Shown: positions 1-34,229 of the stretch, one piece after another
How positions within the stretch are numbered: position 1 is the first letter of the stretch
Layout: every line of letters starts with the position of its first letter
NCBI GenBank assembly: GCA_947589095.1
Contig: CANQBX010000041.1
Span: 1 to 34,229 of the forward strand
Source: an uncultured Lachnospiraceae bacterium
GTDB lineage: Bacteria; Bacillota; Clostridia; Lachnospirales; Lachnospiraceae
DNA length: 34,229 nt
Reading direction: 5' to 3'
Program-made: the position numbers and the translations under genes
The notes under the pieces: model-generated
Databases searched by the model: none
What the model was told of the DNA's origin: nothing
What the model saw: the letters and a program-made list of their open reading frames with translations, nothing else

Positions 1-10
1 CAAAAAAAAT

Positions 11-26
11 AAGCCATAAATGGCTT
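11..26. other. Hairpin at left edge, terminator-like on the minus strand
   Basis: AAGCCA-TAAA-TGGCTT is a perfect 6-bp stem. Eight A residues lie just left of it, so on the minus strand the stem is followed by a U-run as in an intrinsic terminator. No minus-strand gene lies to its right before trxB. It may serve a gene ending left of the window, with only a weak T tract on the plus side. Confidence 0.35.
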
Positions 27-113
27 GGATGAAGGATTTTTGCGATTAGGGTATTTAAAAGAAGTGTCAAACGCCCGGAATAAATGCAGGATGAAGGGGA
101 CAGAAAAATATGT

Positions 114-143
114 TTGGATAATATGGGGATAGTATGGTATAAT
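114..143 (+). promoter_or_regulatory. Probable trxB promoter with extended -10
   Basis: TTGGAT (114-119), an 18-bp spacer and TATAAT (138-143) preceded by TG give an extended -10 promoter. It lies about 150 bp upstream of trxB with no convincing gene between. Assignment is by consensus match only. Confidence 0.5.
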
Positions 144-194
144 AACGAGGAAAGTGCCGATGACGCTTGCGTCGATCGGCATTTGACGAGAATC

Positions 195-225
195 ACCATC
201 GAGACGTTAGTCGAGATGGTATACT
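195..225 (+). promoter_or_regulatory. Inverted repeat next to a second extended -10 before trxB
   Basis: ACCATC (195-200) and GATGGT (215-220) form a symmetric pair. An inner GAC/GTC pair is separated from it by GA on both sides, around the loop GTTA. The right arm runs into TGGTATACT (217-225), an extended -10 without a good -35. This arrangement suits an operator over a promoter or a leader hairpin. No specific regulator can be named. Confidence 0.35.
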
Positions 226-292
226 ATTCGCATAAGCAAAGACACTGTGAAAACGGTATGCGGACGTAATTCAAAACAAAAGGAGAATACAT

Positions 293-1243
293 ATGGATAA
301 AATCTACGATCTTCTGATCCTCGGTTCCGGTCCCGCCGGCCTGGCGGCCGGCATCTATGCGGAGCGGGCCCGCCTGGACGCGCTTGTGATCGAGAAGGAA
401 TATGTCAGCGGCGGTCAGGTCGTGAACACCTACGAGGTGGACAACTATCCGGGGCTTCCGGGTATCAACGGTTTCGATATGGGTATGAAATTCCGGGAAC
501 ACGCCGATGGTCTGGGCGTGAAGTTTGTCACGGACAGGGCGGAGCGTGTGGAATGCCTGCGCGAAGGAGAGGTTCCGGCCGCGGATGCAGCCGGCCGGCC
601 CATTTATCAGGTCGTATGCGAGAATGAGACCTATGCCGCGCGGAGCCTGATCATCGCCACCGGCGCCGTTCACCGCAAGCTGGGCGTGCCGGGCGAGGAG
701 GAACTGGCGGGTATGGGCGTTTCCTACTGCGCTACCTGCGACGGCGCGTTCTTCCGCAATAAGGACGTGGCCGTGGTGGGCGGCGGCGACGTGGCCATCG
801 AGGACGCCATTTTCCTGGCGAGAGGCTGCCGGAAGGTCTATGTGATCCACCGGCGCGACGAGCTGCGGGGGGCGAAGAGCCTCCAGGAGAAGCTCTTAAG
901 CCTTCCGAATGTGGAGATGCTTTGGAGCACGGTCGTGGAGAAGATCGAAGGCGACGGCCAGGTGAGCGGCCTGACGGTTAAGAATGTAAAGACCGGTGAG
1001 GTCTCGGCGCTTCCGCTGCAGGGCGTCTTCATCGCCGTGGGCATTACGCCGAATAGTGAGATCTTTGAGGGGCTGGTGGAGATGGACCACGGATATATCA
1101 CGGCAGATGAGACCGGGAAGACTTCTGCGCCGGGCGTCTTCGCCGCGGGCGACGTGCGCACGAAGGCGCTTAGGCAGATCGTGACTGCCGTAGCCGACGG
1201 AGCCAACGCGGTGGCGTCGGCGGAAAGGTACCTGGCGGAGTGA
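293..1243 (+). CDS. trxB: Thioredoxin-disulfide reductase
   Basis: This is a cytoplasmic FAD enzyme that passes electrons from NADPH to thioredoxin. The 316-residue length is normal for the low-molecular-weight family. The FAD-binding GSGPAG motif is at residues 11-16, the redox-active CATC at 146-149 followed by DGAF, and the NADPH-binding GGGDVA at 163-168. The C-terminal FAD motif is AGDVR. The ATG start has AGGAG at suitable spacing. No trxA follows within the window, so its thioredoxin must be encoded elsewhere. Two promoter-like signals and an inverted repeat lie in the 290 bp upstream. Identity is secure. Confidence 0.97.
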   Translation: MDKIYDLLILGSGPAGLAAGIYAERARLDALVIEKEYVSGGQVVNTYEVDNYPGLPGINGFDMGMKFREHADGLGVKFVTDRAERVECLREGEVPAADAAGRPIYQVVCENETYAARSLIIATGAVHRKLGVPGEEELAGMGVSYCATCDGAFFRNKDVAVVGGGDVAIEDAIFLARGCRKVYVIHRRDELRGAKSLQEKLLSLPNVEMLWSTVVEKIEGDGQVSGLTVKNVKTGEVSALPLQGVFIAVGITPNSEIFEGLVEMDHGYITADETGKTSAPGVFAAGDVRTKALRQIVTAVADGANAVASAERYLAE

Positions 1244-1319
1244 AACGACCGCGGCATAGCTGCTTTCATCATTACCGGTGTGGTGAAAGAAACTGCGGTG
1301 AAAGAATGAGTCAGACTCC

Positions 1320-1823
1320 TTGACTCGTTATGTCGCGGGAATCAATGGCTGTGAACTGGCGCGGAAGGTACTGACGGAAACAAATACGCCGTTCGCGGAT
1401 GCGGAAGATGCCATGTATATCGATAAAGGGCCGGAGTATTGGGCTGGGTGGGCGTTAGCGTTCTACCAGTGGTACAACGGGTATTCATTTATGGAAATAT
1501 TAAACATCGTGTCCATGGAAGAGATCATTGCCATGTATCCTGTCTTTCATGAGATGGATATCCTGCAGTTCACAGAGAAGATGCAGAGGAAAATGAAGGA
1601 GGCGTATCCCAGAACGAGGCTGCGCCTGCGGAGGGAAATCTGCGGTTTCTCCCAATCGGAACTGGCTGCGGATTCCGGGGTTCCGCTGCGCCAGATCCAG
1701 CTCTTCGAGCAGCGACAGCGCGATATCAATAAGACGGCTGCGGAAACGCTTCTGAGCCTGAGCAGGACGCTGTGCTGCAGAATGGAAGATCTGATGGAAC
1801 GGTCATTTTTGTCCGAGGGATAG
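1320..1823 (+). pseudogene. 5'-truncated XRE-family helix-turn-helix regulator
   Basis: The reading frame encodes an alpha-helical region with EYWAGWALAFYQWYNGYSF, then a C-terminal XRE-type helix-turn-helix at about residues 100-155 (LRREICGFSQSELAADSGV, then IQLFEQRQRDINK). From memory of the family, relatives in Clostridia are longer, with roughly 50-70 more N-terminal residues before the YVAG segment. The frame is closed by a TGA at 1299-1301. The only available start is a TTG at 1320 with no Shine-Dalgarno sequence. In another frame, 1244-1306 reads FIITGVVKE before a stop, possibly a decayed remnant of the missing N-terminus. I infer a truncated or frameshifted gene. A short functional HTH protein from an unusual start is the alternative. 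Confidence 0.6.
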
Positions 1824-1874
1824 TCCCACACCCTTATGAATAGCAGAATAGTTGAGAAATTTCTTCAAAATATC

Positions 1875-1903
1875 TTGCAAAGCAGATGCAACTTGATTAT
1901 AAT
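1875..1903 (+). promoter_or_regulatory. Promoter of the AlbA_2/ATPase regulator gene
   Basis: TTGCAA (1875-1880), a 17-bp spacer and a perfect TATAAT (1898-1903). The predicted transcription start, near 1910, falls at the first unit of the AGATT repeat, so the repeat forms almost the whole 5' UTR. Confidence 0.65.
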
Positions 1904-1907
1904 AATT

Positions 1908-1955
1908 ATTAGATTAGATTAGATTAGATTAGATTAGATTAGATTAGATTAGATT
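1908..1955 (+). repeat. Pentanucleotide tandem repeat (AGATT)9 in a 5' UTR
   Basis: Nine exact head-to-tail copies of AGATT occupy 1911-1955, preceded by a partial unit ATT. They lie between a near-consensus promoter and the GGAGG (1956-1960) of the downstream gene. Copy-number change by slippage would alter the spacing between transcription start and ribosome binding site, or the start site itself, without changing the reading frame. Confidence 0.95.
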
Positions 1956-1973
1956 GGAGGCGAAAAGGCGTCA

Positions 1974-3308
1974 ATGCTTATTGAGGGCAAAACGGTCGAG
2001 CTTAAGCGGGAGTATGTGGAGGATATCAAAAAAACGGCTGCGGCCTTCGCAAACAGTGACGGAGGTACGATCTATATTGGAATAGACGATGACGGTTCGG
2101 TTTGCGGGGTGCCTGATGCGGATGCCACGATGCTTCGCGTGACCAACGCCCTGCGCGACGCTATAAGGCCGGATATGATGATGTTTGTAGACTGCCGTTA
2201 CACCAACATGAACGGCAAGGCGGTGGTCACAGTTTCCGTACAACGCGGCACGGCAAGGCCATATTACCTCCGGGACAAGGGTATCCGACCTGAGGGGGTC
2301 TATGTTCGTCAGAGTGCATCTACTGTGCCCGCCTCTGACGCGGCTATTCTTAACATGATTCGGGAGACCAGTGGCGACAGCTATGAGGCGGCGCGGTCTA
2401 TCAATCAGCAACTCACGTTTGAATATTGCTCCGCTTTTTTCAAAAAGCGGGGTTTGGCGCTTGGCCCTCGGCAGATGCGGACGCTTCACATGATCGGTGA
2501 GGACGGGACGTTTACAAATCTGGCATTCCTATTATCTGAACAATGCACCCACACGGTCAAATTAGCTGTTTTTGAAGGAAGCAAAAAAACTGTTTTCAAG
2601 GACCGCACCGAGTTATCCGGTTCTCTGTTGGAACAACTTGAGTCGGCTTTTATTTACATCGACCGTTACAACCGTACCCGTTCGGAGTTTCAGGGGCTCG
2701 ACCGGCTGGACAGTCGGGACTATCCTGTGGTCGCGGTGAGGGAGGCGCTGCTGAACGCCATCGTACATCGGGATTATTCCTTCAGCGGCTCGACGCTGAT
2801 CAGCATTTTCGATGACCGTATAGAATTTGTGTCTATCGGGGGACTGGTCAAAGGAATGTCCCTTGACGATATCATGTTGGGCGTCTCTGCTCTCAGAAAT
2901 CAAAACCTTGCCAATATATTTTATCGATTGAGATTGATTGAGGCTTATGGGACGGGCATTTTGAAGATCAATGAGAGTTACTCTGGCTCATCTATTAAGC
3001 CATCGATTGAGGCTACAGGCAATGCCTTTAAAATCATTCTCCCTAATCTTAACTACGCAGAAGAGGACGGCAGCAAAACCGAGGAAGCCGGGCGTCCGCT
3101 GACAAGCAGCTCAAAGAAGGAAGAACGAGTCGAAGCTGTTGTCAGCTTATGCCGAAAAAACGGCTTTGTTGTCCGAAAAGATATTGAACAAACTCTGCAC
3201 GTTTCTCAGGCAACAGCAATTTTGCTTCTGCGTGAAATGGTTGCCGACGGCCTTTTGACAAAAAAAGGAGCAGCGAAGACCTTGCGTTACTATTTGGCAG
3301 ATTTGTGA
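1974..3308 (+). CDS. AlbA_2/Schlafen-type ATP-binding transcriptional regulator
   Basis: This is a 444-residue cytoplasmic protein. Residues about 1-125 match the AlbA_2 (Schlafen AAA_4-like) domain: the start LIEGKTVELKREY, then FANSDGGTIYIGIDDDG and later GVYVRQSAS. Residues about 250-350 carry a RecG-like HATPase_c_4 segment with VREALLNAIVHRDYS and a downstream EAYGTGI. The C-terminal 60 residues (RKDIEQTLHVSQATA, then LLREMVADGLLTKKG) look like a winged helix. Proteins of this build are usually annotated as putative DNA-binding or transcriptional regulators, and their ligands are mostly unknown. The ATG follows GGAGG by 13 nt, a rather long spacing. The gene is monocistronic here and convergent with the esterase. 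The odd feature is its repeat-filled leader. Confidence 0.85.
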   Translation: MLIEGKTVELKREYVEDIKKTAAAFANSDGGTIYIGIDDDGSVCGVPDADATMLRVTNALRDAIRPDMMMFVDCRYTNMNGKAVVTVSVQRGTARPYYLRDKGIRPEGVYVRQSASTVPASDAAILNMIRETSGDSYEAARSINQQLTFEYCSAFFKKRGLALGPRQMRTLHMIGEDGTFTNLAFLLSEQCTHTVKLAVFEGSKKTVFKDRTELSGSLLEQLESAFIYIDRYNRTRSEFQGLDRLDSRDYPVVAVREALLNAIVHRDYSFSGSTLISIFDDRIEFVSIGGLVKGMSLDDIMLGVSALRNQNLANIFYRLRLIEAYGTGILKINESYSGSSIKPSIEATGNAFKIILPNLNYAEEDGSKTEEAGRPLTSSSKKEERVEAVVSLCRKNGFVVRKDIEQTLHVSQATAILLLREMVADGLLTKKGAAKTLRYYLADL

Positions 3309-3633
3309 TTTTTGATATGTAAAAAGAAAACATAAATGTAATGGAGAATGAAAAATCGGGGAATCATTTGAAACTAATATATAATGGCAAAGCCGAAACA
3401 TATTCCGATGGATAGTCCGGTTGTCTTTCATGGACGACAGTGATGCTGTGATCGAAGATGAATAAAGAAGTGAAGAACAGCCATGCCCGGTCGATGAACT
3501 GGGTATGGCCGTTCTCCTTGCTGCGCCCCTGTCTGGCAGCTGCCCTAAATTAGTATTGTTTTGATACTGTCTTATTGGAAACTGCCTGCGGCGCCCCCAT
3601 TCTTTCTCCCTTCCGTGCTCCCGCACAGATATC
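3309..3633. other. Convergent intergenic region with one hairpin
   Basis: No credible gene was found between the AlbA_2-type gene and the esterase. An 11-bp stem (3480-3490 with 3499-3509; two wobble positions; 8-nt loop) lies midway. It lacks a clear T-run on either strand, so it is at best a weak bidirectional terminator. Confidence 0.4.
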
Positions 3634-5196
3634 TCAGTGCTGTACTTTATCCTTATTCTCCTCGAATTTCTTCATAAACGCCGGCCCGGCTTCCGCTGCC
3701 ATCACCGGGATCAGCTCCCGGTCATGGTTGCAGACGACGCGGGTGTTGGCGTCAAAGAGGATGGTCCATTCCTCTTCCGGCGTGCTGGGCTTCCACTGGG
3801 GGATGCCGGCGTGGTTCGGATCGCCGGTGCGGGCAAATGCCGCCACAGCGCCGAAGATCTCGCCTTCCAGCTTCTCGGTCAGGCCGCCTTCCATCTGGGT
3901 GTAGGGGGCCAGCTCCGTGTTGTGGAAGAAAAACGGTACGTCGGAGCAGTGCCACGGCGTCCGTCCGCCGTCGATGGGCATGTCCTGATTGAACAGATAG
4001 GCGTAGGTGCAGGAATTCATCGCGCTTCTGATCTTGATGTATTGCTGCTCCGGGGCGCGGAAAATGAAATCCAGCGTCATCAGGTTGGCCGGATGCCGCT
4101 CCGGATAAGCTTTCTCGAACATGGGCAGGATCTTTGCCGCCAGTTCCTTTCCAAGCAGGGCGCGTACCGCTTCGCGGCCTTCCTCCGGGGTCGCCGTATG
4201 TATATCGATGGAGCTGGGCGCGAAGGAGGTGAACTCGCCGAACACGGAACCAACCATGAGCGGTACTTGAGACGACTCCTTACGGAAACCGTTGATGATC
4301 GGCTCGCCCGCATAGTACTTGTTGGGGATCGGGGAACCGCCGACATACTTGCCCGCCGCGCGGAGCGCCGGCGTTACCTTCGAGTAGGCTGCCGCTAAGG
4401 CTGCGTAGGGAACCGTCTCCAGTTCTTTGACGCTGTCGATTTTTAATTCCTTCATCATCGTGCGGACCAGTTCCTCGCCGCTGCCCTTGCTGTCCGCCAG
4501 CACCGGGCCAATGACGCCGCTCATGTTGATGCCCTTGGCGAACAGGCCGTCAGCCGCCGGCATTTGCAGAAGCGTCGTAATCTTGGCGCCTCCGCCTGAC
4601 TGGCCGAACAGGGTCACATTGGCGGGATCGCCGCCGAATTTGGCGATATTGTCATGGATCCACTGAAGGGCCGCGATGATGTCGTCCATGCCGGCGTTGC
4701 CGGAATTGGCGTACTCTTCGCCGAAAGCGGACAGGTCGCAGAATCCCAGTACGTTCAGACGGTGGTTGATCGTGACGACCACCATATCGCCGTGAATGGC
4801 CATATTCTCGCCTTCGTAGGCAATGTGCTCAATAGCGGAGCCGGCCGCAAAGCCGCCGCCGTGGAGCCATACCATGACCGGACGGGCCTTATCGTCGCAG
4901 CCGGGTGTCCAGATGTTTAAATTCTGACAGTTCTCGTCCATGATCCAATAACGGTGGGGTACGAGAAGTTCACCGTTAGGTTTGGGCATATCGATCAGGG
5001 GGCATACATAGCCGAAGCTAGTGGTATCCAGAACGCCTTCCCAGGGCGTGACCGGCTCCGGCGCGTGGAAACGCTTCGCCTGCGCGTAGGGAACACCCTT
5101 GAAAACAGACAGGTTCCGATACTCATAGCCGCGGATCCTGCCCTGCGTGGTCTCGACCACGGCTGTCTGCGGGTTGTAGGAGAATTGATAGCTCAT
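3634..5196 (-). CDS. Type-B carboxylesterase (alpha/beta hydrolase)
   Basis: This is a carboxylesterase family B (PF00135) enzyme that hydrolyses carboxylic esters. The natural substrate is unknown, and plant or host esters are plausible in a gut-type genome. The oxyanion-hole HGGG is near residues 112-115. The nucleophile Ser200 sits in GQSGGG, a variant of the usual GESAGG. The acidic member is probably the Glu in VGSVFGEFTSF, and the His is in PWHCSDVPFFF. No signal peptide is visible, so it is probably cytoplasmic. I chose the ATG at 5196: AAGGAG lies 8 nt upstream, while the in-frame GTG at 5205 abuts that site. The 520-residue length is normal. It is monocistronic, with its own promoter and a palindromic operator candidate. 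Confidence 0.92.
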   Translation of the reverse strand: MSYQFSYNPQTAVVETTQGRIRGYEYRNLSVFKGVPYAQAKRFHAPEPVTPWEGVLDTTSFGYVCPLIDMPKPNGELLVPHRYWIMDENCQNLNIWTPGCDDKARPVMVWLHGGGFAAGSAIEHIAYEGENMAIHGDMVVVTINHRLNVLGFCDLSAFGEEYANSGNAGMDDIIAALQWIHDNIAKFGGDPANVTLFGQSGGGAKITTLLQMPAADGLFAKGINMSGVIGPVLADSKGSGEELVRTMMKELKIDSVKELETVPYAALAAAYSKVTPALRAAGKYVGGSPIPNKYYAGEPIINGFRKESSQVPLMVGSVFGEFTSFAPSSIDIHTATPEEGREAVRALLGKELAAKILPMFEKAYPERHPANLMTLDFIFRAPEQQYIKIRSAMNSCTYAYLFNQDMPIDGGRTPWHCSDVPFFFHNTELAPYTQMEGGLTEKLEGEIFGAVAAFARTGDPNHAGIPQWKPSTPEEEWTILFDANTRVVCNHDRELIPVMAAEAGPAFMKKFEENKDKVQH

Positions 5197-5237
5197 AACA
5201 GTCACTCCTTGTCATTTTTTAATATCAACAGTATATC

Positions 5238-5265
5238 ATTAGAAATATTGCACTGCAATAGTCAA
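5238..5265 (-). promoter_or_regulatory. Esterase promoter with operator palindrome in the spacer
   Basis: On the minus strand TTGACT (5265-5260), 16 bp and TCTAAT (5243-5238) form a promoter. The 15-bp palindrome TATTGCACTGCAATA (5246-5260) fills the spacer. A repressor bound there would block RNA polymerase. Its identity is unknown and no regulator gene is adjacent. Confidence 0.5.
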
Positions 5266-5457
5266 AATATCTTATCCGTAACTGGCATATTTTCACATAG
5301 ACGGATGCGGGACGGCAGAAAGCGGCGGCAGCAGCGTGCCAGGGAGCGGGCGCATTAGGGCATGCGAGCGGTATCTCAGCGCTCTGTCGTGAAAAAAGGC
5401 GTCCAGGTGCATATAGATGCAGCAAAAGCAGAGGATCATCCGGACGCATGATGCCGC

Positions 5458-5490
5458 AAAAAACGGAGGACTGTCTTTCGACAATCCCCC
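5458..5490 (-). terminator. Rho-independent terminator of hpf
   Basis: On the minus strand an 11-bp stem (5490-5480 with 5475-5465, two G-U pairs) is capped by a GAAA tetraloop. After one G it is followed by six U (5463-5458). It lies about 100 bp downstream of the hpf stop codon. The rest of 5266-5588 shows no credible gene. Confidence 0.85.
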
Positions 5491-5588
5491 ACTGTAAATT
5501 CATTTCGTATCGATCTCTCCGCAAAAGCTTCCTCGTCCTGAAAAGCCTGTCCGGTCTCATTCTGGAATCGGATACATTTAATTTATGT

Positions 5589-6119
5589 TCAGAACTCCGG
5601 CTCGATCAGTCCGTAGGTATTCCCTTTGCGCTTGTACACCACGTTCACCTGGTCGGTTTCCGCGTTCAGGAACATATAGAAATTATGCCCCAGAAGCTCC
5701 ATCTCCACGCAGGCGTCCTCCGGGAACATGGGCTTCATGCCGAAGCGTTTGGTCTTGACGATATTGATATCCTCGTCCTCGGCCGGCTCGTCCGATTCCA
5801 GGAAAAGCTGGGAGAAGGACTGGGCCGACTGCTTCTTGTCAATGATCTTCTTCTTATATCTGCGTACCTGCCGTTCGATGACTTCCTCCACCAGATCGAT
5901 GGATACGTACATATCGCTTGAGGACTCTTCAGCCCGGATGATCCCTCCTTTGATCGGTATGGTTACCTCAATCTTCTGTTCGCCGCGCTGGATGCTTAAG
6001 GTGACGATCACCTCCGTAGTAGGGGAAAAATAATGCTCCAGCTTCCCAAGCTTCGTCTCAATGGCCTCTCTCAGACCAGAGGACACTTCCATGTTTCTTC
6101 CGGTAATCGTAAAACGCAT
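5589..6119 (-). CDS. hpf: Ribosome hibernation-promoting factor, long form
   Basis: Long-form HPF dimerises 70S ribosomes into inactive 100S particles in stationary phase or stress. Residues about 1-100 form the RaiA-like domain (MRFTITGRNMEVSSGLREAI, with LGKLEHYF). After an acidic linker, the last 55 residues (IVKTKRFGMKPMFPEDAC, ELLGHNFYMFLN) match the dimerisation domain. Two in-frame ATGs exist. AAGGAG (6134-6129) lies 3 nt from the first (6125) but 9 nt from the second (6119), so 6119 is preferred, giving 176 residues. The gene has its own promoter and terminator. In many Firmicutes it sits directly upstream of secA; here it is on the opposite strand and about 12.8 kb away. Confidence 0.95.
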   Translation of the reverse strand: MRFTITGRNMEVSSGLREAIETKLGKLEHYFSPTTEVIVTLSIQRGEQKIEVTIPIKGGIIRAEESSSDMYVSIDLVEEVIERQVRRYKKKIIDKKQSAQSFSQLFLESDEPAEDEDINIVKTKRFGMKPMFPEDACVEMELLGHNFYMFLNAETDQVNVVYKRKGNTYGLIEPEF

Positions 6120-6150
6120 GCTCATCAGCTCCTTCTATTGGGATACCTAA

Positions 6151-6179
6151 AGTATAGCATACGTATTCTAAATATTCAA
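6151..6179 (-). promoter_or_regulatory. hpf promoter
   Basis: On the minus strand TTGAAT (6179-6174), a 17-bp spacer and TATACT (6156-6151), about 30 bp upstream of the ribosome binding site. It resembles a housekeeping sigma promoter. No obvious sigma-B/H-type element was recognised. Confidence 0.6.
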
Positions 6180-6268
6180 CAGGGTTCTTTGAAATTTTCT
6201 GAAATCTATATGGGGGTTCGGATGGCAGGAAAGCAAAAAATTTTGTCGAAATCGCAAAGTTTATGAGA

Positions 6269-6403
6269 TGTGAACAAAAATCGCTTTTTCGACCCGAAAA
6301 TGGATTCGAACATACTTTTTCTGCTGAAAAACGGTGGATAATGTGGATAAGTCTGTGCATAACTGGTATTTCCCGAAAAAACGACACTTTTCGCTGTGGA
6401 AAA
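6269..6403 (-). promoter_or_regulatory. Cluster of DnaA-box-like 9-mers
   Basis: Three 9-mers match TTWTNCACA on the minus strand: TTATCCACA (6350-6342), TTATGCACA (6362-6354) and TTTTCCACA (6403-6395). Two more have one mismatch: TTATCCACC (6341-6333, directly abutting the first) and TTGTTCACA (6277-6269). All share one orientation, and the flank is A/T-rich. This intergenic stretch (6126-6494) carries no credible gene. The cluster could titrate DnaA, regulate a neighbour or be an origin relic; the replication origin is normally beside dnaA, which is not seen here. Confidence 0.5.
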
Positions 6404-6494
6404 ACGGACCCGCCGACCGGAGCGCCTGATCGCCTGCCCGGCCATTCGAACATAATTTTTGTGCAATCTGCCTAAGTTACCATAATCAAAAATA

Positions 6495-8687
6495 TTATGT
6501 TATCTTCCGCGTGCCGGAGCGGCCGTACATGACCTGGGCCATATTGACCGCTTCTTCCGGAGACATGTCGCTGGCGATCATATTTTTGACCGCGGTGCCA
6601 ATGGAAAATTCGTAATCCCAGATGGAACAGCCATCCGGCGTCGGCTGGGAACTGACGCCGCGGCTTCCCAGGGCGAAGCTTTCCTGAGTGGCCGGCAGCC
6701 ACGGGAAGATCACAAAGTTTTTGAAATTATTGTAGGTATCTGCCAGAGGGGAGGTGCCTCCCAGCCGCACGATCATCGTGGAGATGTCCGGTGTGAAATA
6801 CCAGCGGAGGAATTCCCGGCAAGCTTCCACGTTCTTTGAATAGCGGCAAATGCCGACCACGCCGCCCCCCAGAAGAGGCCGGCGGCCGGGTACTACGGCA
6901 GCGCCGATCTTGCCGATCATATGGGACCGGCCGGAGCTGATGATATTGGCGGCGTAGTTGGAGTAGACGACGGTCATAGCCACGGATCCCTCCGTCAGCA
7001 GCCGGACGCAGCCCCGCCATGACTGAGGCCGGCCGGCAAAATCCAGCATTCGGAGATACTGGCGCATGGCCTCGACCATTTCCCCGGTCCGGATAGCGGG
7101 GCCGGAAGCTTTCTGCGGGTCGTCCGGGACATTCGCCAGGTAATAAGGCATGAAATCACTGGCAGTGGCAAAAGAGGTCTGGTCCATGATGGTAGTTCCG
7201 TACCGGGTGGGCGAATTGGGACTGCAGGCGGCGGTGAAAAACTCCGCGGTCTGCAGGTACTGCTCAATGGTAACAGGCACGGACAGAGTCTCATGATACC
7301 GCTCAAAATAAGCGCGGCGCAGCAGCGTGTCGTCGAACAGGTCGCTCCGATACAGCAGAAGCTGGACGCTGGGATCGAAGGGCAGGGTGTACATGGCGCC
7401 GCCTGAAAGGGAATAATTGTCATAATTCCCCCGGATCAGCGTCTGCGGAAGAGTCTCAGGCGTGATGCCGGCCTCGCTTAAAGGCATATAGGTCTTTCTG
7501 CCCATAACGTCCATGCGGGCCACATCCATCCGGATCAGGTCATAGCAGAAGTCGTCGCTCAGCATGTCGGTGGTAGCGGCCAGATCCTCCGCGGAGGTGC
7601 GTATCAGCTTTAAATGGATCCCGCTTTCCGCCTCAAACATGGGCAGAAGCTTATCCAGCGCGTTGGTCGTGGGAGTGTCAAGCGTGAGCATGGTCAGCGT
7701 GCGAACGGCTTTTTTCGGGATCTGAGGCAGAGCCTGCGGGAAACCGCCGTCTTCCATGGTGATGACCGGCGGCATGGATTCTTTTTGGCGTGACCGACGG
7801 ATGATCTGATCCGCGATCCGCACGCCCATCTGGCTGAAATCCAGCCGGCAGGCAAGAAAATCCGCCGGCGCCAGACCGCCGGAATTGGAGAGCGTGATAA
7901 TCTCCGGGCGTTCTTTCGCGTAGGAGATCCGCAGAGCGCTCAGAACGGCTTCGGCCCGGGAAAGGCTGCTGGTCACGATGGCGTCGAAACGGACGCCGGC
8001 CTGGACGATGTCGAAGGCGGTGTTGATGGCCAGGTTAAAGGTCGAGGTGAAATGCCGGATGGAGACAGCGCTGCCGTTTACGGCGTCTTCCAGACCTTTT
8101 ATCAGCAGCTGATCGCGGGAAAAGGAGGGCGGCGTGGAGAACACGGCTACCTCCCTGCGGCCGCTGTCCAGGATATGGCGTCCGATGGCCGTACCGATCT
8201 TCTCATAGTCAAAGCGGATGAACATATCGTTGGGCCGGACGGGTTTTCCGTCCCGGTCGATGTATATGACAGGGCATGGAAGATCCCTGTAGAGTTCTTC
8301 ACCGGAATTTCCCAGGCAGGAAACAGTCACTACGGCTGTCAGTCCCGACTGGGGAATGCGTTTCAGGATCGCTTCCTCGATACTGGCGATATCGTTGGTC
8401 GGATAGACGTTCACATCATAATCCGCCTTGAAAAGCGTGGTCTGAACCGCGTTGTACAGATCCAGATAGATATCCTCGCAGAGAGAGGGAAGAATCAGGA
8501 CGACCGTCCGCGTGATCCCCTGCTTCAGCAGCTGGGCCTGAACGTTGGGTACATAACCCAGCTTTTTGGCGGCGTTCTCCACCAGACGGATTTTCTCAAT
8601 ACTGACTTTGCCGGTTTTGTTCAGAACGTTGGATACGGTGCCGTGGGAAACGCCCGCTTCCCTGGCGATGTCTTTGATCGTAGGCAT
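6495..8687 (-). CDS. LacI-family regulator fused to a solute-binding-protein domain
   Basis: This is a 730-residue protein without a signal peptide. Residues 1-55 are a LacI helix-turn-helix and hinge (PTIKDIAREAGVSHGTVSNV, then KKLGYVPN). Residues about 58-320 form a LacI-type periplasmic-binding-like sensor (VVLILPSLCEDIY). Residues about 327-725 resemble an ABC extracellular solute-binding protein (SBP_bac_1-like: LTMLTLDTPTT, FEAESGIHLKLI, YDLIRMDVARMDV, MYTLPFDPSVQLLLY). LacI proteins are normally about 330-350 residues, so this is a double-sensor fusion. The start at 8687 has AGGAGG 6 nt upstream and begins exactly at the LacI motif; longer frames add 54 implausible residues. It is divergent from a sugar-type ABC operon, its likely target. 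Whether the SBP domain binds the imported ligand is inference. Confidence 0.88.
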   Translation of the reverse strand: MPTIKDIAREAGVSHGTVSNVLNKTGKVSIEKIRLVENAAKKLGYVPNVQAQLLKQGITRTVVLILPSLCEDIYLDLYNAVQTTLFKADYDVNVYPTNDIASIEEAILKRIPQSGLTAVVTVSCLGNSGEELYRDLPCPVIYIDRDGKPVRPNDMFIRFDYEKIGTAIGRHILDSGRREVAVFSTPPSFSRDQLLIKGLEDAVNGSAVSIRHFTSTFNLAINTAFDIVQAGVRFDAIVTSSLSRAEAVLSALRISYAKERPEIITLSNSGGLAPADFLACRLDFSQMGVRIADQIIRRSRQKESMPPVITMEDGGFPQALPQIPKKAVRTLTMLTLDTPTTNALDKLLPMFEAESGIHLKLIRTSAEDLAATTDMLSDDFCYDLIRMDVARMDVMGRKTYMPLSEAGITPETLPQTLIRGNYDNYSLSGGAMYTLPFDPSVQLLLYRSDLFDDTLLRRAYFERYHETLSVPVTIEQYLQTAEFFTAACSPNSPTRYGTTIMDQTSFATASDFMPYYLANVPDDPQKASGPAIRTGEMVEAMRQYLRMLDFAGRPQSWRGCVRLLTEGSVAMTVVYSNYAANIISSGRSHMIGKIGAAVVPGRRPLLGGGVVGICRYSKNVEACREFLRWYFTPDISTMIVRLGGTSPLADTYNNFKNFVIFPWLPATQESFALGSRGVSSQPTPDGCSIWDYEFSIGTAVKNMIASDMSPEEAVNMAQVMYGRSGTRKIT

Positions 8688-8739
8688 AAAATACCTCCTG
8701 ACTGATGCCCTGTCTTGTGGAAATCTATCTATTATTAAT

Positions 8740-8768
8740 AAGATAGCAGAAATCGGAAGGATTCGCAA
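8740..8768 (-). promoter_or_regulatory. Promoter of the LacI-SBP fusion gene
   Basis: On the minus strand TTGCGA (8768-8763), a 17-bp spacer and TATCTT (8745-8740), about 40 bp upstream of the ribosome binding site. The match is moderate. Confidence 0.45.
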
Positions 8769-8773
8769 GAGAA

Positions 8774-8795
8774 ATTGGACAAATATTGGACAAAA
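8774..8795. repeat. Tandem 11-bp direct repeat near the regulator promoter
   Basis: ATTGGACAAAT (8774-8784) is followed at once by ATTGGACAAAA (8785-8795), just upstream of the -35 of the regulator gene. Copies spaced one helical turn apart suggest a regulator site, possibly autoregulatory. No binding protein is known. Confidence 0.5.
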
Positions 8796-8966
8796 AATCA
8801 AACAAAGATTGATACGATGAAATTTACCAATTAAATTAGAACGAACCAATTACAAAAACAGGCGCCGCTTCCGCGGATTACTGCGAATATTTGGAAATAA
8901 ATACGGCGTCAAACGGATATATATAAAATAATTCGAAAATTAAGTTATAAAATTTGAAAATTGATG

Positions 8967-9021
8967 TTGACACGTACCAATCAATGGTATATAATCATGA
9001 TCATAGGATATCCTGATCATG
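8967..9021 (+). promoter_or_regulatory. ABC operon promoter with two palindromic operator candidates
   Basis: Perfect TTGACA (8967-8972), 17 bp and perfect TATAAT (8990-8995). The spacer holds TACCA-N5-TGGTA (8975-8989), exactly between -35 and -10. Directly after the -10, covering the start site, a second dyad (8996-9021) has arms CATGATC/GATCATG around AGGATATCCT with two extra bases on the left. A consensus promoter with operators in the spacer and at +1 fits tight repression, probably by the divergent LacI-type protein. Confidence 0.65.
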
Positions 9022-9055
9022 TAACTGAAGACAATGGGGTGGACGGCCGGCGCAC

Positions 9056-10033
9056 ATGCGGAACGGCCGGAGGGGAAGGAGAGTGAAAGGCTTTGTGAAT
9101 CAGCAGGCAGCTCAAAAAATCCGGAAGCGCTCGAAAACCTGGAAGCTGATGAAGAAAAACTGGCTTCTGTATATGTTTCTGCTTCCGGCGGCACTTTATA
9201 TCGCCATATTTCATTACGGGCCCATGTACGGGCTGCAGATCGCGTTTCGTGACTATAAGGCGGTCAACGGAATATGGGGAAGCAAATGGGTAGGACTGAA
9301 GTGGATCACCACCTTCATGGACACGCCGCGGTTCTGGATGATCTTTAAGAATACGCTGAAGATCAGCCTGTATTCCCTGATCAGCTTTCCGTTCCCGATC
9401 ATTCTGGCAGTGTTTTTGAACAATGTGCGAAATGTGCGCAGGAAGAAATTCGTCCAGACCGTTACTTACATGCCCCACTTTATCTCCACGGTGGTATTGG
9501 TGGGCATGCTGTCGCTGTTTCTGTCGCCGCGCAACGGCATTGTGAATATGCTGGCCGGCCTGTTCGGCGGCCCGACCGACACGTATTTTATGGGACGGGC
9601 GGATTATTTCTCCCATATCTATGTCTGGTCCGGGATCTGGCAGAGCATGGGCTGGGGCTCCATCATCTACGTGGCGGCTCTGACCGGCGTGGACCAGGAG
9701 CTGCATGACGCGGCTCAGGTGGACGGAGCCAATAAGCTCCAGCGCATCTGGCACATTGATATTCCGTCGATCCTGCCGACGATCATCATTATGCTGATCT
9801 TAAGGCTCGGAAGCATCATGGGCGTGGGCTACGAGAAGGTGTACCTGATGCAGAACTCGCTGAACATCACCTCGTCGGAGGTGATCTCCACCTACGTATA
9901 TAAGATGGGTCTGCAGGACCAGCGGTTCAGCTATTCGGCGGCCATCGGCCTGTTCAACAACGTGATCAATTTTATCGTGCTCATCATCGCCAATAAGACG
10001 GCAGACAAGGTGAGTGGTTCCAGTCTGTGGTAA
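9056..10033 (+). CDS. ABC transporter permease, LplB-type (CUT1)
   Basis: This is the first integral-membrane subunit of a carbohydrate-type importer. About six hydrophobic segments are visible, beginning with LLYMFLLPAALYIAIFHYGP near residues 37-56. The cytoplasmic EAA-type loop that contacts the ATPase is present (ELHDAAQVDGANKLQRIW). Sequence features are those of the LplB family, which often serves complex glycans or modified sugars. The start is uncertain: ATG 9056 lacks a clear ribosome site. GTG 9083 is too close to AAGGAG (9076-9081) and GTG 9095 lies 13 nt after it. No ATPase gene is in the operon, so a shared MsmX-type ATPase is inferred. The second permease follows after 13 nt. 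Confidence 0.92.
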   Translation: MRNGRRGRRVKGFVNQQAAQKIRKRSKTWKLMKKNWLLYMFLLPAALYIAIFHYGPMYGLQIAFRDYKAVNGIWGSKWVGLKWITTFMDTPRFWMIFKNTLKISLYSLISFPFPIILAVFLNNVRNVRRKKFVQTVTYMPHFISTVVLVGMLSLFLSPRNGIVNMLAGLFGGPTDTYFMGRADYFSHIYVWSGIWQSMGWGSIIYVAALTGVDQELHDAAQVDGANKLQRIWHIDIPSILPTIIIMLILRLGSIMGVGYEKVYLMQNSLNITSSEVISTYVYKMGLQDQRFSYSAAIGLFNNVINFIVLIIANKTADKVSGSSLW

Positions 10034-10046
10034 GGAGGGCTGATCT

Positions 10047-10970
10047 ATGCAGAGAATGATCCGAACCCGGGGACGATCGGCGAACAGAATCCGGCAGTCC
10101 TGGGACAACAGGCTGTTTGACGCGCTGGCGAACACATTTCTGATCCTGCTTACCATCGTTACGCTGTACCCGCTGTGGTTCGTCCTTGTGGCGTCATTTA
10201 CGGACTATAAGCTGATCAACGCCGGAACGCTTCTGCTGTATCCGAGGGGTTTTCAGGTGGCAGGATATAAGATGGTATTTGCCGACTGGCGCGTATGGAC
10301 CGGTTATGCGAACACGCTGTTTTATACGGTGTGCGGCACGGCGTTTGGCGCCCTGGTGACAATCCTGGCGGGGTACGCGTTTTCCAGGAAGGATCTGCCG
10401 GGCAGCGGGATATTGATGAAGCTGTTCATTTTCACGATGTATTTCGGAGGGGGACTGATCCCGACGTACCTCATGATCAAGAATCTGGGGCTTCTGGATA
10501 CGCGGCTTCTGATGATCCTGCAGGGCAGTGTGTCCGTACATAATGTCATTGTGGTCCGATCCTTCATGAGGACCAATATCCCGGATGAGCTTCTGGACGC
10601 GGCGACCATTGACGGCTGCGGGAATGGGACGTTTTTTATGTCGATCGTGATGCCGCTGTCCAAAGCGATCCTGGCCGTGATGGTGCTCTATATCGCGGTC
10701 AGTCACTGGAATTCATATTTTAATGCACTGATCTATCTGACAGACCGGTATAAATATCCGCTTCAGGTGTTCTTAAGGCAGATCCTTCTGCAGACGGCGG
10801 AGAATCATGAGCTCGCTGAGGACGTGGAGGCGGTGATGGAGATGCAGCAGATGGTGGCGACGATCCGATACAGTATTATTGTGGTATCGACGGCTCCGAT
10901 CCTGTGCCTGTATCCGTTTATTCAGAAGTATTTTGTAAAGGGCGTTATGATCGGCTCGGTGAAGGGCTGA
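10047..10970 (+). CDS. ABC transporter permease, YtcP/LplC-type (CUT1)
   Basis: This is the second membrane subunit, pairing with the upstream permease to form the import channel. Its 307 residues include about six membrane segments; the first is near residues 26-50 (FLILLTIVTLYPLWFVLVAS). The EAA loop (PDELLDAATIDGCGN, then VMPLSKAI) docks the ATPase. The C-terminal end YFVKGVMIGSVKG is typical of the YtcP/LplC group. AGGAGG lies upstream of the ATG. It is separated by 120 bp, holding two hairpins, from the binding-protein gene. Confidence 0.94.
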   Translation: MQRMIRTRGRSANRIRQSWDNRLFDALANTFLILLTIVTLYPLWFVLVASFTDYKLINAGTLLLYPRGFQVAGYKMVFADWRVWTGYANTLFYTVCGTAFGALVTILAGYAFSRKDLPGSGILMKLFIFTMYFGGGLIPTYLMIKNLGLLDTRLLMILQGSVSVHNVIVVRSFMRTNIPDELLDAATIDGCGNGTFFMSIVMPLSKAILAVMVLYIAVSHWNSYFNALIYLTDRYKYPLQVFLRQILLQTAENHELAEDVEAVMEMQQMVATIRYSIIVVSTAPILCLYPFIQKYFVKGVMIGSVKG

Positions 10971-10999
10971 ACATGACAGGGACGGCAAGGAGAGCTGAC

Positions 11000-11047
11000 G
11001 ATGCGTTTGACGGACGCATCGGCGAACTGCGGCGCATGAAACCGCAG
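11000..11047 (+). other. Two tandem hairpins between permease and binding-protein genes
   Basis: GATGCG-9 nt-CGCATC (11000-11020) and CTGCGG-9 nt-CCGCAG (11027-11047) are perfect 6-bp stems with equal loop sizes, 6 nt apart, and no T-run follows. They could protect or process mRNA so that the binding protein is made in excess over the permeases. This role is inferred from analogous operons. Confidence 0.45.
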
Positions 11048-11090
11048 GGACAATCTATGAACCAGAAAGCAAAAAAACAGGAGGTATTTT

Positions 11091-12833
11091 ATGAGAAAAC
11101 AGACATTGGCGGCTGCACTGGCCGCAGGAATGACCGTGTCGCTGCTGGCGGGCTGCGGAGGCGGAAACCAGACACAGACACAGACCACGGCGGCTGCGAC
11201 GACGGCCGCACAGACGACAGCGGCTCCCTCGCAGCAGGCGGCAGGCGGGGAGACGACCGCCGCGCAGGAGACAACGGATGGGATCCCTGTGGACTATTTC
11301 GCGGGGACTGTGCTGGAGATCTACACCAAACCGACGGCGACCAATGATCTTGTGACGGATCCGAACGAAAAGGAAATCTATAAGCTGGCGGAGGAGGCGA
11401 CAGGGATCCATGTCAACTGGACGCTGCTGACGTCGGAGGCATGGTCGGAGCAGGTGAATCTGAAGCTGGCCAGCGGGGAGCTGCCGGACGCTTTCCTGTC
11501 AAACGTCGGTGAAAACACGATCAGCGACAATATGGAGCTGTTCTACGACCTCAGCGAGGAAGGGCTTCTGGAGACTTATGCCCCCAATTTCCTGGAGACA
11601 GTCGAAAAGGTATATCCGGAGGGACTGGATTCGCTTCGGTGGCCGGACGGTTCGATCCGCGCGCTGGCTACGGGACGGCCGGAGACGGATTATTCGGAGA
11701 ACACCTGGTTCCCGATGATCAATACGCGCTGGCTTGAGAATGTAAACATGGAGATGCCCACCACGGCGGACGAGCTTTATGAGGTTCTCTGCGCGTTCCG
11801 CGATCAGGACGCCAACGGCAACGGAGACCCCAATGATGAGATTCCCTTCGGCTTCGCCAATAAGCACGGCTTGGCGCACATCCACAATTCCGCCAACTAT
11901 TTCGGGATCGCCAACGCGAAGGACGGCGACTCCGGACATTACAAGATGGTGAAAAACGGCGTCGTGACGCCGACGGCGGACACTGAGGAGTGGCGCGCGT
12001 GGCTGGAATATATGCACAAGCTGATGGCGGACGGCCTCCTGGATGTGGAGGGCTTCTCCCAGTCCGGCGATGAGTGGACCGCGAAGGTGAACCAGGATCT
12101 TTACGGTGTGACCTATATGTTCAGCCCGACTCATCTGGGACTGGATTTCAATGAGTGGGAATTCTTGTGGATCCAGGGAATGGAAGGCGTAGAGCCGGTT
12201 CTGGACGGCAACAAATACTATGATACCACCGTGAAGACCGGTCTGACGATTTCCGCTGACAGCAAGAACGTGCCGGCGCTGCTTCACTGGTACAACTGGA
12301 TGGCGAGTACCCGCCAGCTGAAGATGACCGCGTTCTTAGGTGAAAAGGGAATCCTCTGGGATGAGTACGAGGGCGAGATTTATCTGAGTGACGACTGGAA
12401 GAACAAGCCGGAGTTCGCCAATGAGACGGCCAGCACCCTGACCAATAACAGAGGCGCGGGCGGCACGAGCGTACTGCTCTCGCTGGATGATTATGCGTAT
12501 GACGACAGAAATACACATCTGGTCAACGGCGTGCCGACGGTGCTGGAATTTAACCCGAAAGACTCGACGCAGAGCCGCTCAAAGCTGGTGAAGCAGACGC
12601 TGGATCTTCTGCAGGATGAGTACATTTTCCCGAGATTCCAGGATCCGGATGCCGTGAGCGAGAGAACGTTTATCGAGACGGACCTGATGCCGATGATCGA
12701 CAATTACATTTCCACCAGCATTATGGACGGCGTCACCGACGAGTCCTGGAACGCGTATCTGAAGGATCTGGAGACCTACGGCTACTATGACTGGATCGAG
12801 TGGTATCAGAAGAGTCTTGACGGAGAACTTTAA
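11091..12833 (+). CDS. Extracellular solute-binding lipoprotein of the ABC importer
   Basis: This is the substrate-capturing subunit anchored to the outer face of the membrane. A lipoprotein signal peptide ends in LLAGC, with the lipidated Cys at residue 22. A Thr/Ala/Gln-rich linker spans about residues 25-60, followed by a large two-lobed binding domain (FAGTVLEIYTKPTATND, then LASGELPDAFLSN and PNDEIPFGF). The 580-residue length fits LplA-like proteins. The ATG has a strong AGGAGG site. Unusually, it is the third gene, after both permeases. Its ligand cannot be read from sequence; the associated GDPD-like and MBL-fold proteins hint at a phosphodiester-containing or modified sugar. Confidence 0.93.
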   Translation: MRKQTLAAALAAGMTVSLLAGCGGGNQTQTQTTAAATTAAQTTAAPSQQAAGGETTAAQETTDGIPVDYFAGTVLEIYTKPTATNDLVTDPNEKEIYKLAEEATGIHVNWTLLTSEAWSEQVNLKLASGELPDAFLSNVGENTISDNMELFYDLSEEGLLETYAPNFLETVEKVYPEGLDSLRWPDGSIRALATGRPETDYSENTWFPMINTRWLENVNMEMPTTADELYEVLCAFRDQDANGNGDPNDEIPFGFANKHGLAHIHNSANYFGIANAKDGDSGHYKMVKNGVVTPTADTEEWRAWLEYMHKLMADGLLDVEGFSQSGDEWTAKVNQDLYGVTYMFSPTHLGLDFNEWEFLWIQGMEGVEPVLDGNKYYDTTVKTGLTISADSKNVPALLHWYNWMASTRQLKMTAFLGEKGILWDEYEGEIYLSDDWKNKPEFANETASTLTNNRGAGGTSVLLSLDDYAYDDRNTHLVNGVPTVLEFNPKDSTQSRSKLVKQTLDLLQDEYIFPRFQDPDAVSERTFIETDLMPMIDNYISTSIMDGVTDESWNAYLKDLETYGYYDWIEWYQKSLDGEL

Positions 12834-12845
12834 GCAGGTGTGAGT

Positions 12846-13676
12846 ATGAACGAGCTGAACGAATTATGCAGAAGTAAAGGCGTCCTGGTAGCGGCGCACA
12901 TGGGACTTGGCGGGGCGAATATCCCGGCCAATACGATCCCAGCGTTTGAGCTGGCCGTCAGAAACGGCGCGTCAGTTCTGGAGATGGATCTGTTTAAGAC
13001 GGCGGACGGGGAATTATTCATTTTCCATACGGGGAAGGAATGGAGCCGTCTCCGCCTGGAGGCCGATATAAGGTCTCTGACCGCGCAGCAGGTGCGTGAG
13101 CTCCGGTTTATCAATACGGACGGAGCGGCGACCCACTACGGCCTGGACTCCTTCGACGATGTGCTGGAGCATTTCCGGGGGCGGTGTCTGATGAATCTGG
13201 ATCGCTGCGGCGGCTTCCTGGAGGATGTGGTGCGCTGCGTGGAGCGCCACGGGATGCGGGACCAGATCCTTCTCAAGACGGATCCGTCGGCGGAACGGCT
13301 GGCGGAGGTGGAAGCGTTCGCGCCGGAATATATGTATCTGCCGGTCTACAAGGAGACGGACACGGCTACGGACTGGATCCGGGAGAGGAATATCCATATG
13401 GTCGGGGCGGAGCTTGTATTTGCACGGGAGGATTCGCCGATCGCCTGCCAGGACTATATCGACTCGATGCGCCGGATGGGAATGGTACTGTGGGTGAATA
13501 CGCTGATCTACAATGAGAATGTGCCTCTGAGCGCCGGCCACAATGATGATGTCTCGCTCCTTAAGGACCCGGATGACGGATGGGGCTGGGCGGCCCGGAA
13601 GGGCTTCGGCATCATTCAGACCGACTGGACGGCCCAGTGCGCGGAGTGGCTTAAGCATCACGGGTTCAGCTATTAA
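12846..13676 (+). CDS. Glycerophosphodiester phosphodiesterase-like protein
   Basis: The fold is that of the GDPD family (PF03009), which cleaves glycerophosphodiesters to glycerol-3-phosphate and an alcohol. His18 of the HR motif, Glu46 and Asp48 (LEMDLF) and His61 (FIFHTG) are present. The Arg of the HRG motif is Met19, and the Glu of the PENT motif is Ala28 (IPANT). These are unusual active-site changes, so the activity may differ. There is no signal peptide, so it is probably cytoplasmic. The ATG at 12846 is preferred over GTG 12840, because AGGTG lies just upstream. The stop of the binding-protein gene is 12 nt away, so it is part of the operon. Confidence 0.8.
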   Translation: MNELNELCRSKGVLVAAHMGLGGANIPANTIPAFELAVRNGASVLEMDLFKTADGELFIFHTGKEWSRLRLEADIRSLTAQQVRELRFINTDGAATHYGLDSFDDVLEHFRGRCLMNLDRCGGFLEDVVRCVERHGMRDQILLKTDPSAERLAEVEAFAPEYMYLPVYKETDTATDWIRERNIHMVGAELVFAREDSPIACQDYIDSMRRMGMVLWVNTLIYNENVPLSAGHNDDVSLLKDPDDGWGWAARKGFGIIQTDWTAQCAEWLKHHGFSY

Positions 13677-13692
13677 GATGGGAGAGGCTTAT

Positions 13693-14388
13693 ATGAGGAT
13701 GAGTTTTTCGGGTGTCGGCGCGGCGTACAGGCCTTCCTGGGGCAGCAACAGTGCGTTTTTCATGGCGGAGGACCAGCTTTACCTGATGGACTGCGGGGAA
13801 ACGGTGTTCGGCCGTATGGCGGACCGGCCGGAGCTTGCGCGGTGCGCGGCGGTGAATATATTGGTTACCCACCGCCACCCGGATCATATCGGCAGCCTGG
13901 GCTCGCTGGCTTCTTACTGCAGATACGTGTTGGGCAAGCCGGTACTGGTGGCTTCGCCCGACGCGGGACTGCCGGTGATACTGGAGCTTATGGGAATCTG
14001 CAGGGAGGCGTATCAGTTCCGGACGGATTTTTCGGAGCCGTTTCCCGGCGGGATCAGGGTGACGCCGCTTAAGGTATGCCACGCTCCCGGGATGGACTGT
14101 TACGGCTATTATCTTTCCGACGGAAAGGAAACCATTTTTTACAGCGGCGATTCCAATAAGATGCCGGAACAGGTGATCGAGGGGCTGAAGGCGGGTACAT
14201 TGGCCCATGTCTATCAGGAGACCACCTATGAGAAGAAGGAGAATCCCGAGCACTGTTCTTTGAAACAGCTGTGCGAGTGTATTCCCGGCGGACTGCGCGG
14301 CCGCGTCACCTGCATGCATTTTGGAGAGGAATTCCGGGAGGCGGTGGAGAAGAATGGTTTCCGCGCGGCCCGGGTATGCGAACTGTGA
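13693..14388 (+). CDS. Metallo-beta-lactamase-fold hydrolase (RNase Z-like group)
   Basis: This 231-residue protein has the two-metal binding motif THRHPDH (His60, His62, Asp64, His65), a further His130 and Asp153 in the YSGDS strand. Its resemblance is to RNase Z/AtsA-like phosphodiesterase members of the MBL superfamily. The specific substrate is unknown. In this operon, cleavage of an imported ester or phosphodiester is plausible. GGAGAGG sits 5 nt before ATG 13693; the in-frame ATG at 13678 lies before that site. It is the last gene of the ABC operon and is followed by a strong terminator. Confidence 0.82.
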   Translation: MRMSFSGVGAAYRPSWGSNSAFFMAEDQLYLMDCGETVFGRMADRPELARCAAVNILVTHRHPDHIGSLGSLASYCRYVLGKPVLVASPDAGLPVILELMGICREAYQFRTDFSEPFPGGIRVTPLKVCHAPGMDCYGYYLSDGKETIFYSGDSNKMPEQVIEGLKAGTLAHVYQETTYEKKENPEHCSLKQLCECIPGGLRGRVTCMHFGEEFREAVEKNGFRAARVCEL

Positions 14389-14452
14389 GCACTGCGAAGA
14401 TCTGTAAAGAAACCGGGTGAATAAACGAAACTTCGGCTGCCGGTATTTGTCG

Positions 14453-14490
14453 AAAGCTGCGAATCGATGGAGGTGATTCGCAGCTTTTTT
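14453..14490 (+). terminator. Rho-independent terminator of the ABC operon
   Basis: A perfect 13-bp stem (AAAGCTGCGAATC at 14453-14465 with its complement at 14475-14487) has a 9-nt loop and ends in six T (14485-14490). Confidence 0.93.
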
Positions 14491-14524
14491 AACTTTATAG
14501 GAAATTCCGAGATTTGGGGAGGAT

Positions 14525-14571
14525 AAAAAGAACAGGTGTTAATCGAACACATGTTAGATAAACACCTGTTC
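14525..14571 (-). terminator. Minus-strand terminator or end hairpin of the IS
   Basis: GAACAGGTGTT (14530-14540) pairs perfectly with AACACCTGTTC (14561-14571). On the minus strand it is followed by five U, so it can end the transposase transcript. IS91-type elements also carry subterminal hairpins and often insert next to GAAC, so it may double as the element end. It is convergent with the ABC-operon terminator 35 bp away. Confidence 0.65.
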
Positions 14572-14598
14572 CTGACATGAGAAAAAGACGATGCAGTG

Positions 14599-14775
14599 TT
14601 AGAAGATATAAAAACCTTCCGCACCGACTTCATCGTCAAACAGATCGTCCTCATTTAAGAAATAATCCATATCAAGAAGGTCATCCTCGCTCATACGGCG
14701 AATGTCCTCGGATGTCATCCCTTCCGGTGGATGATCCATATATTTTTTGCGTAGTTTCTCTGTATCGGGTTTCAT
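14599..14775 (-). CDS. Small acidic protein downstream of the IS transposase
   Basis: This is a 58-residue ORF of unknown function. It starts 52 nt after the transposase stop and has its own AAGGAGG. The N-terminal half is basic/neutral (KPDTEKLRKKYMDHPPEG). The second half is rich in Asp/Glu (SEDDLLDMDYFLNEDDLF). A longer frame to 14895 overlaps the transposase and lacks a good ribosome site. Its position suggests an accessory gene of the IS. A charge-mimic or regulatory role would be speculation. Confidence 0.55.
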   Translation of the reverse strand: MKPDTEKLRKKYMDHPPEGMTSEDIRRMSEDDLLDMDYFLNEDDLFDDEVGAEGFYIF

Positions 14776-14827
14776 GTGGTCCGCCTCCTTTGAAAGAAGT
14801 ATACCACGTAAAGAGGCGGGAGGGAAG

Positions 14828-15976
14828 TCATGAGGACGACCTTTTTCCACGGGAACGGGACATGATTTCCTCGTACATTTCTTCCAGAGAAACACGCTTA
14901 TGGTTAAAATAGAGTTCTAAAAACAGCATGGTGGTACCGCATTCGCATTTTAAAGGGTCATAGCCGAATGCGGAGAGGATGGCAGTGCGCCATTGGTTAA
15001 AGCTCCTGTAAATGAGGCGCTTTTCGCGGGAGACCGCCCTGCGGAGTCTGCTGTCGGACTTCCGATGGCGTGCGTAGATGCCACCATAACGGATCATTTT
15101 GAAATGTTTTTCAGGGATGTGCCGGATGAGGCGGGCGATGAATTCCATGGCCGGGACGGTTTCCTCCACGTACCGGCCGTCCTCGTGACGGTTGTAATGG
15201 AAGGTGACAAAGTCCCCATCGTAGCGGTCGATGCGGGAAGTGGCGATGACAGGGCGTCCGAGATAGCGGCCGATATATTTGATCACTGTTTTAGGGTCGC
15301 ATTTGTTAGGCTTGGCATAGACATAAAAACCATCTTTGTGCTCCTGGTAGCAGCGGGCCTTTACTTTTTTGAAAGATGGGCCGATCAGCGGTTCCATTTT
15401 GTTCAATAAAGCGGTGCGGAAAGCGTTGCGGAGGTAAGTGTAATTGAAATGATGGACATTACGCCAGAAGCCGTTGTCACTATAGCCGCCCTCGGAAATG
15501 AGGCAGTGGATATGGGGGTTCCATTTCAAATCCCTGCCGAAGGTGTGGAGGACCATGATAAAGCCAGGTGTGAAGTTCATGGATTTATTCAGCTTCAGGA
15601 ACATACGGGAAACGACACTGGAGACAGAATGGAAAAGGCAGTCGAGGAGGGAGCGGTCGTTAAGGAAAAAGTCGCGCAGCTGCTCATCGATGGTGAAGAC
15701 ACAGTGGCGGTGGGTAACATTAATGAGTTTAAAAGACATAGAGGTAGTACGTTCCATGGCATATTTATTGCCGCAAGAGGGACAGAAGCGGCTATGGCAG
15801 CGGAAGGGGACAAATTTAAGCTTACCGCAATGGGGGCAGGAATACATGGCGCCGCCAAAGGAGGGGTCACCGCAGGCTAACATCTTATCGATATTTTCCA
15901 TCTCGGTTTTTCTGGGATGAAGAGTATATTTGATTTCTTCATAATAGTCGGAGAAGATTTCCTGTAAAATATTCAT
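14828..15976 (-). CDS. IS91-family transposase (zinc-binding, HUH/Y2)
   Basis: This is a 382-residue rolling-circle transposase. An N-terminal zinc-binding domain has paired cysteines at C47/C50 and C65/C68 (YSCPHCGK, FCPSCGN), as in PF14319. The HUH metal motif is NPHIHCL (H155, H157). The catalytic tyrosine pair Y297/Y301 lies in IRYGGIYARHR, spaced as in IS91 Y2 enzymes (PF04986). A C-terminal CECG follows near residue 344. I chose the ATG at 15976 where family similarity begins; the ribosome site is weak, as is common for transposases. The reading frame is intact, so the element may be active. Confidence 0.9.
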   Translation of the reverse strand: MNILQEIFSDYYEEIKYTLHPRKTEMENIDKMLACGDPSFGGAMYSCPHCGKLKFVPFRCHSRFCPSCGNKYAMERTTSMSFKLINVTHRHCVFTIDEQLRDFFLNDRSLLDCLFHSVSSVVSRMFLKLNKSMNFTPGFIMVLHTFGRDLKWNPHIHCLISEGGYSDNGFWRNVHHFNYTYLRNAFRTALLNKMEPLIGPSFKKVKARCYQEHKDGFYVYAKPNKCDPKTVIKYIGRYLGRPVIATSRIDRYDGDFVTFHYNRHEDGRYVEETVPAMEFIARLIRHIPEKHFKMIRYGGIYARHRKSDSRLRRAVSREKRLIYRSFNQWRTAILSAFGYDPLKCECGTTMLFLELYFNHKRVSLEEMYEEIMSRSRGKRSSS

Positions 15977-16017
15977 AGGACTATTATGCCAGAAAAAAGC
16001 GGAAAAAGGAAGCCCCA

Positions 16018-16068
16018 CCCCTCAAGATTGAGGGGCCGGGGGAGTTGAATAGGCGAAGCCTATTTTTT
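16018..16068. terminator. Paired hairpins between the nuclease gene and the IS
   Basis: CCCCTCA-AGAT-TGAGGGG (16018-16035) and AATAGGC-GAA-GCCTATT (16048-16064) are perfect stems. The second runs into six T on the plus strand (16063-16068), a plus-strand terminator shape although no plus-strand gene precedes it. They may end the minus-strand nuclease transcript or form the IS end upstream of the transposase. Confidence 0.5.
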
Positions 16069-16075
16069 ACGGGTG

Positions 16076-17002
16076 CTATTTGGAACTTAATCCGGATTTT
16101 TTAAGAAATTCATCCAGACTTTCCGACCGTCGCGCAATTCTGTGCCAGGATTTGAGAACATCGATATCCTGAGCAGACATAATTTTCTCGCGCCATATGT
16201 CCGGAAGCTGACAGACATCGGTGAGCATATCGCAGATGGCCTCAGCAATACCAGTGCGTTCTCCTTCATTAAATCCTATTTCATGCGTTGTCTGATCGTG
16301 CAGCTGCGCATTGAACTCAGGCATTATCATATTCGCTACCTCCGCTTTGTGCTTTAAAAGAAAATCTTTAAGGATATTCCCGGCGATACATTCTTCTACT
16401 GTCCGTTCCACCGCAGCGTTCAATGTTAACCCATTTTTGAGATGCCGGCGGATCGTGTCTATAAAATAAGAATATTCGTATAATTGCCGGCAACGCTCCA
16501 TCAGCGCTCTGTTATGACCAAAGTTGATGTTCATAACCTGTGCTGTGCATTCCAGGATTGGCGAACCGGCGGCAATACTATAGAGATCTGAAAGCCTCAG
16601 TTCCTGAATCTCCGGTTCTTCTCGCGTACCGTTATAGAAGACGGTGTATCTTGGAGCAGGAAGTTTGAGCGGTACGCTGGTGTAGATGTCCAGACTTTGG
16701 GACGCCACATATCCCCGATACAGATCGGAAAAATAGAACAGTCCCCGGAGCGGCATGTTTGGATTCCATGTAGCCTGGTGCTCATACAGATTCATGCTGC
16801 TGTCGATCAGGAATGACACATCGTTCTTCCAACCGATGTAGAGTACAGATTCAATGGTATTGATCTCCAGTTGGGTCGGATCATCATAGTCGGTACCGTT
16901 TAAGGAGTTGTAAAGGCTCAGAGCAGCTTTGGGCTCGGAAAAAATTCGGGAAAAGAGACTGGCCTTATACTCCCTGTTAATGTTGACATTGTTTTTAGAC
17001 AT
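16076..17002 (-). CDS. Rpn-family PD-(D/E)XK nuclease (YhgA/transposase_31-like)
   Basis: This is a 308-residue protein. The nuclease core is at residues 50-95: IESVLYIGWKNDVSFLID then NLYEHQATWNPNMPLRGLFY, giving D61, E74 and Q76 as catalytic candidates. Rpn proteins are recombination-promoting DNA nucleases or phage-defence-related factors, often annotated as putative transposases. The C-terminal 90 residues are helical and include GFNEGERTGIAEAI, typical of clostridial members. The ATG at 17002 has AAAGGAGG; a longer frame to 17071 lacks one. It is a single gene beside the IS. Its role in this genome is unknown. Confidence 0.8.
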   Translation of the reverse strand: MSKNNVNINREYKASLFSRIFSEPKAALSLYNSLNGTDYDDPTQLEINTIESVLYIGWKNDVSFLIDSSMNLYEHQATWNPNMPLRGLFYFSDLYRGYVASQSLDIYTSVPLKLPAPRYTVFYNGTREEPEIQELRLSDLYSIAAGSPILECTAQVMNINFGHNRALMERCRQLYEYSYFIDTIRRHLKNGLTLNAAVERTVEECIAGNILKDFLLKHKAEVANMIMPEFNAQLHDQTTHEIGFNEGERTGIAEAICDMLTDVCQLPDIWREKIMSAQDIDVLKSWHRIARRSESLDEFLKKSGLSSK

Positions 17003-17316
17003 AAATTTACCTCCTTTATTGTACATCAAAATAATACTGTCTGTAAATAGAAAAGCTGGACAGCAAAGCAATAAAATGTGTGGATTCGCCGGAGAAATCC
17101 CGTACGATGTTCATGAATGAAGCTGGCTGTGTTCAATATGATTATAACAAACGATCATGTGTGAAGCAAGAACTTTTTGCCATGAATTGCGTGAGTGGTT
17201 GAGCAGTAATCGGAAATTTGCTTTGACACTGGAATTTTTCTGTGAGAAGCGTTATGATTAGTATGCAATTATTCGAATCGGTGTCGTATGACTGTATGAG
17301 AAAGGAATCGGAAAAT
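17003..17316. other. Divergent intergenic region, nuclease gene and GH88 gene
   Basis: No gene is seen. A consensus TTGACA (17223-17228) precedes the GH88 gene. The nearest -10-like TATGAT (17253-17258) lies 24 bp away, too far for a standard promoter unless a protein remodels it. Confidence 0.35.
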
Positions 17317-18537
17317 ATGTATGAAGAGTATAAAACCTGGGCACAGGACGTTCTTGCCCGGGTCGCGGAAAAGATGGAGGAGGTAAGCACCCGCTCTGCG
17401 GAGAAGATCCCCTACACGACGAAGGGCGGCGTCCACGACGACTGGTCGGGAGACGACAGGATCGGCTGGTGGACCAACGGCTTCTGGGGCGGCATGATGT
17501 GGCAGATGTACGAGCTGACCGGGCAGGAGCGATATAAAGCGGTCGCGGAGAGCGTGGAGCGGAAGCTGGACCGGGTGCTGATGGACGCCCGGTCCATGGA
17601 TCACGACAGCGGATTTAAATGGCTGCCCACGTCGGTGAACAATTACCGGCTGACCGGGAATCCGGCGTCGCGGAACCGGGCGCTTCTGGCGGCCAATAAC
17701 CTGGCGGGGCGCTTCAACCACGCGGGGCAGTTTATCCGGGCGTGGAACGACTGGGGCGACAATGGCCCGGACCGCCGCGGCTGGGCAATCATCGACTGCA
17801 TGATGAATCTGCCGCTTCTGTACTGGGCAAGCGAAGAGACGAAGGATCCGCGCTTTGCCCAGACGGCCATGCGGCACGCGGACACGGCGGCGCGGTATTT
17901 CGTGCGGGAGGACGGCTCCGTGAACCATATCGTGGAGTTTGATGTGGACAGCGGTGAAATGGTGCGAAGCTACGGCGGCCAGGGATACGGGGACGGCTCG
18001 TCCTGGACCCGGGGGCAGGCCTGGGGACTTTACGGATTCGCGCAGAGCTTCCGGCATACGGGGAAGCGGGAGTACCTGGATACGGCCATGCGGATCGCGG
18101 ATTATTTCATCGCGCATATTCCGGAGAGCGGGCTGATCCCGGTGGACTTCTGCCAGCCGGCGGAGCCGGCGTGGGAGGATTCGACGGCGGCGGCGATCGC
18201 GGCCAGCGGGCTTCTGGAGATCTGGCAGCTGCTTGAGGAGAACAGAGCGCATGGAGCCGGCAGCGCGGTGGGCGATTCGGAAGTCGGATCCGGCGGCAGG
18301 GAAGAAAGCGCTGATATGGTTAGGATCTCTGCGCCGGAAAGAGAAAATGGCCGGAGCTATCTGGAAGCCGCGGTCAGACTCCTGCGCGCCCTGACCGACC
18401 GGCGGGTGAACTGGGACGATGCGGCGGACAACCTGCTGGAGAAATGCACTGCGGCCTACCATGATAAGGACCACGAATTCTCAATCATTTACGGGGATTA
18501 TTATCTGATCGAGGCGTTGATGAAGCTGGCGCGGTGA
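17317..18537 (+). CDS. GH88 family unsaturated glucuronyl hydrolase
   Basis: GH88 enzymes remove the 4,5-unsaturated uronic acid that polysaccharide lyases leave on oligosaccharides from glycosaminoglycans or plant polymers. Residues about 45-60 (RIGWWTNGFWGGMMWQ) start the alpha/alpha barrel. The catalytic aspartates are probably D97 in DHDSGF and D160 in AIIDCMMN; GGQGYGDGSSWTRGQAWG is also typical. There is no signal peptide, so it would act on imported oligosaccharides. A Gly/Ser/Glu-rich insert at about residues 307-348 (HGAGSAVGDSEVGSGG) is not usual for the fold and may be a surface loop. I chose ATG 17317, preceded by AAAGGA; upstream in-frame ATGs overlap promoter-like sequence. It is 406 residues long and stands alone. 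Confidence 0.9.
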   Translation: MYEEYKTWAQDVLARVAEKMEEVSTRSAEKIPYTTKGGVHDDWSGDDRIGWWTNGFWGGMMWQMYELTGQERYKAVAESVERKLDRVLMDARSMDHDSGFKWLPTSVNNYRLTGNPASRNRALLAANNLAGRFNHAGQFIRAWNDWGDNGPDRRGWAIIDCMMNLPLLYWASEETKDPRFAQTAMRHADTAARYFVREDGSVNHIVEFDVDSGEMVRSYGGQGYGDGSSWTRGQAWGLYGFAQSFRHTGKREYLDTAMRIADYFIAHIPESGLIPVDFCQPAEPAWEDSTAAAIAASGLLEIWQLLEENRAHGAGSAVGDSEVGSGGREESADMVRISAPERENGRSYLEAAVRLLRALTDRRVNWDDAADNLLEKCTAAYHDKDHEFSIIYGDYYLIEALMKLAR

Positions 18538-18623
18538 AATATCCGGTTCGCAGAGGGACGGCCTGTCTGCGGCCGGAACCGTTACCATTTCGTTAATTTT
18601 TTGTGAACAACCTTCTTATTCAG

Positions 18624-18652
18624 TTGAATAAAACTGCGGTTGGTGGTAGAAT
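18624..18652 (+). promoter_or_regulatory. secA promoter
   Basis: TTGAAT (18624-18629), 17 bp and TAGAAT (18647-18652), giving a leader of about 220 nt before secA. Confidence 0.6.
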
Positions 18653-18685
18653 ATCTAAGATTATACCTAAACACGCAGTTTTATT
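18627..18685. repeat. 12-bp perfect inverted repeat bracketing the secA promoter
   Basis: AATAAAACTGCG (18627-18638) and CGCAGTTTTATT (18674-18685) are exact complements separated by 35 bp. The left arm overlaps the -35 and the spacer; the right arm lies just after the expected start site. Two operator half-sites, a looping site or a long leader stem are possible. Confidence 0.7.
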
Positions 18686-18878
18686 ACGTTAACAGACAGA
18701 AGCGGCGGCCGCCCTGAGAGGCCGCTTTCTGACGCGGCGGATGCCGTCTCAGGAAGACGTTTCGCCTTGATGACGGCCGACCGGGCGATAAGCCGTCAGG
18801 GAGTCGGAGCAGGCAGGGCAGATGGTCTGATGCGGCGAAAGCAATTGCTTCTGTAAAAATCTAGCAGGAGAGTGACAG

Positions 18879-21455
18879 ATGAATCTCGTAGAGAAGATTT
18901 TCGGTACCCACAGCGAGCGGGAACTGAAGATGATATATCCCATCGTGGACAGGATCGTGGCCATGCGGCCGGAGATGATGGCCTTAAGCGATGAGGAGCT
19001 GAGGGGGAAGACAAAGATATTCAAGGAGCGGCTGGCGGCGGGGGAGACCCTGGATCAGATCCTGCCGGAGGCCTTCGCGGCCGTACGCGAGGCGGCCCGC
19101 AGAACCCTCAATATGGAACATTTCCCGGTGCAGCTGATCGGCGGCATTGTCCTTCACCAGGGCCGTATCGCTGAGATGAAGACCGGCGAAGGCAAGACGC
19201 TGGTGTCCACCTGTCCGGCGTATTTGAATGCTCTGGCAGGCAAGGGCGTCCATATCGTGACGGTCAACGATTACCTGGCCAAGCGTGACGCCGAATGGAT
19301 GGGGCGTATCCATGAATTCCTGGGTCTGAGCGTAGGCGTGGTGCTCAACTCCATGACCCCGGAGGAGAGAAAGAAGGCTTATAATTGCGATATCACCTAT
19401 GTGACGAACAATGAGCTTGGTTTCGACTATCTGAGAGATAACATGGCTATCTACAAGGAGCAGATGGTCTTAAGGGAGCTGGACTTCGCGATCATCGACG
19501 AGGTGGACTCGGTGCTGATCGACGAGGCCAGAACGCCTTTAATCATTTCCGGACAGAGCGGCAAGTCCACGAAGCTTTATGAGGTCTGCGATATCCTGGC
19601 GCGTCAGCTGCAGCGGGGCGAGGCGTCCGGTGAATTTACAAAGATGAACGCGATCATGGGCGAGGATATCGAGGAGACCGGCGATTTCGTGGTCAACGAG
19701 AAGGACAAAGTGGTGAATCTGACCGAGGAAGGCGTGAAGAAGGTGGAGGAATTCTTCCACATCGAGAACCTGGCCGACCCGGAGAATCTGGAGATCCAGC
19801 ACAATATCATTCTGGCCCTGCGGGCCAATAATCTGATGCACCGGGATAAGGATTATGTGGTCAAGGACGACGAGGTTCTGATTGTGGATGAATTCACGGG
19901 CCGCATCATGCCGGGCCGCCGTTATTCCGACGGACTTCACCAGGCGATCGAGGCGAAGGAGCATGTGAATGTGCGCCGGGAGAGCAAGACCCTGGCTACG
20001 ATCACGTTCCAGAATTTTTTCAATAAGTTCCGCAAGAAGGCCGGCATGACCGGTACGGCGCTGACGGAGGAGAAGGAGTTTCGCAATACCTACAGCATGG
20101 ACGCCATCGAGATCCCGACCAACAAGCCGGTGATCCGCGTGGATCATAACGACGCGGTCTATAAGACCAAGAAGGAGAAATTCAAGGCTGTCGTGGACGA
20201 GGTGGAGGAGGCCCATTCCAAAGGCCAGCCGGTGCTGGTGGGTACCATCACCATCGAGACCTCCGAGATGTTAAGCAAGATGCTGAACCGCAGGGGAATT
20301 CCGCATAAAGTGCTGAACGCCAAGTTCCATGAGCTGGAGGCGGAGATCGTGGCCGACGCCGGACTTCACGGCGCGGTCACCATCGCTACCAACATGGCCG
20401 GCCGTGGTACGGATATTAAGCTGGACGAGGAATCCAGAGCGGCCGGTGGCCTCAGGGTCATCGGCACGGAGCGTCATGAGGCGCGCCGTATCGACAACCA
20501 GCTGCGCGGACGATCCGGACGTCAGGGAGATCCGGGCGAGTCCAGGTTCTATATTTCCCTGGAGGACGATCTGATGCGGCTGTTCGGTTCCGAGCGGCTC
20601 ATGGATATGTTTAACGCCCTGGGCGTGCCGGAAGGCGAGCAGATCGAGCACAAGATGCTGTCAAGCGCTATCGAGAAGGCGCAGAAGAAGATCGAGAACA
20701 ACAACTACGGCATCCGCGAGAATCTGTTAAAATACGATGAGGTCATGAACGAGCAGCGCGAAGTCATTTACGCGGAGCGCCGCCGGGTGCTGGACGGCGA
20801 CAATATGCGGGATGTGATCCTGAAGATGATCACGGACATCGTGGAACATGTGGTAGATATGACGGTGGCCGATGATTCGGCGCCGGAGAGCTGGGATCTG
20901 GGCGAACTGAATTCCCTGCTGCTGCCCATCATTCCGCTGCCGCCTGTGGTGTTGAACGACACGCAGAAGGAGCGGATGAAGAAGAAGGAACTGGTGCATC
21001 AGTTAAAGGAAGCGGCGATCAAGCTGTACGAGGCGAAGGAGGCCGAGTTCCCGGAGGCCGAGCAGATCCGTGAGATCGAGCGCGTGATCCTTCTGAAGGT
21101 CATTGATAATAAATGGATGTCCCATATCGACGATATGGATCAGCTGCGCCAGGGCATCGGGCTGCAGGCCTACGGGCAGAAGGATCCGCTTGTCGAGTAC
21201 AAGATGAGCGCCTATGAGATGTTTGACGGCATGACCGCGGCGGTGAAGGAGGATACGGTACGGATCCTGTTCCACATCCGGGTCGAGCAGAAGGTGGAGA
21301 GGGAGCCGGCGGCGAAGGTGACCGGAACCAACCGGGACGATTCTGTGGCGAAGGCGCCGGTCCGCAAGGAAGTGAAGAAGATCTATCCGAACGATCCGTG
21401 CCCGTGCGGGAGCGGGAAGAAGTATAAGCAGTGTCATGGGCGGAAGCCGGTTTAG
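18879..21455 (+). CDS. secA: Preprotein translocase ATPase SecA
   Basis: SecA is the motor that drives unfolded preproteins through SecYEG at the cytoplasmic membrane. It is 858 residues long, complete and typical. Walker A is MKTGEGKT (100-107). The DEAD-type motif and following segment read [18 protein letters not shown]. The conserved [12 protein letters not shown] and [12 protein letters not shown] are present, as is [15 protein letters not shown]. The C-terminal zinc-binding SEC-C motif is [14 protein letters not shown]. The ATG has an AGGAGAGTGAC site. prfB follows after 83 bp, probably co-transcribed, the usual Firmicutes order. hpf, which usually precedes it, is displaced. Confidence 0.98.
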
Positions 21456-21538
21456 AAAGGATGCCGCGGGAGGCATCTTCCCATAGGAGGATTGAGGTAG
21501 CTATAAGATTTGGCACAGTATAGAAAGAAGGTGACACA

Positions 21539-22658
21539 ATGGTTGAGCTTGACCAGTTCAAGTATACTTTATCGACGTTTCAGAAACCATTAGTGGAAGT
21601 GAGGGATTCACTTTGACCTGGATAACAAGGTCAGGCGAATCGCGGAATTAGACCGTTCGATGGAGGAGCCGGGGTTCTGGGACGATCCGGAGCGGTCCAC
21701 GAAATTGATGAAGGAAGCCAAGAATCTGAAGGATACGGTGGAGGGCTTCCATAAGCTGGAGCAGCAGTATGAGGATATTGAAGTCCTGATCGAGATGGGG
21801 AATGAGGAGAACGATCCGGATGTGATTCCGGAGGTCCGGCAGATGCTTGATGAGTTTACGACGGAGCTGGAGGATCTGCGGATCAGCACCCTGCTTTCGG
21901 GACAGTACGACAATAATAACGCGATCCTGCGGCTGAACGCGGGAGCGGGCGGCACCGAGTCCTGCGACTGGTGCAGCATGCTGTACCGGATGTACTGCCG
22001 GTGGGCGGATAAGAAGGGATTTACAACGGAGCTTCTGGACTATCTGGACGGCGAAGAGGCGGGCATCAAGTCCGTAACGATCCAGATCAACGGTGTGAAC
22101 GCCTACGGGTATCTGAAGTCGGAGCATGGCGTACACCGTCTGGTGCGTATTTCCCCGTTCAACGCGGCGGGTAAGCGGCAGACCTCCTTCGTGTCCTGCG
22201 ATGTGATGCCGGATATCGAGGAGGATCTGGACGTGGATATCAATCCGGACGACCTGCGGATCGACACCTACCGGTCCAGCGGCGCCGGCGGCCAGCATAT
22301 CAATAAGACTTCCTCGGCGGTGCGCATCACCCACATTCCTACGGGCGTGGTGGTGCAGTGCCAGAATGAGCGTTCCCAGTTCCAGAATAAGGATAAGGCC
22401 ATGCAGATGCTGAAGGCCAAGCTGTTCATTTTAAAGCAGCAGGAGAACGCGGCGAACCTTTCCGATATTCGCGGCGACGTGGCGGATATCGCGTGGGGCA
22501 GCCAGATCCGCTCCTATGTGCTGCAGCCGTACACGATGGTGAAGGATCATCGGACCAACGAGGAGAGCGGCAATGTGAACGCGGTTCTGGACGGCGGTCT
22601 GGATCCGTTCATCAGCGCCTATCTTCGGTGGATCCGGCTGGGAGGAGAGAAGAAATAA
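21539..22658 (+). CDS. prfB: Peptide chain release factor 2 with programmed +1 frameshift
   Basis: RF2 ends translation at UGA and UAA. Residues 1-25 are encoded at 21539-21613 and end at CTT-TGA-C. Reading resumes in the +1 frame at GAC 21615 and runs to 22658, giving 372 residues. This is the classic autoregulatory frameshift: low RF2 lets ribosomes pause at UGA and slip. An AGGG Shine-Dalgarno-like stimulator (21602-21605) lies just upstream. The stop-recognition tripeptide SPF is in ISPFNAAGKRQTSF and the catalytic GGQ is in SGAGGQHINKTSSAV. The start ATG has GAAGGTGAC upstream. Automated annotation from the downstream frame alone would miss the first segment. Confidence 0.97.
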
Positions 22659-22669
22659 AGCAGTATCCG

Positions 22670-22724
22670 GCGGCAGGAGAGCAGCGTAAGGAATATCGTG
22701 CTGCTTGCCTGCCGCAGCTGTTTT
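22670..22724 (+). terminator. Terminator after prfB
   Basis: Two stacked stems (GCGGCAGG/CCTGCCGC and AGCAGC/GCTGCT, separated by 2-nt internal loops) enclose a 14-nt loop. A short T4 follows 5 nt later. It is a strong structure with a modest U-tract. Confidence 0.6.
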
Positions 22725-22808
22725 AAATAGAGTAAGACGATACGCGTATGGCGGTCATATTTAAAAGTGCGTAAGTCCGGAAAGAGATCAGAAAGGCAGG
22801 AGATCGTT

Positions 22809-25325
22809 ATGGGAAAATGGCAGAGACATTTGTATCAGCCGGTACTCCCTCTGGGAGAGGACGGCCGGCGGGTGACTGGAAGCGAGGCGCATATCGCGCT
22901 TTCACGGAAGGCGGCCGGGGAAGGGATGGTGCTTCTGAAAAATGAGAGGGAGTGCCTTCCGCTTGCCGCGGGCGCGAAGGTGGCGCTGTTCGGCAAGGGT
23001 ACGATCGACTATGTGAAAGGCGGAGGCGGAAGCGGCGACGTGACGGTCGCCTATGTGCGGAACCTGTACGAAGGCATGAAACAGATGGAAAGCCGGGGAA
23101 AGGTAGAACTGTTCCATGAGCTTCCCCTGTTCTATGAGAAGGAGATCGCCGTCCAATATGAGGCAGGAGCCGTTCCAGGCATGACGAAGGAACCGGTTCT
23201 GCCGGAGGAGCTGCTGGAGCGGGCCGGGAAGGCAGCCGATATCGCTGTCGTGACCTTCTGCCGGTTCTCGGGGGAAGGCTGGGATCGGGTCAGTACGGAT
23301 GGGACGGAGCAGAAAGAGAAGGCGGAGGAGAACCCGGTTCTGCGCATGGGAAAGGACATCTTCGAGCGGGGGGATTTCTACCTGACGAAGGCGGAGGAGG
23401 CGCTGCTTGAGGCGGTCTGCAGCCGGTTCAGCCAGGTGATCGTGGTGATGAATGTGGGCGGCATGGTAGACAGCAGCTGGTTTAAAGACAATAACCGGAT
23501 CGGCGCGGTGCTGATGGCGTGGCAGGGCGGTATGGAAGGCGGCCTGGCCGCCGCGGAAGTGCTGTGCGGGGATGTGAATCCGTCCGGACGGCTGGCGGAT
23601 ACATTTGCGGCGTCGCTGGAAGACTATCCGTCTACCGCCGGCTTCCATGAGTCGGATGATTATGTGGATTATACCGAGGACATATATGTGGGCTACCGGT
23701 ATTTTGAGACGATTCCGGGGGCTTCGGGGAAGGTCAATTATCCGTTCGGGTTCGGACTGTCGTATACCGATTTTGATATCAGCGTTGAGAGCGCGGCGCG
23801 GCAGGGAGACGAGATTGTCTTTGACGTGCGGGTGAAGAATACGGGCAGGCGCGCGGGCAAGGAAGTCGTGCAGGTCTATTTCGGCGCGCCCCAGGGGAAG
23901 CTGGGAAAGCCGGCCAGGGCGCTTGCGGCGTTTCAGAAGACGAAGCTGCTGGAGCCGGGGGAGAAAGTGAGCCTTCGGCTGTCGTTTCCGGTCGCGTCCA
24001 TGGCTTCCTACGACGATAGGGGGAAGGTCTGCGCCAGCGCGTACATTCTGGAGCCGGGAGAGTACGCCTTCTATATCGGCGAGAATGTACGCGACGCGGT
24101 GAAGGCGGATTTCGTGTACTGCCAGGAAACCGTTCGGGTGACGGAGCAGCTGACCTCACAGGCGGCGCCCCATAAGCTTTCCGGACGGCTTCTGGCCAGC
24201 GGGAAATATGAGAAACTGCCGGCGGGTGAGGCGGCAGGAACGGTAGGGTCTGCCTGCGGAGAAAATACAGGAGCAGGAGGACAGCCGTGTTGCGGAAACG
24301 CAGAGCCGGAGAATACGGCGGCAGCGGCATGCCGTGTGGAACCGGAAGCGGCGCTTCCGCCCCAGGATCCGGCGGAGCTGGAAGGCGTGCGGCCCGCTGT
24401 AAGGGGAATTGCCCGGACCCGCCGTGACCGGATCGGCGACAGGCCCCAGCTTCTGGATGTGGCGGAAGGCCGGATGACGCTGGATGATTTTGTGGAGCAG
24501 CTAAGCGACGGCGACCGGATCCATTTGCTGGGCGGCCAGCCTAACACCGGCGTAGCCAATACCTTTGGCATGGGCAACCTTCCGGAGTACGGCGTGCCGA
24601 ACGTGATGACGGCGGATGGGCCTGCGGGTCTGCGCATCTGGAAGACCTGCGGGATATTTACGACCGCGTTTCCGTGCGCGACTCTGCTGGCGTGCACCTG
24701 GGACCCGGAGTTAGCGGAGCAGGTGGGAGCCGCTGCGGCGGATGAACTGAAGGAGAATAATCTCGGCCTCTGGCTGGCGCCGGCGGTGAATATCCACCGA
24801 AGCCCTTTGTGCGGGCGGAATTTTGAGTATTATTCCGAGGATCCGCTGCTGGCCGGCCGGGTCGCCGCGGCGATGGTGCGGGGCATCCAGTCGAAGAAGA
24901 TCGGCGCCTGCGCGAAGCATTTCGCCTGCAATAATAAAGAGACGAACCGCAAAGACAGCGATTCCCGCGTATCCGAGCGGGCGCTGCGGGAGATCTATCT
25001 GAAACCGTTTGAGATCCTTGTAAAGGAATCGCAGCCGTATATGATCATGACCTCCTACAATCTGGTCAACGGCGTGCGGGCTTCCGAGAATAAGGATCTG
25101 CTGACCGGTATCCTGCGGGGCGAATGGGGCTATACGGGCCTTGTGACTACGGACTGGTGGACCCATGGAGAACATTACCGGGAGATCAAGGCGGGCAACG
25201 ACGTCAAGATGGGAACCGGCTACCCGGAAAGGGTGGAAGAGGCCCTTGCGAAAGGTCTGATCAGCCGGGAGGAGATCGCCGCCTGCGCCCGGCGCGTGCT
25301 GGAGATGATACTTAAGATGGAATGA
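22809..25325 (+). CDS. GH3 beta-glucosidase-like enzyme with reversed domain order
   Basis: This is an 838-residue glycoside hydrolase of family 3, probably a cytoplasmic beta-glucosidase or beta-xylosidase, without a signal peptide. The order is unusual. The GH3 C-terminal alpha/beta domain comes first (about 30-310; RKAAGEGMVLLKNERECLPL, ALFGKGTIDYVKGGGGSGD). The fibronectin-III-like domain is next (about 320-450). A Cys/Gly/Glu-rich linker follows (about 475-540). The catalytic TIM-barrel domain is last, with KHFACNN near 702 and the nucleophile D782 in VTTDWW. This arrangement is known in some rumen and gut Firmicutes beta-glucosidases. AGGAG lies 6 nt before ATG 22809. It is flanked by hairpins, so probably monocistronic. 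Confidence 0.9.
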   Translation: MGKWQRHLYQPVLPLGEDGRRVTGSEAHIALSRKAAGEGMVLLKNERECLPLAAGAKVALFGKGTIDYVKGGGGSGDVTVAYVRNLYEGMKQMESRGKVELFHELPLFYEKEIAVQYEAGAVPGMTKEPVLPEELLERAGKAADIAVVTFCRFSGEGWDRVSTDGTEQKEKAEENPVLRMGKDIFERGDFYLTKAEEALLEAVCSRFSQVIVVMNVGGMVDSSWFKDNNRIGAVLMAWQGGMEGGLAAAEVLCGDVNPSGRLADTFAASLEDYPSTAGFHESDDYVDYTEDIYVGYRYFETIPGASGKVNYPFGFGLSYTDFDISVESAARQGDEIVFDVRVKNTGRRAGKEVVQVYFGAPQGKLGKPARALAAFQKTKLLEPGEKVSLRLSFPVASMASYDDRGKVCASAYILEPGEYAFYIGENVRDAVKADFVYCQETVRVTEQLTSQAAPHKLSGRLLASGKYEKLPAGEAAGTVGSACGENTGAGGQPCCGNAEPENTAAAACRVEPEAALPPQDPAELEGVRPAVRGIARTRRDRIGDRPQLLDVAEGRMTLDDFVEQLSDGDRIHLLGGQPNTGVANTFGMGNLPEYGVPNVMTADGPAGLRIWKTCGIFTTAFPCATLLACTWDPELAEQVGAAAADELKENNLGLWLAPAVNIHRSPLCGRNFEYYSEDPLLAGRVAAAMVRGIQSKKIGACAKHFACNNKETNRKDSDSRVSERALREIYLKPFEILVKESQPYMIMTSYNLVNGVRASENKDLLTGILRGEWGYTGLVTTDWWTHGEHYREIKAGNDVKMGTGYPERVEEALAKGLISREEIAACARRVLEMILKME

Positions 25326-25326
25326 G

Positions 25327-25352
25327 AAAACAGCCGCGGCCCGCGGCGTTTT
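25327..25352 (+). terminator. Probable terminator after the GH3 gene
   Basis: AAAAC and GTTTT flank GCCGCG-GCC-CGCGGC with one bulged A. The G/C core and T4 tail are terminator-like, starting right after the stop codon, although the T-run is short. Confidence 0.5.
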
Positions 25353-25404
25353 CCGCAGGAGCGGGGGCGCGAATAGAAGGATATGGAAATAAACCGGAGA
25401 GCGT

Positions 25405-25998
25405 ATGGACAGAGAACGTTTTGAGAAACAGCTGCAGTTTATTCTTGAGATCGATAAGGAGAAGAATATCCTCCGCCAGACCCATTTAAGCGGCCATGGC
25501 CGCCGGGAGAACGACGCGGAGCACGCGTGGCACATGGCGGTCATGATCTGGCTTCTGCGGGAGTATTCCAACGAGGAGTTCGATCTGGCGAGGGCCATGA
25601 TGATGGCGCTGATCCATGATATCGTGGAGATCGACGCAGGGGATACCTACGCCTACGACGCGCAGGGGCTGGCGACCCAGAAGGAGCGGGAGGAGAAAGC
25701 CGCAGAGCGGATCTTCGGTCTGCTGCCGGACGAACAGCGGAAGGAGCTGCGCGGGCTGTTCGAAGAGTTTGAGTCTTACGCGACGCCGGAGGCGCGTTTC
25801 GCCCATACGATGGACAATCTGCAGCCTCTCCTCCTGAACGATTCCAACGGCGGCGCCGACTGGCGGGAACACGGCGTCTGCCGCTCCCAGGTGGAAGGCC
25901 GCCATAAGACGACGGCGCGGGGGTCGAAGGAGATCAGCGAGTTTGCGATGGGGCTGATCCATGAGAATGTGAAGAAGGGGAATATACGGGACGAGTAG
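25405..25998 (+). CDS. HD-domain phosphohydrolase (HD_3/YfbR-like)
   Basis: This is a 197-residue cytoplasmic metal-dependent phosphohydrolase related to 5'-deoxynucleotidase YfbR and HDDC2. The metal ligands appear as His40 (DAEHAWH), the His71-Asp72 pair with Glu75 (LIHDIVEID) and a distal Asp in HTMDNLQPL. The likely substrate is a nucleoside monophosphate, which the sequence alone does not prove. The ATG at 25405 has GGAGAG upstream. Its last 65 bp overlap the end of the convergent ROK regulator gene, an overlap in which both frames stay open. Confidence 0.88.
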   Translation: MDRERFEKQLQFILEIDKEKNILRQTHLSGHGRRENDAEHAWHMAVMIWLLREYSNEEFDLARAMMMALIHDIVEIDAGDTYAYDAQGLATQKEREEKAAERIFGLLPDEQRKELRGLFEEFESYATPEARFAHTMDNLQPLLLNDSNGGADWREHGVCRSQVEGRHKTTARGSKEISEFAMGLIHENVKKGNIRDE

Positions 25999-27253
25999 GA
26001 GACAACCTGTTTTTCAGCTGTTCCGGGTTATACGCATAGACCCATCCGTAATCGCGGGATTTTAAGAATCGGGTAAATAATTCCGCGGTCGCGCCAAGAG
26101 GAAGAATGTTTTCCAGCGTGGAAGAGGTCCGTATTTCAAAATCCCGGGCCAGCAGCACCACATTTTCGCGCAGGGAGGCGGAGAGCTGATCGAGAAAGTA
26201 GTCTCCCAGCTCCAGCATAAAGCCATGGAGGATGACCAGCTCCGGATTCAAAATATTGACCATATTGGCGATGGCCACTCCCAGCAGGGACGCGGACTGC
26301 CGGACATAGAATCTGCACATCAGGTCGCCTTCATCCAGTGCCCGGCGCAGATCCTGTACGGTCAGTTCCCTGGAACCGTCATAATAGGCGTTAAGGCTGG
26401 AAAATACGCCTTGTTTCAAAGCGGCCTGAATTTTGTGGGCCAGGGCCGGAAAAGCGGTGTCCGCTTCTACGCAGCCGGGTTTTCCGCAGTAGCAGATGGT
26501 ATCGCTCTGCCCTCTGGCGCCGATGACCGTATGGCCAATCTCCCCTGCCACTCCGCTGTGTCCGCCTACAGGGATTCCATTGCAGCAGATAGAGGAGCCG
26601 ATGCCGTTGGAGAGTTCAATACAGATAAAGTCCCTTGCTCCCTTTGCCTGTCCGAACTGCTGCTCGGCCAGGGCCGGCATGGTAACGGCGCTGAAGGCGC
26701 TGACGGGGACGGAAACGACCTTTTCCAGATGCGGTTTCAGCTCCAGGCGTTCCCAGTCGGAAAAGTGCGTATAGCTTGATACAAGGGACGACTGCATTTT
26801 GTAGCGGGCCGGGTCGTAGAGCGGGTCGCAGATTCCGATCCCGATTATTTTCTTATCGGAGTAAAGCTTAAGCAGCCGGCATACCTGGTCCGCGATCTGT
26901 TCCGTAAGATTTGCCGGCAGACGGTCTGGCGGCAGTTCCGCTTTGATTTCCTGCAGGATCTCGCCGTTGATCTGCGTAACCATATATGTGATGGAGGCGG
27001 AGGACACGGAAATGCCGATGGCGCAGATATGGTTGTGGTTAATCTCCAGCAGCTCCCGCTTGCGGCCGGGACCGTTGGAAATAAAACCGGCCTCCCGGAT
27101 CAGTCCCTCTTCCAGCATATCCTTGATGAGGGCGCTGACGGTAGCCGGCCGGTAGTCTGTGAAAGTAATGAGCTCGGTCCGGCTGATGGGGCCAAGGTGA
27201 TTGATCAGATTTAGGATCAGATGTCTTTTGTGTTCGTAATAGTTCGTTGCCAT
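25934..27253 (-). CDS. ROK-family transcriptional regulator (NagC/XylR-like)
   Basis: This is a 439-residue regulator. Residues 1-75 form a winged helix-turn-helix (HKRHLILNLINHLGPISRTE, then SALIKDMLEEGLI). A ROK domain follows, with GEIGHTVIG and the zinc motif CYCGKPGCVE at about residues 252-261. The usual N-terminal phosphate-binding DxGGT is replaced by GISVSSASI, so it is a sensor and not a sugar kinase. Such proteins repress sugar genes until a sugar or sugar phosphate binds. It is divergent from the NagA-like operon, which it probably controls. The ATG at 27253 follows GGAGGG; a longer frame to 27373 is not supported. The last ~35 residues overlap the HD gene and look like read-through. 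Confidence 0.9.
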   Translation of the reverse strand: MATNYYEHKRHLILNLINHLGPISRTELITFTDYRPATVSALIKDMLEEGLIREAGFISNGPGRKRELLEINHNHICAIGISVSSASITYMVTQINGEILQEIKAELPPDRLPANLTEQIADQVCRLLKLYSDKKIIGIGICDPLYDPARYKMQSSLVSSYTHFSDWERLELKPHLEKVVSVPVSAFSAVTMPALAEQQFGQAKGARDFICIELSNGIGSSICCNGIPVGGHSGVAGEIGHTVIGARGQSDTICYCGKPGCVEADTAFPALAHKIQAALKQGVFSSLNAYYDGSRELTVQDLRRALDEGDLMCRFYVRQSASLLGVAIANMVNILNPELVILHGFMLELGDYFLDQLSASLRENVVLLARDFEIRTSSTLENILPLGATAELFTRFLKSRDYGWVYAYNPEQLKNRLSPTRPVYSPSSHSHGSAPSQTR

Positions 27254-27334
27254 GGAAAAGCACCCTCCTCCGATGCACGGACTTCTCCGCGCTTCATGCT
27301 TCCGCGTTCGCGCCTGCGCTCCGTTTCTGGCATT

Positions 27335-27363
27335 ATCATAGCACAGAACCCTGGGAAAAGCAA
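27335..27363 (-). promoter_or_regulatory. Promoter of the ROK regulator gene
   Basis: On the minus strand TTGCTT (27363-27358), a 17-bp spacer and TATGAT (27340-27335), about 80 bp upstream of the start. Confidence 0.5.
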
Positions 27364-27443
27364 TTCCATCCACTTGTTTTCGACATTTTTGTAAGAATCA
27401 ATCCCACAGATTCGCAAGAATAAAGAACTCGAATTCTGATAAG

Positions 27444-27463
27444 TATATTTCCTGTGAAATATA
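27444..27463. promoter_or_regulatory. Palindromic operator candidate for the ROK regulator
   Basis: TATATTTC-CTGT-GAAATATA is a perfect 8+8 palindrome in the divergent region, 53 bp upstream of the operon -35. Known NagC/Mlc-type ROK sites also have A/T-rich TATTT...AAATA arms. Binding by the adjacent regulator is inferred. Confidence 0.5.
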
Positions 27464-27516
27464 TTCAGATTAGATTGTGCAAAATACATAAAATACTTTC
27501 AAAAGCGATATATTCA

Positions 27517-27545
27517 TTGACACGGATATGGTTTGGGATTATAAT
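27517..27545 (+). promoter_or_regulatory. Consensus promoter of the terminal sugar operon
   Basis: Perfect TTGACA (27517-27522), 17 bp and perfect TATAAT (27540-27545), about 105 bp before the first gene. A consensus promoter beside a ROK regulator gene suggests repression-based control. Confidence 0.75.
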
Positions 27546-27651
27546 AAAAATTACAAAAAAGTAAGTAATAGAATTAAAAAATGATTAAACACCCGAGCAG
27601 ACAATTTTGTTAAGAACAAAAAGGTAAAAATATGGACAGGTGGGAAAGAGA

Positions 27652-28794
27652 ATGAAAGCGATTACGAATGCGGTGCTGGTGATGAGAGACCATTTGATTC
27701 CCGAGGCAGCGATCCTGATAGAAGAGGGAAGGATCGTGGATTTTGGGGAGATGGGGAAGCTGGATATTCCGGCCGGCTGCCGGATTATAGACGCCGGAGG
27801 CCTGTTTGCAGGGCCGGGACTGATCGATATTCACACGCATTGCGGAGGAACATACTGGTTCTCGGAGGATCCGGCGAAGGCGGCGGCGCATCATCTGAAG
27901 CATGGCACGACTACGGTGCTTCCGGCGCTTTATTTTAATATGACGCAGGCGGAATACCTGAAATCCATACAGACGATCCGGGAGGCTGTGGCGAATGGGG
28001 CCTGTGCCAATATCGGGGGACTCTATATGGAAGGCCCTTATCTCAATCCAAAGTTTGGCTGCGACCGGGAGTCCAATCCATGGAAGGGGCCCGTTGAGAG
28101 GGAGGATTATCTCCCTATTATAAAGGCGGCGGCGGATCTGGCCCGGGTCTGGGCCGTGGCGCCGGAGCGGCCGCGTATTCTGGATTATGTGAAGGATGTA
28201 ATTGCATACGATCCCGACGCGGTGTTTTCGGTTGCCCACAGCGAGGCGGCGCCGTCGCAGATCGAGGCGCTGCTGCCCTATGGGCTGCGCATCGGCACCC
28301 ACCATACGAATGCCACCGGAGATCTTGCGAAGTATCCGGAGTGCCGCGGCGTATGTGTGGATGAGACCGTAAACTATAATTCCGATATTTATGCGGAACT
28401 GATCTGCGACAGCCATGGGATCCACGTAGATCCCTACATGCTGAGGCTGGTGCGGAAGATCAAGGGAGACGACAGGATCATCCTTATTTCGGACGCGTTC
28501 AGTATGGACGGGCCGGTTCCCCCGGGTTATGACGGCGTGACGGACATTAACTTTGATTATGAGGGCGAGATCGCCGGATCGAAGCTGACACTGGACCAGG
28601 CGTGCTATAACATGATGAAGCACACGGGCGCGTCCATTGTAAATGTGTTCCAATACGCCTCTTACAATCCGGCCAGAGCGGTGGGGTTTAGCGACCGGGG
28701 AGAGATTGCGGTTGGGAAATGTGCAGACCTGGTGATCACGGATCACCGGATGAATATTAAAAATGTGATATTGAAAGGAGAGTTACAGGAATGA
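27652..28794 (+). CDS. N-acetylglucosamine-6-phosphate deacetylase-like amidohydrolase
   Basis: This is a 380-residue amidohydrolase of the NagA group. Metal ligands are visible: His61/His63 in DIHTHCGG, Glu127 in YMEGPYLN, His196 in SVAHSE, His217/218 in GTHHTNATGD, and the catalytic Asp281 in ISDAF. ELICDSHGIHVDP is a NagA-type substrate loop. The usual HLFNAM motif is changed to HHTNATG, so the acyl-amino sugar phosphate may not be GlcNAc-6-P. ATG 27652 is preferred over GTG 27640, because AGGTGGG lies at suitable distance. It is the first gene of a seven-gene operon and its stop overlaps the next start (ATGA). Confidence 0.85.
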   Translation: MKAITNAVLVMRDHLIPEAAILIEEGRIVDFGEMGKLDIPAGCRIIDAGGLFAGPGLIDIHTHCGGTYWFSEDPAKAAAHHLKHGTTTVLPALYFNMTQAEYLKSIQTIREAVANGACANIGGLYMEGPYLNPKFGCDRESNPWKGPVEREDYLPIIKAAADLARVWAVAPERPRILDYVKDVIAYDPDAVFSVAHSEAAPSQIEALLPYGLRIGTHHTNATGDLAKYPECRGVCVDETVNYNSDIYAELICDSHGIHVDPYMLRLVRKIKGDDRIILISDAFSMDGPVPPGYDGVTDINFDYEGEIAGSKLTLDQACYNMMKHTGASIVNVFQYASYNPARAVGFSDRGEIAVGKCADLVITDHRMNIKNVILKGELQE

Positions 28795-29750
28795 ACGACA
28801 TTATTTTTGACCCGCCGACAAAATTTGACTTCAAATGCGGAGACTATGTGCCCTTTAAGGACCGGGAGGTCTGCGAGCGCCTGCGCAGGATAAGCGGAAA
28901 AGAACTGGAGAAGCACCCGAATCCCGATTTCCATATCAAAGTGATGATGAATCCGCACCCGGTGCTGATCGCGACGTTATTTTCCAGGCTGAAGGAGGCG
29001 TCGGAGGCAGGCAGGAAGTACACCATGATCCTGGGAAATCCGGAACCGGAGACGTATATCCCATTGGCCCAGCTCATCAATTATTTCCAGGTAGACTGCA
29101 GAAAGCTGCATATCTTTGCCATGGACGAGTGGGCGGACGATTGTGGGAATATCGCGCCGGAGACCTATGAGGCGGGATTCGCCCACTCCATGCTGAAATA
29201 CTTTGTATACCAGATCGATCCGAAGCTTCGGATGCCCATGGAGAATGTGCATTATCCCAACAACCGGAACATTGACCATTATTCCAGGCTGATCACCGAG
29301 ATCGGCGAGGGCGGCGCGGACATCTGCTCCTCCTCTCCGGGCTGGACCGGCCATATGGCCTTTATCGATCCGGTATCCGAGTTCATGACGGAGGATATCG
29401 ATGAGTGGCTGAATATGGAAGCGCGCATTGTGACGCTGCATCCGCTGACCGTGGCGCAGAATTCCCTGCACGGCGTGTTCGGGCAGTCCGGCTATGTAGC
29501 CAGCGTGCCGCCGAAGGCCGCGACCATCGGCCCTGTGGACGTGAAGAACGCCCGTGAGCGTATCGAGGTGCATGCCCTGCTGACCAATAATACATTCTCA
29601 TCCTGGCAGCGGATGACCTCCCGGCTGGTGCTCCATGGACCGGTGACGCCTGCGATTCCCAGTTCCATGCTGCAGCTGATGAAAACTCAGGTGTATGTGA
29701 GCGAGGAGATCGCGGCGCCCTTCGAGTGCTGGGAGAAAGTAGGGTACTAA
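28791..29750 (+). CDS. NagB-fold glucosamine-6-phosphate isomerase-like protein
   Basis: This 319-residue protein is longer than classical NagB (about 240-270). The substrate-binding Asp-Glu of NagB is present as D112-E113 in FAMDEWAD. The catalytic loop GxGxDGHIAFNEP is altered to SSPGWTGHMAFIDP. The Asp corresponding to E. coli D141 is Thr186, His188 is kept, and the Glu corresponding to E148 is Asp193. Deamination of glucosamine-6-phosphate is therefore doubtful. It may isomerise or deaminate another sugar phosphate made by the upstream deacetylase, with which it is translationally coupled (4-nt overlap). AAAGGAG lies upstream of the ATG. Confidence 0.78.
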   Translation: MNDIIFDPPTKFDFKCGDYVPFKDREVCERLRRISGKELEKHPNPDFHIKVMMNPHPVLIATLFSRLKEASEAGRKYTMILGNPEPETYIPLAQLINYFQVDCRKLHIFAMDEWADDCGNIAPETYEAGFAHSMLKYFVYQIDPKLRMPMENVHYPNNRNIDHYSRLITEIGEGGADICSSSPGWTGHMAFIDPVSEFMTEDIDEWLNMEARIVTLHPLTVAQNSLHGVFGQSGYVASVPPKAATIGPVDVKNARERIEVHALLTNNTFSSWQRMTSRLVLHGPVTPAIPSSMLQLMKTQVYVSEEIAAPFECWEKVGY

Positions 29751-29831
29751 GGGGAATTCTGCCGAATGAAACGGCGTCAGATAAATACGGACGCAGCTGC
29801 CGGAAAAGAAAAATAAATAAGGAAAATAAAT

Positions 29832-30554
29832 ATGGATAAGGAGTTCAAAATCCGCGCCCCGTTTTTTGAGTTCGGGCCGAAGGCATACCTCTATGGGCAG
29901 GAGATGCTGCGCCTGGCGCAGAAGCTGGACGAGGCCGCGGAAAGGTACGACGTTGACATCATTGTCACGCCGCAGTATACCGACATCCCGCTGCTTGCGC
30001 AGAACACAAGGCGCATCAGGGTGTTTGCCCAGCACATGGACTATCTTCCCGTCGGCAGAGGACTGGGATCGGTCCTGCCCGAGGCGGTAAAAGCGGCGGG
30101 CGCCGTCGGCGTGATGCTTAACCATGCGGAAAAGAAGCTGACGATGGACGAGATCGAAAAGACGATCCGCCGCGCCGACGAGGTCGGGCTTGCGACGATC
30201 GTCTGCGCCGACACGCCGGAGGAGCTTGTCGAGATCGCGAGGATGTCGCCCAACCTTCTTGTGGCGGAGCCAACCGAGCGGATCGGCACGGGGCAGCCAA
30301 GCGATGAAAATTATGTCAGGGAGACGATTCGCCTGGTGAGGCAGATCAACCCCGACATTATGGTGCTTCAGGGGGCGGGCATCTCAAATGGTGCCGATGT
30401 TTATAATACCATTGCCCTCGGCGCACAGGCAACCGGTTCGACGAGCGGCATCATCAAGGCCCCTGACCGGTTTGCCATGGTGGACGAGATGATATCTGCC
30501 CTGCGCCGCGCTTGGGACGACACGCACCGGGCGCAGCAAAGCGCGGGGAAGTGA
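29832..30554 (+). CDS. Triosephosphate isomerase-like protein (archaeal-type)
   Basis: This is a 240-residue TIM-barrel protein. The catalytic His68 (FAQHMD) and Glu146 (VAEPTERIGTG) are present with LNHAE and the phosphate-binding loop GAGISNG. Lys17 occurs in FEFGPKAY, where classical enzymes have NxKxY, so the Asn is missing. Length and loops fit archaeal-type TIMs. In an operon with a sugar kinase and small aldolase, the substrate could be a triose or a tetrulose/ketose phosphate (compare erythrulose-phosphate isomerases). The gap to the previous gene is 81 bp and the ribosome site (AAGGAAAA) is weak. Base and codon use change from here onward. Confidence 0.82.
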   Translation: MDKEFKIRAPFFEFGPKAYLYGQEMLRLAQKLDEAAERYDVDIIVTPQYTDIPLLAQNTRRIRVFAQHMDYLPVGRGLGSVLPEAVKAAGAVGVMLNHAEKKLTMDEIEKTIRRADEVGLATIVCADTPEELVEIARMSPNLLVAEPTERIGTGQPSDENYVRETIRLVRQINPDIMVLQGAGISNGADVYNTIALGAQATGSTSGIIKAPDRFAMVDEMISALRRAWDDTHRAQQSAGK

Positions 30555-30645
30555 CTAAGTGACTGTTCGGCCGGTCTGCGCGGTGTCTGCCCCGGCGAAG
30601 CGAGGGCGTCTGCCGCGGAGGATTCTAAACAAGAGGAGGAACGCT

Positions 30646-31266
30646 ATGGAATTCAAAGTATTTCAAAAGGAACTGGAGCTTCAGTCAAGGGGCTGGATCC
30701 CCACCTTCCATGATGTCTCGAAGGAGATTATGGAGATTGTCAGGGCATCCGGCGTCAGGAACGGGACGGTCACGATCGCGTCGCACCACACCACCTGCTC
30801 CGTCATGGTTCAGGAGTGTTCCCACGACATCGACTCGTTTGACCTGGAATACCTGCAGCACGACCTGCTCGACATCATGCGCAGGATCGCGCCCGATTTC
30901 AAGGAGGAGCATCAGTACCGCCATCCCGGTCCGATCCATGCGCAGTTCGGCCGCTATGTCAATGAGCCGGGCGACTTCACCAGCATGAACACCGACGGCC
31001 ATCTTCGCTCCGTGTTCTTCGGCAGAAGCGAGACCATGACCGTCAAGGACGGCGAGCTGGACGGCGGGGAGTTTGCGCACGTCTACTTCGTCGACTGGGA
31101 CCAGGTCCGTGCCCGCCGCCGCCAGCTTAACGTGACCGTCATGGGTACGAGTGAGGACGTCGGCGACCGGAAGTGGAACGACGGGAAGGTCATAGACACA
31201 AACCACAAGTTTACCGACGAGGAAAAGGCATTCGACATACATTACACGCTCCAGCAGGAGAGGTGA
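30646..31266 (+). CDS. YjbQ family (UPF0047) protein, long variant
   Basis: This 206-residue protein is longer than usual YjbQ proteins (about 130-140). The family signature is present: SHHTTCSVMVQECSHDID, YRHPGPIH, then MNTDGHLRSVFFGRSETM and GEFAHVYFVDWDQV. YjbQ proteins form a small metal-binding-like barrel. Some have weak thiamine-phosphate-synthase side activity, but the real function is unknown. Extra residues surround the YRHPGP segment. ATG 30646 follows AGGAGG; the frame from 30559 is untranslated leader. Its place among sugar-phosphate enzymes suggests a role in the same pathway. Confidence 0.85.
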   Translation: MEFKVFQKELELQSRGWIPTFHDVSKEIMEIVRASGVRNGTVTIASHHTTCSVMVQECSHDIDSFDLEYLQHDLLDIMRRIAPDFKEEHQYRHPGPIHAQFGRYVNEPGDFTSMNTDGHLRSVFFGRSETMTVKDGELDGGEFAHVYFVDWDQVRARRRQLNVTVMGTSEDVGDRKWNDGKVIDTNHKFTDEEKAFDIHYTLQQER

Positions 31267-31273
31267 CGGCACC

Positions 31274-31879
31274 ATGCTTGAGAAGAAGGTTCTTGACGCC
31301 GCGCTGACGGCATATGACATCGAGGCGGACTGCATACGCGGTCTGAAGGAGGCGTTCGACGGGCAGGCGTTTTCCCGGGCGGTCGAGATGCTCTGCGCCG
31401 CGCCGAGGATAGGGGCTGCGGGCTGCGGCCATTCAGGCATCGCGTGCAGGCATTTCGCCCATCTGATGTGCTGCATCGAGCGTCCCGCCCGTTTCCTCTC
31501 TCCTGCCGAAGCGGTCCACGGCGCATCCGGATTCCTGCAGAAGGGCGACGTCATGGTGTTCGCGTCGCGCGGCGGAAGGACAGGCGAACTCCTGCCGATC
31601 GCCGCTATCTGCAAGGCAAAGGGCGTGGGTATCATTACCATCACCGAGAATATGGAGTCGCCGCTTGCCGATGCGGCGGACGTGGTGTTAAAGCAGTACG
31701 TAAACCGGGAGACGGACAGATATAACATGCAGGGAACCACCAGCACGACGGCGCTTTGCGTGCTGTTCCACGCCATCCAGGCGGCAATGATCGAGAAGAC
31801 GGGCTACACGCCCGAGCAGTTCGCCCTCATCCATCCGGGCGGAGCCGTGGGCAAGCGGCTGCATGGGGAAGCGGGATGA
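31274..31879 (+). CDS. SIS-domain sugar-phosphate isomerase
   Basis: This 201-residue protein has a single SIS domain (IGAAGCGHSGIACRHFAHLM, then VFASRGGRTGELLPI). Near the end HPGGAVGKRL resembles the active-site region of arabinose-5-phosphate isomerases (KdsD/GutQ), but no CBS domains follow. It also resembles 6-phospho-3-hexuloisomerase and AgaS-like proteins. It probably interconverts an aldose and ketose phosphate, or deaminates and isomerises an amino sugar phosphate. It starts 7 nt after the previous stop, with a GGAGAGGTGAC site. Confidence 0.85.
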   Translation: MLEKKVLDAALTAYDIEADCIRGLKEAFDGQAFSRAVEMLCAAPRIGAAGCGHSGIACRHFAHLMCCIERPARFLSPAEAVHGASGFLQKGDVMVFASRGGRTGELLPIAAICKAKGVGIITITENMESPLADAADVVLKQYVNRETDRYNMQGTTSTTALCVLFHAIQAAMIEKTGYTPEQFALIHPGGAVGKRLHGEAG

Positions 31880-31964
31880 GCAGGGCAAATGTGCCTGGCG
31901 AGGCAAAAGGACTTAGCGGGGCAGGCGGCTGAGTGGGGAAATGGGTCGGTCGGGGGAACATAGT

Positions 31965-33485
31965 ATGTACATAGGCGTAGATTTGGGCACCACCAACATA
32001 AAAGCGGCGCTTTACGACGGCGACATGAGGCTGATCGGCAGGAAAAGCCGGCTTGCCGCGTACATAAGAGATGGCAGCCGGGTGGAGTTTGACGCCGCAG
32101 GCTACCGCGACGCGGTCTTTTCGCTATTGCGGGAACTGCTGAGCGAAAACGGCGCGGCCCGGGTGCGTCAGATTGCCTTTACCGGGCAGGCGGAGTCCCT
32201 TGTGGTGCTGGACGGGGACGGAAACCCGCTGATGAACGCGATATCCTGGATGGACGAGCGATCGGTCAGGGAGTGCGTACAGCTTTCCGAAAGGTTCCCG
32301 CCCGAGGTATGCCGCCGCGTCACGGGCCAGCTGTCCATACTGCCGACGTGGCCCGCAACCAAGATCCTGTGGCTTAAGAACAACATGCCGGAGGTTTTTG
32401 AAAAGGCGGCGTGCTACATGCTGCTGAAGGACTATATCGTCCGGTGCTTTACGGGAAAGGCAGCGGCGGACATGTCTGTCGCAACATTTTCCTTCTATTT
32501 TGATATCTATCGGAAATGCTACTGGGGCGAGATGCTGGACGCCATCGGCATAACGGAGGATAAGCTCCCCCCGCTGTGCGAGCCGTGCACCGTCGCGGGC
32601 ACGCTGACGGACGAGGCAGCCGAGAGGCTGGGACTTGTGGGCGGGGCGGCGTGCGCATGCGGGGCAGTCAGCAAGGGTACGGCCGTCAACACCGGCACGC
32701 TGGATCATTTTGCGGGAATGATAGGCACCGGCAACCTTTCCCCGGGCGGCATAACGCTGTCGACGGGCACGGTGATGGCGCTTGCCGCGCTGTGGGATCC
32801 GTCCCTGCCGCCGCCGGGCGGCATTGCCCTGCATTACGGCTTTATGCCGGACAGTTTCGTGCTCCTGCCCGTGGCCGAGAGCGGCGGGGTGAGCCTCGAA
32901 TGGTTCCGGCGGCGCTGTATGCCGGATCAGACCTTTGCGGAGATCGACAGGGTCGCCGCAGAGCGGCGGGATGAGGGGATCCTTTTTCTGCCCTACATCG
33001 TCGGCGTTAACGCGCCGGAGATGGATGGGGACGCGGTCGGCGTATTCTGGGGACTTAGGCAGGAACACGACGCGTACGACATGGCGAAAGCGGTGATGGA
33101 GGGCGTGGCGTTCGTGCTGCGCAAAAACTGCGAGGCGATTGAACGCGCCGGGATCGCGCTGCGATCGATCACGGCCACGGGCGGCGGCGCGAAAAGCGAT
33201 CTGTGGTGCGCGATCCAGGCAGATGCGACGGGGCTTTCTGTGCGCGTCCCCGCCGAAAAGGAGGCGGCGTGCCTCGGCGCGGCGATGATCGCCGCGGTGG
33301 GCGACGGGAGATTCGCGGACCTTGCGGCGGCCTGTGCGCACTGCGTGACATTTCAAAAGGTATATGAGCCCCATAAGAGCGAAGCGGTTGAAACGAAATA
33401 CCGCCGTTTCTGCGCACTGTATGATGCGGCGCTGAAAATCGGCAGAATAAACGGACAAGGAGACGAAGATGAAGCTTCTGATTGA
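31965..33485 (+). CDS. FGGY-family carbohydrate kinase
   Basis: This is a 506-residue sugar kinase of the xylulokinase/gluconokinase group, phosphorylating a ketose or polyol with ATP. The N-terminal phosphate motif is YIGVDLGTTNIKAALYDG (residues 2-19). Substrate-side segments include AFTGQAESLVVLD and ISWMDERS. The C-terminal FGGY signature is ATGGGAKSDLWCAIQADATG. Its exact sugar is unknown. I chose ATG 31965 because the family begins there; GGGGGAA lies upstream. The last 17 bp overlap the next gene, implying translational coupling. Confidence 0.92.
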   Translation: MYIGVDLGTTNIKAALYDGDMRLIGRKSRLAAYIRDGSRVEFDAAGYRDAVFSLLRELLSENGAARVRQIAFTGQAESLVVLDGDGNPLMNAISWMDERSVRECVQLSERFPPEVCRRVTGQLSILPTWPATKILWLKNNMPEVFEKAACYMLLKDYIVRCFTGKAAADMSVATFSFYFDIYRKCYWGEMLDAIGITEDKLPPLCEPCTVAGTLTDEAAERLGLVGGAACACGAVSKGTAVNTGTLDHFAGMIGTGNLSPGGITLSTGTVMALAALWDPSLPPPGGIALHYGFMPDSFVLLPVAESGGVSLEWFRRRCMPDQTFAEIDRVAAERRDEGILFLPYIVGVNAPEMDGDAVGVFWGLRQEHDAYDMAKAVMEGVAFVLRKNCEAIERAGIALRSITATGGGAKSDLWCAIQADATGLSVRVPAEKEAACLGAAMIAAVGDGRFADLAAACAHCVTFQKVYEPHKSEAVETKYRRFCALYDAALKIGRINGQGDEDEASD

Positions 33486-34203
33486 CGATGCGAATATTGA
33501 AAAAATAAAGGCCATTTACCGCCTGTACCCGGTCGACGGCGTGACTACCAACCCGTCGATCCTTGCGAAGACCGGCAGAAATCCATACGCCGTCCTGTGC
33601 GAGATACGCGAGTTCATAGGCGACGGGGCCCAGCTGCACGCGCAGGTCATCTCCCGCACGGCCGGGCAGATGGTGGAGGAGGCCCGCAAGATGGCGGGCA
33701 TCCTGGGCCAAAACCTGTTTATCAAGGTTCCGTCGGTCCCCGAGGGCTTCCGCGCGATGCGCGAGCTTTCCCGTGAAGGTTTCAACGTCACCGCGACCGT
33801 GGTATACACGCCGATGCAGGCGTTCCTTGCCGCAAAGTCCGGGGCGGACTACGTTGCGCCGTATGTCAACCGGATCGACAATCTGGGCGCGGACGGCGTG
33901 CGTACAACGAAGGCCATACAGGACATGCTGGCTAAAAACGGGCTGAAAACCGAAATTCTGGCTGCAAGCTTCAAAAACTCCCAGCAGATCCAGGCTCTCT
34001 GCGAGTATGGCGTGGGGGCGGCTACCGCCGCGCCCGACATTATCGAAAATCTTGTTAAGAACGCATCCGTCGACAGCGCGGTGGAGGCCTTTATCGCGGA
34101 TTTTGAGGGACTCTGCGGCAGGGGCAGGAACATGCTGGACTGCGATTTACCGTCGTCGATTGTAATCCGAGATTCCATACCCAGCATCCCGGATGAACAG
34201 TAA
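33469..34203 (+). CDS. Fructose-6-phosphate aldolase/transaldolase-like protein
   Basis: This is a 244-residue class-I aldolase of the FSA/TalC group. The Schiff-base lysine is K86 in NLFIKVPS, VTTNPSI (25-31) is conserved, and ATVVYTPMQAFLAAKSGADYVAPYVNR carries the second half of the active site. Members split fructose-6-phosphate or sedoheptulose-type substrates, or transfer dihydroxyacetone. It is slightly longer than FSA (about 220), with an extra C-terminal tail after DFEGLCGRG. It overlaps the kinase gene by 17 bp. No terminator is visible in the last 26 bp, so the operon may continue. Confidence 0.92.
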   Translation: MKLLIDDANIEKIKAIYRLYPVDGVTTNPSILAKTGRNPYAVLCEIREFIGDGAQLHAQVISRTAGQMVEEARKMAGILGQNLFIKVPSVPEGFRAMRELSREGFNVTATVVYTPMQAFLAAKSGADYVAPYVNRIDNLGADGVRTTKAIQDMLAKNGLKTEILAASFKNSQQIQALCEYGVGAATAAPDIIENLVKNASVDSAVEAFIADFEGLCGRGRNMLDCDLPSSIVIRDSIPSIPDEQ

Positions 34204-34229
34204 AGGTTAATGAATACCTCCGTAAGAGA

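Follow-up and report, generated by a model that had tools for sequence, protein, structure and literature searches.

The window analysed here is a 34,229-nucleotide stretch of DNA from an uncultured Lachnospiraceae bacterium and represents an entire contig (C41). Towards its right-hand end, seven tightly packed genes (27652-34203, plus strand) run in one direction behind a promoter of perfect consensus and beside a divergent regulator gene:

25934-27253, minus strand: ROK-family transcriptional regulator, divergent to the operon, start ATG at 27253
27444-27463, no strand assigned: palindrome TATATTTC-CTGT-GAAATATA, upstream of the promoter
27517-27545, plus strand: perfect sigma-70-type promoter, TTGACA-17-TATAAT
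27652-28794, plus strand: NagA-like ORF, start ATG, alternative in-frame GTG at 27640
28791-29750, plus strand: NagB-like ORF, overlapping the NagA-like gene by ATGA at 28791-28794
29832-30554, plus strand: TIM ORF, 81 bases after the NagB-like gene
30646-31266, plus strand: YjbQ ORF, 91 bases after the TIM gene
31274-31879, plus strand: SIS ORF, 7 bases after the YjbQ gene
31965-33485 (or from ATG 31941), plus strand: FGGY ORF, 85 (or 61) bases after the SIS gene
33469-34203, plus strand: FSA/transaldolase-type ORF, 17-base overlap with the FGGY gene

All seven ORFs were confirmed on the plus strand, in agreement with the tight operon that the sequence-only reading had described from its ATGA junction and 17-base overlap, and the promoter and neighbouring ROK gene are also as it had stated. 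Shuffling the window 100 times gave a chance expectation of 0.00 for the perfect TTGACA-17-TATAAT element, of which the window holds a second copy at 8967. A scan for terminator-like sites found none in the nagB-tim gap, which is compatible with a single transcript without being proof of one. The ROK protein (PF00480, 140 bits in the scanned stretch 25934-27241; 139.7 bits on the NagC model, cut-off 650) is likely the local regulator of the operon, and the palindrome is a candidate operator that may also be a chance occurrence. A second contig (C3) starts with the last 77 bases of C41; 5 bases beyond this overlap begins an ORF whose product has an HTH_38 domain and is transposase-like, presumably of the IS30 type. 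From the 77-base overlap we infer that C3 is the true neighbour in the assembly. Since the overlapping contig leads into the transposase-like ORF, the visible operon ends at the FSA gene with no eighth gene in view, and the idea of more operon genes past the window edge is unsupported.

Amino-sugar operons of the Nag/Aga kind combine a NagA deacetylase, a NagB or AgaS deaminase and a ROK regulator, and the NagA-like and NagB-like pair next to a ROK gene resembles them. However, both proteins fall below the curated cut-offs (159.5 bits on TIGR00221, cut-off 225.65, for the NagA-like amidohydrolase; 29.3 bits on TIGR00502, cut-off 236.9, for the NagB-like protein, where the genome's own canonical NagB reaches 285.4), the NagB phosphate positions are unconserved, and the operon has neither a hexosamine kinase nor a PTS. 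An ordinary GlcNAc pair is thus ruled out by cut-offs and phosphate positions. The earlier judgement that the operon fits none of the standard GlcNAc, GalNAc or pentose types is borne out, and canonical nagA, nagB and tim are located elsewhere in the genome. The NagA-like protein keeps its metal and catalytic residues (H61, H63, E127, H196, H217, H258 and D281) in all 26 aligned sequences and varies at the position aligned with the phosphate-binding Arg; it is predicted to be a probable deacetylase or amidase. For the NagB-like protein, an AF2 model built from the window protein and 20 of 30 relatives (pLDDT 84) has E. coli NagB (1dea, TM 0.74) as its best PDB match, and D112 and H188, which we take to be the counterparts of NagB Asp72 and His143, are kept in 31/31 rows. 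The 6-phosphate contacts of NagB are presumably the phosphate loop, Arg172 and Lys208. The Lys aligns with Q273, a Gln in 31/31 rows, by both hhalign and MAFFT; the position of the Arg depends on the method (L226, Leu in 31/31, by hhalign; G231 by MAFFT), and the loop reads GNPEPE in an alignment of low confidence. As the loop alignment is weak and the invariant Arg274 and Arg278 lie close to where the Lys aligns, another phosphate contact is possible. We consider the protein a probable isomerase or deaminase that, given the unconserved aligned phosphate contacts, may act on a free sugar; it is unlikely to serve as the NagB of an N-acetylhexosamine-6-phosphate route, with 29 of 237 bits and non-basic residues at the aligned phosphate positions.

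The TIM-like protein passes NF003302 (195.9 bits, cut-off 132) and stays below TIGR00419 (93.1 bits, cut-off 130.6). Its catalytic triad K17/H98/E146 is kept, with K/H/E in 82/82 family rows, while comparison to a single true TIM as reference (1hg3) shows the substrate-side Asn and Ser replaced by G15 and A99. Within the TIM type of the window, G15 is found in 54/54 sequences and position 99 is Ala in 44 and Cys in 7 of them; a second type keeps the Asn in 9/28, including all eight loci with an adjoining aldolase described below, where only the Ser of the pair is replaced. We describe the protein as a putative archaeal-type TIM-like isomerase with an altered substrate side.

Of the remaining proteins, YjbQ belongs to UPF0047, a widespread family with several solved structures, for which we know of no activity other than a secondary one as thiamin-phosphate synthase in E. 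coli; the accessible passages of the CC-licensed open-access PMC literature likewise gave no further role. The operon protein shares the family fold and the conserved His/Glu/Asp/Arg set (H48, E57, D61, H119, D150, D152, R157 and R159 in 91/91 rows), but is a long form (206 residues; PF01894 87.3 bits, cut-off 27; TIGR00149 64.2 bits, just below 67.75) and is linked with TIM-like isomerases and with sugar genes. A fold search with its model (window protein and 21 others, pLDDT 71) matched only YjbQ structures of unknown function and provided no functional lead. The SIS protein consists of a SIS domain only (PF01380, 60.6 bits; closest PDB entry 3fxa, E 2.6e-46). It shares fold and predicted sugar-phosphate isomerase chemistry with the 6-phospho-3-hexuloisomerase HxlB of the RuMP pathway and the arabinose-5-phosphate isomerases KpsF/GutQ, yet lies below both cut-offs, nearer to KpsF/GutQ (TIGR00393, 110.9 bits, curated cut-off 203.7) than to HxlB (50.7 bits), and appears to be KpsF/GutQ-like; because its HPGGAVG motif is, we assume, of the KpsF type, it may do no more than interconvert ketose and aldose. 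The FGGY protein is a predicted xylulokinase-like carbohydrate kinase (TIGR01312, 311.7 bits, below the curated 380.25; xylulose kinase 2itm, E 8.4e-51). The last gene putatively encodes a class I aldolase of the fructose-6-phosphate-aldolase/transaldolase type (TIGR00875, 201.6 bits, below the curated 245.95), with K86, presumably the Schiff-base Lys, and R135 and S167, presumably on the phosphate side, in 37/37 rows.

Among 391 genomes of the class (YjbQ match at E <= 1e-15, TIM match at E <= 1e-20), YjbQ of the window's group occurs in 46 and TIM of the window's group in 48. All 46 YjbQ genomes, spread over 23 families, also have the TIM, and in 43 of them the two genes lie within 3 kb of each other (Fisher 6e-58 for co-occurrence, phylogeny uncorrected). 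The two TIM genomes lacking a YjbQ match at the cut-off are G212 and G478, and at the G212 locus (L129) YjbQ is in two pieces. YjbQ is therefore part of the operon core. The TIM noted earlier is present, and is probably not an ordinary spare one, since its substrate-side Asn and Ser are replaced and it co-occurs with YjbQ in 46/48 genomes. The recurrence suggests that YjbQ helps to rearrange sugar phosphates, and we propose that it is a sugar-phosphate isomerase.

In eight loci of six genomes (L094, L095, L096, L124, L125, L127, L128 and L129), the TIM-YjbQ pair adjoins a class II DHAP-type aldolase, six of them also with a kinase or PTS: an FGGY kinase and ribulose-phosphate 3-epimerase in L125 and L127, a glucitol-type PTS and DRL_cat oxidoreductase in L124 and L128, and a galactitol-type PTS and iron alcohol dehydrogenase in L094 and L096. 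The kinase and galactitol-PTS clusters contain no other recognised isomerase to convert a ketose-omega-phosphate to the ketose-1-phosphate, the form that an aldolase of this kind needs as substrate. As these TIMs retain the Asn, an ordinary TIM equilibrating aldolase-made DHAP is possible there, which fits a conventional route that we nevertheless hold to be unlikely: an N-acetylhexosamine would be deacetylated and deaminated to a ketohexose, phosphorylated by FGGY to the ketohexose-6-phosphate and cleaved by FSA to dihydroxyacetone and glyceraldehyde-3-phosphate, with TIM equilibrating the triose phosphates, SIS as second deaminase or isomerase and YjbQ as accessory. The retained catalytic residues of the NagA-like protein, the NagB fold with its Asp and His, the Schiff-base Lys and phosphate-side Arg/Ser of FSA and the invariant K/H/E of TIM all agree with it. 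It does not account for the canonical TIM, NagA and NagB already encoded elsewhere, the replaced Asn and Ser in the window's TIM type, the near-perfect TIM-YjbQ pairing, or the recurrence of that pair without recognised amino-sugar genes.

The same set of genes is found again in MAGs of Clostridia and Victivallales, many of which come from the guts of herbivores. Conservation lies mainly outside the window's own family: full-length close YjbQ occurs in 2/150 family genomes, one of them the window's own, and the best 80 of 360 relatives, ranked by YjbQ identity and with many loci cut by contig ends, are mostly Clostridia MAGs. Record titles of these 80 name a herbivore host in 37 and carry the label RUG, which we take to mean rumen, in 12 more. 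Within 8 kb of the long YjbQ in the same 80 loci, SIS is found in 70, FSA in 32, NagA in 11 and NagB in 10, with neither TIM nor SIS nearby in 8, some of which are cut by contig ends. Family sequences shorter than 0.8x or longer than about 1.3x the window protein were left out, as was L093, a duplicate of L091; ORF choice in some locus maps was greedy, at times picking an antisense ORF (e.g. c14).

Two independent modules, NagA-NagB and TIM-to-FSA, could have come to lie side by side here by chance. In 13 of the 16 genomes that have both, separate contigs carry the NagB-like and the long YjbQ gene. The NagA-like gene of the operon has a GC3 of 0.66 compared to 0.74-0.81 in the other six, and the NagA/NagB-like pair occurs near ABC transporters and ROK regulators in L100 and L108 (a ROK gene is also present in the NagA/NagB-like locus L112). 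Against this, L016 and L060 carry the NagA, NagB, TIM, SIS and YjbQ genes in one contiguous block, all or several of these genes share one locus in L027, L039, L061, L062, L092 and L105, and long YjbQ is present in 16/19 genomes with a strong NagB-like match (>200 bits; G168, G181, G256, G331 and G527 dropped from 24 matched) versus 32/391 overall, rendering a chance neighbourhood quite improbable.

From the observed gene content, layout, recurrence, residue changes and TIM-YjbQ pairing, we infer the following steps, and put them forward tentatively, as a possible catabolic pathway for an uncommon sugar. The NagA-like enzyme would deacylate an amino or N-acyl aldose in its free, unphosphorylated form, the NagB-like enzyme isomerise or deaminate the free aldose to a ketose, and the FGGY kinase phosphorylate the latter. 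TIM, YjbQ and SIS would then form a carbonyl relay, working one after another along the sugar phosphate: in the manner of LerI on erythrulose phosphate, the TIM-like enzyme would move the C=O between the two carbons beside the CH2OP, YjbQ would take it one carbon onward, and SIS would perform the last 3-keto/2-keto or ketose/aldose step, like 6-phospho-3-hexuloisomerase or arabinose-5-phosphate isomerase. Ketose-1-phosphate and ketose-omega-phosphate would thereby be interconverted without redox or a second kinase, and the FSA-type aldolase would cleave the omega-phosphate form to glyceraldehyde-3-phosphate and an unphosphorylated C2/C3 carbonyl, with glycolaldehyde, hydroxyacetone or dihydroxyacetone as candidates. 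Should FGGY, in the manner of xylulokinases, phosphorylate the omega end, FSA could act without the relay. Of the unusual-sugar route proposed earlier, dedicated catabolism is upheld by the recurring gene set and the canonical TIM, NagA and NagB elsewhere, and an end in triose phosphates is plausible. Neither the loci of the relatives nor the open-access literature yielded a homologous cluster with a biochemically defined substrate, and the accessible parts of CC-licensed PMC texts contained no description of this gene cluster.

FGGY kinases also serve xylulose/ribulose-type pathways, to which the xylulokinase-related kinase is a likeness, but this operon lacks an AraA/XylA-type isomerase, RpiB and Rpe and ends in an FSA-type aldolase. 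The proposed relay resembles erythritol/threitol catabolism (LerI, DerI), where the carbonyl of a keto-sugar phosphate is moved away from the phosphate by a TIM homologue and another isomerase completes the conversion, no second kinase being involved; here, in contrast, there is no tetritol dehydrogenase, the TIM is of the archaeal type, the place of DerI is taken by YjbQ and SIS, and an FSA-type aldolase is present. LerI is a TpiA homologue acting on L-erythrulose-1-phosphate, according to the accessible part of PMC10733421.

Alternatively, the operon may assimilate glycolaldehyde, as the natural equivalent of an engineered pathway, FSA joining it with glyceraldehyde-3-phosphate to arabinose-5-phosphate, SIS forming ribulose-5-phosphate and TIM supplying glyceraldehyde-3-phosphate from DHAP. 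FsaA and KdsD were so used on arabinose-5-phosphate in engineered E. coli (PMC9947464, accessible part), and FSA and a KpsF/GutQ-type SIS share the operon and recur near long YjbQ (32 and 70 of the best 80 of 360). The window operon, though, has no recognised glycolaldehyde-producing aldolase, SIS fails to reach the curated cut-off for KpsF, and FGGY, YjbQ and NagAB are left unexplained, making this a distinctly unlikely reading.

Beyond this operon, TIM and YjbQ, with or without SIS, might constitute a reusable carbonyl relay between ketose-1-phosphates and ketose-5/6-phosphates via 3-keto intermediates, with YjbQ as the missing 3-keto-sugar-phosphate isomerase, a generalisation that we regard as doubtful. 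If true, a kinase or PTS product could be presented to either a DHAP aldolase or an FSA-type aldolase, and L-series ketose-1-phosphates could be turned into D-series omega-phosphates, a general metabolic trick that saves one redox step and an additional kinase. In that case, part of the UPF0047 family would gain a physiological function, and a sugar route that is common in gut Clostridia yet lacks annotation would be explained. The near-perfect pairing with TIM, in settings where few other enzymes could isomerise, makes the function of YjbQ directly testable.

Other neighbours of the relatives were also considered. A c6 isomerase matches the SftI model, and the sulfoquinovose (SFT) pathway was therefore considered and rejected, as the score is 44.5 of 700 bits; a search run without positive control found no match to c6 in the window's genome. 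Ten larger neighbour ORFs scanned at 1e-6 included no glycoside hydrolase, and five had no match at all; the others were one each sialate O-acetylesterase-like, E1/transketolase-like, gyrase B, zinc dehydrogenase and MFS transporter. Further labels in these loci are presumably ceramidase-like (c5), ribose-type ABC transporter and SorC regulators.

The sequence-only reading had claimed a compact seven-gene operon behind a perfect promoter, and both hold up: the genes are real and lie on one strand, with an ATGA overlap at 28791 and a 17-base overlap at 33469, and no terminator-like site is among those listed by a scan for the nagB-tim gap.

27517-27545: perfect promoter, TTGACA-17-TATAAT, upstream of the seven genes
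27652-34203 (+): genes for NagA-like, NagB-like, TIM-like, YjbQ, SIS, FGGY and FSA-type (fructose-6-phosphate-aldolase/transaldolase-type) proteins

The window is the complete contig C41 of a 4.1-Mb source assembly in 192 contigs, and its last 77 bases are shared with another contig, C3, on which a transposase-like ORF (L003, 83-1471) opens at base 83, 5 bases past the overlap. As the overlap leads into this ORF, the visible operon ends with the aldolase gene, and a mobile element lies directly behind it, provided that the C41-C3 join is right.

Six of the seven proteins matched a Pfam superfamily, the NagB-like protein giving no Pfam match at 0.001. The NagB-like, FGGY, FSA-type, SIS and YjbQ proteins score below the cut-off of every NCBIfam model among the matches listed (for SIS against HxlB, 50.7 bits, cut-off 160), as does the NagA-like protein in the best 25 of 61 models. 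The TIM-like protein scores above the cut-off of an archaeal-type subfamily model (195.9 bits against 132) and below that of the TIM equivalog model (93.1 bits against 130.6). Since the genome encodes elsewhere a canonical TIM (313 bits; plus a second, partial one) as well as NagA (312 bits) and NagB (285 bits), both over cut-off, the operon copies are paralogues, which probably have jobs of their own. In the FSA family, the Schiff-base Lys and the phosphate-side Arg/Ser are present in all 37 sequences, and from these residues the aldolase should want an omega-phosphate substrate.

The TIM-like and YjbQ genes form a recurrent pair. Of 391 genomes of the class, 48 have a TIM match (E <= 1e-20) and 46 a YjbQ match of the long or short form (E <= 1e-15), every one of these 46 also having the TIM; the two lie within 3 kb in 43 of them, with 23 families represented (Fisher 6e-58, shared ancestry ignored). 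The TIM genomes G212 and G478 have no YjbQ match at this cut-off, and the fetched G212 locus (L129) shows YjbQ in two pieces. Among 19 genomes with a NagB-like match above 200 bits, 16 carry the long YjbQ, versus 32 of 391 overall (p 5e-17), with the two genes on separate contigs in 13 of the 16. In 20 fetched loci centred on the NagB-like gene, counted and labelled by us from the locus map, the neighbours comprise NagA-like (14 loci, or 15 if a weak and incomplete match in L109 is counted), FGGY (7), protein group c5 (8), ROK regulators (3) and a ribose-type ABC transporter (3); at L105, nagA-nagB-fsa diverges from tim-sis. Group c5 (~450-500 residues), which we take to resemble a neutral ceramidase-like fold, is frequent at YjbQ and NagB-like loci (L090, L088, L102, L111, L113, L116; a fragment in L060), and its L090 member has no Pfam or NCBIfam match.

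Conservation of gene order was proposed earlier as a check; within the window's own family, full-length YjbQ at >=84% identity occurs in 2 of 150 genomes, the window's own included, and weaker or partial matches in 5 others. Further relatives came from a YjbQ scan of named genomes, of which the best 80 of 360 (83-91% identical) were kept; these are mostly Clostridia and include three Victivallales or Victivallaceae and one Anaerobacterium chartisolvens, with a herbivore host in 37 titles and a RUG label in 12 more. Within 8 kb of YjbQ, these 80 loci carry SIS (70), FGGY (51), a close TIM (44), FSA (32), the L-fucose/arabinose-isomerase-like group c6 (21), a second-type TIM (14), NagA (11) and NagB (10), TIM and SIS both being absent from 8. 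All 21 c6 loci lack NagB within this distance, though locus L111 carries both. Genes for NagA, NagB, TIM, SIS and YjbQ form an uninterrupted block in L016 and, differently ordered, in L060.

Catalytic Lys, His and Glu are retained in all 82 TIM-like sequences (54 of the window's type, 28 of the second type), compared with 1hg3 as sole reference. The Asn preceding the Lys is replaced by Gly in 54/54 of the window's type and 18/28 of the second, the Ser following the His by Ala (44/54) or Cys (7/54) in the window's type, and the loop-8 Leu by Gly throughout. From these residues, the window's TIM type probably retains the enediol chemistry and acts on a different substrate. A conventional route with a plain TIM, with which the catalytic residues would agree and the replacements around them would not, is in our view a less likely but serious alternative. 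Nine second-type TIMs in class II aldolase settings (L094-L096, L124-L129; L126 has no YjbQ) keep the Asn, only the Ser being changed, which speaks against a simple story.

At eight loci in six genomes, the TIM-YjbQ pair adjoins an FBA/GatY-type class II aldolase; proteins of L094, L096, L127 and L128 were assigned to families directly, and those of the other loci by similarity to them.

Genes accompanying the TIM-YjbQ pair and class II aldolase
L125, L127: FGGY kinase, ribulose-phosphate 3-epimerase
L124, L128: glucitol-type PTS, DRL_cat-domain oxidoreductase
L094, L096: galactitol-type PTS, iron alcohol dehydrogenase
L095, L129: no kinase or PTS recognised within the stretch read

Such an aldolase requires a ketose-1-phosphate (or bisphosphate), whereas a pentulose kinase with 3-epimerase suggests a ketose-5-phosphate, and TIM and YjbQ are the only candidates recognised in these clusters to bridge the two. 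This mismatch is the strongest argument that YjbQ is a sugar-phosphate isomerase. L125 has an extra, putatively oxidoreductase-like ORF adjoining YjbQ. The DRL_cat oxidoreductase (DRL being a DXR-like reductoisomerase) lies near the TIM-like gene in L124, L126 and L128, scanned in L128 and assigned by similarity in the others; it would thus be compatible with a route that takes a polyol (e.g. 2-C-methylerythritol) through 1-deoxyxylulose-5-P and ends in DHAP and acetaldehyde.

Precedents for the individual steps are described in the literature: LerI, a TpiA homologue, isomerises L-erythrulose-1-P en route to erythrose-4-P (PMC10733421), PHI converts hexulose-6-P to fructose-6-P (PMC8879981), and in an engineered path both FsaA and KdsD work on arabinose-5-P (PMC9947464). 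Combined, these make a carbonyl relay possible, in which the TIM-like protein would move the carbonyl from C2 to C3, counted from the phosphate end, YjbQ from C3 to C4, and SIS would take the last step, together shifting it the full length of a pentose or hexose. We infer this relay, as we do a free-sugar role for the NagA- and NagB-like proteins and the sugar's identity. E. coli YjbQ is cited in PMC3091646, after Morett 2008, with thiamin-phosphate synthase activity. For YjbQ the structure model is poor (pLDDT 71), and the 17 structures that it matches at E <= 0.001 are YjbQ proteins with no established function.

The AlphaFold model of the NagB-like protein (pLDDT 84) has E. coli NagB as top match (1dea; TM 0.74 by target length, E 1.8e-15), 6-phosphogluconolactonases ranking below it, and searching PDB sequences with a profile points the same way. 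We labelled sites by E. coli NagB positions 72, 143, 148, 172 and 208 and the loop, and aligned 31 NagB-like sequences to the genome's own NagB (hhalign, MAFFT). The catalytic Asp and His are present in 31/31 and the Glu position is Asp in 29/31. At the phosphate site, Lys is Gln273 in 31/31 with both methods, adjoined by invariant Arg274 and Arg278, and Arg aligns with Leu226 (31/31; hhalign) or Gly231 (MAFFT); the phosphate loop, ATGSTP in the genome's own NagB, falls on GNPEPE, at low confidence, in global hhalign only. Judged from these alignments, the substrate may be a free sugar, or a sugar whose phosphate is contacted differently. Metal and catalytic residues are conserved across the 26 sequences of the NagA-like family, and the aligned phosphate-Arg position is variable.

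Other features of the window are as follows.

8967-8995 (+): second perfect TTGACA-17-TATAAT, upstream of an ABC permease gene
6495-8849 (-): 784-residue ORF, an unusual regulator/binding-protein fusion close to ABC transporter genes, with LacI-type HTH, sugar-sensor domain and ABC-type extracellular solute-binding domain
22767-25325 (+): GH3 enzyme of reversed domain order, its GH3 N-terminal domain coming after the C-terminal one and Fn3
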